DNA of 42,580 nt, taken from contig JANXRE010000079.1 of NCBI GenBank assembly GCA_025353165.1, forward strand, positions 1-42,580, in the 5' to 3' direction. Under the pieces are notes generated by a model. The model saw only the letters and a list, made by a program, of their open reading frames with translations, ran no database searches and was not told where the DNA came from. The DNA comes from Acidobacteriota bacterium (GTDB lineage Bacteria > Acidobacteriota > Terriglobia > Bryobacterales > Bryobacteraceae). The translations under genes were made by a program, and so were the position numbers. Below are positions 1 through 42,580 of this stretch, piece after piece (position 1 is the stretch's first letter; each line of letters begins with the position of its first letter).

Positions 1-1
1 T

Positions 2-50
2 GCGGCCACATGCCAGCAAAGTACTGGGTGAGTTGGGCATCGGTGTCCAT
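2..50 (-). CDS. Possible 5' end of a gene leaving the window
   Basis: An ATG on the minus strand at position 50 opens a frame reading MDTDAQLTQYFAGMWP up to the window edge. Its composition looks protein-like, but only 16 residues are visible. No clear ribosome binding site lies upstream, and no family can be named. It could equally be chance. Confidence 0.22.
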   Translation of the reverse strand, partial: MDTDAQLTQYFAGMWP

Positions 51-568
51 GCCCAATGTGATAACACATCCGATGGTATCTGTAAAGTTTATTTATTTAC
101 AGTCCCTAAGAGCCCTCGTTCTTAAACATGCCGCCTTTCCTACCTTCGCCGGTTGGATCTTTGTTGGCCTATAAAGCAGCCTGAGCTGAATTCGCAATTC
201 GACGAGCACCCTCTTCGGTGGCCGCCGGCTGCGTGATCGAGCTATTCCCCGTCTCAAACTTGACTTCGCCGTTCCCTTCCCCAACGTTCCTACGTCGTGT
301 TCCCATTTCCAGACCGGCGAGGTGTGGTGAACACCAGCAAGCTGGCCGGCCGTGTCCGATCAGAGGGCTGTTGGATTCTCAAACTTTCGCTGGATTTCGC
401 GATCGCGTACCCGTGAGTCCGGCATCCCGTCCAGCGGCAACCTCTTCTCCAGCCTTCAACCTTCCTACCTGTAAGGGAAACACCGACAAATCTTTTGGCC
501 CGCATCCTAACGAAGTAATCAGCCGGGGCTGATGTACATGGTTGGCGCCAGGAGTTATTATCTTTAAT
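51..568. other. Intergenic stretch upstream of the ice-binding-like gene
   Basis: No convincing gene is seen on either strand. Short open frames here have no recognisable domain and overlap each other. The only structure noticed is an imperfect repeat around 121-190, whose core GTTGGCCTATAAA (163-175) recurs at 1391-1403 beyond the next gene. Confidence 0.5.
163..192 (+). repeat. Direct repeat copy A flanking the ice-binding-like gene
   Basis: The 13-base core GTTGGCCTATAAA is identical to positions 1391-1403. Weaker similarity extends upstream (TAAAC.TGC.GCC.TTCC pattern) and downstream (CAG.nTGAG.TGAAT). The two copies face the same way and bracket a single gene about 1.2 kb apart. Confidence 0.5.
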
Positions 569-1303
569 ATGATGATAAGAACTTTCAATCTAGGTGTTGT
601 CGCCAGCGCGCTTTTGGCATTCGCGGGGAGTGCGTACGCGTCGGGAGCCGGCCCCATGACGGTATCTCTCGGGACAGCAGGCACTTTCACGATTTTAACA
701 AAAACAGGAATTACAGATGTTCCGAAGTCATCGGTTACCGGCGATATCGGTGTGAGTCCGATCACTGGCGCCGCTGATCTTTTAAAGTGCACCGAAGTGA
801 CTGGAGGTGTTTATTCGGTCGATGCTGCCGGACCCAAGCCGTGTAGCATAATGGATCCCGGTAGGCTTACCCTGGCTGTACACGACATGCAAACCGCATT
901 TACCGACGCCGCTGGTCGTCCGAACCCTAATTTCACAGAACTGGGAGCAGGAGAAATTGGTGGACTGACACTCGTCCCTGGTCTCTACAAATGGGGCACC
1001 GCTGTAAAGGTACACTCGGACGTCACCATTTCCGGCGGCCCCAATGATGTCTGGATCTTCCAGATTGCAAAAAATCTCATAGTGGCTAACGGCATGAAGG
1101 TTCACTTAAGTGGAGGAGCGCAGGCCAAGAACATATTCTGGCAGGTCTCTGGACTATCGCTCTTTGGAACGACCTCACACGTTGAAGGAATCGTACTATG
1201 CAAGACTTTGATCGCCATGCAGACTGGCGCATCCATCAACGGCAGATTGTACGCACAGACCGCGGCTACATTGCAGATGAATGTGGTTAAGCAACCTAAG
1301 TAG
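569..1303 (+). CDS. Ice-binding-like (DUF3494) secreted protein
   Basis: The 244-residue product has an N-terminal signal peptide (MMIRTFNLGVVASALLAFAG then SAYA) followed by one domain covering nearly the whole mature protein. Family hallmarks are VSLGTAGTFTILTKTGITD, VTGDIGVSPITGAA, the central LVPGLYKWGTAVKVHSDVTI block, WIFQIAKNL and FWQVSG. DUF3494 proteins are secreted beta-solenoids that bind ice or act as adhesins in cold or soil bacteria. Ice binding here is inferred from family only. The start is chosen at the ATG pair 569/572 because the signal peptide begins there; AGGAG at 550-554 is rather far upstream, and a TTG at 542 is possible. The gene stands alone between two copies of a direct repeat, which hints at acquisition as a cassette. 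Confidence 0.85.
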   Translation: MMIRTFNLGVVASALLAFAGSAYASGAGPMTVSLGTAGTFTILTKTGITDVPKSSVTGDIGVSPITGAADLLKCTEVTGGVYSVDAAGPKPCSIMDPGRLTLAVHDMQTAFTDAAGRPNPNFTELGAGEIGGLTLVPGLYKWGTAVKVHSDVTISGGPNDVWIFQIAKNLIVANGMKVHLSGGAQAKNIFWQVSGLSLFGTTSHVEGIVLCKTLIAMQTGASINGRLYAQTAATLQMNVVKQPK

Positions 1304-1938
1304 AGTGTTGGGCGGCGTCGGCATCGAGGCCGTCCCCCCCGTGTCAGGGGGCCTGCTCGTTTTAACCGTGCGGCCGTTCCCACTTTCTTCGTTGGCCTAT
1401 AAAACAGGTGAGTTGAATGGCGTCGACTTTGTTCGCCATCGGCCAGGGAGGCGGATGGCCGCTTCATTCTTTATCACTACACCGAGCCGAACGCGCTGTT
1501 CAATACCTTGCGATGGAACTTTACAGGCAGAGGTACGGTCATGGGCTCGCAACAGCGTGTCGAACCTCTTGTCAAGGGCGGAGTGAAAGTTTCTCACCAG
1601 GGCGGAGCGGAAGCCGCCTCCAAACGCGCGGGCGCTGGAGTTTCGACACTTGGCAGGCAAAGCTGCTGAGGGCCCGGGTCCTTCTTTCTTCTGGCTGTTC
1701 TTGATCAAGGGCAATCCAACTCCAGGAGTTGCTGGCGGAGTGCCTCCCAGACCAACCGGCATGGAGTCCTGGCGCGCTCTCCCTGTATCAGCGGTTGTTA
1801 TCCCGGACAAGCACGTTTACCGAAACGCACCCGAAGACGTCCGGCCTTATCCTCGGGCGGTCTGGCCCAAACCGCAATCCTCCCCCGTCGTAAAGGAGTG
1901 TAATGTTACTCAACGTCCAAAAGCTTGCGGCATTGTAG
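1304..1938. other. Unassigned stretch after the ice-binding-like gene
   Basis: Open frames are present on both strands but none shows a recognisable domain, signal peptide or good ribosome binding site. The stretch holds the second repeat copy (1391-1403) and otherwise looks like decayed DNA leading into a transposase remnant. Confidence 0.45.
1391..1420 (+). repeat. Direct repeat copy B flanking the ice-binding-like gene
   Basis: This is the second copy of the GTTGGCCTATAAA core, in the same orientation as copy A at 163. It is followed by the similar continuation CAGGTGAGTTGAAT. See the finding on this pair. Confidence 0.5.
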
Positions 1939-2330
1939 CCGAGCCGGGTGGAGATGAATGAAGTGTTCCGTTTGGAGATGGTGTGCGAGTGGGAGGACGG
2001 GCGACTGGAGATCCGGTACCGCGCGGACAGAAGGTGGCTTGGGAAGAACTGGCGGGCAAGCCGCAACCCCCGACGGCTGAGAAGAAGAAGACGCGGCCCT
2101 ACGGCGGGACACCGCCGACGACCAGCCACCCGTGGAAGCAGAGCTATCAGGACATGAGTGCCTGGCGTCCGCTGGCGGCGGCAGGCGCGCGGACTGGACC
2201 AGCCGTCGTCTCCGCTTCGCCCTTAACGCTCGGCCTACGGCCTCGCGGGCTTCACTCCGACGCCGGCCGGTCCGGTCCCAGTGGTCAAACGAAGGGGACA
2301 TTTCTAACGAGGCTTGACAGGAAGTGAAAA
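1939..2330 (+). mobile_element. Decayed transposase C-terminus and insertion-sequence end
   Basis: Two frames together give a typical C-terminal tail of a DDE integrase/transposase. One reads VCEWEDGRLEIRYR (about 1981-2025). After a frameshift near 2025 the other reads GQKVAWEELAGKPQPP and then a basic, proline-rich stretch ending SHPWKQSY (to about 2150). Transposases of this sort (IS481/ISNCY-like) end with a small beta domain of the form LEIRYRG..L.W.E and a HPWR/K tail. The catalytic core is absent, so only the 3' end survives. The following roughly 170 bases up to the GGGGACATTTCTAACGAGGC segment (about 2294-2313) probably include the old element end. Assignment is by motif memory only; the exact family is uncertain. 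Confidence 0.5.
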
Positions 2331-2410
2331 AAAGGTTCAAATCCAGGTAGTTGGGTGTATACTGGCGAAAACTGGGTCTCAACGGAAGTTCTGGTAAACA
2401 ACAAGCATCC

Positions 2411-2428
2411 TGGCACAACGCTTGCCTC
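2411..2428 (+). promoter_or_regulatory. Sigma-54 (-24/-12) promoter of the Oar-like gene
   Basis: CTGGCACAACGCTTGCCT matches the sigma-54 consensus TGGCAC-N5-TTGC. The -24 GG (2412-2413) and -12 GC (2424-2425) are exactly 12 bases apart, the required spacing. Predicted transcription starts near 2436, leaving a short leader that carries the ribosome binding site GGGGAGAG just before the ATG at 2458. Transcription would need an NtrC-type activator; one is encoded at 33013-33984. Confidence 0.75.
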
Positions 2429-2457
2429 CGGCGAGCCAAATGGGGAGAGAAACTCTC

Positions 2458-5400
2458 ATGAACACAATAAAACTTACTCGTTTCGGTTCGCTGCTTCTGC
2501 TTCTGGGGCTATTGATTTCAACGGCTTTTGCCCAAACGGGAACTACTGGCGATGTCGCGGGCGTCGTCAAGGACACGACCGATGCCGTCGTCGCCGGTGC
2601 AACGGTCACGCTCAGGAACGTTGACACGGGCGACACTCGCACGGCGTCCAGCAATGAGTCGGGTGGCTTTCGATTTACATTTTTGAGGCCTGGAAATTAC
2701 ATAGTCACGGCCCAGGCTTCGGGACTGAAAACCGACATTACCAAAGTCGCCGTCCAGGTGGGCCAGGTAGCGCAGCTTGAACTCGTCGCCAAGGTCCAGG
2801 CGACCCAGGAAGTAATCGAAGTCAGCGCTCAGGCCGGGGCGGTCAATACCGAAAACGCCAACCTGAGCTCGACCTTCTCGTCCAGGCAGGTGGCGGACCT
2901 CCCGTCGGCCGGCGGCGACCTCACCACCATCGCGTTCACCGTGCCCGGCGTGGTGATGACCACCGGCGGTGGGTATGGGAACTTCACCTCGAACGGCCTT
3001 CCCGCCACATCCAATCTTTTCACTATCAATGGAACCGACTACAACGATCCTTATCTGAACCTCAACAACTCCGGCGCCAGCAACAACCTGCTCGGGCAAA
3101 ACGAGATTCAGGAGGCGGCCGTGGTGCAGAACGCCTACAGCGTGCAGTACGGCCGGCAAGCCGGCGCGCAGGTGAACTACACCACCAAGTCCGGCACCAA
3201 CGACCTTCACGGGAACCTGCTGTGGAATTGGAACGGCACCGCGCTGAACGCCAACAGCTTCTTCAACAACCGGAACGGCGTGGCGAGACCCGCTGTGACC
3301 TCCAACCAGTGGGGCGCGTCGATCGGCGGCAGGGTCATCAAGAACAAGCTCTTCTTCTACGCCGACAGCGAAGGGTTGTACTACACGCTCGCCGCCAGCG
3401 GCGTGGTGTCCTACCCGTCGCCCCAGTTGCAGCAGTACATCCTTTCGACGATCACGCCGGCGCAGCAGCCGCTGTATCAGAAGGCATTTTCAATCTGGGG
3501 CGGCGCACCCGGAGCGTCGCGCGCTCAGCCGATCACCACCGGGAGCGCCGGCACCCAGGACTCCAGCGGCACGCTGGGATGCGGTCCCTCCTTCGCCGGA
3601 ACCAACACCGCGGCGCCCGGAGGCGGAATGTTCGGCACGGATGTGCCCTGCGGCGTTGCCTTCGCAACCAGCGGCGCGAACCAGAATCGAGAGTGGCTCA
3701 TGACCACCCGCGCCGATTGGAACGTCAGCGACAAGCAGAAGGTCAACTTCCGCTTCAAGCACGACGGCGGCTTCCAACCCACCAGCACCAGCCTTCTCAA
3801 TCCGGCCCTCAACAATCAGAGCATTCAGCCGCAGTACGAGGGCCAGATCAATCACACCTACATCGTTTCTCCTACCATCGTGAACAATTTCGTCGGCTCG
3901 GTGCTGTGGTACAGCGCGATCTTCGGTCCGGCGGACGTGGCGGCGTCCCAAGCCGTGTTCCCGACGTATTTTCAGTTCAGCGAGGGCGGCACCAACTCGG
4001 GAGCCTTTACCTCGATGGGCGTTCAGTGGGATGCCTTCCCGCAAGGCCGCAACGTGGGACAGCTTCAGTTGGTCGACGACCTCTCGATGAACAAGGGCAA
4101 CCACACGATCAAGGTGGGCGGGAACTATCGCAAGAACCGGGTCTCCGATCACGGCTTGAGCGCGGCGACTATCGGCTCGTATCTCTTCACCCCCTTGACG
4201 GATTTCGTGAATGGAACCATCGCCAACGGGAGTATCTACTTCCAAAGCTTCCCCACCATCGATGTGGCGCACATTCTCTTCTACAACCTGGGACTGTACG
4301 CGCAGGATGAGTGGGCCGCCAGGCCGAATATCAAGGTGACGTTCGGAGTCCGCATGGACCGTACCGGCAATCCCACTTGCGTCGATACGTGCTTCTCCAA
4401 TCTCACGCAGCCATTTCTGGACTCCAACTTCCCCGGCACCGCGGACACGCCTTACAACCAGATCATCAAGTCCGGCAAGCACGCCTACCAAGCCGTGGAT
4501 AAGGCCGTCTTCGATCCCCGCGTAGGCGTCGTCTGGAGCCCGCGCGGAAATGGGAAAACGGTTGTCCGCGGCGGCTTCGGAATCTTCTCCGATCTCGCCC
4601 CCGGCACCCTTGTCGCCAGCATCTTTAGCAACGCGCCTTCTCCGTTCCAGACCGTCCTGTTCAGCGGCGAAGCCGTGAATACGGTCGGCGATCCGACAAG
4701 CGCGGGCGCCGGGGCGCTCAGCTCCTACAACGCCTTCCACAGCGGTTTTACCAGCGGAGCGACCTTTGCCCAGTTGTCAAACGCCGTGCCGAACTTCAGT
4801 TCGCCGAACTTCTTCTCGATTCCTAATCACCTCTCGACGCCCCGCTACATGGAATACAGCCTCGAGATTCAGCAGCCCATCGGGAACAAAAACGTGGTCG
4901 TCGCCACCTACGCCGGCAACCGCGGTTACAACCTGCTTGCCCAGACGGCCTTCCCGAACGCCTTCAACGCAAATGGCTTCGGCGGCCTCCCCGCGACGGC
5001 GAAGGATCCCGCCTTCGGCTCGGTCACCTCCATCACCAACCACGGAATAGCCAGATACAACGGCCTCTCCATCGCCTTCCGCCGCTCCTTCTCGTATGGT
5101 TTCCAGGGCCAGATCGGCTACACCTGGGCCCATGGACTCGACACCATCTCCAACGGTGGCGCGGGCGAGCCGTTCTCGTTCCAGCCCGGCGCCGGGCTGA
5201 CCACCACCAGCAACCCGTCCTTCGCGGCGAACTATGGCAACTCCGATTACGACATCCGTCACAACCTGGTCGCCGACTTCACCTGGGATTCCCCCTGGAA
5301 GTTCTCCAAACCGGTGGTGCAAATGGTCGCCGGCGGCTGGACCGTGGCCGGAAAGCTCCTCTACCGGACGGGCTTGCCTTTCAGCATCACCGACGGCAGC

Positions 5401-5844
5401 CTCGCTTCGACCGTCGATCCGGCGCTCGCCGCGCCGCTCCTCGCCAGCTACGCTGGAACCGGCAACGTGAGTCGCTTTTGCAGCGCCGCCAACGTGGACA
5501 CGCCTTGCTTCAAAAGCTCGTCTTTTATCGCGTCGGGAACCGAAACAACCTTCGGCAACGTGGCGCGGAACTCTTTCTACGGACCCCACTTCTTTGACAT
5601 GGACACGTCCCTGTACAAGGACTTCACGGTGTTCGAACGGTACAAATTCCGCATCGGGGCGACCGCGCTGAACATCTTTAACCACCCCAGCTTCGGCAAC
5701 CCCAGCCAGAACGTGGCGGGCGGAGGCTTCGGCCTGATCGCCGGAACCCAAAGTCAGCCGACCGGCCCCTACGGAACCTTTCAAGGCTCCTCGGTGGCCG
5801 CCGGTGAGCGCTTGCTGGTGCTGAACGCGCGGTTTAACTTCTAG
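2458..5844 (+). CDS. Oar-like TonB-dependent receptor family protein
   Basis: The product is a 1128-residue outer-membrane protein. A signal peptide covers residues 1-25 (LLLLLGLLISTAFA before Q). A carboxypeptidase-regulatory-like Ig fold follows at about 29-115 (GDVAGVVKDTTDAVVAGATV, RPGNYIVTAQASGLK). Next come a plug-like region at about 130-270 (SSRQVADLPSAGGDLT, TNGTDYNDP-type loop, QYGRQAGAQVNYTTKSGTN) and a long beta-barrel ending in the aromatic strand NARFNF. Acidobacteria carry many such Oar/TonB paralogs, thought to import or bind large carbohydrates or peptides; the ligand here is unknown. The start at 2458 is favoured over upstream TTG/ATG codons because GGGGAGAG lies 9 bases before it and the signal peptide starts there. 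Its C-terminal segment HPSFGNPSQNVAGG recurs as a stray fragment at about 9766-9850. Confidence 0.9.
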   Translation: MNTIKLTRFGSLLLLLGLLISTAFAQTGTTGDVAGVVKDTTDAVVAGATVTLRNVDTGDTRTASSNESGGFRFTFLRPGNYIVTAQASGLKTDITKVAVQVGQVAQLELVAKVQATQEVIEVSAQAGAVNTENANLSSTFSSRQVADLPSAGGDLTTIAFTVPGVVMTTGGGYGNFTSNGLPATSNLFTINGTDYNDPYLNLNNSGASNNLLGQNEIQEAAVVQNAYSVQYGRQAGAQVNYTTKSGTNDLHGNLLWNWNGTALNANSFFNNRNGVARPAVTSNQWGASIGGRVIKNKLFFYADSEGLYYTLAASGVVSYPSPQLQQYILSTITPAQQPLYQKAFSIWGGAPGASRAQPITTGSAGTQDSSGTLGCGPSFAGTNTAAPGGGMFGTDVPCGVAFATSGANQNREWLMTTRADWNVSDKQKVNFRFKHDGGFQPTSTSLLNPALNNQSIQPQYEGQINHTYIVSPTIVNNFVGSVLWYSAIFGPADVAASQAVFPTYFQFSEGGTNSGAFTSMGVQWDAFPQGRNVGQLQLVDDLSMNKGNHTIKVGGNYRKNRVSDHGLSAATIGSYLFTPLTDFVNGTIANGSIYFQSFPTIDVAHILFYNLGLYAQDEWAARPNIKVTFGVRMDRTGNPTCVDTCFSNLTQPFLDSNFPGTADTPYNQIIKSGKHAYQAVDKAVFDPRVGVVWSPRGNGKTVVRGGFGIFSDLAPGTLVASIFSNAPSPFQTVLFSGEAVNTVGDPTSAGAGALSSYNAFHSGFTSGATFAQLSNAVPNFSSPNFFSIPNHLSTPRYMEYSLEIQQPIGNKNVVVATYAGNRGYNLLAQTAFPNAFNANGFGGLPATAKDPAFGSVTSITNHGIARYNGLSIAFRRSFSYGFQGQIGYTWAHGLDTISNGGAGEPFSFQPGAGLTTTSNPSFAANYGNSDYDIRHNLVADFTWDSPWKFSKPVVQMVAGGWTVAGKLLYRTGLPFSITDGSLASTVDPALAAPLLASYAGTGNVSRFCSAANVDTPCFKSSSFIASGTETTFGNVARNSFYGPHFFDMDTSLYKDFTVFERYKFRIGATALNIFNHPSFGNPSQNVAGGGFGLIAGTQSQPTGPYGTFQGSSVAAGERLLVLNARFNF

Positions 5845-5846
5845 CG

Positions 5847-6078
5847 CTACTGCTGCCGCGGTAAGACGGCCACGCTCGGTTTGAGCGTGGCCGGGTCCGG
5901 ACGGGCAGGTGGCGCCGGGGCCAGAGCAGACGGCAGGTCGAAGGCGTGCAGACTGCCATCGTCCGACCCCACATAGACCACTCCATTCGCCACCGCCGGC
6001 GAGGACTCGATACTGCCGCCGGTAGCCGCGCTCCAAAGCGGTTGTCCGGTTGCCGCACTGAAGGCGTAGAGCTTGTGT
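5847..6078 (-). pseudogene. C-terminal remnant of a PQQ-like beta-propeller gene
   Basis: The minus strand encodes one propeller blade repeat (KLYAFSAATGQPLW) and the next (SSPAVANGVVYVGSDDG followed by LHAFDLP), then a Pro/Ala-rich tail ending VAVLPRQQ before the stop. This is the 3' end of a gene whose 5' end is most likely the fragment at 6429-6798, also on the minus strand. The middle blades are missing, and the space between is filled by foreign sequence holding an antitoxin-like frame. No start codon or signal peptide belongs to this piece. Confidence 0.75.
5867..5893. repeat. Perfect 11-bp inverted repeat after the Oar-like gene
   Basis: The arms CGGCCACGCTC (5867-5877) and GAGCGTGGCCG (5883-5893) enclose a 5-base loop, 23 bases after the Oar stop. 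No T-run follows, so it is not a standard intrinsic terminator. It lies inside the coding remnant of the propeller gene. It may still reduce read-through or protect the Oar mRNA 3' end. Confidence 0.55.
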
Positions 6079-6214
6079 AGGCGGAGCCCAGTCTTGCCGA
6101 CCCAGGTTGCAAAAAGCATACACCCAATCGACAAACGGATGGTCACTCCTATACACCCGCGGCGCAACACGGAGGGGCGTTGCCTTAGCGGGCTTTTTTG
6201 CGTACTCTCAAGGC

Positions 6215-6427
6215 ATGGAGTTGCTTAACAGCGACGAGATTGCCCTGCTATCGCCGCCAGAGCGCCTTGCCCTGATTGCCCAGCTTTGGGACAGTCTGGA
6301 ACAGCATCACCTTCCGTTGAGCCAAGCGCAGCAGTCCGAACTTGATCGCCGCCTTGATTCGCTCGATCAAGATCGCCGCCATGGCGTCACCTGGGCCGCA
6401 TTGAAAGCCGAGTTAGAGCAGCGTTGT
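6215..6427 (+). pseudogene. Addiction-module antitoxin-like ORF inside the split propeller gene
   Basis: From the ATG at 6215 the frame reads MELLNSDEIALLSPPERLAL, IAQLWDSLE, QQSELDRRLDSLDQDRRHGVTWAALKAEL. This matches the small TIGR02574-type putative addiction-module antitoxin family (usually about 70-75 residues, with PEERL.LI..LWDSL and a G..W.E/ALKA.L end). The frame has no stop where the family ends (about 6427) and runs on into propeller-gene DNA on the opposite strand, up to 6616. The 3' end has therefore been lost at the insertion junction. No toxin partner is next to it. It is a translated but probably non-native chimera, or a remnant. Confidence 0.6.
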
Positions 6428-6428
6428 C

Positions 6429-6798
6429 CGCGGCGAAACTGGGTCCAATTCGTCCGTACGAGAAAACTGGTCTGGGCGGTAAGCCCGCTGTTTCGCCCGA
6501 CCCCTGTGATCGTGTGCGTGCCCGGGACTGCCGACGCGGGAACGATTAGCTGGAGGCCGGTGAAGGAACCCCCAGGGTCTGTCATGGCCAGAGCTAAGTC
6601 AGTCGTGTCGAAGTAAATATCCACAGGCTCGCTGGCGCCGAATCCCGTCCCGCCGACCGTGGTGTTCGCTATGGGGTGCCCGCTTGTCGGGCTCACGGTC
6701 ACCGCCGGTTGAGCCAGCAGCGCCGAAGAAAGAATTGCCGCGAAAGTGAGAGCCGCCACGGCGAATCGGGCAAAGCGGATGCAAATCGGTGTTGTCAT
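6429..6798 (-). pseudogene. N-terminal remnant of a PQQ-like beta-propeller gene
   Basis: An intact start (ATG at 6798 with GGAGGAAA just upstream) is followed by a signal peptide (FAVAALTFAAILSSALLAQP). Next comes a TIG/IPT-like domain (VSPTSGHPIANTTVGGTGFG, VDIYFDTTDLALA, VPASAVPGTHTITGVGR) and the linker FLVRTNWTQFRRG. In acidobacterial homologues this linker leads straight into PQQ-type propeller blades. Here homology stops at about 6429, and the blades resume only as a short piece at 5847-6078. The gene is therefore split, with most blades lost. It shares a 67-base divergent intergenic region with the phosphohexomutase gene at 6866. Confidence 0.75.
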
Positions 6799-6865
6799 CG
6801 AATTTCCTCCCCAGCTTGCCGGAAGTACACACCCAAATCGCCTCCGCCCGGTTATCGTAGAAACA

Positions 6866-8236
6866 GTGAGAGTCCAAAAATCCCTCCGCATCTCGCACGT
6901 CGGCCTGCGAGGCGTTGTCGGCAGCGGCATGACTGCGGCACACGTCCTCGATTTCGCCGCCGCCTTCGGCACCTTCCTCGAAAGCGGCGGACCTGTGGTC
7001 ATCGGCCGCGATCCCCGGGCTTCCGGAATCATGATCCGCGAAGGAATCGTCGCCGGCCTACTGGCCTGCGGCCACGATGTCGTCGATCTCGGCGTCGTCT
7101 CCACCCCCGTCATTCAGCATTCGGTCAACCGCCTGAACGCTTCGGGCGCAATCTCCATCGGCGCCAGCCATAACGCCGCGGAATGGAACGCGCTGAAATT
7201 CTTTGGCCCCGGCGGCACGTACCTCTCCACCGCCCAGGCCGGCGAGCTGCTCGATATCTACCACCTCCGAAAATTCAACTTCGCCGATTGGGACCGCATC
7301 GGCTCGCTTCGCGCCGAAAGCGGCGCAATCGACCGCTACCTCGAAGAACTCTCCCGCGCCTTTGACTTCGACGCCCTCCAGCGCTTCAAAGTCCTGGTCG
7401 ACTGCTGCAACGGAACCTCGTCCCTCATCCTCAAGCGGCTGAACGAGCAGTTCGGCTTCGGCTTCATCCTTATTAATGAGCAGATCGAGGGCGTGGCCTT
7501 CGCGCATGAGCCGTCCACCACCGCCAAGACGGTCGCTCTTCAGCTTGCCCCGCTCATCAAGGCGGTGGGGGCCGATGCGGGATTCCTCTTCGACGTCGAT
7601 TCCGACCGCGTCGCGCTCGCCACCGACGAAGGCCGCCCCGTCTCCGAGGAACTGGTTCTGCCGATTCTCTCCGACTACCTTCTCCCGCGCGGCCCCGGCA
7701 AGCTGATCGTCACCAATCTGTCCACGACAGCCCTGCTCGATGAGGTCGCGCGTAACCGCGGAGGCCGTGTCGTGCGCGTGCCCGTCGGCCGCCAGGCCGC
7801 CATCGACGCGCTCGCGGCGTACCGCCCGGAACAAATCGCCGTCGCCGGCGAGGGCACCGGCGCGGTCATGATGCCGCAGTTCCGCTTTGTCTACGACGGC
7901 ATCGCGTCCATGCTCGCCGTGCTCTCGATGATGAGCGGCACGGGCCGCAAGCTCTCGGAAATCGTCGACAGCTACCCGCGCTACTGCATCCTGAAAGGCG
8001 AGGTTCCGCTGGTCACCCAGGAGGTCCCCGCGTTGCTCGTGGATCTTCAGCAGCGCTACTCCGGCGGAACGGTCAGCATGATCGACGGCCTGCGCGTCGA
8101 ATGGCCCGATCGTTGGTTCCACGTCCGCGTCAGCAACACCGAGCCGGTGGTCCGCGTCATCTGCGAGCAGCGCGGGTCGCCGCCCACCGCTCTCTACGAA
8201 ACCCTGATGGACACCGTGAGGTCCTATGCCGCGTGA
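6866..8236 (+). CDS. Phosphohexomutase (phosphoglucomutase/phosphomannomutase-like), first of a tandem pair
   Basis: The 456-residue alpha-D-phosphohexomutase-family enzyme interconverts 1- and 6-phospho sugars via a phosphoserine. Visible motifs are the catalytic serine in GASHN (Ser101, where the usual form is TASHNP), the metal-binding DVDSDR (243-248), the sugar loop GEGTG (328-332) and the phosphate-binding RVSNTEP (421-427). The GTG start at 6866 is chosen because homology to the tandem partner begins a few residues later and upstream DNA belongs to the divergent propeller gene; no strong ribosome binding site is seen. The stop overlaps the next start by 11 bases, so the two paralogs are probably translated together. 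The departures from consensus (GASHN-A for TASHNP, DVDSDR for DPDGDR) suggest a changed substrate or reduced activity compared with its neighbour. Confidence 0.85.
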   Translation: MRVQKSLRISHVGLRGVVGSGMTAAHVLDFAAAFGTFLESGGPVVIGRDPRASGIMIREGIVAGLLACGHDVVDLGVVSTPVIQHSVNRLNASGAISIGASHNAAEWNALKFFGPGGTYLSTAQAGELLDIYHLRKFNFADWDRIGSLRAESGAIDRYLEELSRAFDFDALQRFKVLVDCCNGTSSLILKRLNEQFGFGFILINEQIEGVAFAHEPSTTAKTVALQLAPLIKAVGADAGFLFDVDSDRVALATDEGRPVSEELVLPILSDYLLPRGPGKLIVTNLSTTALLDEVARNRGGRVVRVPVGRQAAIDALAAYRPEQIAVAGEGTGAVMMPQFRFVYDGIASMLAVLSMMSGTGRKLSEIVDSYPRYCILKGEVPLVTQEVPALLVDLQQRYSGGTVSMIDGLRVEWPDRWFHVRVSNTEPVVRVICEQRGSPPTALYETLMDTVRSYAA

Positions 8237-9584
8237 ACACCTGCTGAAGATCGGCGTCTCCGGAATCCGCGGCGTGGTCGGAGAGTTCCTGACGCCATCG
8301 CTGGCCCTCGCTTTCGCCCAGGCGTTCGGATCCTACGTGGGCCCGGGCCGCGTGGTGGTCGGGCGCGACACTCGCACCAGTGGCCCCATGCTCCAGCACG
8401 CCGTGCAGTGCGGGCTCCTCGCGGCCGGGTGCGAAGTTGTCGACGTCGGCGTGCTCCCGACCCCCACCATCCAGATCTACACCGGCGCGACACGCGCCCG
8501 CGGTGGCCTCGCCATCACGGCCTCCCACAATCCGCCGGAGTACAACGCGCTCAAGCTCTTCAACTCGCACGGCCTGTTCTTCAACACCTACGAGCGCACC
8601 GAGCTCCTCGACATCTACCACCAGAGCGATTTCCATCAGGCCGAGAACGACGAGATCCGCCGGGTCTCTCACGACTATGAGGTTCCCCGCCGCATGCACG
8701 TCGAGTGTGTACTCCAGCACGTCGATGCCGAACGGATCCGCGCGCGCGGCTTCCGCGTAGGTCTCGATGCGGTGAACGGAGCGGGTTCCGTCATGACGCC
8801 GGGCTTTCTCACGGACACGCTCGGCTGCGAGCTGCACGCCATCTCGATCGACCCCACGAAAATCTTCCCGCGCGTTGCCGAGCCTCGCCCGGACACTCTC
8901 GGCGACCTCGCGCAACTGGTCCGCGACCGGCGGTGCGACATCGGTTTCGGCCAGGATCCCGACGGCGACCGGCTCGCGGTGGCCGACGAGAACGGAAACG
9001 TCCTCGACAACGACGATGTTCTCGCGCTGGTGGTGGACGCGGCGCTGGAACGCCACGCCGGCGACGTGGTCGTGAACCTCACGACCTCCTCCGTGGTCGA
9101 CGACATCGCGCGCTTGCACGGCCGCCGCGTGTTTCGCACGCCGGTCGGGGAAGCGAACGTCGTGGAAACCATGCAGGCGGTGAAAGCCGTGATCGGCGGC
9201 GAAGGCTCGAACGGCGGGATCATCTTCCCGCCGGTGCATCTCTGCCGCGACAGCTACACAGGGATGGCGTTTCTGCTGGAGCGCATGGCCGCGACCGGCT
9301 GCACCATCGGCGAACTCGCCGCGCGCCTCCCGCGCTACTACCGCAAATTAGGCAAAGTGGCGTTCGAGCACGGCAAACTGGGCCCGCTGATGCAATCGCT
9401 CGAAGAGCACTTCCCAAACGCGAAGCTCGATCGATCCGACGGCTTAAAGCTCATCCTGGACGACGCATGGATCCACGTGCGGGCGTCCAACACCGAGCCG
9501 CTATTGCGTCTCGCCGCCGAAGCGCGCTCCGAGGATCGCGTCGAGCAACTCTACGGGGACGTCCACCGCGCCCTCGAATCCTAG
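8226..9584 (+). CDS. Phosphoglucosamine mutase/phosphomannomutase-like enzyme, second of the tandem pair
   Basis: The product is a 452-residue member of the phosphohexomutase family with all four signature elements intact: TASHNPPEYN with catalytic Ser100, DPDGDR (244-249), GEGSNGG (325-331) and RASNTEP near the C-terminus. The family includes GlmM, which makes glucosamine-1-phosphate for cell-wall precursors, as well as ManB and Pgm types. Which one this is cannot be told from sequence alone. The ATG lies inside the end of the upstream paralog, indicating coupling. The stop codon sits in a CCTAGG palindrome shared with the stop of a convergent M16 peptidase remnant. Its 3' third is duplicated at 12317-12636. 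Confidence 0.88.
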   Translation: MPREHLLKIGVSGIRGVVGEFLTPSLALAFAQAFGSYVGPGRVVVGRDTRTSGPMLQHAVQCGLLAAGCEVVDVGVLPTPTIQIYTGATRARGGLAITASHNPPEYNALKLFNSHGLFFNTYERTELLDIYHQSDFHQAENDEIRRVSHDYEVPRRMHVECVLQHVDAERIRARGFRVGLDAVNGAGSVMTPGFLTDTLGCELHAISIDPTKIFPRVAEPRPDTLGDLAQLVRDRRCDIGFGQDPDGDRLAVADENGNVLDNDDVLALVVDAALERHAGDVVVNLTTSSVVDDIARLHGRRVFRTPVGEANVVETMQAVKAVIGGEGSNGGIIFPPVHLCRDSYTGMAFLLERMAATGCTIGELAARLPRYYRKLGKVAFEHGKLGPLMQSLEEHFPNAKLDRSDGLKLILDDAWIHVRASNTEPLLRLAAEARSEDRVEQLYGDVHRALES

Positions 9585-9764
9585 GTCGGCTGTTGTAATG
9601 CATTCCCGTCGGCGTCGAGGAACTTCACCTCTCCCAATCCGAGCTGGCGGATCGGCGCCTCGATCTTGCTGCGATCGCCGACTACGACCCACACCAGATG
9701 GTCCGGGCGAATCGTCGATTTGGCCGCATCGGTTACCGCCGGTACGGTCAGTGGCCGGACTTTC
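9581..9764 (-). pseudogene. 3' tail of an M16 peptidase gene, copy next to the intact mutase
   Basis: The minus strand reads VPAVTDAAKSTIRPDHLVW, VVVGDRSKIEAPIRQLGLG, EVKFLDADGNAL and then a stop. It is nearly the same as the end of the M16 pseudogene at 12631-12800. Homology ends abruptly near 9764, where a stray Oar C-terminal fragment begins. The rest of the peptidase is absent here, so this marks the original convergent mutase/peptidase junction, cut by a rearrangement. Confidence 0.8.
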
Positions 9765-9765
9765 C

Positions 9766-9850
9766 GAGTTCCGTATCGGCGCGAGCGCGTACAACCTCTT
9801 CAGCCACCCCAGCTTCGGCAACCCCAGCCAGAACGTGGCCGGCGGAAATT
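9766..9850 (+). pseudogene. Stray fragment of an Oar-like receptor C-terminus
   Basis: The plus frame FRIGASAYNLFSHPSFGNPS followed by QNVAGG matches residues near the end of the Oar-like protein at 2458-5844 (FRIGATALNIFNHPSFGNPS). The DNA is also nearly identical over about 50 bases. Nothing else of an Oar gene is attached on either side. The stretch from 9851 to about 10020 that follows is not recognisable. Confidence 0.7.
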
Positions 9851-10023
9851 CAAGCCAGTCCCCATTATTCCGGACCCGCCACTTGTGCCACGGGCTTATA
9901 GATAGTGACTCCGGAGGCCAAAGATGCTGAGTGAGTCGAACTTCTCGATGTTTGGGGATCTGGAGCCGAGCGGGGATGGGGGTGCGGGGCAATGGGTCGG
10001 CGTTTGAGACCCCTTGCCCCGCT

Positions 10024-10459
10024 CAGCGCGGTAGAGGCAAGCGCCGGTCCGGCGCTGGCTCCGCGCTTGCTGGCTGCCTTCGGCGCGCAAAGAGGCCGCT
10101 ACCAGAGCGCCGCGGACCTGCAGACGTTCTCCGGAATTGCTCCCGTTACCCAGCGCAGCGGCAAGTTTGAATGGGTTCCCGTTCGCTGGGCCTGCCCGCG
10201 CTTTCTCCGTCAGACCTTTCACAAATGGGCCGCTCACTGGGTCGCCTTCTGCGACTGGGCCAGCGCTTACTACCGTCTCCAGCGGGACCGCGGAAAAGAC
10301 CATCACGCCGCCGTCCGGGCACTGGCTTTCAAATGGATCCGCATCGCCTTTCGTTGCTGGAAAGACGGCGTTCTCTACGACGACGCCCGCTATGTCCAGA
10401 GTCTCCGCCGCCGTGGTTCACCGCTGATAGCTCTCCTCGACAACCCCGTCGTGCCATAA
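10024..10459 (+). mobile_element. IS110-family transposase, C-terminal fragment
   Basis: The frame reads EASAGPALAPRLLAAFG, YQSAADLQTFSGIAPVTQRSGK, WACPRFLRQTFHKWAAH, YYRLQRDRGKDHHAAVRAL and FKWIRIAFRCWKDG, and stops at 10459. This is the Transposase_20 (IS116/IS110/IS902) C-terminal domain. The N-terminal DEDD RuvC-like catalytic domain is completely absent, so the element is dead. The first residues from 9992 look like random read-in. It sits among duplicated mutase/peptidase fragments and is a plausible agent of those rearrangements. Confidence 0.85.
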
Positions 10460-10935
10460 AAAGCGGAACCTTGCCTTTATGCCAAAGTCACTTTCTCCTT
10501 GACTGGAACTACTCAGATGACTGCCTAGACGAATGTGCGCGCGCTCCTTCCCGCCTCACCGCCGAACTTCCGCGCTATCGTAGACGCAGTGAGCCCAAAA
10601 ATCCCTGTGCATCTCGCACGTCGGTCTGCGGGGAGTCGAGCAGTTCTATTCGGACGTGCACCGCGCCCTCGAATGCCGACCTCAAGTTGGATCCGGTTGG
10701 GTAACGGGGATTGCTACCCTCCACCCTCCACACGCGCCTCGAGGATATTACCGTGACACAGGGTTAACAGCCTTGACTAGTTAACTTCAGTAACTTGACT
10801 AGAGTCTTCCTCTCCAAACGCGATAACCGCACGCCGATCAGTTCGCGACCGTTGCCCGTAGCCAACGATGGACTGCGAACACCAAGTCCCACCGACTCGA
10901 CTCCCGCTTGAATGCCACGCAGACAAACGTCTTGT
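10460..10935. other. Decayed stretch with a collapsed mutase remnant
   Basis: About 10578-10680 is a mutase scar described separately. The remainder (10681-10935) has no recognisable gene. It contains two copies of CTTGACTAG (10772-10780 and 10794-10802) and two GTTAAC palindromes (10763 and 10780) whose role is unknown. Confidence 0.5.
10578..10680 (+). pseudogene. Scar of the tandem mutase pair, 5' end joined to 3' end
   Basis: Bases 10580-10628 resemble the start region of the first mutase (6852-6907: TATCGTAG, CAGTGAG, CCAAAAATCCCT, CATCTCGCACGTCGG). They are followed directly by bases like the very end of the second mutase (about 9540-9577: GTCGAGCA, ACG, TCCACCGCGCCCTCGAAT). A third copy of the two-gene unit has thus lost almost its whole interior, about 2.6 kb. 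Confidence 0.7.
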
Positions 10936-11934
10936 TTACGGATTCAACTTCCGGGTCTTCTGAAGCTCCAACAATACCGCATCCATTCCGCTGGTCGCGT
11001 GAACCATCCTAAGCCGATCAAGCCCCGGTGTTGTAACAAGACGCTTCTTGACATCCGATATGCTCGCACCCGATGCAAAATAAGCCAGTAGAGACTGGTG
11101 TTTTGCGAGCAGATCCTTGCGTTGGCACTCTAGCAAACCGTGGAAATGGTCTTTGAGAGGTCCGATCCTGCTACCGTCATCGAATTCCGCATAGACTACG
11201 GTAGCAACGGCCTGCGACACGGAACCACCGCGGATGGCCAACGCGGCCAACACATCCGCATCCGTTCGGGACGAAACGAAAGCGGCATCCAAATCCCAGG
11301 AGTCGGTAACAGTGGTTGCCACTACGTGTTGCCCCTTGAGATTCTCGAAATTCCAAACCACTACCAGCGTGATGAGGCCAGCGCGCGCTGTGTTTGTAAT
11401 ATGGTAGGAGTGAAAGGAAAAAACACCATTCTCCCAGCCGGCCGCGACTTCCGATACCGCGATCGGCATGTCGGCCGGGATTTGAAAATGCACGATTGTA
11501 GTGCTGGTGCTGTCCGGTATCGCGGTGGTGAAGCAATTGACGCAGGATGTGACCTGGACGAGTGGTGAAGCTGCGACGGGGGCCCCGGCTGGCCCTGTAC
11601 ATCCTCCAATGCCACAAGTCATACCGGGACACCCAGAGTAGGATGTACACGTTTGCGAAGTGCTTACCGACTTACAGCTTGCACACTGACTCGGACAATC
11701 GCCCGATATAACCGTGCAAGTGACTTGTCCCTGCACCGGATGGCACATACAGGCGAGTGCGAAACTCCCCGAATTGCACACGGAACAATCAATGCAGCCG
11801 CACACGTTACCTGCGGGGCACTGAAAAGTACGGCAAGCATCTGTCGCGTTCACAGTCTGTGTAAGAGTTGAGCCGAGAAGAAACAGGCCCATTAGCCCAC
11901 TACTACGAAGAAATACGGAAGCCATCGCCCTCAT
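10936..11934 (-). CDS. Cys-rich secreted protein of unknown function
   Basis: The 332-residue product has a signal peptide (MRAMASVFLRSSGLMGLFLL, mature end about residue 30). An N-terminal cysteine-rich third follows (repeated C..C spacing from CRTFQCPAGNVCGCIDCSVC to about residue 115, some 20 cysteines) and then a Cys-poor C-terminal region of mixed fold. The cysteines suggest disulfide knots outside the cytoplasm. No known domain is recognised. The start at 11934 is supported by GGAGG 9 bases upstream. A possible sigma-70 promoter lies at 11955-11983. Codon use is less GC-biased than neighbouring intact genes. It is the only clearly intact gene between two blocks of pseudogenes. Confidence 0.7.
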   Translation of the reverse strand: MRAMASVFLRSSGLMGLFLLGSTLTQTVNATDACRTFQCPAGNVCGCIDCSVCNSGSFALACMCHPVQGQVTCTVISGDCPSQCASCKSVSTSQTCTSYSGCPGMTCGIGGCTGPAGAPVAASPLVQVTSCVNCFTTAIPDSTSTTIVHFQIPADMPIAVSEVAAGWENGVFSFHSYHITNTARAGLITLVVVWNFENLKGQHVVATTVTDSWDLDAAFVSSRTDADVLAALAIRGGSVSQAVATVVYAEFDDGSRIGPLKDHFHGLLECQRKDLLAKHQSLLAYFASGASISDVKKRLVTTPGLDRLRMVHATSGMDAVLLELQKTRKLNP

Positions 11935-11954
11935 TTGAATAATCCTCCGGGGAA

Positions 11955-11983
11955 AGGCTACCACGAGGTCTTATTGTCGTCAA
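11955..11983 (-). promoter_or_regulatory. Possible sigma-70 promoter of the Cys-rich protein gene
   Basis: On the minus strand TTGACG (11983-11978) is followed after 17 bases by TAGCCT (11960-11955), a good -35 and a poor -10. It lies just upstream of the GGAGG ribosome binding site. Confidence 0.35.
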
Positions 11984-12316
11984 CCCCCTTGCCGGCAGCG
12001 GTAGTGGCTCAACTTGATTGAACGCCTGGAATTGAACGAAAATTGCATTGCCCCGCTACTCGGAGCGTCTGAATGGCTTTCGGAGAGTAAGCCGTGCAGA
12101 AGCCTCTCGCAGGGCCTGTAGGATTATGCCTCAGCAAGGGGTAAGATTGAACGGAAAGCCCCGGCACGCTGACGTGTTGGTCGCCTCCTCCATAATAAAC
12201 AATCGTGTCGTGGTTGTTTGAGAAACCAGTGAAAGCCAGCCCCTTTGAAGAGCGGCCGCTGACAAATGATCGCGCTTTGAAAATCGTTTTCTCCGAACAT
12301 CTGATCGAGCATCACC
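11984..12316. other. Unassigned stretch before the duplicated mutase end
   Basis: No gene is recognised. A minus-strand frame ending at 12131 has a protein-like C-terminus (LFIMEEATNTSACRGFPF) but no identifiable family. It runs into the antisense of the mutase remnant, so it is probably another truncated fragment. Confidence 0.4.
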
Positions 12317-12636
12317 CGGGATGGCGTTCCTGCTCCAGGCATGGGGTGACGGGCTGCACCATTGGCGAACTCGCGGCGCGCCTCCCACGCTACTACCGCA
12401 AATTGGGCAAAGTGGCATTCGAGCACGGCAAGCTCGGGCCGCTGATGCAATCGCTGGAAGAGCAATTCCCGAACGCGAAGCTCGACCGTTCCGACGGCCT
12501 GAAGCTCATCCTCGACGACGCCTGGATCCATGCGCGAGCGTCCAACACCGAGCCGCTGCTACGCCTCGCCGCCGAAGCGCGCTCCGAGGATCGCGTCGAG
12601 CAGCTCTACGCCGAAGTGGTGTGGCGCGTCCTATAA
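12317..12636 (+). pseudogene. Truncated duplicate of the phosphohexomutase 3' end
   Basis: From about 12317 the DNA closely follows 9261-9584. The protein is TGCTIGELAARLPRYYRKLG, FEHGKLGPLMQSLEE, LDRSDGLKLILDDAWIHARA, SNTEPLLRLAAEARSEDRV, ending EVVWRVL before the stop at 12636. Only the last third of the enzyme is present. The catalytic serine, metal loop and sugar loop are all missing. The stop overlaps the stop of the convergent M16 pseudogene, exactly as at 9581-9584, so the two-gene junction was duplicated as a unit. Confidence 0.85.
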
Positions 12637-14060
12637 CGGATTTCCGTCGGCGTCGAGGAACCTCACTTCGCCCAGTCCCAGCTGGCGGATCGGCGCCTCG
12701 ATCCTGGCGCGGTCGCCAACCACGATCCACACCAGATTGTCCGGGTGAATCGTCGACTTCGCCGCATCGGTTACCGCCGGTACGGCCAGTGACCGGACCT
12801 TCCGCGCGAAGGTGTCGTAGTAGTCGTCCGGCAACCCGAACTGCACCTGTTCTAGAATCGAATTCCCGACTTCGTCGATGGTCGCGCGCGACCCGGGGAG
12901 CTTCAGCGTCATGGTGTTCTGCGCGCGCTGCAACTCCGCGGCCGTCGGCGGGCGATCGCTCACGATACCGTGGAACTTTTTGTTCAGCTCGTCGAGAGAC
13001 TCCTTGGTCTTGTCCGACTGCACCGGAGCGAATGCAACGAAGGGCTGCTGTCCCCGCGCGCCCCACAAGAAAGTCTCCGCGCCGTAAGGACCAGTGTTTG
13101 TCCTCGCGCAAGTTCATGTTGACGCGCGCGCCGAAGTCGCCTCCGAAGATCGAGTTCATCGTCTCGATGGCGATCTGATCCGGGTTGTTTCGCGGCGGCG
13201 CGAGCTGGCAAACCGCTATGTCCGACTGAAGCGCGCCGGGCCGGTCGATGATGTACACCTCGGATTTGGCCGGCAACTGGACGCGGCCGATGTTCTTGGC
13301 CGGCACATCCCGTTTCGGCCAACCGGCAAATAGCTTTTCGAGTTTCGGCGCGATCTCGGCCAGGGTTGTGTCCCCGACCACGACCAGCGTACCGTTGTTG
13401 GGGCGGAACCAGGTCTGGTGAAATTTCACCAGGTCCTCGCGGGTGAGCTTGGCTACCGACTCTTCGGTGCCGGAACCGGTCAAGGGATTCCCATAGGAGC
13501 GGCCCTTTCCGTACAGCAGCGCCGGGAACACGCGCAGAAGCATGGATCTCCCGGTGACTTTCTCCCGCTGAATCGCGGCGAGTTGCTGTTTCTGTTGCCG
13601 CGCGAAGTCCTCCCGCGGGAAAACGGGGTTGAGGATCACATCCGCATATAGCGCCAGGGAGGGGTCCAGTTTCGCCTTGAGAGCGGAAAGGCGGACCACG
13701 GAAACATCGAGGTCCGAGAATGCGTTCAACTGCGCGCCCAGCAATGCCTGCTCATCGCTGATCTGCAGGGCCGCGGTGGCTTGGGCTGTTCCCGGCAGAG
13801 CGGACTGGTCCGCGGCATAACCGGCATCCAGCACAAGCCATAAATTCACCAGGGGCGTTTCGTGCCGTTCCGCCAATACACTCCAGGCGTTTTCTTCGTT
13901 TATGTCCGGCAAGATTCCGGCTCCGGCAACACCGGGCGGAGGACGATGGGGTGAGCGCTCCGCACGCACGAGTTCGGCGATTCGGTCTTCCTTGAAAGAG
14001 CCGACAGAGGGAGCCACTACGAGTAGCGCTTCGCCGCCGCAGCATGCAGACCTCTGGGCT
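12631..14060 (-). pseudogene. M16-family zinc peptidase, 5'-truncated and frameshifted
   Basis: Minus-strand homology covers the second half of an M16B (pitrilysin/PqqL-like) peptidase. It includes LAERHETPLVNLWLVLDAGY, ALLGAQLNAFSDLDVS, LYADVILNPVFPREDF, QQKQQLAAIQREK, GKGRSYGNPLTGSGTEES, WFRPNNGTLVVVGD, the VYIIDRPGALQS segment and FGARVNMNLREDKHWS. At 13085-13087 one extra A on the plus strand shifts the frame. Reading then continues in another frame as WGARGQQPFVAFAPVQSDKT, RPPTAAELQRAQNTMTL and GLPDDYYDTFARKV, to DADGNPL and the stop at 12631. The N-terminal catalytic half with the HxxEH zinc site is absent; upstream DNA beyond about 14060 is unrelated. The gene was convergent with a mutase gene before rearrangement. 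Confidence 0.82.
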
Positions 14061-14120
14061 CATGCATGCTGGGCGAGCCGACCAGAGCGTTCGCGGCGCG
14101 GGCATTGCGCCCCGCTCAAG

Positions 14121-17100
14121 TCAGAAGTGAAACTTCAGGGCAAACTGCAACTGCCGCTGCGGTATGACTGTCGACGTGATCACTCCAGCCGCGCCAGGAC
14201 CGTCCGTGATGTAGTTGTCCGGTTGCGCGAAGACGGCATGATTCAACACGTTAAACGCTTCCGCGCGGAACTCGAACTTGTAGCGCTCCGTGAGGCCGAA
14301 GACCTTGCGAATCGACAGATCTGTGGTCACTCCCCCCGGGCCTTCCAGTATGTTCTTGCCGGCATTGCCGAACGTGTAGGGCGCGGGAAGAGGAAAGGCG
14401 CTGATATCAAACCAACGGTTCGGAGAGCGCTGCCCGGAAGGCAGATTCCCGCTCGCAATCCGATCGGTACGAGCCGATCCATTGGAACCGGTATTCGACG
14501 GGTCGTAGCCCATTAGCGGTGAAAACGGAAAACCGCTCCTGATAGTGAAAATACTTCCGACATGCCACCCGCCGAGTGCCAGATCGGCCCCCCGGTTTGC
14601 ATTCAGAAAACGCCTTCCCTTGCCGACCGGCAGCTCATAATCAACGCTCGAAACCCACCTTAAGCGGTTATCGAAATCGGAAAGTCCCTTCTCCGCCTTC
14701 AGGTCGTAGGAGTTTTGTGGCCATGGAGAATTACAACAAATTTCTGGTTGATCGTTAATGGACTTACTGTAAGTGAACGCGCTCAAAAACATCAGTCCGT
14801 TGGACAGCCGCCTCTCCGCCTTCAACTGCACCGACTGATAGGTCGAGTTACCGTGGTTCTCGATGGAAGTGAATGGTCCGTATTGGCGATAGGGCCGGCG
14901 GAACTGAATATCTCCCGGACCCGGTATTGGATCCTGGTTGTGATCCACTAGAACCTGCAAATGAGTAGACTTCGAGCCGACATACGCGACTTCAAACAAA
15001 ATATTCGCCGGTAGTTGATTCTGGGTACTAACATTCCATTGATCGGCCACCGGCGCGTGGAGGCGAGAATCAATGCTGGTTACGCTGGCGAATTTTGCGT
15101 TGTTAGGATCGAGCGACGGAAAGCCTCCGCTGACGGTTAGCACCGGGGTCACGCCATCGCTCACAAAACTCGGCTCAAAGAAGAAAGGAAGGTTGTATGC
15201 GAGCTGCAGTGGGTCGCCGGTGCGAATTTCCTGGTAACTGAAGAAGCGCCCGTAGGCAGCCCGGAACACAGTCTTTCCCTGTCGAAAGGGGCTCCATGCC
15301 AGACCGACGCGCGGTGAGAAGTCATTCTTGTCTGTCGACGTTAAACCTTCGGAAGCGCCATTGTGAGCAGCTACGATAATCTGCCCTGTACTGAAATTGA
15401 AATTGCTCTGGCGATTGTGCACTTCTGCAATCGGGCTGGTGTAGTCGTAACGAAGGCCCAGATTTAGCGTAAGGGTCTGAGTCAGTTTGACATCATCCTG
15501 TATAAAGCCGCCGTAAATCTTCTGCCGGTTGCCGAAATAGGTCAGGGTGGAAATGACAGAGGTTGTCGGTAAACCCAACAGCATGTCTGCCAAGCCATTC
15601 CCGATGCCGTCGCCGGACGAAGGAGAATTCGCTGTGAACTCCCCCGTGAAGCCGAACCGGCCGCGCGGCTGGCCCACCTGGAAGAGATTGAACTGACTCT
15701 GGCGGAACTGCGCGCCCATTTTGATCGTCTGCTTGCCCAGGCTGATGCTCAGAGTATCTGATTGCTGGAACTCCTGGCTTGTGCTGATAGTTGGTGTGTA
15801 CCCTGGTTCTCCCAACCTGCTGTACGCATTCGGTTGAAACAGAGTGAGACCATTCACGGTGGGATTATCCGGTACGCCTGGGACGGACAGATCGCCCGGA
15901 GGATAATGCTGTCCGTACACGGGAATGTTATCGCGATAGTGATTGCGGCTCCAGCCCAACCGGATTTCGTTCACCATTCTGGGATTAATGGTGTAGGTAT
16001 GCGCGAGCGCGAGGCCGCGTGTCCCTTCGAAGTAGTTTCCGCTGCCGTAATTGCCGCCGTCGGCCAGCCCTGGTAGAGGGGGAGCCTGAAAACGTGTGCG
16101 CTGGCTCAGGGAGAACCGCCCAAACACCTGCTGTGTTGCGGATAGGATGTGATCGATGCGGACGTCCATCTGGTTGATCTTGTCGCTCCCGGGCGCATTC
16201 ACAATATAGTTATTCGCCCCTGCGCCGGCAACATTGGGAGCCGGGTAGAGCGATGCAACCGCTTTGCTGACACGATCGAGCCGGCCTACTGGGATAATGT
16301 TGGCCTGGCCGGGAATAGGCAAGCCCGTCACTGAATCAAATCCGAACCCGTCTCGCACGACGGAGCCGTTCACCGTTCGCGTGGTGGCCGGGTCGAAAAT
16401 CTCGTTGCTCTCAACGGGCCGGTTGAGAGCATCCACGCCCACCTGCGCTCCCAGGATGCCGCTGAAATCCCCGCTAGCCTCGCCGGTGGTCGGTACTGTG
16501 GAGATCAGGGTCTGGGCCGCGCGAACCTGCGAGCCCTGGTAATCGCCGAAGAAGAACGTCCTGTTCTTTAGAATCGGGCCGCCCAGCGTGCCGCCAAACT
16601 GGTTTTGTTTGAAAGGCGCCTTCGGCTGGTCCGCCGGCTCAAAGAAACCACGCGCGTCGAAAGCGGAGTTCCGCAGAAACTCGAAGGCGGTGCCATGGAA
16701 CTCGTTCGTTCCGGATTTTATGGTCGCGTTAATCACCGCGCCCCCGCTGCGCCCAAACTCAGCAGAGTAGTTACTGGTCTGCACCTTGAATTCCGCAATC
16801 GCGTCAACGCTCGTTCTCAAAACGTTACCGGCATTGTCATTGGAATTGTTATCGATTCCGTCCAGCATGAAGTTGTTGAGGTTGCCTCGATTGCCGTTAA
16901 CCGCGAAACTGCCCCCGGCATTGCCATTGGTGGCCGTGGTGGAGCCGTTTATGCCGCCCCCGTTCTCAGTGATCTTCGCAACGCCGGCGGTCAAGGTGGC
17001 CAATTGCGTGTAATCCCGGCCGTTCAAGGGGAGATCCGTGATTTGTCTGCTGCTGATGACGTTTCCGAGGGATGAGGTTTCCGTCTGCAGTACCGGCGTT

Positions 17101-17465
17101 TCCTCCTGAACGTTTACCGTTTCGGTAATGGCCCCCACTTCCAGAGTGAAATTGACTCTCACGCGGTCTTGGATCTGCAAGACGATGCCGGAACGAGTCT
17201 CCTGCTTGAAGCCCGTGGCTTTCGCGGTTATCGAGTACTGCCCGATCTTGAGCGGCGTGATCACAAAGTTGCCGGAGGAGTCGGCCTGGGTCGAGGTGCT
17301 GATGTTGGTATCCAACTCCTTGGCGGTGACCGACACACCGGGGACGACTGCCCCGCTGGAGTCTTGCACGGTGCCGACGATCGTGGCTGTGTCGACTTGA
17401 GCGTTCAGAAGGGTGATCGCGGATCCGGTTATCCCGAGCAGAAGAACCGCAAACAGTCTGTTCAT
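14121..17465 (-). CDS. Oar-like TonB-dependent receptor family protein, second copy
   Basis: The product is a 1114-residue outer-membrane protein. Residues 1-23 form a signal peptide (MNRLFAVLLLGITGSAITLL). A carboxypeptidase-regulatory-like domain spans about 25-110 (TATIVGTVQDSSGAVVPGVS, KIGQYSITAKATGFK). A plug region with SSRQITDLPLNGRDYTQLAT and LDGIDNNSNDNAGN follows, then a large barrel ending LQFALKFHF. It has the classical LPLNGR plug motif, which the first receptor (LPSAGG) lacks, so the two are distant paralogs. The start at 17465 is preferred because GGAG lies 8 bases before it; ATGs at 17477 and 17489 are alternatives. Unlike the first receptor it has no sigma-54 site; a sigma-70-like promoter is seen at 17498-17525. 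The substrate is unknown. Confidence 0.9.
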   Translation of the reverse strand: MNRLFAVLLLGITGSAITLLNAQVDTATIVGTVQDSSGAVVPGVSVTAKELDTNISTSTQADSSGNFVITPLKIGQYSITAKATGFKQETRSGIVLQIQDRVRVNFTLEVGAITETVNVQEETPVLQTETSSLGNVISSRQITDLPLNGRDYTQLATLTAGVAKITENGGGINGSTTATNGNAGGSFAVNGNRGNLNNFMLDGIDNNSNDNAGNVLRTSVDAIAEFKVQTSNYSAEFGRSGGAVINATIKSGTNEFHGTAFEFLRNSAFDARGFFEPADQPKAPFKQNQFGGTLGGPILKNRTFFFGDYQGSQVRAAQTLISTVPTTGEASGDFSGILGAQVGVDALNRPVESNEIFDPATTRTVNGSVVRDGFGFDSVTGLPIPGQANIIPVGRLDRVSKAVASLYPAPNVAGAGANNYIVNAPGSDKINQMDVRIDHILSATQQVFGRFSLSQRTRFQAPPLPGLADGGNYGSGNYFEGTRGLALAHTYTINPRMVNEIRLGWSRNHYRDNIPVYGQHYPPGDLSVPGVPDNPTVNGLTLFQPNAYSRLGEPGYTPTISTSQEFQQSDTLSISLGKQTIKMGAQFRQSQFNLFQVGQPRGRFGFTGEFTANSPSSGDGIGNGLADMLLGLPTTSVISTLTYFGNRQKIYGGFIQDDVKLTQTLTLNLGLRYDYTSPIAEVHNRQSNFNFSTGQIIVAAHNGASEGLTSTDKNDFSPRVGLAWSPFRQGKTVFRAAYGRFFSYQEIRTGDPLQLAYNLPFFFEPSFVSDGVTPVLTVSGGFPSLDPNNAKFASVTSIDSRLHAPVADQWNVSTQNQLPANILFEVAYVGSKSTHLQVLVDHNQDPIPGPGDIQFRRPYRQYGPFTSIENHGNSTYQSVQLKAERRLSNGLMFLSAFTYSKSINDQPEICCNSPWPQNSYDLKAEKGLSDFDNRLRWVSSVDYELPVGKGRRFLNANRGADLALGGWHVGSIFTIRSGFPFSPLMGYDPSNTGSNGSARTDRIASGNLPSGQRSPNRWFDISAFPLPAPYTFGNAGKNILEGPGGVTTDLSIRKVFGLTERYKFEFRAEAFNVLNHAVFAQPDNYITDGPGAAGVITSTVIPQRQLQFALKFHF

Positions 17466-17497
17466 GAGGGGCTCCATCACCAGACGCATTTTCCAGA

Positions 17498-17525
17498 GTT
17501 ATCACAGCTTCCAAGTGCTAGTCAA
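17498..17525 (-). promoter_or_regulatory. Possible sigma-70 promoter of the second Oar-like gene
   Basis: On the minus strand TTGACT (17525-17520) is separated by 16 bases from GATAAC (17503-17498), 33 bases before the chosen start codon. The -35 is good; the -10 matches 4 of 6. Confidence 0.45.
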
Positions 17526-18100
17526 CAAGAAGGTCTACAATGTCGACCATGTCTACAATCCCTACATCGGCGCGCTCCAAACCAGCCTGGCCAGCCCTTC
17601 CCTGCTCCGCACCACGCAGCCTCCGCTCGCTGCCGTCGAGGGCCGCCAAGTCCGCGAGCTGCGCCGCGTCGGAAAGCGCATCGCGATCGGAGTGGAGGGC
17701 TACCCCTGGCTAATCTAATACTCCACCTCATGATCGCCGGACGGTGACTGGCGCCCGCCGCGCATCGCTGCACATCGTGGAAGGCAACCAGGGCCTGCGC
17801 TCCTTAGGATCCCGGCGGCATCGAAGTCCTTGCGGCCGACTTGCTTTCCTTCCGAACGGCGCTCACCGCCGAAAACCACACCCTGAAGCGCGCCCTCACC
17901 GACCCGCGCCCGGTCAACGGCATCGGCAGCGCCTACTCCGACGAGATCCTGCACGCAGCCCGGTTCTTCGCCGCCACGCGCCCCGTCCTCGGAGCCTGGG
18001 TGGAGCGCCTGCGCGGCGAAGCGGCCCGCGATTGCCCCGAGAAAGCGACCGCCTTCCGCGACGGCATGGCCGTGCCAACCTGCTTCTGCGTCAAACGCTG
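17521..18100 (+). pseudogene. Decayed formamidopyrimidine-DNA glycosylase (Fpg/MutM family)
   Basis: Pieces of an Fpg-like protein appear in order in several plus frames. These are VYNPYIGALQTSLASPSLLR, TTQPPLAAVEGRQVRELRR and VGKRIAIGVEGYPWL (to 17718); LILHLMIAGR (17709-17747); RASLHIVEGNQGLRSL (about 17759-17806); LSFRTALTAENHTLKRALTD, IGSAYSDEILHAARFF and GAWVERLRGEA, then FRDGMAV (17841-18075). At least three frameshifts and a missing catalytic-loop segment make it non-functional. The N-terminal PE catalytic residues have not survived. The zinc-finger end is lost as well, and a fragment of an unrelated antitoxin gene on the opposite strand follows at about 18110. Confidence 0.78.
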
Positions 18101-18104
18101 TTCC

Positions 18105-18242
18105 CGGTATCCAATCGACCGCCTGGGCTTCGAGTGCCCGGCGCGTGATGTCCCGATCGCTATGGTCGGTCAATGCGCGAGCAATATCGTGGGGCAACTC
18201 CACGATCAAGACCAGGCCTCCCGCATAGCGCTCTCGAGACAT
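18105..18242 (-). pseudogene. N-terminal fragment of a UPF0175-like antitoxin
   Basis: The minus-strand frame from 18242 reads MSRERYAGGLVLIVELPHDI then ARALTDHSDRDITRRALEAQ and AVDW. UPF0175-family antitoxins begin in this way (a beta strand, LP.DIA..L, D..R.ALEA.A). After about 45 residues the similarity stops and the frame runs into antisense of the Fpg remnant. The rest of the protein is therefore missing. The start is uncertain, and the family call rests on a short motif. Confidence 0.45.
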
Positions 18243-18258
18243 AGCGCCGGCTAACTAA

Positions 18259-18936
18259 CTAAACCCCGAAACGCCCCGCCAGCCACTCCCGCATCACCGG
18301 CCCCCCCTTCGACGGAAAACGATGTCCTCCGGGCAGCAGATGAAATTCCACATCCGCAATCCGCCGCCGCAGCCGCCCTTCAAACCCCAGCACCTTCTCC
18401 AACGGATAGAACTCGTCGGCGTCCCGCGAAATGTGCAGCGCCGGCGCGGCCACAATATCGGCGAACGCGCCCGTTTCCCAATCGTGCGGAACCCCGCCGC
18501 ACAGCGCGATCGCCCCTCCCACGCGCCCCGGATGCGTTCCCAGAAAGCGGTAGTTCAACCCGCATGCCTGCGAAAACGCTACCAGCACGCACCGCTCCGC
18601 CGGAATCCCCAGCCGGGCCTGCATCTCGCCCGTAACCTCCAGCACCATCCGGTGATGCATCTCCACGTTGGAGGCGTGATGCCCGCTGACCCCCCAGTTG
18701 TATCCATCGTCCCCTCCCGGCGCGCGCAGGTAGAACTGGTTCGGCCCCTCCATCGCCGCGATCGGGTGCTCGGCGCCCACCGCCGCCGCCATCAGGCGCA
18801 GCATCGTTTCCGGATTCGATCCGTAGCCGTGCAGCGCGATCAGCGCCACCGGATTCGGCTTCATCTCCTCGGGCGTAGCCAAAAGATACCGGAATTCGGC
18901 CGGAACGCGGTACGAAATGCGATCGGGAAGGGGCAT
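18259..18936 (-). CDS. Phospholipase/carboxylesterase-like alpha/beta hydrolase
   Basis: The product is a 225-residue single-domain hydrolase. Motifs are the oxyanion-loop region ALIALHGYGSN (31-41), the nucleophile elbow VAFSQACG (Ser122; the common form is GFSQGG), a likely acid in SRDADEFYP and the catalytic histidine in LLPGGHRFP near the C-terminus. Size and motif order fit the carboxylesterase/phospholipase (COG0400-like) family, acting on small esters or acylated proteins in the cytoplasm. No signal peptide is seen. The start at 18936 is supported by GGAAGA 7 bases upstream. It is divergent from the Hpt gene with 41 bases between. The true substrate cannot be told. Confidence 0.8.
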   Translation of the reverse strand: MPLPDRISYRVPAEFRYLLATPEEMKPNPVALIALHGYGSNPETMLRLMAAAVGAEHPIAAMEGPNQFYLRAPGGDDGYNWGVSGHHASNVEMHHRMVLEVTGEMQARLGIPAERCVLVAFSQACGLNYRFLGTHPGRVGGAIALCGGVPHDWETGAFADIVAAPALHISRDADEFYPLEKVLGFEGRLRRRIADVEFHLLPGGHRFPSKGGPVMREWLAGRFGV

Positions 18937-18977
18937 GCTGTAATCTTCCGACGAAAACCTGCCGATATGCCACTTGG

Positions 18978-19370
18978 ATGGAGACGAATTGGAAGGGACT
19001 CGATCTGGCCCAGGCCCTGGATCTGGTTGGCGGAGATCTGGATCTCCTGCGCGAGGTCGCATCTTTGTTCCTCGAGGAAAGTCCCAGGATGATGAGCGAA
19101 ATCGTGGACGCGTTCCGCCGGCGAGACCCATCGGCGCTCGCCGGCGCCGCCCACGGGCTGAAAGGTTGCGTGGCCACCTTCGGCGCGCAGTCTGCCGTGG
19201 AAGCCGGCCTCGCGCTCGAAACCGCCGGCCGCAACCGCGATCTCTCCAACGCCGCCGCGGATCTGATCCACCTGGAACGCGCCATGGAGGCCCTCACTCC
19301 CGAATTGCTTGGCGTCATCGGCATGTGGGTTCTTCCGAGCCGCGACCGTCAGGGAGCGGTTGTGGGGTAA
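18978..19370 (+). CDS. Hpt (histidine phosphotransfer) domain protein
   Basis: The 130-residue stand-alone phosphotransfer protein has a four-helix Hpt domain covering about residues 8-105, with the phospho-accepting histidine in AAHGLKG (His59). Preceding helices (LFLEESPRMMSEIVDAFRRR) and following helices (AALETAGRNRDL-type) are typical. It would shuttle phosphate between a hybrid kinase receiver and a response regulator; neither partner is adjacent. The C-terminal 10 or so residues (PSRDRQGAVVG) are encoded by a hairpin-forming repeat (19340-19365) and are probably not part of the original protein. Confidence 0.82.
   Translation: METNWKGLDLAQALDLVGGDLDLLREVASLFLEESPRMMSEIVDAFRRRDPSALAGAAHGLKGCVATFGAQSAVEAGLALETAGRNRDLSNAAADLIHLERAMEALTPELLGVIGMWVLPSRDRQGAVVG
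19340..19365 (+). repeat. Hairpin repeat over the Hpt gene 3' end
   Basis: CCGCGACCG (19340-19348) and CGGTTGTGG (19357-19365) pair over 9 positions (two G-U pairs in RNA) around an 8-base loop. The sequence resembles a dispersed extragenic repeat commonly translated as SRDRQGAV in soil bacteria; this comparison is from memory. It covers the last codons of the Hpt gene just before its stop. Confidence 0.5.
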
Positions 19371-19390
19371 AATTGAGTTTTGCCCCCGGT

Positions 19391-20236
19391 ATGACTCCCT
19401 CACTCCCCACCGAGATCGTCTGCGCCCACAGTCCGGATTCTGACGACGCCTTCATGTTTTACGGCCTCGCCACCAAAAAAATCCGCTCCCGGACCGTTTC
19501 CTTTCGCCATGTCCTCGAAGACATCGAAAGCCTGAATCGAAAGGCCATGGCGGGGACCTATGACCTGACCGCCATTTCCTATCACGCCTATCCCTACGTG
19601 TGCGACAAGTACCTGCTGATGGCCGCCGGCTCCAGCGTCGGCGACGGCTACGGCCCCATGCTGGTCGGTAAGCACCCCATGGCCCCCCAGGAAGTGAAAG
19701 GCAAGCGCATCGCCATACCCGGCATGATGACCACCGCGTATCTCGCGCTGCGCCTCTTCGAGCCCGATTTCGAGCCCGTAGTGGTCCCCTTCGACCAGAT
19801 CCTCCAGGCAGTGGATGAAGGCCGTGCCGACGCCGGCCTGGTCATCCACGAGGCCCAGCTCACCTACGGCAAGAGCGGCTTCCACAACATCGTCGACATG
19901 GGCCGCTGGTGGAAGAAAAAATACGACCTGCCGCTGCCCCTCGGCGCCAACGCGCTCCGCCGCGGCCTAGCCCCGGAAGTCCAATCGGAATGCTGCCGCC
20001 TGATGCGCGAGAGCATCCAATATGCGCTCGATAATCACGAGGCCGCGCTCAACTATTCCCTCCAGTTCGCCCGCGACTTGGAACAGCGGCTGGCCGAGAA
20101 GTTTGTCGGCATGTACGTCAACCACTACACCGTGGACGCCGGCGAGATCGTTCCCCAGGCCGCGCAAAAATTACTGGACCTGGGTTTCGAAGCAGGCCTG
20201 ATCCCCAACCGCGTCCAAGTGGAATATGTACGGTAG
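19391..20236 (+). CDS. mqnD: MqnD-like 1,4-dihydroxy-6-naphthoate synthase (futalosine pathway)
   Basis: The 281-residue periplasmic-binding-protein-like enzyme belongs to the MqnA/MqnD family. The N-terminal motif AHSPDSDDAFMFYGLA corresponds to the SPCPNDTFxF signature of MqnD. TYDLTAISYHAYPYV and MLVGKHPM follow, then GKRIAIPGMMTTAYLALRLF, DEGRADAGLVIHEAQLTY and LPLPLGANALRR. MqnD converts cyclic de-hypoxanthine futalosine to 1,4-dihydroxy-6-naphthoate in menaquinone synthesis. No other mqn genes are seen here, so the pathway genes must be dispersed. The ATG at 19391 fits the family N-terminus, though the same frame is open upstream through the Hpt gene region. The stop overlaps the next start by 11 bases. 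Confidence 0.8.
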   Translation: MTPSLPTEIVCAHSPDSDDAFMFYGLATKKIRSRTVSFRHVLEDIESLNRKAMAGTYDLTAISYHAYPYVCDKYLLMAAGSSVGDGYGPMLVGKHPMAPQEVKGKRIAIPGMMTTAYLALRLFEPDFEPVVVPFDQILQAVDEGRADAGLVIHEAQLTYGKSGFHNIVDMGRWWKKKYDLPLPLGANALRRGLAPEVQSECCRLMRESIQYALDNHEAALNYSLQFARDLEQRLAEKFVGMYVNHYTVDAGEIVPQAAQKLLDLGFEAGLIPNRVQVEYVR

Positions 20237-21608
20237 AAAAATGGGAACCGACACCTTTTCCGCCGCTGTAACCTGCCCATTTTGCCTTCGAACTCCGGCG
20301 AAAAAGGCTGTCTGTCCCCCATTTTTCGTTCGCTTGCTTACGGCCTTCCTGGCGCTCTCCGCCGCCTTCGCGCAGGCGCCGGCCGCCCCGGAGGATTCGA
20401 AATCCAAACTCAAAACCATCAAGGAATTCGCCAAGCAGGGCCCGGAATCGATCGCGCGCATCCAGATCTACCTGACCGATCCCGGCACCGAAGTCCGCAT
20501 CGAGGCGGTCAAGGCTATTGACGAAGTCGGCGGCCCCCGCAGCCTGGAGCCCCTGATCCAAGCCACGCGCGACACCGACGCCGAGGTGCAAATCCGCGCC
20601 GTCGACGGCCTGGTCAATTTCTATTCCCCCGGATACCTCAAGAGCGGCCTCAGCGGCTCCCTCAAGCGCGTCGGCACCGCGCTCCGAGGCAAGTTCACCG
20701 ACACCAACGACCTCGCGATCGATCCCTACGTCCAGGTTCGCCCGGAGATAATCGAAGCGCTCGGAAAGCTCGTGCGCGCCGGTGCGACCGCCGATTCGCG
20801 GGCCAACGCCGCCCACGCCCTCGGCATCCTGCGGGGCCGTGCGGCCCAGGAGAACCTCATCACCGCCCTCCGTTCCAGAGAGGATGAGCTGATGTACCAG
20901 TCGCTCGTCGCCCTGCAGAAGATCCACGATCCCGAAGTCGCCCCCCGCATCGTCTTCCTGCTGCGCGATCCCGCCGAAAAGGTGCAGATCGCCGCCCTGG
21001 AGACCACCGGCCTGTTCATGAACACCGCCGCCGCGCCCAACGTGCGCGATGTCGTCGAGCGCCCCTCTTCGCCAAAAGTCCGCCGCGCCGCCCTGTCCGC
21101 CCTGGCCATGCTGCCGGTGGAGGAGAACCGGAAACTATACGCCGCCTACCTGAACGACAAGGATGACGCGCTGCGCGCCGCCGCCGCCGAAGGCTACGCC
21201 CGCCTGAAGAACCCGGCCGACCTGCCCGAGATCAAGAAACTGTTTGAGTCCGAAAGGAAAATGAATCCCCGCCTCTCGCTGGCCTTCGCCGCCGTCGCCC
21301 TCGGAGACAACGGCCTCGGCGAATTCAGCGCGCTCCAGTACCTGGTGAACACCCTGAATTCGAAAACCTACCGCGGCGTGGCGGAACCCCTCCTGGTTGA
21401 GCTGAGCCGCGAGCTGGGAGTGCGGCGCACCCTCTACCCCGTGCTGAAAACCGGAACCAAGGAGGAGCGGATGGGCCTCGCGCGCATCCTCGCGCACAGC
21501 GGCGACCGGGAGACGGTAGGGATATTGGAGCCGCTCGCAGCCGACACCGATGGAGACGTCTCCGCCGAAGCGCTGCGAGCGCTGAGGAACTTAAAAGCGA
21601 GGTTGTAG
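20226..21608 (+). CDS. HEAT-repeat protein, exported
   Basis: From about residue 55 onward the protein is a chain of helical HEAT/PBS-lyase-like repeats (for example PGTEVRIEAVKAIDEVGGPR, ADSRANAAHALGILRG and DDALRAAAAEGYARL). These are scaffolds for protein binding. A hydrophobic segment LLTAFLALSAAFAQ (about 37-50) looks like a signal peptide core. Residues 1-35, however, are encoded by a palindromic repeat (20243-20319). The original N-terminus was therefore probably replaced or displaced. The start is uncertain: ATG 20226, ATG 20241 or TTG 20334, the last giving a short signal peptide without positive charges. No enzyme motif is seen. Coupled to mqnD by an 11-base overlap if the first ATG is used. 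Confidence 0.75.
   Translation: MYGRKMGTDTFSAAVTCPFCLRTPAKKAVCPPFFVRLLTAFLALSAAFAQAPAAPEDSKSKLKTIKEFAKQGPESIARIQIYLTDPGTEVRIEAVKAIDEVGGPRSLEPLIQATRDTDAEVQIRAVDGLVNFYSPGYLKSGLSGSLKRVGTALRGKFTDTNDLAIDPYVQVRPEIIEALGKLVRAGATADSRANAAHALGILRGRAAQENLITALRSREDELMYQSLVALQKIHDPEVAPRIVFLLRDPAEKVQIAALETTGLFMNTAAAPNVRDVVERPSSPKVRRAALSALAMLPVEENRKLYAAYLNDKDDALRAAAAEGYARLKNPADLPEIKKLFESERKMNPRLSLAFAAVALGDNGLGEFSALQYLVNTLNSKTYRGVAEPLLVELSRELGVRRTLYPVLKTGTKEERMGLARILAHSGDRETVGILEPLAADTDGDVSAEALRALRNLKARL
20243..20319. repeat. Palindromic repeat element, copy 1
   Basis: A 77-base imperfect palindrome: the left arm GGGAACCGACACCTTTTCCG matches the reverse complement of the right arm (20297-20319, ending GGCTGTCTGTCCCC). 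Shared with copy 2 (22865-22939) are ACACCTTTTCCG, TGTAACCTGC and GTCTGTCC. It looks like a REP or small non-autonomous mobile element. Confidence 0.7.
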
Positions 21609-21620
21609 GCGAGGGAGGTG

Positions 21621-21830
21621 TTACTTCGCCTTCTTCTGTTTCTGCTGACCCACGCGGACTTTGAAGTGCAGCTGCTTGGCTTCCTGATACGCCTTGTGGT
21701 CATGCCGTGCAACGGCATCTGTCAGATACGCATCGATGTCGGAGCCCTTGGGCAGCACTGCCATCAGCGTGAAGTTATCTTTGCAGTCCGGGCAAAAGGG
21801 CCGGAACCGCTTCACGTTAGGGATTGCCAT
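21621..21830 (-). CDS. Small hypothetical protein with a CxxC motif
   Basis: The 69-residue basic protein contains one CPDC motif (residues 13-16, in FRPFCPDCKDNFTL). A helical region (DAYLTDAVARHDHKAYQEAK) and a lysine-rich tail (VRVGQQKQKKAK) follow. One CxxC could be half of a metal site if the protein dimerises. No family is recognised. It is convergent with the HEAT-repeat gene. The ATG at 21830 lacks a good ribosome binding site, so coding status is likely but not certain. Confidence 0.5.
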   Translation of the reverse strand: MAIPNVKRFRPFCPDCKDNFTLMAVLPKGSDIDAYLTDAVARHDHKAYQEAKQLHFKVRVGQQKQKKAK

Positions 21831-21884
21831 ACCAAACTAGTGTAGCAAAAATCGCCTGCCTTCATTCTCCTACCCTGGCACGCC

Positions 21885-22841
21885 TCAACCCGCGAATCTG
21901 TCCGTCGCCGCCACCAGCGCGCGGCTGTTCGGCGCGTCGAAAGCGCTGTGGCCGCTATCCGGTGTGATGATGAGATCGGCTTCGGGCCACGCGCGGTGGA
22001 GCGCCCAGGCGCTTTCCATGGGGCAGACGACGTCGTAGCGGCCCTGCACGATCACCCCGGGAATGTGACGAATCCGCGAGGTGTTGCGCAGTAACTGGTC
22101 GTCGTATTCGAAGAACCCCCGGTTGACGAAATAGTGGACCTCGACGCGCGCAAAGGCGAGAGCAAACTCGTCCTCTTCGTAGTGGCCGGCGAAGGCGGCA
22201 TCGGGCAGGAGCTTGGACGTGACTCCTTCCCATCCGCTCCAGATCTTCGCCGCCGCGAGCCGCACGGCCGGATCGTCGCTCGTAAGGCGTCGATGGTAGG
22301 CGGACAGCAGATCCGCGCGCTCGGCCTCGGGGATGTGAGCGAGGTACGGCTCCCAGGCGTCCGGGTAGAGGACCGAAGCGCCGCGCTGGTAGAACCAATC
22401 GATTTCCTGCTTGCGGAGCAGGAAGATGCCGCGGAGGACGAGTTCGGTGACGCGATCGGGATGCCTTTGGGAATAGGCGAGGGCGAGAGTGGAGCCCCAG
22501 GATCCGCCGAACACCTGCCAGCGCTCAATGCCGAGGTGCTCGCGGATTTTCTCGATATCGGCGACGAGGTCCCAGGTGGTATTGGCTTCAAGAGACGCGT
22601 AGGGCGTACTCTTGCCGCAGCCGCGCTGGTCGAAGTTCACGATGCGGTACTTCCGCTGATCGAAGAAGCGGCGCTGCTTGGGTTCCGAGCCGCCGCCGGG
22701 ACCGCCGTGCAGAAAGACAACCGGCTTACCGCTGGGATTTCCGCTTTCCTCGAAATAGATCTCATGAACCGCGGAAACCGGGAGCCGCCCGGTGTTGTAG
22801 GGTTCAATCGGCGGGTAGAGCCAGGTTACGGGATCCTTCAT
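21885..22841 (-). CDS. pip: Proline iminopeptidase (prolyl aminopeptidase)
   Basis: The 318-residue S33-family serine peptidase cleaves N-terminal proline from peptides in the cytoplasm. Motifs are the family N-terminus LYPPIEPYNTGRL and oxyanion loop HGGPGGG (45-51). FDQRGCGKSTP and the nucleophile elbow GGSWGSTLAL (Ser114) follow. The acid is in GRYDVVCP and the histidine in PDSGHSAF. Length matches the family (about 310-320). The start at 22841 is chosen because the conserved N-terminus begins there; upstream in-frame sequence is antisense of a palindromic repeat. It appears intact and is transcribed alone. Confidence 0.9.
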   Translation of the reverse strand: MKDPVTWLYPPIEPYNTGRLPVSAVHEIYFEESGNPSGKPVVFLHGGPGGGSEPKQRRFFDQRKYRIVNFDQRGCGKSTPYASLEANTTWDLVADIEKIREHLGIERWQVFGGSWGSTLALAYSQRHPDRVTELVLRGIFLLRKQEIDWFYQRGASVLYPDAWEPYLAHIPEAERADLLSAYHRRLTSDDPAVRLAAAKIWSGWEGVTSKLLPDAAFAGHYEEDEFALAFARVEVHYFVNRGFFEYDDQLLRNTSRIRHIPGVIVQGRYDVVCPMESAWALHRAWPEADLIITPDSGHSAFDAPNSRALVAATDRFAG

Positions 22842-22864
22842 GGAGGCAGTATACCCCTTAAAAA

Positions 22865-22939
22865 GGACAGACACCTTTTCCGAAGATGTAACCTGCTTAA
22901 TTCTGCGCCCGAACCCGGGGCGGACAAGGCGGTCTGTCC
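22865..22939. repeat. Palindromic repeat element, copy 2
   Basis: A 75-base imperfect palindrome with perfect 8-base ends GGACAGAC (22865-22872) and GTCTGTCC (22932-22939). It shares ACACCTTTTCCG, TGTAACCTGC and the right end with copy 1 at 20243. The truncated duplicate of an HTH antitoxin starts immediately at its right end. Confidence 0.7.
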
Positions 22940-22941
22940 AA

Positions 22942-23141
22942 TATCCTCGCCGATCGTTCCGGCACACGCCTGCCTTGCTCCCAGTTCTGGACGGGCGTCG
23001 ATCGAGAATCCAAACTTGCGCGCGAATTCTGACTGGCTCAATTCCATGCGCGTGCGGATTTTGCGAACGTCAATCGGCTGGACTTTGGTAACGTGAACCG
23101 GAACGCCGGCGGCCGCGCATATGCTCTGAACCGGACGTTCC
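22942..23141 (-). pseudogene. Truncated duplicate of the HTH antitoxin gene
   Basis: About 150 bases are nearly identical to 23881-24030 of the intact antitoxin gene. They include the peptide VRKIRTRMELSQSEFARKFG. The copy lacks the 3' end (after FSIDA a one-base insertion shifts the frame) and about 30 bases within the 5' part. It is fused at 23141 to the end of a decayed VapC gene and bounded on its other side by a palindromic repeat. The high identity indicates a recent duplication. Confidence 0.85.
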
Positions 23142-23518
23142 TTAAAAGGAAGCACGTTCAGTTTGGGAATCATGCGGAAATGGGGTTCGTTGCGCGTCAC
23201 CAGTCCGTAGCCTGAATAAAGCGCGGTGCCACCGATGAGCAGATCCGCGAACGGGATCACCATCCCCTTCTTCCCGGCCTCGGCGTCGATCTGCGCGATG
23301 ACCCGACCGATCACGCGCGCAAACGGTTCGGCGGGGATGGCCACAAAGACCGTGTCACGATAGCTCCGGCTTCTGGCGGCCGTTGCGGCGACTGAGCCCG
23401 ATAGACGCCGTGCCCCAGCCGCTCCTGGAGCATGTCGAGCAGAGTGCTGACGGGCAGTTCCTGACGCTCGGCGGCGAGGAGCACGCTGGAATCCAGGACC
23501 AAGCCCATTTCCCTACTC
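23142..23518 (-). pseudogene. Decayed VapC-like PIN-domain toxin
   Basis: From the ATG at 23518 the frame reads MGLVLDSSVLLAAERQELPV (first PIN acidic residue in LDSS), then LLDMLQERLGHGVYRAQSPQ. About 15-20 residues that normally carry the second acidic residue between QERLG and HG are missing. A frameshift near 23385 follows. The C-terminal part continues in another frame as FVAIPAEPFARVIGRVIAQI, VIPFADLLIGGTALYSGYG and LVTRNEPHFRMIPKLNVLPF, after which the stop is lost. VapC toxins are Mg-dependent RNases; this one cannot fold or cut normally. Confidence 0.82.
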
Positions 23519-23522
23519 GTCC

Positions 23523-23720
23523 CAGACGTTTCGGATGGGCCCCCGGTGGGCGTCGACGCCTTCCTGAACGTCCTGGCGAAGTCGGCGTCGGGCACGGGCG
23601 CGCAGCCGAGCTTCTCTTCGTAGGCTTTGGCGAGCGCGATGCACTCACGGATCGTGCGGCCCGCACATCGCGAACCAACTCGGCTTCTGTGCTGCGCACG
23701 GTCATCCGGCCCTCGATCAT
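23523..23720 (-). pseudogene. Decayed VapB/Phd-like antitoxin partner
   Basis: The start at 23720 has GGAGGA upstream and reads MIEGRMTVRSTEAELVRDV. About 30 residues of the normal DNA-binding fold are missing. The rest continues in another frame as RTIRECIALAKAYEEKLGCA followed by PVPDADFA. A further frameshift then gives DVQEGVDAHRGPIRNVWDE and a stop at 23523, 4 bases before the toxin ATG. This antitoxin-then-toxin order with tight spacing is typical of VapBC operons. Confidence 0.78.
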
Positions 23721-23815
23721 AACGGGTCCTCCTCTTCCGCGGCACAGCTGAAAGCCCATGATCGCAGACGACCGGCCTGAGGTGCGGTAGCGCTGTCAAA
23801 CAGCGAAACGCCTTC

Positions 23816-24139
23816 TCAGCCGACAGCCTCCAACACGGCCTGAACCACTTCGGGATTGCGATCGACAATGGTCAGCAGTATCCTCGCCGATCGTTCCGGC
23901 ACACGCCTGCCTTGCTCCCAGTTCTGGACGGCGTCGATCGAGAATCCAAACTTGCGCGCGAATTCTGACTGGCTCAATTCCATGCGCGTGCGGATTTTGC
24001 GAACGTCAATCGCCCGGACTTCGGTAACATGAACCGGAACGTCGGCGCCTTTCGCCCAATCGGCCGCTTCGCGCAAGCCGCGCATCATGATCTCAACAGG
24101 ACGTTCCCTTTTCGCTGAAACACGCTTCTTTGCCTGCAT
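23816..24139 (-). CDS. HTH (XRE-type) antitoxin, HigA/MqsA-like, now an orphan
   Basis: The product is a 107-residue DNA-binding protein. Residues 1-45 are a basic N-terminal arm (MQAKKRVSAKRERPVEIMMR). A helix-turn-helix at about 48-85 follows (VRKIRTRMELSQSEFARKFG, FSIDAVQNWEQGRRVPERSA) and then a short helical end (ILLTIVDRNPEVVQAVLEAV). This architecture is that of antitoxins encoded after their toxin in HigBA-like pairs, which repress their own operon. The ATG at 24139 has GGAG upstream and lies 2 bases after the stop of a toxin remnant, so the pair was coupled. With the toxin truncated it may persist as a repressor or protect against related toxins. Confidence 0.82.
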   Translation of the reverse strand: MQAKKRVSAKRERPVEIMMRGLREAADWAKGADVPVHVTEVRAIDVRKIRTRMELSQSEFARKFGFSIDAVQNWEQGRRVPERSARILLTIVDRNPEVVQAVLEAVG

Positions 24140-24141
24140 CG

Positions 24142-24275
24142 TTATCTCCTCGCGCCTAAGAATTGCTCGACGACCTTGCCGACGGCGGCCCTCAGAGCTT
24201 TCCGCTCTGTCGGCGTTAAGTCTGACTTCTGGTTCTTCCGGAACACAGTATGAATAGGGAGGGCCCTGGAACTCC
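24142..24275 (-). pseudogene. C-terminal remnant of a RelE/HigB-like toxin
   Basis: The minus strand reads LPIHTVFRKNQKSDLTPTER then KALRAAVGKVVEQFLGARR before the stop at 24142. This matches the last strand and helix of RelE/HigB-type toxins (KN.K.DLTP.ERKALR). Upstream protein-coding similarity fades by about 24290, with a possible out-of-frame N-terminal piece (FSLEIAEEFQ). The catalytic core is missing. It directly precedes the intact antitoxin gene. Confidence 0.65.
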
Positions 24276-24363
24276 TCCGCGATCTCCAAAGAGAAAAAAT
24301 GCCAAACGAACCCAAGAAGGACCTAACCCCTGTCATTTCAATCACAAGCAGCCGCCCCGAAAT

Positions 24364-24442
24364 CCCGCCGCCGGCCGCTTCCCACTCGGCGGGCACCCGT
24401 GACGGCGTCCCGGTGAGGCAACCCTGCACGTCCCCCGGGTCT
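24364..24442 (+). promoter_or_regulatory. GC-rich structured leader before the pilin-like gene
   Basis: The sequence between the toxin remnant and the pilin-like gene can form several helices. CCCGCCG (24364-24370) pairs with CGGCGGG further on (about 24386-24392), and CCCGG (about 24409-24413) pairs with CCGGG (24434-24438). No known riboswitch core could be matched by eye. Function is unproven. Confidence 0.3.
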
Positions 24443-24469
24443 CCAACGTCATAATATTGATAGGAGCCT

Positions 24470-24994
24470 ATGTCCACGACATCCATGCGCCGCCGCGCCG
24501 CTGAGCGCGGATTCACGCTCATCGAACTCATGATCGTGATCGCCATCATTCTCATCATTGCCGCGATCGCCGTCCCCAAACTCAGCAACCAGCGCATGAA
24601 CGCGCAGGAAATGGCTGCCATTCAACAGATCAAGACTGTCCATCAGGCCCAGATCCAGTATTATGGCCAGTTCGGCCGCTACGCGATCACCCTCGCCGAA
24701 CTTGGGCCCCCAGCCAGCGGCTCGGCCGGACCCCAGGCTTCCGATCTGATCCCGAAAAGCCTTGCGGATGGCAGGGGCACCGGCTACCTCTTCACGGTGA
24801 TCGGAACCCCGAGCGGCTACACCGTGAACGCCAACCCCGAGCAGTTCGGCTCCAGCGGCCGGCGCACCTTCTACTCGGATCAATCCGGGGTCACGCGCCA
24901 CAACTGGGGCCAGGAGCCCGCCACCGCCAACAGCCCCGAGCTAGCCGGAGGCTCCGCAAGCCCCGCCGCCCCCGCTGCCCCCGCCGCGAAGTAG
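24470..24994 (+). CDS. Type IV pilin-like / GspG-type prepilin protein
   Basis: The 174-residue protein has a short basic leader ending in the prepilin peptidase site RGFTLIELMIV, where cleavage before F would leave the usual Glu at +5. A hydrophobic helix follows (IVIAIILIIAAIAVPKL), continuing into NQRMNAQEMAAIQQIKTVHQ, the alpha-1 domain. The globular part holds GRYAITLAELGPP and GYLFTVIGTPSGYTVNANP, and the protein ends in a low-complexity Ala/Pro tail. It would be processed and assembled into a type IV pilus or a type II secretion pseudopilus; no assembly genes are adjacent. The ATG at 24470 is supported by AGGAG a few bases upstream. Confidence 0.85.
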   Translation: MSTTSMRRRAAERGFTLIELMIVIAIILIIAAIAVPKLSNQRMNAQEMAAIQQIKTVHQAQIQYYGQFGRYAITLAELGPPASGSAGPQASDLIPKSLADGRGTGYLFTVIGTPSGYTVNANPEQFGSSGRRTFYSDQSGVTRHNWGQEPATANSPELAGGSASPAAPAAPAAK

Positions 24995-24998
24995 CGCC

Positions 24999-26069
24999 TT
25001 ACCCCAACTTCGCCGGCACATCCACCATCGGCCCGAGCCATTGCAGCTCCCGCTCGATGTCGCCATGCAGTTGATACTTCCTCGTCACCGAGGCAAGCTT
25101 CTCGCCCACGATATCGATCTTATTCAGATCGTATTGGCCCAGCCCCATCTGCCAGCAGTACAACAGATACCCGGGCCAGCCGGGGTTCACCCCCATCGCC
25201 TCGACCCCGACCCGGTCCGCCGCGAGGTAGTCCCGCGACGCGATCGCAATCCGCGACGGCACCGGCGTCCCGGATGCCGGGCCGTTGCCCTGCATCCCCT
25301 CGAACCCGTCGATCACGGTAGCACCCCAGAAAGGCTTCATCTTCTGGGCGGTCAGCATCATGTCGTAATGCGTTTGCCGCACGCCGCCGTGATACGCGCG
25401 CTTGTCGTTCCAGTGCTTGGTCTCTTTCGGAGCTTGGTGCAGCGGCGCGCCGAGCGTCATGTTTTTCACCGACAGCGTGGCGACCACCACGTTGTGCGTC
25501 TTCAGCGCGGCCGAGCAGAGAACGAAAGCGTCGGGATCCAGCAGCCGCGCCGCCAACCGGACCGGCTGTAAATGCAGGTCGGCATCCAGCACCGGCAGCA
25601 CTTCGTACTTCGCCTCCTCGTTGAGGTCCACCAGCCGGATGTCCAGCGACTTGTACTCGCCGGGCAGCCGCGTGTATCGGAAGTTCTCGAAGCCGTCCAT
25701 GGTATTGCCGGCCGAAGATTCGGCGATGATCACCTGGCCTTTAAACCGGCGCTCCAGGTAGTCGAGCTCGCCGCGCATCGCGTCGGCATGCGTCGTCGCG
25801 AGCTGGTTCACGGTAGAAACGTTGTTCGGCTTGATGACCACGTATTTCTTGGTCTTCAAAACCGGAGCGATCTCCTGGTCGATCGCCATCAGGGCTTCGA
25901 AGACATTCTTACGGCGGTCTTCGCCCTTCATTAAGCCGACCAGCGATCGGGAGTTGACCGGAAGGATGGGAGCGGGCATCGGCGCCGGCGCTTGAGCGAC
26001 CGCACGGCGCGCGGCAAAGGACAGTGCGAATCCGGCAGCGCCGGCGGTAAAGAGGTCGCGGCGAGTCAT
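24999..26069 (-). CDS. DUF362-domain protein with Tat-like signal
   Basis: The 356-residue protein starts MTRRDLFTAGAAGFALSFAA, a twin-arginine-type signal. The DUF362 domain shows VVIKPNNVST, VIIAESSAGNTMDGFENF, CSAALKTHNVVVATLSVKNM and WGATVIDGFEGMQGNGPAS. DUF362 proteins are often linked with Fe-S proteins, and several act on or near metal centres; the reaction is not known. No cysteine-rich ferredoxin segment is seen in this one. It is divergent from an Fe-S aldo-keto reductase gene with only 31 bases between start codons. No ribosome binding site is evident, so the mRNA may be nearly leaderless. Confidence 0.82.
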   Translation of the reverse strand: MTRRDLFTAGAAGFALSFAARRAVAQAPAPMPAPILPVNSRSLVGLMKGEDRRKNVFEALMAIDQEIAPVLKTKKYVVIKPNNVSTVNQLATTHADAMRGELDYLERRFKGQVIIAESSAGNTMDGFENFRYTRLPGEYKSLDIRLVDLNEEAKYEVLPVLDADLHLQPVRLAARLLDPDAFVLCSAALKTHNVVVATLSVKNMTLGAPLHQAPKETKHWNDKRAYHGGVRQTHYDMMLTAQKMKPFWGATVIDGFEGMQGNGPASGTPVPSRIAIASRDYLAADRVGVEAMGVNPGWPGYLLYCWQMGLGQYDLNKIDIVGEKLASVTRKYQLHGDIERELQWLGPMVDVPAKLG

Positions 26070-26100
26070 ACTTATAGTATATTCAGATCGGATACACCTT

Positions 26101-27237
26101 ATGCCGAATTCTTCCTCACGTAGATCCTTCCTGGCCGCGGCCGGCATCGCCGGTCCGGCATTCCTGAAGCCGGCGGAACCGCTGCCGTTCCGCGCCGAAC
26201 CGAAACTCGATTACCGCGTCCTCGGCAAGACCGGGCTCAAGGTCACCACCATGGGTTTCGGCTGCATGATCACCTCCGACGGCGCCGTCATCGAACGAGC
26301 CGCCGATATTGGCGTCAACTACTTCGATACCGCCCGCGGCTACCAGAACGGAAACTGCGAGCGCATGGTCGGCGCGGCCCTGAAAACGCGCCGTAAGAAC
26401 CTGATCGTCTCCACCAAGTCCGGCGCTCCGTCCCGGGACGGACTGCTCAAGGACCTCGACACCAGCCTCAAGGAACTCGGCATGGATTACGTCGACATCT
26501 GGTATCTGCACGGCAAGAGCAAGCCGGACCAGATCACCGAAGAGCTCATGCAGGCGCAGAACGAAGCCAAGAAGGCCGGCAAGATCCGCTTCGCCGGAGT
26601 CAGCCTGCACAGCGGCCATCAGGGGGTGATCCCGCATGTCGCCAAGCTGAACCACTTCGACGTCGTTCTCACCACCTACAACTTCGCGACGGAGCCCTAC
26701 ATGGAGGGGCTCGTCAAGACGCTGAAGGATGCCAACATCGGCGTCGTCGCGATGAAAGTCATGGCCAGCGGACAGCGTTCGAAGGACGAGAAGACCCGCG
26801 GCATTCTGAAGCGTGAAGGCGCTTCGCTCGCGGCCCTGAAGTGGGTGCTCCGCAACAAGAACGTCTCCACCACCATCCCGAGCATCACCGACAACGACCA
26901 GCTCGAGAAAAACCTGAAGGCCATGGCGGCGCCCTTCTCGTTCGGCGACGACAAGGCGCTGCAAGCGCGCCTCCAAGAGATTCGTCCGTACTACTGCAAC
27001 ATGTGCGGTAGCTGCGACGGCACCTGCGCCAAGGGACTGCCCGTGGCCGACGTCCTCCGCTTCGTCATGTACGCCGAGAACTACGGCGAGTTCGCGCTGG
27101 GCCGCGAGAATTTCCGGCTCCTGCCCGCCGAACACGCGGCGGTGCGCTGCGGCGACTGCCCCGAGTGCACCGTGAAATGCCCGCGCGGCGTCCGCGTCTC
27201 CCAGCGCGTATCGCTGGCCCAGGAGTACTTCGCTTGA
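26101..27237 (+). CDS. Aldo-keto reductase with C-terminal Fe-S cluster motifs, Tat-exported
   Basis: The 378-residue protein begins with a Tat-like signal (SSRRSFLAAAG). An aldo-keto reductase TIM barrel follows, starting at YRVLGKTGLKVTTMGFG. Catalytic residues are conserved: Asp76 and Tyr81 in FDTARGY, Lys106 in STKSG and His137 in WYLHG. After the barrel come two cysteine clusters, CNMCGSCDGTC (about 299-309) and CGDCPECTVKCPRG (about 345-358), consistent with 4Fe-4S binding. Such fusion proteins are predicted oxidoreductases coupled to an electron carrier; the substrate is unknown. The next gene starts within its stop codon region (a TTG overlapping TGA). Confidence 0.85.
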   Translation: MPNSSSRRSFLAAAGIAGPAFLKPAEPLPFRAEPKLDYRVLGKTGLKVTTMGFGCMITSDGAVIERAADIGVNYFDTARGYQNGNCERMVGAALKTRRKNLIVSTKSGAPSRDGLLKDLDTSLKELGMDYVDIWYLHGKSKPDQITEELMQAQNEAKKAGKIRFAGVSLHSGHQGVIPHVAKLNHFDVVLTTYNFATEPYMEGLVKTLKDANIGVVAMKVMASGQRSKDEKTRGILKREGASLAALKWVLRNKNVSTTIPSITDNDQLEKNLKAMAAPFSFGDDKALQARLQEIRPYYCNMCGSCDGTCAKGLPVADVLRFVMYAENYGEFALGRENFRLLPAEHAAVRCGDCPECTVKCPRGVRVSQRVSLAQEYFA

Positions 27238-27986
27238 ATCTCGCGTTGGCGCTCGCGTGTACGCTCTTCCCCGGATGGCAGCAGGAAGGCCCCGCGCGAA
27301 ACTACCAAGGCGAGAGCCTCTTCGAGTACATGGACGGCAACTCGGAGGGCTACTATGCGTACGGCTTCGTGAAGATGAACGGAGTCACCTGCGTGCGCGG
27401 CGAAGACAAGATCCTCGTGGATGTTTCCGAGATGGCCGATCCCGAAATGGCCTACGGGATGTTCACGGCGAACCGCGACGTGACCGCCCCCACCGCGGCG
27501 ATCGGGAGCGGGGGGCAGATCGTGCCGCGCAAGCTCATCTTCGCTAAAGGCAAGTATTACGCGGAGATCGCCGCCGAGCCGGACAAGGACCACACTGCGA
27601 CGCTCGACGGGCTCGCGCGGGCGCTCGCCGCTTCCATTCCCGGCGAGGCCTACAAGCCAGCCGCGATCGAGTGGTTCCCGCCGGCGGATTCGGTGCGGCT
27701 CGTACCGCAGAGCGTGCTCGGCATCGGGTTGCTGAAGCGCGGCTACGTCGCGCTGTACGGACCGTCAAAGGCGTTCGTAGTCACCGAAGCCTCGCACGCC
27801 ATTTTCGCGAAACTGCAAGCTCGCTTCCCGGAGGCCCAGCCCGCGGCCCTCGGAGAGGAAAGCTTTGAGGTGAACGACAAATACCTCGGCCACCTCATCG
27901 CCTTCCGCAAAGGAAGCCGCATCGCCGGAGTCGCCGGCGAACCCAATGCGACACTCGCAAAGGAGGTGCTGAAGCGTCTTCCGTAA
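27234..27986 (+). CDS. DUF6599-like secreted protein
   Basis: The 250-residue protein has a short hydrophobic N-terminus (LNLALALACTLFPG). A conserved region follows with YQGESLFEYMDGNSEGYYAY, MADPEMAYGMFTANRD, PRKLIFAKGKYYAEIAAEP, SVRLVPQSVLGIGLLKRGYV and a second similar half (FVVTEASH, LGHLIAFRKGS). These resemble DUF6599, known mainly from acidobacteria and other soil bacteria, with no assigned function. The TTG at 27234 overlaps the upstream TGA and has AGGAG about 8 bases before it, which supports this start and coupling to the aldo-keto reductase. A lipoprotein cysteine at ALAC is possible but weak. It may belong to the same oxidoreductase system. Confidence 0.68.
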   Translation: MNLALALACTLFPGWQQEGPARNYQGESLFEYMDGNSEGYYAYGFVKMNGVTCVRGEDKILVDVSEMADPEMAYGMFTANRDVTAPTAAIGSGGQIVPRKLIFAKGKYYAEIAAEPDKDHTATLDGLARALAASIPGEAYKPAAIEWFPPADSVRLVPQSVLGIGLLKRGYVALYGPSKAFVVTEASHAIFAKLQARFPEAQPAALGEESFEVNDKYLGHLIAFRKGSRIAGVAGEPNATLAKEVLKRLP

Positions 27987-29786
27987 CTATCGCTGGTTCG
28001 CCTTCAGGACTCTCTTCCGTAGCCGGATCGAGTGCGGCGTCACTTCGACGAATTCATCGTCGCGGATGAATTCGATCGCCTGCTCGAGATTCAGAAGCCG
28101 CGGCGGCACCAGCCGGATCGCCTCGTCGGCGGAGGAGGCGCGCATGTTCGTGAGCTTCTTCTCCTTGACGATGTTGACGTTCAAGTCCGCATCGCGCGAG
28201 TTCTCGCCGACGATCATTCCCTCGTAGGTCTCGGTGCCCGGCGTTACGAAGATCTCGCCGCGCTCCTGCAAGTTAAAGATCGCGTAACCCGTGGACCGGC
28301 CGGCGCGGTCGGCAACCAGCGATCCGGTGGGCCGTGACGGAATGTCGCCCTGCCACTCGATGTAGCCGTGGAACAGCGAGTTCATGATGGCCGTCCCCTT
28401 GGTGTCGGTCAGCATCTCACTGCGCAGTCCGATCAGGCCCCGCGAAGGAACGTGGAACTCCAGCCGCGCGCGGCCCGAGCCGTGATTCACCATCTTGAGC
28501 ATCTTGCCCTTGCGGCGGCCGAGTTTCTCGATCACGGTGCCGATGTAGGTGTCCTGTACATCGATCACCAGCAACTCCTGAGGTTCGTGCAGCTTCCCTT
28601 TTATCTCGCGGGTGAGGATCTCGGGCTTGCCGACCATCAACTCGAAGCCCTCGCGCCGCATCATCTCGATCAGGATCGCGAGCTGCAATTCTCCGCGGCC
28701 CATCACCTTGAAAACGTCGGGCCCGCCCGCCTCCTCCACCTGGAGGGAGACGTTCGTCAGCAGTTCCTTGTCGAGCCGTTCGCGCAGGTTGCGCGATGTC
28801 ACGAACGTTCCCTCGCGTCCGCAGAAGGGCGAGGTATTGATGGTGAACGTCATCGCGATGGTTGGCTCGTCGATGGGAATATGGGGCAGCGGCCGGGGAT
28901 CTTCCGCGTTGGTGATCGTTTCGCCGATGGTGATGCCTTCGACGCCCGCGACCGCCAGGACATCCCCGGGCCGGGCAATGGTTTCATCCACCCGCTTCAG
29001 GCCTTCGAACGAGTACAGCTTCGTGATCTTCGTCTTGTGGAAGGTTCCGTCGAGCTTGGCAATCGCGACCTCGTCGCCCAGCCGCAGCGTGCCTTCGAAC
29101 ACGCGTCCGATGGCGAGCCGGCCGAGGTAGTCGCTGTAGTCCAGGTTCGCGACCAGCGCCTGCAGAATGCCGTCGGGATCGCCGGAGGGCGGCGGGATCC
29201 GCTCCAGGATCAGCTCAAAGAGCGCCCGCAGGTCGGTAGCGTCGTCATCCAGACTCTTCTTCGCGACGCCGGTTCTCGCATTCGTGTACAGCACCGGGAA
29301 ATCAAGCTGATCTTCGGTGGCATCCAGGTCGATGAACAGATCGTAGATCTCGTTCAGCACTTCCTGCACGCGGGCGTCGGGCCGGTCGATCTTGTTGATG
29401 ATGACGATCGGCGGCAGCTTCGCTTCCAGCGCTTTGCTCAACACGTAACGGGTCTGCGGCAGCGGACCTTCGCTCGCGTCCACGAGGAGCATCACGCCGT
29501 CCACGATCTTCAGGGCGCGCTCTACTTCGCCGCCGAAGTCGCTGTGGCCGGGAGTATCGACGATGTTGATCTTCGTGCCGTGATAGCGGACGCCGGTGTT
29601 CTTGGCGAGAATCGTGATACCGCGCTCACGCTCCAGGTCGTTGGAGTCCATGACCCGGTCCGCGACTTCCTCGTTTGCGCGGAAAATGCCGCTTTGTCTG
29701 AGCATCGCGTCCACGAGGGTCGTCTTGCCGTGATCTACGTGCGCAATAATAGCGATATTGCGGGTGGTGGGATTGCCTGAATGCAT
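27987..29786 (-). CDS. typA: Ribosome-associated GTPase TypA/BipA
   Basis: The 599-residue translational GTPase binds the ribosome and helps 50S assembly and stress adaptation. Motifs are the P-loop AHVDHGKTT (15-23), switch I ERERGITI (53-60), [14 protein letters not shown] (77-90) and NKIDRPDA (131-138). EF-G-like domains II, III and V and the TypA-specific C-terminal domain follow ([40 protein letters not shown]). Length is in the normal range (about 600-615). Its stop codon abuts the stop of the convergent DUF6599-like gene without a gap. The sequence is intact. Confidence 0.95.
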
Positions 29787-29810
29787 GCGTACCCTTCCAT
29801 CGTCGCATGC

Positions 29811-30404
29811 TTAGTTGGGCGTCAGCCGTCCCATGATGTCGCTTACATAGCGGCGCGTCTCTTTGATCGGTGGTACGCCGCCGGCTTTGTCGACGCGAGC
29901 GGGGCCGGCATTGTAGGCTCCCAACGCGGACGCGATGTCGCCGTCATAGCGCTCCAGCAAGTACTTGAGGAAGCGGCTGCCCGCGGTGAGGCTCTCCCGC
30001 GGATCGAACGGGTTCCGCACCTCAAACTCCTTCGCTGTCTCGGGCATCAACTGCATCAGCCCGGCAGCGCCCTTCGCCGAAACGGCGCAAGGCCGGAAAT
30101 CCGATTCCCGCCGCGCCACCTCCCGGACCAGGTCGGGATCCACGCCCTGCTCCGCGGCCGTTTCCTCGATGAGGCTGTTTACCAGAGGCTCCGGCAGCGG
30201 CTCACAATTCGCGGTAGTGTGCGCTTCCGGAGACGGCTGCACCCAATCGACCGTGAAGAACTGCCCTGCCTTCCCGTGCATCTGGCCCCGGAGGGATTCC
30301 CGCTGCCGCTCGAGCGAGGGTTCCATGGCGGCGCGTATCGCGTCGGGAGTCTGCTGAGCCGCGACAGCGATTGTACCGGCAAGTAAAACCAGAAGAGGCC
30401 TCAC
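29811..30404 (-). CDS. Soluble lytic transglycosylase (SLT domain), exported
   Basis: The 197-residue protein has a signal peptide (GTG start, MRPLLVLLAGTIAVAAQQ). A lytic transglycosylase domain follows from about residue 95, with the catalytic glutamate in VREVARRESDFRP. Also present are the GAAGLMQLMPETA motif, the hydrophobic LTAGSRFLKYLLERYDGDIA segment and the ALGAYNAGPARV motif. It cleaves peptidoglycan to 1,6-anhydro products in the periplasm. The GTG at 30404 is chosen because the signal peptide starts there; an upstream ORF extension is antisense-like. It lies just upstream of typA on the same strand and may share a transcript with it. Confidence 0.82.
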   Translation of the reverse strand: MRPLLVLLAGTIAVAAQQTPDAIRAAMEPSLERQRESLRGQMHGKAGQFFTVDWVQPSPEAHTTANCEPLPEPLVNSLIEETAAEQGVDPDLVREVARRESDFRPCAVSAKGAAGLMQLMPETAKEFEVRNPFDPRESLTAGSRFLKYLLERYDGDIASALGAYNAGPARVDKAGGVPPIKETRRYVSDIMGRLTPN

Positions 30405-30435
30405 ACCCGTATATCGGGTGAAGGCCCCAATAACT

Positions 30436-30675
30436 TTAGGAGCGGGAGATCTTGCGCGCGCGCAGAAACGAGTAGATGCCGTAACAGCCCATAAGCACAA
30501 CAAAAGCAAGGGTTACTCCCATGCGCGGGAAATCCGTCGCGCGCCAGAAGCGGACTACGGACGGCACGGCCAATAGGGCCAGGCAGATAAACAGGAAGCC
30601 GATGACCTGATTCCAAAGCGAGTGCAGGGGACGGATGACCTTCGGCACAACATGATAGAGAAACTTCTTGATCAT
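30436..30675 (-). CDS. Small membrane protein with two predicted helices
   Basis: The 79-residue protein has two hydrophobic segments (VIGFLFICLALLAVPSVV, about 24-41, and MGVTLAFVVLMGCYGIYSFL, about 52-71). Basic residues flank both (MIKKFLYH at the start, RARKISRS at the end), so both termini are predicted cytoplasmic. No family is recognised. It precedes the lytic transglycosylase gene on the same strand by about 30 bases, so it could be co-transcribed. Confidence 0.6.
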   Translation of the reverse strand: MIKKFLYHVVPKVIRPLHSLWNQVIGFLFICLALLAVPSVVRFWRATDFPRMGVTLAFVVLMGCYGIYSFLRARKISRS

Positions 30676-30730
30676 GCAACTTCATGGTAGCAAGGACTAC
30701 AATCGGCGCCGTGTTCCGCCGATAGTACTA

Positions 30731-30748
30731 TTGGCACGGTTCGTGCTT
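30731..30748 (+). promoter_or_regulatory. Sigma-54 (-24/-12) promoter before the 102-residue protein gene
   Basis: TTGGCACGGTTCGTGCTT matches TGGCACG-N4-TTGCT with one difference in the -12 box (GTGCTT). The essential GG (30733-30734) and GC (30745-30746) are spaced by exactly 12 bases. Predicted transcription begins near 30757, about 84 bases before the GTG at 30841. Confidence 0.7.
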
Positions 30749-30840
30749 AGTATATTCGTGCTTGTTGTTGGGTGAAGCGCCCGACCGGTGGCGCCATCCA
30801 ATAGATGCGGGTGATATTCTGAAACTGGCCGGAAGGAAAG

Positions 30841-31149
30841 GTGCCAACCTTGGACGATCGACTCAAGGAACTCATGCAGGAGCTGGGCAACGCCATCAAC
30901 GAATCGTTGTCGGAGTCCGACCGTATTGCGGCCGCAATTGGTGAGATCAAGCGCTCCGGCTACGACGTCTTCCTCGTGCTGGAAGCCACCATCGGATTCA
31001 ACAAGCGGGACGAATCGGCGGACGACGAATCCGAAGAGGGCGAGACCGAGAAGACACATTTCGAGTCCGCCGGAAAAATCAAGCTGACGTCACAGGACCA
31101 GAAGTTCCTGAGGGCTCTGAAAATCGCGATCGACGAAGAGTCCCGCTAA
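30841..31149 (+). CDS. Small acidic hypothetical protein under a predicted sigma-54 promoter
   Basis: The 102-residue protein starts at GTG 30841 with GGAAGGAAAG immediately upstream as ribosome binding site. It has an amphipathic helical N-terminus (LDDRLKELMQELGNAINESL then SESDRIAAAIGEIKRSGYDV). A strand-like VFLVLEATIGF follows, then a strongly acidic linker (DESADDESEEGETEK) and a C-terminal helix (TSQDQKFLRALKIAIDEE). No domain is recognised and no signal peptide is present, so it is probably cytoplasmic. The clear -24/-12 promoter upstream suggests sigma-54-dependent, conditional expression. It is convergent with a glycosyltransferase gene, overlapping it by 4 bases. Confidence 0.75.
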   Translation: MPTLDDRLKELMQELGNAINESLSESDRIAAAIGEIKRSGYDVFLVLEATIGFNKRDESADDESEEGETEKTHFESAGKIKLTSQDQKFLRALKIAIDEESR

Positions 31150-32129
31150 CCGGCCAACTCCCGGTACACTTCCCAGGTTGAATCGACCGACCGCTCCCAA
31201 CTGAACTCCGCCGCTCTTGCCAGCCCTCTGTTCCGCAGTTCCCGCCGAAGCGCGAAGCTGTTGATCAACCCCAGCAGGCCATGTGCTATCTCATCGGAAT
31301 CCAGCGGGTCGACGAGCAAGGCCGCGTTCCCGGCAATCTCGGGGAGCGCGGACCGATTCGAAGTGAGAACCGGAACCCCTCGGGCCATCGCATCCAAAAC
31401 CGGCATGCCGAATCCCTCGTCGAGCGAAGGGAACGCGACCACCCGCGCGCGGCGGTAGAGCGACTCCAGGTCCGTGTCCGTTGTATAGCCCAGCAAATCG
31501 ATGGCGGCGCGCCGCGGGCTGCGCTCGATGCCGGCCAGTATTTCGGTGGCTCCGTAGCCGTCCGTCGCTCCGGCCAGTGCCAAACGCCATCCCTCGGGCA
31601 AGCCCTCGAAGGCTTCGACCAACCGGCCGATATTCTTCCGTTTCTGAATTGCGCCCACGTGCAGGATCAGGTTCTCGCGTTCCGAGTCGTCGGGCGGCGC
31701 GGAGGACGGCAGCCGGACTCCGTGACGCACCACGCGTATGCGCCCGCGATGCAGGCCCAGCAGATCCGAGAGCTGCCCGGCCGTGAATTCGGAGACCGCG
31801 ATCATGAGGTCCGCCCGCGCGGCGGCGTCCCGCGCCTGCTCGGTGAAGCGGGCGCGGAACTCGGGAGTCGAGTACTCGCCGCTGATGACGAACAGATCGT
31901 GAAAGGTCGCCACGGTCGGAGCGAATCGGAAGTCCACGCGCTGATTCAAAGCGTGGAAGATCCCACAGCGCCACGGCGCGATGCCGCCGGTTCGCAGAAT
32001 CGCGCGGCGAGCGTTACCGGGCAGCACCTCGGGAAGCGATGGCCACAGCCGATGGGCGCGATAGCAGAAGAGAAACTGCTGCTCCGGGTGACGGAGCGAC
32101 AAGCCGCGCAGCATCTCGCGCGAATACAC
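31146..32129 (-). CDS. Glycosyltransferase family 4 protein
   Basis: The GT-B fold sugar transferase has an N-terminal half with VATFHDLFVISGEYSTPEF and LMIAVSEFTAGQLSDLLGL. The nucleotide-sugar half carries LILHVGAIQKRKNIGRLVEA, LEGYRRARV-type helices, the donor-site motif FPSLDEGFGMPVLDAMARGV (acidic pair E and D) and GNAALLVDPLD. It probably adds a hexose to a lipid-linked or exopolysaccharide intermediate at the cytoplasmic membrane. The conserved family N-terminus (IGIDATYGVGRNLSGVGVYS) extends upstream in frame to about 32174. No ATG, GTG or TTG is found before the stop codon beyond it; the first canonical start is GTG at 32129. Translation may start at a rare codon (an ATA overlaps the upstream stop). 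Confidence 0.82.
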   Translation of the reverse strand: MYSREMLRGLSLRHPEQQFLFCYRAHRLWPSLPEVLPGNARRAILRTGGIAPWRCGIFHALNQRVDFRFAPTVATFHDLFVISGEYSTPEFRARFTEQARDAAARADLMIAVSEFTAGQLSDLLGLHRGRIRVVRHGVRLPSSAPPDDSERENLILHVGAIQKRKNIGRLVEAFEGLPEGWRLALAGATDGYGATEILAGIERSPRRAAIDLLGYTTDTDLESLYRRARVVAFPSLDEGFGMPVLDAMARGVPVLTSNRSALPEIAGNAALLVDPLDSDEIAHGLLGLINSFALRRELRNRGLARAAEFSWERSVDSTWEVYRELAG

Positions 32130-32176
32130 TCCGACACCGGACAGGTTACGCCCGACGCCGTAGGTGGCGTCGATCC

Positions 32177-33013
32177 CTATAGTGAGTGGCCTATGTATGC
32201 GAGCCTATTCTCGCACAGGCGTTTTTCGGCGACGGCCAAGGCGGATTCGAGCGAGCCGCCGGAGCTCAACGGAGCGGAGCCGAAGCGCAGACCGAATTCG
32301 GCGGATTCGCACGCCGCCAGCCCCTCAATCGACGAGCGGATCGGTTCCGGATCGTTCAGCGGGGCGAGGATGGAGAACCGCGCGGGTCCTAGGCGCGCGA
32401 CCAAGGCATCGTCTGGCGCCGCTTCCCGGACGATCCCGGTTCCTTGCACGAACATCAGATCGCGAGCGTCGGGTGCGGCGTCTCCGAAGTCCAGCTCACA
32501 AAGGACAATGACCGCACTTTCGCGCGAGCGATGATTCGCGGCGATGGCGAAGCCGCGCTCGTTCAAGAGACCAGTCGACGCATCGAACATGGACGCGTTT
32601 TGCGCCGCCCACAGGACGCGATGGCGCTCGATAGCGTTCTCGATCGCGCGCGCCAGCGGCATGTAATCGAATTCGCCGCGCACCAGGTAGTCTTGCGCGC
32701 CCTGGCGCAAGAGCGTCCGGGCAAATTCCCGATCCCCCGCGTCGACGACGGCGATCACGGGAACCTGAGGCGCGGAGTTTCGGATGGAGAGAAATACTTC
32801 GAGCGCTTCCCGCCCGCCGTCATGGACGCCAAGCAGGACAACATCGACGGGCTCACTTCCGAGCACCGCGATCGCGTCGCCGACGTCTTCCAAATGCAAA
32901 CCATCCAGACACAGCGACGTTTCGCGCGTCTCCTGCGCCTCGGCCAAAGCCTCGTCCAGGAATCGGGCATCATCCAGTTCCCTCTCAATCGTCAACACTC
33001 TTGCTCTGCCCAT
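32177..33013 (-). CDS. Degenerate receiver plus degenerate GGDEF-like protein
   Basis: The product has 278 residues. Positions 5-125 fold like a response-regulator receiver (acidic pair at 14-15, DYLVRGEFDYMPLARAIENA at the end). The phospho-acceptor Asp is replaced by Gly62 (VDVVLLGVHDGG), the switch Thr/Ser by Val90 and the conserved Lys by Arg112. The second half (DASTGLLNERGF at about 142-153) resembles a diguanylate cyclase fold, but the GGDEF site reads GPARF (207-211). Neither phosphorylation nor c-di-GMP synthesis is expected, so it is likely a protein-protein or ligand-sensing module. Its ATG overlaps the stop of the sigma-54 activator gene (TGATG), so the two are translationally coupled and probably act together. 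Confidence 0.78.
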   Translation of the reverse strand: MGRARVLTIERELDDARFLDEALAEAQETRETSLCLDGLHLEDVGDAIAVLGSEPVDVVLLGVHDGGREALEVFLSIRNSAPQVPVIAVVDAGDREFARTLLRQGAQDYLVRGEFDYMPLARAIENAIERHRVLWAAQNASMFDASTGLLNERGFAIAANHRSRESAVIVLCELDFGDAAPDARDLMFVQGTGIVREAAPDDALVARLGPARFSILAPLNDPEPIRSSIEGLAACESAEFGLRFGSAPLSSGGSLESALAVAEKRLCENRLAYIGHSL

Positions 33014-33984
33014 CAGACAGCGACCTCGTATTCCTTCAGCTTCCGGTACAGCGTGGTCCGTCCGATCCCCAGCAACTGCGCCGCGACCGCGCGATCGCCG
33101 CGCGTGTAATCGAGGGCCGCCAGGATCGCCCGCCGCTCGACTTCCGCCAGGGGAAGAATCGGGGAGGCGGTGTGCGGTGCGTTCGGGCGCGAGGGAACCG
33201 GCTCCTGCCCGAACGGCTGCGTGGAGATGCGGAAGTTCTGGAGCGCGGAGGGCAGATTCACCGTGCCGAGCGCCGGACCGGAATGAAGGGCGATCATCTG
33301 CTGAACGGCGTTCTCGAGCTCCCGCACGTTGCCCGGCCAGTCGTAGGACAGCATCAGATCCAGAATCGCGTGGTCCACCACGTGGCCGCGGCCGTATTTC
33401 TCCAGGAAGAACTCGACCAGTCCGGGGATGTCGTCGCGGCGCTCGCGAAGAGGAGCCAGGCGCACGGTTACGACGTTCAGGCGGTAATAGAGGTCGCGGC
33501 GAAACATTCCGCGATCCACTTCCTTCGCCAGGTCGCGATTGGTGGCGGCGAGGATCCGGAAATCCGAGTGCCGGGTCTGGAGCGATCCGACGGCGCGAAA
33601 CTCTTTCTCCTGCAGAAGCCGGAGCAGCTTGGCCTGAAGGTCGAGAGGCAGCTCCCCGATTTCGTCGAAGAACGCCGTTCCTCCGTTGGCGAGTTCGATC
33701 AAGCCGGGCTTGGACGCGACCGCGCCGGTGAACGAGCCCTTCACATGGCCGAACAATTCGCTTTCCATCAACGGCCCCACCATGGCGGAGCAATCGATGG
33801 TGACGAACGGGCCCGCGGGACTTACATTATGGATAGCGCGCGCGACAATCTCTTTGCCGGTTCCGGTTTCGCCCAGCAGGAGGGCGGGCCACTTCGTGCG
33901 GCCGAGCTTGTCGATCAGTTTTTGGATGTGGCGGATGCGGGCCGACTGGCCTACGAGTCCGTGCGGCGCTTCGGCTACTGCCAT
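33013..33984 (-). CDS. Sigma-54-dependent AAA+ activator with Fis-type HTH, no receiver domain
   Basis: The 323-residue bacterial enhancer-binding protein has almost no N-terminal regulatory domain: the AAA+ core begins at LVGQSARIRHIQ (10-21). It has Walker A GETGTGKE (38-45), the sigma-54 contact loop GSFTGA (83-88, a Ser variant of GAFTGA), Walker B GGTAFFDEIGEL, the sensor RILAATNRDL and WPGNVRELENAV. The C-terminal Fis-like HTH is DRAVAAQLLGIGRTTLYRKL. It would remodel RNA polymerase-sigma-54 at -24/-12 promoters; two good ones lie in this window. The start at 33984 is supported by AAGGA 6 bases upstream. Control probably comes from the coupled degenerate receiver protein or another partner acting in trans. 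Confidence 0.9.
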   Translation of the reverse strand: MAVAEAPHGLVGQSARIRHIQKLIDKLGRTKWPALLLGETGTGKEIVARAIHNVSPAGPFVTIDCSAMVGPLMESELFGHVKGSFTGAVASKPGLIELANGGTAFFDEIGELPLDLQAKLLRLLQEKEFRAVGSLQTRHSDFRILAATNRDLAKEVDRGMFRRDLYYRLNVVTVRLAPLRERRDDIPGLVEFFLEKYGRGHVVDHAILDLMLSYDWPGNVRELENAVQQMIALHSGPALGTVNLPSALQNFRISTQPFGQEPVPSRPNAPHTASPILPLAEVERRAILAALDYTRGDRAVAAQLLGIGRTTLYRKLKEYEVAV

Positions 33985-34158
33985 CCCTATCCTTCCGAGA
34001 CCGTGGCCCACGCACTCGTGCGTGCCGCATCGAGACTCGTCTCGACGCCTGGCGCCGGCATGAGTGCCGACGCGGCACGCAAGAGTGCGTGCGCCACGTC
34101 CGACAACTCAGGCAAATGCGAGGTCAATGTTAGTAGTGAAGGTGGAGGCGGGGAAATC

Positions 34159-34815
34159 TCAGTCGTCGATCCGGACCACGAAGGCGGGCTGCCCGGGAGC
34201 GCGGATCCGGGCGGCCAGTGCGTCCGCGCCGTCCTCGGTCCGCTCGCTGCCGACGAGCACGCGCCACAGTACCGGATTGCCGGAACGCTGGACGACGCGG
34301 GCCACGCCGAACTTTTGATCGAACTGCTCCTTCACGCGCCCGGCCCGCTCGGGGTCCTGGAATGCGCCCACCTGAACAGCGAAGAGCGCGGCGGCGGCGC
34401 TCGCCGGAGCGGAGACGATTTTCAAACGAACCTTCGCGACGCCGGGGCCGATCAGATCGATGGCGCGCGCGCCGGCTTTCGAAAGATCGACGATGCGGCC
34501 GTCCACAAAGGGCCCGCGATCGGTGATGCGCACGGTCACGGTCTTTCCGTTTTCGATGTTCTCCACCTCGACCCAAGTCTCGAAGGCCAGCGTGCGATGC
34601 GCCGCGGTCAGCTTTTCCATGTCATAGATCTCGCCGTTGGCGGCGCGGCGGCCGTGATACGGATATCCGTACCAACTGGCGATTCCGGTTTCGATGGAGC
34701 CGACCGCCGCCGGCGTGGGCCGAGCGGCGGGCAGCACGACGCTCTTTCGCTTTTTCGCGCAGCCGGCGGCGGCGATCAAAGCGATTGCGAAGGCGACTCC
34801 CGTGGCGCGGCGCAT
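34159..34815 (-). CDS. rlpA: RlpA-like lipoprotein with SPOR domain
   Basis: The 218-residue lipoprotein has a signal ending in the lipobox IAAAGC (Cys19). A double-psi beta-barrel follows at about 42-135 (TGIASWYGYPYHGRRAANGE, MEKLTAAHRTLAFETWVEV, VRITDRGPFVDGRIVDLSKA). A C-terminal SPOR domain covers about 143-215 (FAVQVGAFQDPERAGRVKEQ, VLWRVLVGSE). RlpA proteins are septal lytic transglycosylases that bind denuded glycan through SPOR and act during daughter-cell separation. The catalytic region (SWYG, H in AAHRTL, DRGP) is present. It lies 174 bases upstream of the sigma-54 activator gene on the same strand. Confidence 0.92.
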   Translation of the reverse strand: MRRATGVAFAIALIAAAGCAKKRKSVVLPAARPTPAAVGSIETGIASWYGYPYHGRRAANGEIYDMEKLTAAHRTLAFETWVEVENIENGKTVTVRITDRGPFVDGRIVDLSKAGARAIDLIGPGVAKVRLKIVSAPASAAAALFAVQVGAFQDPERAGRVKEQFDQKFGVARVVQRSGNPVLWRVLVGSERTEDGADALAARIRAPGQPAFVVRIDD

Positions 34816-34906
34816 TTTTGAGCTCAGAACAATTCTAACGAAGATGTTTTAAAGCTTGTGACGAGCACGCGGCGGTCCGTCGCCGGCGCCGCACTTCATT
34901 TTTTCC

Positions 34907-34935
34907 TTGACTTTATCTTCAGATCAATTTATATA
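34907..34935 (+). promoter_or_regulatory. Consensus sigma-70 promoter of the 24-residue peptide gene
   Basis: TTGACT (34907-34912) and TATATA (34930-34935) are spaced by exactly 17 bases in an AT-rich island within GC-rich DNA. Transcription would start near 34942. Confidence 0.75.
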
Positions 34936-34946
34936 TGAATCACACT

Positions 34947-34966
34947 GCGGTCTCGCAAGAGATCGC
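34947..34966 (+). promoter_or_regulatory. 5'UTR hairpin with GNRA (GCAA) tetraloop
   Basis: GCGGTCTC (34947-34954) pairs with GAGATCGC (34959-34966) over 8 base pairs (one G-U) around a GCAA loop. It lies right at the predicted RNA 5' end and would stabilise the message. Confidence 0.65.
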
Positions 34967-34995
34967 AAATTTTGATGTTTAGGGAGAATCAATCG

Positions 34996-35070
34996 ATGAA
35001 GACCGCAACGAAGAAGGCTGCAAAGGCTCCGGCGAAGAAGAAAGCTGCCCCGAAGAAAAAGGGCAAGTAA
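34996..35070 (+). CDS. 24-residue Lys/Ala-rich basic peptide
   Basis: The ATG at 34996 with AGGGAGA upstream opens a 24-residue peptide starting MKTATKKAAKAPAKKK and ending PKKKGK. Half the residues are lysine and most of the rest alanine or proline. There is no hydrophobic segment. The composition resembles the basic tails of histone H1-like and HU-type nucleoid proteins, so nucleic-acid binding is plausible but inferred. The unit is complete: consensus promoter at 34907-34935, GNRA-capped leader hairpin, ribosome binding site, ORF and strong terminator at 35114-35143. This suggests high expression. It is too short for most gene finders. Alternatively the roughly 200-base RNA itself could be the functional product. 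Confidence 0.75.
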   Translation: MKTATKKAAKAPAKKKAAPKKKGK

Positions 35071-35113
35071 CGTCGAGCGCCCCTAAGGGGTGCAGCAAAG
35101 CAAAGTTCACAAA

Positions 35114-35143
35114 GGCCCCGAGAAATCGGGGCCGTTTTTTTTT
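35114..35143 (+). terminator. Rho-independent terminator of the peptide gene
   Basis: GGCCCCGA (35114-35121) and TCGGGGCC (35126-35133) form a perfect 8-bp stem with a GAAA loop. Nine T residues follow (35135-35143). The T-run abuts the stop codon of the convergent MidA-like gene. Confidence 0.93.
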
Positions 35144-36114
35144 CAGGCATCCTTCCTCAGCAGCATCACGCGGAACGTCTCTCCCATTCCGAACAGCAGA
35201 GTCTTCAGCTGCAGCCTGCGCCGCATGGCCTCGCGCTCATCGGCGGCGGCGAGCGCCGATTCGAAGCGGTCCGCTTCCGCGGCGCGCAGGAGAAACGCGG
35301 CGAGGGTTTCGAAACGCTCGAGAGTCCAGCCTGCCGCGACTGCCGCTTCCTCGAGCGGAGTCCAGGCGACGTGCGCGGTGATGTCGCGGTCTCCCGGCGC
35401 GGCGAGGACATCCGCGGAAGCACGATGGCGGCTGTAGCCCATCAGCGTGCCCTGCTGGTGGCGAATCCATTCGCGCGCGGTGTAGCCGTAGTCGACGACG
35501 ATGACGTATCCGCGGTGTACGGCGGACGCGAGGCGACGAATCCAGTCGAGCGCGCGCAGGTTCACTTCGACGATGGAGCCCTCGGGCGCATGCGCGTGAT
35601 ACCGCCGCAAGTAAACGTCAACATCGCCTTCGACAGGTTTGCCTTCCGCGAAGACGAACCGGCCGTCTTCCGCCCCGACCACCATCTGGCGGAACGCGCC
35701 GCCTCTGCGAACCGCCGCGTGCACGGGCAGGGCGTCGAAGAATTCGTTGGCAAACGCGACGCCGGTGATCGAGGAAGGCAGCCCGCCGCCGATTTCGACG
35801 CCGGTATAATCGAACTCGCTCAGTTGCTCCGCCATCTCGCGGCGGCCGGCGCCGAGTTCGACGACGCGGAACGCCGCCGGATCGCCCATCGACTTCCGTA
35901 AGTCCCGCAGAGCTTGCGCGACGAGGAGGCCGAAGACCGGCTGGATCTGTTCCGCCGTGAAGAAATCGCCGTGCTTGCCGAAGGGGTCGCGCTCGCGGCG
36001 GTAGTAACCGCTGCCCGGCGTATAGAGCGCGGCCTCCATGAACCGCTCAAACGGGATGGGTCCGTCTCTGGCGATCTCTCCGCGAAGGAGGCTCGCTATC
36101 GTGTCCGATCCCAT
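35143..36114 (-). CDS. MidA/NDUFAF7-like SAM-dependent methyltransferase
   Basis: The 323-residue protein belongs to the DUF185/MidA family. Motifs are the N-terminal ARDGPIPFERFMEAALYTPG and SGYYRRERDPFGKHGDFFTA. The SAM site region FRVVELGAGRREMAEQL, VAFANEFFDALPVH, and YVIVVDYGYTAREW with a later MGYSRHRASADVLAAPGDRD complete it. MidA proteins act as protein arginine methyltransferases in respiratory complex I assembly; the bacterial role is less clear. The catalytic G-x-G region is intact. It is divergent from the TIM-barrel gene with 23 bases between starts. No ribosome binding site is seen before ATG 36114. Confidence 0.85.
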   Translation of the reverse strand: MGSDTIASLLRGEIARDGPIPFERFMEAALYTPGSGYYRRERDPFGKHGDFFTAEQIQPVFGLLVAQALRDLRKSMGDPAAFRVVELGAGRREMAEQLSEFDYTGVEIGGGLPSSITGVAFANEFFDALPVHAAVRRGGAFRQMVVGAEDGRFVFAEGKPVEGDVDVYLRRYHAHAPEGSIVEVNLRALDWIRRLASAVHRGYVIVVDYGYTAREWIRHQQGTLMGYSRHRASADVLAAPGDRDITAHVAWTPLEEAAVAAGWTLERFETLAAFLLRAAEADRFESALAAADEREAMRRRLQLKTLLFGMGETFRVMLLRKDA

Positions 36115-36137
36115 GCGGTTGATATTATTGTCTCGCA

Positions 36138-37154
36138 ATGGCTGACCCACTTCGTCTCGGCATCGACGCCTATTCGCTTCGCGCCTTCCACTGGAAGGAC
36201 ATTCAGTTGATCGACTACGCCGCATCGCTCGGAGTGGATGCGATGCAACTCGATATCGGCGACCTGGCCAGCCAGGATGCCGGGCATCTGCGCGCTGTCC
36301 GGGATCACGCCGCCGAGCGAGGGATCTATCTGGACGTCGCCACCGGCTGCATCTGTCCCGTCTCGTCGGCGTTCCAGCCGAAGACCAAAGATCCGGTGCA
36401 GTATTTGAACGACAGCCTGACGACGGCGAGCCAGCTTGGGGCGAAGGTGATGCGATGTTTCATCTCGAGCCCGGCCGAGCGGCGAGGGCCCGTGCCCGTG
36501 CAGCGATTCATCGAGTCCACCGTCCAGGTGCTGCGGGCGGCGCGGCGGCAAGCGCTCGATCTCGGGCTTCGGATCGCGGTGGAGAATCATGGCGACCTGA
36601 CCTCTCGCGAGATGCGCGCGCTGATTGAAGCCGCGGGGAAGGATTTCGCCGGAAGCTGCCTCGATACGGGGAACCCGATGTGGGTGCTGGAAGATCCGGC
36701 GGAGACCGTTGAGATTCTCGGACCGTATGCTCTGACGTCGCACGTTCGGGATTCAGTTCTTTACGAACATGCGGGCGGCGCGGCGTTCCAGTGGGTGGCG
36801 CTGGGCGACGGGACGATGGACTGGCCTCGTATCCTGGACGGCTTCCGGCGGTTCTGTCCGGGCATACCGCTTCAACTCGAGATCATCACCGGCCGCAAGC
36901 CGCAGATGCTGCCGTACCTGGATGCGGACTTCTGGAAGATATTTCCGGACATGGCGGCGGCGGACCTGGCGCAATTCATCGCGTTGGCGAAACGCGGGCA
37001 TCCGTTTGAGGGGTTCATGGTGATGACGGACTCGATGGAGAATCCGTTGGCGGAGTACGTCGCGGCGTTGAGAGAGCAGCAGCGGAAGGATCTGGAGCGG
37101 AGCGTGGTTTACGCCCGGGAGAAGTTGGGCTTGGGGGTTCGAGGGCGCGGGTAG
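36138..37154 (+). CDS. Xylose isomerase-like TIM-barrel sugar isomerase/epimerase
   Basis: The 338-residue AP endonuclease 2-family TIM barrel has metal-site residues in typical positions. These are Glu in IAVENHGDL, Asp in SCLDTGNPMW, His in LTSHVRDSVL and Glu in LQLEIITGRK. The start is RLGIDAYSLRAFHWKDIQ, like other members that act as sugar or polyol isomerases/epimerases. The extended C-terminal helix (REQQRKDLERSVVYAREKLG) is common in the family. There is no signal peptide, so it is cytoplasmic. The substrate is unknown; the neighbouring GH28 gene is decayed, so a link with pectin breakdown may once have existed. Confidence 0.82.
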   Translation: MADPLRLGIDAYSLRAFHWKDIQLIDYAASLGVDAMQLDIGDLASQDAGHLRAVRDHAAERGIYLDVATGCICPVSSAFQPKTKDPVQYLNDSLTTASQLGAKVMRCFISSPAERRGPVPVQRFIESTVQVLRAARRQALDLGLRIAVENHGDLTSREMRALIEAAGKDFAGSCLDTGNPMWVLEDPAETVEILGPYALTSHVRDSVLYEHAGGAAFQWVALGDGTMDWPRILDGFRRFCPGIPLQLEIITGRKPQMLPYLDADFWKIFPDMAAADLAQFIALAKRGHPFEGFMVMTDSMENPLAEYVAALREQQRKDLERSVVYAREKLGLGVRGRG

Positions 37155-37309
37155 TGGTTCACTTGGCTTCGAACAAATACTTTGGAAGTCCGGACTACCG
37201 GACGATGCTGGAAAAAGTGCCGACTTGGACAGGATCGTCAAGAGGTACGGGGACCGTGATCGTCGTTCCTTCGAAGCGCTTTTGCATAATGCGGTGACTG
37301 CCTCGCTGG

Positions 37310-38275
37310 CGGGCAGCCACGAATCAACATGCACTGGAAGCCTTCGTTGGAGCCGCCGTGCGCGAACGATTTGTGGCCTTCTGTTTCCGCTAAGCAGAAA
37401 CCCAGCCCGTAGTCGCCGAGCACTTGGGTCAGCATCTCGCGCTGCGTGGCGGGCTTTAACACGCGGCCGCCGCCCTTCTGAATTTCGAGCACGACGCGCG
37501 CCAGGCCGGATGGCGTGGTCCAGAGACCGGCCGCGGCCATCTCGGGGTAAGTGTGCCAGCGCCCTTTGAGCATCGCGCCATCGCCGCGATGTCCGGCGGC
37601 GGCATTGGCTTCGAGGTCCGAGGGCAGAGGCTGCCGGTAGGTGCTGCGAGTCATGCCCAGCGGACCGAGGACGAATTCCTGCGCCAGTTCGGGGAACGAC
37701 TTGCCGGTTACGTCCATGACCAGTTGCTGCATGACTTCGTAGCCGCCGCCGGAATAGCGGTGCTGGGTTCCGGGGAGGATGTCGACGCGGATGGGCGCGG
37801 AGTTGGCCGGCTTCTTTCCGTCGAGGAGATCGAGGAGCGATGGCACGGGCTCGTCCGCCGCATAGCCGGCGAAGCCGTGCACGGTGAGGCCGGCGCTGTG
37901 GTTGAGCAGGCGGCGCAGCGTCACTTTCTCCTTAGCCGTAAATTCGTTTTCCGGGACCTTCCAGGAACGGAGCTTGAGGTTGACGTCTTCATCGAGCGAG
38001 AGCTTGCCTTCGTCGACCAGGTGGAGAGCCACCATGGAAACCACGGGCTTGCTGATGGAAGCAGCCTGGAAGAGCGGCGTCCACGGGCCTGCCGTTTTCG
38101 GCGACCACGCCGTAGCCGCGCGCCCACTCCACTTTGCCGTCCGCAATGACGGCGACGCTGACTCCGGGCACCTTGTAGAACTTCAGGCGCTCGGCGATCT
38201 TCCATTTCTGTTGGGGCTGACCGGCGATCGCAACAGCGGGGCGAAGGCCCTCTTCGACGCGCTGAATTCGGGCAC
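37310..38275 (-). pseudogene. Decayed serine hydrolase (beta-lactamase class C fold)
   Basis: The minus strand encodes GARIQRVEEGLRPAV, FYKVPGVSVAVIADGKVEWA and RGYGVVAENGRPV. An extra base near 38088 shifts the frame, and the rest follows as LFQAASISKPVVSMVALHLV with the SxxK motif SISK. RRLLNHSAGLTVHGFAGYA, RYSGGGYEVMQQLVMDVTG, LGPLGMTRSTYRQPLP and HGGSNEGFQCMLI then follow, after which homology ends near 37310. The C-terminus is missing. At the 5' end no start codon or signal peptide remains, because a deletion has joined it in frame to the end of the GH28 pseudogene at about 38275. Related enzymes are esterases or D-aminopeptidases. Confidence 0.82.
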
Positions 38276-39783
38276 CGGCGACTTCGGGAGCGGTCGTCAC
38301 CTTCGCTTCCGTGTCGAGCAAGCGGATCTTGCGCGAATGAATTCCCGAGACCTCAATCGCGGGCGCGCGGGAGTGGCGCGCCGTCGCGCCGTCGACGTTC
38401 GTCAACGTCATCCGCGTGGGGACGTCCACGCCGTCCAGGAGCAAGTCCGCGACGTTGGTCCACTTGCAGCCCGGTTTTCCAGGTGGGCGACTCCGGTTTC
38501 TCCCAACGAATCTCGACGTCCTTCATCGTGACGTTGCGGGCGTAACGCAGATTCAGCGCCGACTGCGTATTCTCATACGGCGCTTGCGGGTCGTGCGAGA
38601 CGAACAGGCGAACGTTATCGAACCGGATGCCATCCAGCCAACTGTCGGGATGGCCGTTGATCGTCGAGGTCCCCGTGCCATGCGCGATGACGTTGCGGAT
38701 GGAGATGTTGCGGATGACACCGGCGGGCGGCTCCTTATCGCGCTTCGTTCCATCCACCTCACTGCGGCGCTAGATGTTGAAGTGAATGGGATCGCCGTCG
38801 CCCCACCAGAACCAATCGAAGCGCGAGGTCTGGATGGTGACGTTGGAAATCACGACGTCTTCCACCACGCCGCCGTCGAACACCATGAACGCCAGGCCGC
38901 GATTGGAGTTGGTGATGACAATGTTGTCGATGACCACGCGGCGGATGGCGTTGGAGTTGCCATCGCAGAACTTGATGGCGCTCGAGGACGAAGACAGGCG
39001 GCAATTCGTCACGGTCACGTTCTCGGTGGGCAGGGCCGGTCCCCAGATGTCGGACGAATAGAAGACCAGCACATCGTCGCCGGTCTCGATGGTGGAGTTG
39101 GAGATGCGCACGTCCTGGCATCCATCCGGATCGATGCCATCGGCCCACACGCCGGCCTTCTGGCTGGAGGAGATGTAGACCCCATCGATCAGCAGGCGCT
39201 TGCATGCATACGGATTGATGGTCCAACTGCGCGACCGCAGGAACTTGAGGCCGCGGATGCGGACATCCTCGCAGCGCAGCAACAGGACGAGGCGCGGATA
39301 AACCGTTTCCTTGGGGTACCCGGCGGGGAACGATCGCAGGAGCGGTTTCCCGGTGGCCTCCATCAGAAGCTGATTGGGGCGGATGTAGAAATCCGTCATA
39401 TCGTTCGGCCGCCAATCGTAGGAGGCCTGCCCGTCGACCGTGCCACGGCCCTCGATAGCGATGTCGTGCAAATCCGCGCCGTACAGCAGCGCGGACTTCG
39501 GAGCGGGATCGAATTCGCGGCCGTCGAGCGAGGCGAACAGCGTTGCGCCGCCCTCCAGATACAGCCGCACGCCGGAGCGCAGGCGCAGTTGGCCGGAGGT
39601 GTATTCGCCGGGGGGAACGTAGACCGTGCCGCCTCCGGCCCGCCCGCGCGCGTCGATGGCTTTCTGCAGCGCCGCTCGCTGATTATCCTGCTTGCGGCCC
39701 GTTGCGCCGTAGTCCTTCACGTTGAAGACGGGTTGGGCGGTTAGCGCGACCGCGCAGGCGGTCAGAAGGAACCAAAGCTGCAT
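38276..39783 (-). pseudogene. Decayed glycoside hydrolase family 28 (polygalacturonase-like) gene
   Basis: The start at 39783 (AGGA upstream) and signal peptide (MQLWFLLTACAVALTAQP) are intact, followed by the pectin-lyase fold. Visible pieces are FNVKDYGATGRKQDNQRAAL, GGTVYVPPGEYTSGQLRLRS, WTINPYACKRLLIDGVYISS, WADGIDPDGCQDVRISNSTI and ETGDDVLVFYSSDIWG with catalytic Asp residues, then GDGDPIHFNI. A TAG stop at 38770-38772 interrupts the frame. Conserved sequence continues in the same frame (KEPPAGVIRNISIRNVIAHG, TSTINGHPDSWLDGIRFDNV, ALNLRYARNVTMKDVEIRWE) for another 100 residues. A one-base insertion near 38454 shifts to DLLLDGVDVPTRMTLTNVDG, running to about 38276. There it joins a serine hydrolase remnant. 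Confidence 0.87.
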
Positions 39784-39791
39784 GACAATTC

Positions 39792-41078
39792 CTACGGCTC
39801 GACGAGCGCCTGATACACCGCGACCCGGCTCAGGAAGTTCACGTCCGGCGAGCGCGGCTCCAGCATGCGCTGAATCATGCCCACGAACACGATGTCGTTC
39901 GCGGGATCCACCCAGAACCAGGTGCCCGCGGCGCCTTCCCAGAAGTAGGTTCCCTTGCCCACGGCGCTTCCGGCCACAAGCGGATCGAAAAACACCGCGA
40001 AGTCCCAGCCGAACCCGAAGCCGGGCCGCATAAAGTGGCGCCCGATGCCGAACTGCCCCGTGAGCAGCTTGTCCGGCAGGTGATTCGCGCTCATCAACGC
40101 CACGCTGGAAGGAGAGAGCAGGTGTTTTCCATTGAAAGCGCCCTTGTTGAGCAGCATCTGCGCGAAGGTCATGTAATCCAGCGCGGTGGAGACCAGGCCC
40201 CCACCGCCCATAGGCATGGTTGGCGGCCTCGAGTAGTTCAGCGTGGTCGTCGGCGTCAGCTCGTTCTTAGCGTTCGCGTTGTATGCCGTGACAAACCGAT
40301 TCGTCTTGTCCGCGGGTACCCAGAATCCGGTGTCCTTCATGCCCAGCGGGCCGAAGATCCGCTGCTCAAGGAAATCGCCCAACGGCTGGCCGGAGAGTTT
40401 CTCCACCAGGTAACCCTGAATATCCACCGACACGCTGTAGACCCACTCGGAACCAGGCTGGTAAAGCAGCGGTATGGTAGACAGCTTCTCGATCATCTCC
40501 TGCAGATTGCGCGAATTGAACAGTCCCTTTTGCACATACATCTTGTCCACCGGCGTGGTGCCGAACAGCCCGTAGGTGAACCCGGCGGTGTGACTAAGCA
40601 GCTCGCCGACTGTCGGAGGATGCGCCGGTTCTTCGAGAATCAACTTCCCATCGGCATCCGTTCCCTTGAAGACCTTCAGGTTCTTGAATTCGGGAATGAA
40701 ACGCGTCAGCGGATCCTCGGGACGCCACTTGCCTTCCTCGTAAAGCATCATCATGGCCACGCCGGTGATCGGCTTGGTCATCGAGAAGACGCGGAAGATC
40801 GAATCCTTCTCCACCGGCGCGCCGCTCGCCAGATCCTTCTTGCCGTATGTCTTGTACTCCACCAGCTTGCCGTGCCGCGCCAGCATGGTCACCGCGCCGG
40901 GCAGCTCCTTGGAGTCGACGTACTGCTGCATCATGTCTTCCAGACGCTTCAGCCGCTCGGAGGAGAAGCCCACCGATTCGGGCCGCGCGAGCGCGGGACC
41001 CGCGGTGGAGGGCGCGCGTTTGTCCGCGCCGGAGACAAGCAGCGCCGCGCTGAGAAAGAGTGAAAGAAGTAGCTTCAC
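39792..41078 (-). CDS. Secreted serine hydrolase, beta-lactamase class C family
   Basis: The 428-residue protein has a signal peptide (GTG start, MKLLLSLFLSAALLVSGAD) and a complete class C beta-lactamase/esterase fold. It shows VFSMTKPITGVAMM with SxxK (Ser99, Lys102), a tyrosine motif in VYSVSVDIQGYLVEKL, LLSHTAGFTYGLFGTTPVD, MPMGGGGLVSTALDYMTFAQ and a C-terminal GAAGTWFWVDPANDIVFVG that supplies the KTG-like strand. Relatives are esterases and D-aminopeptidases rather than true beta-lactamases; the substrate is unknown. The ATG at 41099 is an alternative start, but GTG 41078 gives a textbook signal peptide. A TATGAT -10-like hexamer lies just upstream. It is the intact counterpart of the decayed hydrolase at 37310. 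Confidence 0.87.
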   Translation of the reverse strand: MKLLLSLFLSAALLVSGADKRAPSTAGPALARPESVGFSSERLKRLEDMMQQYVDSKELPGAVTMLARHGKLVEYKTYGKKDLASGAPVEKDSIFRVFSMTKPITGVAMMMLYEEGKWRPEDPLTRFIPEFKNLKVFKGTDADGKLILEEPAHPPTVGELLSHTAGFTYGLFGTTPVDKMYVQKGLFNSRNLQEMIEKLSTIPLLYQPGSEWVYSVSVDIQGYLVEKLSGQPLGDFLEQRIFGPLGMKDTGFWVPADKTNRFVTAYNANAKNELTPTTTLNYSRPPTMPMGGGGLVSTALDYMTFAQMLLNKGAFNGKHLLSPSSVALMSANHLPDKLLTGQFGIGRHFMRPGFGFGWDFAVFFDPLVAGSAVGKGTYFWEGAAGTWFWVDPANDIVFVGMIQRMLEPRSPDVNFLSRVAVYQALVEP

Positions 41079-41218
41079 AATGCCGCGATCATACCGCATC
41101 CGCGTGCGCTTAGAACTCGGGCATTCGGCCGCCGTCATACAGCATTTGACACCGGCCGGAATACGATGCCCAGGCGGTGAGATAGGATTCCACTGAGGCT
41201 CGCCCGGCTGGCGATGCA

Positions 41219-41690
41219 AGTCATATCGGGCAGACGATTTCCCATTGCCGCATTCCGGAGGAACTGGGCGGCGGTGGGATGGGAGTGGTGTACAAGGCCG
41301 AAGACACCAGGCTCCGCCGCTGTGTCGCCCTAAAGTTCCTGTCGGCCAAGATGGCGCAGGATCGCAGCGCTCTCGACCATCCGAATATCTGCACGATCCA
41401 TGGATGCGCCGGATGCGGCGCACGCGGCAGGCATCATTCATCGCGATATGAAGCCGGCGAACGTCTGTTTGACCAACCGGGGACAGGCCAAGATGCTCGA
41501 TTGCGGAATCGCGAAGCTGTTTGCAGCGCCTTGGGACCCAGCCGGCGCTTTGCCCACCGTGACCGCGCGGGATGCGCGTACGGACCTGTTCAGCTTCGGC
41601 GCGGTGCTCTAAGAAATGGCCACGGGCCGGCAGGCGTTCGCCGGCGACACTCCAGCGGTGATCTTCAGGACCTATTGCGCCGCATCGGGC
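41219..41690 (+). pseudogene. Decayed Ser/Thr protein kinase (Pkn type)
   Basis: Kinase pieces appear in order. The P-loop strand [20 protein letters not shown] continues as [20 protein letters not shown] with the ATP-binding Lys. After an internal deletion [12 protein letters not shown] follows. In a second frame comes [20 protein letters not shown] (catalytic Asp in HRD), then [11 protein letters not shown] (DFG changed to DCG) and [16 protein letters not shown] stop replaces the conserved Tyr, and [18 protein letters not shown] follows. Similarity ends near 41690. Frameshift, deletion, lost DFG and nonsense codon all show it is dead. No start codon or sensor domain is preserved. Confidence 0.88.
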
Positions 41691-41706
41691 TTCCTCGAAT
41701 TCCGGA

Positions 41707-42525
41707 TCAGGGGTGACTGGGCGGAAGAGCGGCCCGGTCCAGGTAAGGCTTCATTTCCTCGAAGGTCATGTTACCGGGGTGGTACAGGCGGACGATGCCC
41801 ATGCGATCGATCAGGACCAGCGTCGGGGTGGTGCTGGCACCGTACTTCTTGAAGTTCTCCGAGCTGACGGGGGCCGGGACGTCCGCGAGCGGGCCATAAT
41901 ACTTCGCGCGGACCTCGCCGATGTATTTCAGCTCCGCCGCGGGCGTCGCGTCCTCGCCGTGCGCGGCGTAGCCGTACAACTGGGTGGGCGCGATCATCGC
42001 GATGCGATTGCCGTATTCCGATTTCACCTGCGCGAGGACCGGGATCTCGGCCTTGCAGTCGCCACACCAGTGCGCCCAGAAGAACATGAGCACCGGTTTG
42101 CCTCGCAGGGACGCGAGCGGCGCGCCGTCGAGGGCCGGGGCCAGCTTTCCCTCCAGCGACAGCAGGTTCAGGTTTTTCTGAATGCGGGTGCGAATGGAGG
42201 TCGCGTAGTACCGCTTTAGTTCTCCGCGGAGGTAAAGCACTGACTGGTCGCGGCCGCCTTGCGCGGCCATGACTTGGGCGCGAACTTCGATAGCGGCGCC
42301 GAGCGCCAGTGCGAGGTGATGGTTGCTATCGACGGATTGGGTCTTCAGCAGTTCCTGGCTGAGCTGGTAGGCGCGCTGCGCTAAGGATTCGGCCTGGCCG
42401 TACTGCTTGTTTTCGAGAGCGGCGCGGGCCGTCCGGGAGACCTCTTCCGCCAGTTCAGGCGTCGTGACGGCGGCGCATGTGGCGACCGCCGCCAGAACTG
42501 CGCAGCAGATTAGCCGTTTGTGCAT
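41707..42525 (-). CDS. TlpA/ResA-like thioredoxin-fold protein, exported
   Basis: The 272-residue protein has a signal sequence ([15 protein letters not shown]). A helical N-terminal region that may form tetratricopeptide-like pairs spans about 25-125 ([35 protein letters not shown]). A thioredoxin fold follows with the redox site [13 protein letters not shown] (Cys154 and Cys157 in WCGDC). The cis-proline loop [20 protein letters not shown] and the end [12 protein letters not shown] complete it. It probably acts as a periplasmic disulfide reductase or oxidase; the partner is unknown. Upstream (about 42549-42567, minus strand) lies a sequence resembling a -24/-12 promoter with a perfect -24 box but a spoiled -12. 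Confidence 0.85.
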
Positions 42526-42580
42526 CTTATAGGACCGATCGTGAAATAACCGTGCCAGTCCGACGTGGGGCCCGCCCCAG

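Follow-up and report, generated by a model that had tools for sequence, protein, structure and literature searches.

A Small Gene Unit Between Two Flanking Genes

As listed in Table 1, a complete small gene unit lies on the plus strand of the window, i.e., the whole 42,580-nucleotide stretch of DNA analysed here (contig JANXRE010000079.1 of an Acidobacteriota bacterium). A promoter, a 5′ hairpin (SL1), a ribosome binding site, a short ORF, a second hairpin (SL2), and an intrinsic terminator follow one another between an rlpA-like gene and a Methyltransf_28 gene. A gene for a sigma-54-interacting regulator with a Fis-type HTH is located nearby (33013–34011, minus strand).

Table 1. Positions of the unit's parts and of the adjoining genes in the window.
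Feature	Position	Strand	Remarks
rlpA-like gene (DPBB, SPOR domains)	34159–34815	-	Adjoins the unit
T-rich stretch directly 5′ of the -35 box	34893–34906	+	T run kept in the 59-locus alignment and in 49 MATKK-type leaders
-35 box TTGACT	34907–34912	+	CTTGAC invariant in 59/59 aligned loci and 49/49 MATKK-type leaders, both picked with the promoter present
-10 box TATATA	34930–34935	+	4/6 matches to TATAAT; TATA invariant in the same two sets, both picked with the promoter present
5′ hairpin SL1, 9 bp, TGCGGTCTC(GCAA)GAGATCGCA	34946–34967	+	A few bases 3′ of the inferred transcription start; covariation
Ribosome binding site AGGGAG	34981–34986	+	GGGAGAA near-invariant 5′ of the start codon
ORF, 24 codons and TAA, peptide MKTATKKAAKAPAKKKAAPKKKGK	34996–35070	+	ATG at 34996, TAA at 35068–35070; homologous ORF in 59 loci selected for having one; purifying selection
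Hairpin SL2, 7 bp, 3′ of the stop codon	35077–35093	+	Fold of the RNA; arm-swap test in 58 loci
Intrinsic terminator, 8-bp stem, GAAA loop, nine T	35114–35143	+	Stem 35114–35133, then G and nine T
Methyltransf_28 gene	35143–36225	-	Adjoins the unit

The first-pass annotation had placed the parts of this unit correctly, including the ribosome binding site and the terminator with its nine T residues, and had overlooked SL2. Three of its details need amendment. It had called the promoter a sigma-70 consensus; the two boxes are indeed present with a spacer of 17 bases and are conserved, but the -10 box deviates from TATAAT and a strict consensus scan of 34600–35400 listed no promoter. The assignment as a putative promoter rests on conservation, not on a consensus match. 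It had stressed the GNRA tetraloop of SL1, which is found in the window but is not conserved in the relatives. It had also described the 24-codon ORF as half lysine, while lysine accounts for 11 of the 24 residues, slightly less than half.

The RNA beginning at the inferred start has a folding z of -2.9, and 2 of 200 shuffles folded equally well. When the DNA was compared with that of 100 relatives, 55 of the 60 genomes belonging to the window's family (f1) gave a match at E ≤ 1e-5. Moreover, the window is recovered at 34893–35025 (E = 1e-5) by a search model, R2, which was built solely from 49 MATKK-type leaders of another family. These three results show that the unit is beyond chance. The search pattern including the promoter has a single occurrence in the window's own genome. 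No tRNA was found in the window, nor any Rfam family at the gathering score. Other Rfam scans gave weak matches far under the gathering scores, and the covariance models of Acido-1 (RF01686) and Acido-Lenti-1 (RF01687), which are given as named RNAs in the available part of PMC2864571, were absent from the Rfam matches.

Distribution of the Unit in Acidobacteria

Sixty-five loci were compared, and the 59 with a comparable ORF were kept as an alignment set (57 from f1, one from f2, and one from f8). L058 and L062–L066 were left out for having no comparable ORF or another protein; L062 is identical with L119, an ORF-less locus of genus g41 described below. Since such loci were left out, the presence of the ORF in 59/59 holds by construction. 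Besides the promoter motifs CTTGAC and TATA, for which the members were picked, two G residues of the ribosome binding site and the ATG are invariant in all 59 loci.

How widely is the unit distributed? For search model R1, matches were obtained in 94 of the 101 f1 genomes and, across the class, in 195 of 399 genomes; for R2, they were obtained in 208 of the 399. About four chance matches are expected per model at the threshold used (0.01), and weak matches were read only in part. By a hand count of both lists of matches, 241 of the 399 genomes are covered by R1 or R2. The unit occurs in over half of the genomes of the class that were searched, although annotation frequently overlooks genes of this length. 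A DNA pattern consisting of the ribosome binding site and the first codons was found at no fewer than 117 loci, and the promoter is also present in 110 of the 117 matches listed. Among the 80 matches listed by host are named hosts such as Edaphobacter, Granulicella, Terracidiphilus, Acidobacterium, Candidatus Sulfopaludibacter, Bryobacteraceae, and Solibacteraceae. L211, a record titled Acidimicrobiia, likewise has a unit typical of the window's kind; its label is probably wrong, or its bin mixed.

In a phylum-wide search, 25 of 396 genomes gave a match at E ≤ 0.001, of which 24 belong to the class. The sole match outside it (E = 9.7e-4) has a different ORF, so that no convincing member was found outside the class in this search. 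Nor was the unit found in an order-mate family, f3, where R1 matched none of the 13 genomes that were listed. Thus, the unit is dispensable for some bacteria. A search of f3 for long Lys/Ala proteins returned the query's own genome only (1/18) and missed G077, which has a similar ORF.

At least one of the two flanking genes of the window is found beside the unit in 51 of the 59 loci, and both in 33. The next gene is convergent to the unit in the window, and the same convergent gene is present in 43 of the 59 loci. In 40 of 67 coding loci of family f11, where the MATKK type occurs, an rsmE-like gene (Methyltrans_RNA, PUA_4) is located 3′ of the unit in the same orientation; among the f11 loci with this neighbour are L138 and L313.

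The Peptide

A lysine-rich ORF is present in 37 of 40 further loci (36 detected by script and one, L106, by eye). The predicted peptides range from 11 to 87 residues overall and from 18 to 87 residues in the 59-locus set, where 55 of 59 have no more than 27. The length varies in frame, and simple in-frame repeats extend the ORF to as many as 87 codons. At the short end, 11- to 12-codon ORFs of the MAAKKKAKKKR kind were found in all six f6 loci read. The peptides of the 59 loci contain 687 Lys, 469 Ala, 109 Pro, and 2 Arg residues, and no Asp or Glu. This agrees with the earlier remark that the composition resembles tails of basic nucleoid proteins. HU has four matches in the window's own genome.

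In 139 selected pairs, the median dN was 0.09, the median dS 0.93, and the median ratio 0.09; the pairs were restricted to peptides of equal length, up to 30 residues, and with up to six differences, which lowers dN. Four groups of identical peptides differ within groups by 1–10 synonymous base differences. The alignments comprised 40 of the 59 peptides and 49 of the 62 MATKK-type leaders. In view of these substitution patterns, the peptide is judged to be real and under purifying selection.

Five peptides searched against Pfam and NCBIfam gave no matches. Solved-structure chains gave no sequence match either, a result that carries little weight given how short and simple the peptide is. At L160, L172, L058, and L063, there are Lys/Ala/Pro repeat ORFs of greater length (54 to more than 90 residues) with other upstream sequences; these may encode additional H1-like proteins of these bacteria, distinct from the peptide.

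Conserved Hairpins and RNA-Level Marks in Coding Loci

SL1 has 38 distinct 5′ arms across the 59 loci, loops of 2–10 nucleotides, and two-sided changes at five of seven consensus pairs. Its mean energy is -12.4 with native arms versus -9.2 (sd 0.23) with the halves swapped. The corresponding energies are -11.9 versus -8.5 (sd 0.30) for SL2 in 58 loci, and -14.0 versus -12.0 (sd 0.22) for the MATKK-type leaders in 62 loci. SL2 by itself has a modest advantage over shuffles (mean z -1.4). To judge from the aligned loci, SL1 and SL2 are maintained through compensatory change. A DNA operator in place of the RNA hairpin SL1 was thought unlikely, since the loop length varies while the arms covary. 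A strict script detected the terminator in 43 of the 59 loci; one locus is cut by a contig end.

It is possible that these hairpins of the coding loci serve message stability only. Other marks at the RNA level were found inside and behind the ORF. GCA serves as the first Ala codon in 47 of the 59 loci, versus 39 of 410 later Ala codons. For the MATKK type, the counts are 62 of 62 first codons versus 189 of 424 later ones; the search pattern left the biased base free. Codon choice for translation start could be an alternative cause of this preference. Of 61 coding loci of the MATKK type in f11, 57 have GGCA[AG] between the stop codon and the terminator, versus 5% of shuffles. In the window's family, no GGCAA motif was found before the terminator in the 20 loci looked at.

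Loss of the ORF with Retention of the RNA

Genus g41 of the window's family has a match in 13 of 19 genomes, with 10 coding and three ORF-less loci. The latter (L117, L118, and L119) keep the promoter, the hairpin, the ribosome-site region, and a terminator-like hairpin, and have no peptide ORF. The ORF was lost in a different way at each of them. These loci could represent recent decay.

Similar cases were found in f11. In genus g96, 19 loci were read with the ORF and two without it (L315 and L316). In genera g115 and g123, R2 matched 27 of 28 and 19 of 19 genomes, respectively. All the matching loci read (27/27 and 19/19) keep the promoter, the leader, and the conserved RNA, and none has a lysine-rich ORF; 26 and 16 loci were checked by script, and the remaining one and three by eye. 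The promoter filter of the script had removed two g115 and three g123 loci, which were then read by eye. By this reading, the leader is present and the lysine-rich ORF absent in L342, L362, L363, and L365, and L346 is a weak second match lacking the unit. L354 is cut by a contig end. Beside the main copy, genome G795 contains another ORF-less version of the RNA (L345), which has diverged and carries GGCAA repeats and a terminator of its own.

An RNA core, GGGAGCGCAGGCAAACGCAACCA(A)GGCAA, which overlaps what is the ORF start in coding relatives, was found in 26 of 26 g115 loci. One base of the core is missing in nine of the 26 loci, a frame-breaking indel, and the distance from the core to the next motif is spread over all three frames (9/9/8). 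The majority-base frequency is 0.94 in the core versus 0.52 in the least conserved downstream stretch. The energies with own versus other arms are -17.3 versus -14.9 for the leader and -29.5 versus -24.5 for the terminator. The rsmE-like gene is found 3′ of the ORF-less unit on the same strand in 26 of 26 g115 loci and 15 of 16 g123 loci scanned. Since this neighbour is common to both kinds, the coding and ORF-less loci of f11 are most likely orthologous.

If the genera are monophyletic, the ORF was lost at least three times (in g41, in g96, and in g115 with g123), as counted without a tree. In f11, conservation of the RNA persists after the loss of the ORF, which by comparison of these loci is the mark of an RNA function apart from coding. 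Because some lineages lost the peptide yet kept the RNA, it is suggested that the RNA also has a job of its own. The first-pass annotation had named loci with a broken frame and kept flanks as evidence against its peptide. Such loci do occur, in three of the 13 g41 loci, two g96 loci, and all the g115 and g123 loci read, while the coding case elsewhere stands; they speak for an RNA function besides the peptide and not against coding.

Possible Function of the Unit

I consider it probable, with some reserve, that the unit specifies a dual-function RNA, i.e., the mRNA of a polycation resembling a histone H1 tail that also functions at the RNA level and has repeatedly lost its ORF. The promoter would drive one short, perhaps abundant RNA of about 200 nucleotides, starting a few bases before SL1 and carrying SL1, the ribosome binding site, the short ORF, SL2, and the intrinsic terminator in this order. 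The hairpins may protect and end the RNA. The peptide is expected to be disordered and polycationic, resembling the tail of histone H1 or of AlgP. It may bind polyanions in a sequence-independent manner, with DNA, RNA, or polyphosphate as possible partners. Such nonspecific binding would leave the peptide length free at constant composition. In f11, the RNA may pair with, or be bound by, a partner via its conserved, mostly unpaired GGCAA-type segments. An RNA-level role in the window's own family is an extrapolation.

The first-pass annotation had offered a dual-function RNA as a side suggestion, and this is now the better-supported reading. Its observation of the unit is confirmed, and its interpretation is partly supported, with DNA/RNA binding and expression being predicted from sequence features.

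A wider claim is put forward tentatively, and I regard it as somewhat doubtful: across the class, the unit may be a dual-function RNA whose product is a free-standing H1-tail-like polycation, usually shorter than 30 residues and as short as 11, acting on polyanions, while the same RNA is itself a regulator. If this is true, a comparison of related species can tell the two functions apart, since whole genera kept the RNA and dropped the peptide. A coding RNA that turned non-coding in several lineages would allow coding and RNA function to be told apart, e.g., in cultured Edaphobacter and Granulicella. The product would be among the smallest basic peptides under selection.

The main rival is a plain mRNA of a polycationic mini-protein, with hairpins that just protect and end the message, ORF-less genera that reused the transcript later, and no RNA function in the window. 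Selection on the protein, the position of SL1 near the inferred 5′ end, the minority status of the ORF-less loci, and the lack of GGCAA 3′ of the stop codon in the 20 loci of the window's family all agree with it. However, GGCA[AG] already flanks the ORF in the coding f11 loci, the first Ala codon is biased at the base level in both families, SL2 behind the stop codon has compensatory changes, and the three ORF-less g41 loci retain the rest of the unit. I consider this rival unlikely, though it deserves serious attention.

Compared with the dual-function reading, a very small ribosomal protein like the 24-residue mycobacterial bL37 has a slim chance. The length, the basic charge, and the origin of bL37 from a small ORF, as given in the available part of PMC5876184, are in its favour, but a peptide of such variable length with simple repeats is ill suited to one rRNA pocket, and whole genera live without it. 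It is still less probable that the unit is a regulatory RNA with an incidental ORF and a functionless peptide. The RNA is kept without the ORF in four genera, as this would predict, but the low dN/dS, the long in-frame repeats, and the short ORFs kept in f6 argue for the peptide. A leader peptide or attenuator of a downstream gene is the least probable of all, since the next gene is convergent in the window and most of the 59 loci, and the same-strand rsmE-like gene that could be so regulated is found in part of f11 only.

Comparison with Known Systems

No title or abstract on this gene was found among the matches listed in a search of open-access journal papers, and the available part of a Granulicella paper (PMC7074687) does not mention it. 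The known systems are described here according to the available parts of the papers cited.

AlgP of Pseudomonas, which is found in association with polyphosphate granules, has a histone-H1-like KPAA tail, and DNA binding has been described for KPAA peptides (PMC9239181). The Lys/Ala/Pro-rich, low-complexity composition of this tail is shared by the peptides of the 59-locus set. In contrast, AlgP has 352 residues with an N-terminal helical domain, while the window's peptide, with 24 residues in total, has no folded N-terminal domain and would be a tail alone. Mycobacterial bL37 resembles the present peptide in its 24 residues, its origin from a small ORF, and its restriction to a lineage (PMC5876184). 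However, bL37 forms a helix and a loop in one rRNA pocket, and a fixed short sequence for one rRNA site was not found here: the peptides are of low complexity and vary in their tails, with a range of 11–87 residues.

The two features of a dual-function RNA can be recognised by comparison: a small protein that appears functional in the coding loci, and what appears to be an RNA function beyond coding in f11. In the window's family, the three ORF-less loci of g41 may be a sign of the latter or of recent decay. VcdRP of Vibrio cholerae is likewise an RNA with a 29-residue ORF (PMC8672173), but its base-pairing region and protein target have been demonstrated. A further likeness is to SgrS/SgrT of enteric bacteria, a short RNA with a small ORF, an intrinsic terminator, and ORF-less homologues, as those of Yersinia keep the RNA without sgrT (PMC4021124). 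SgrT has about 40 residues and acts on a sugar transporter, whereas the present product is a polycation of 11–87 residues, and the likeness is one of description alone. Repeated ORF loss has already been reported for SgrS/SgrT; new here are two genera in which all the matching loci read retain the RNA and none has the lysine-rich ORF.
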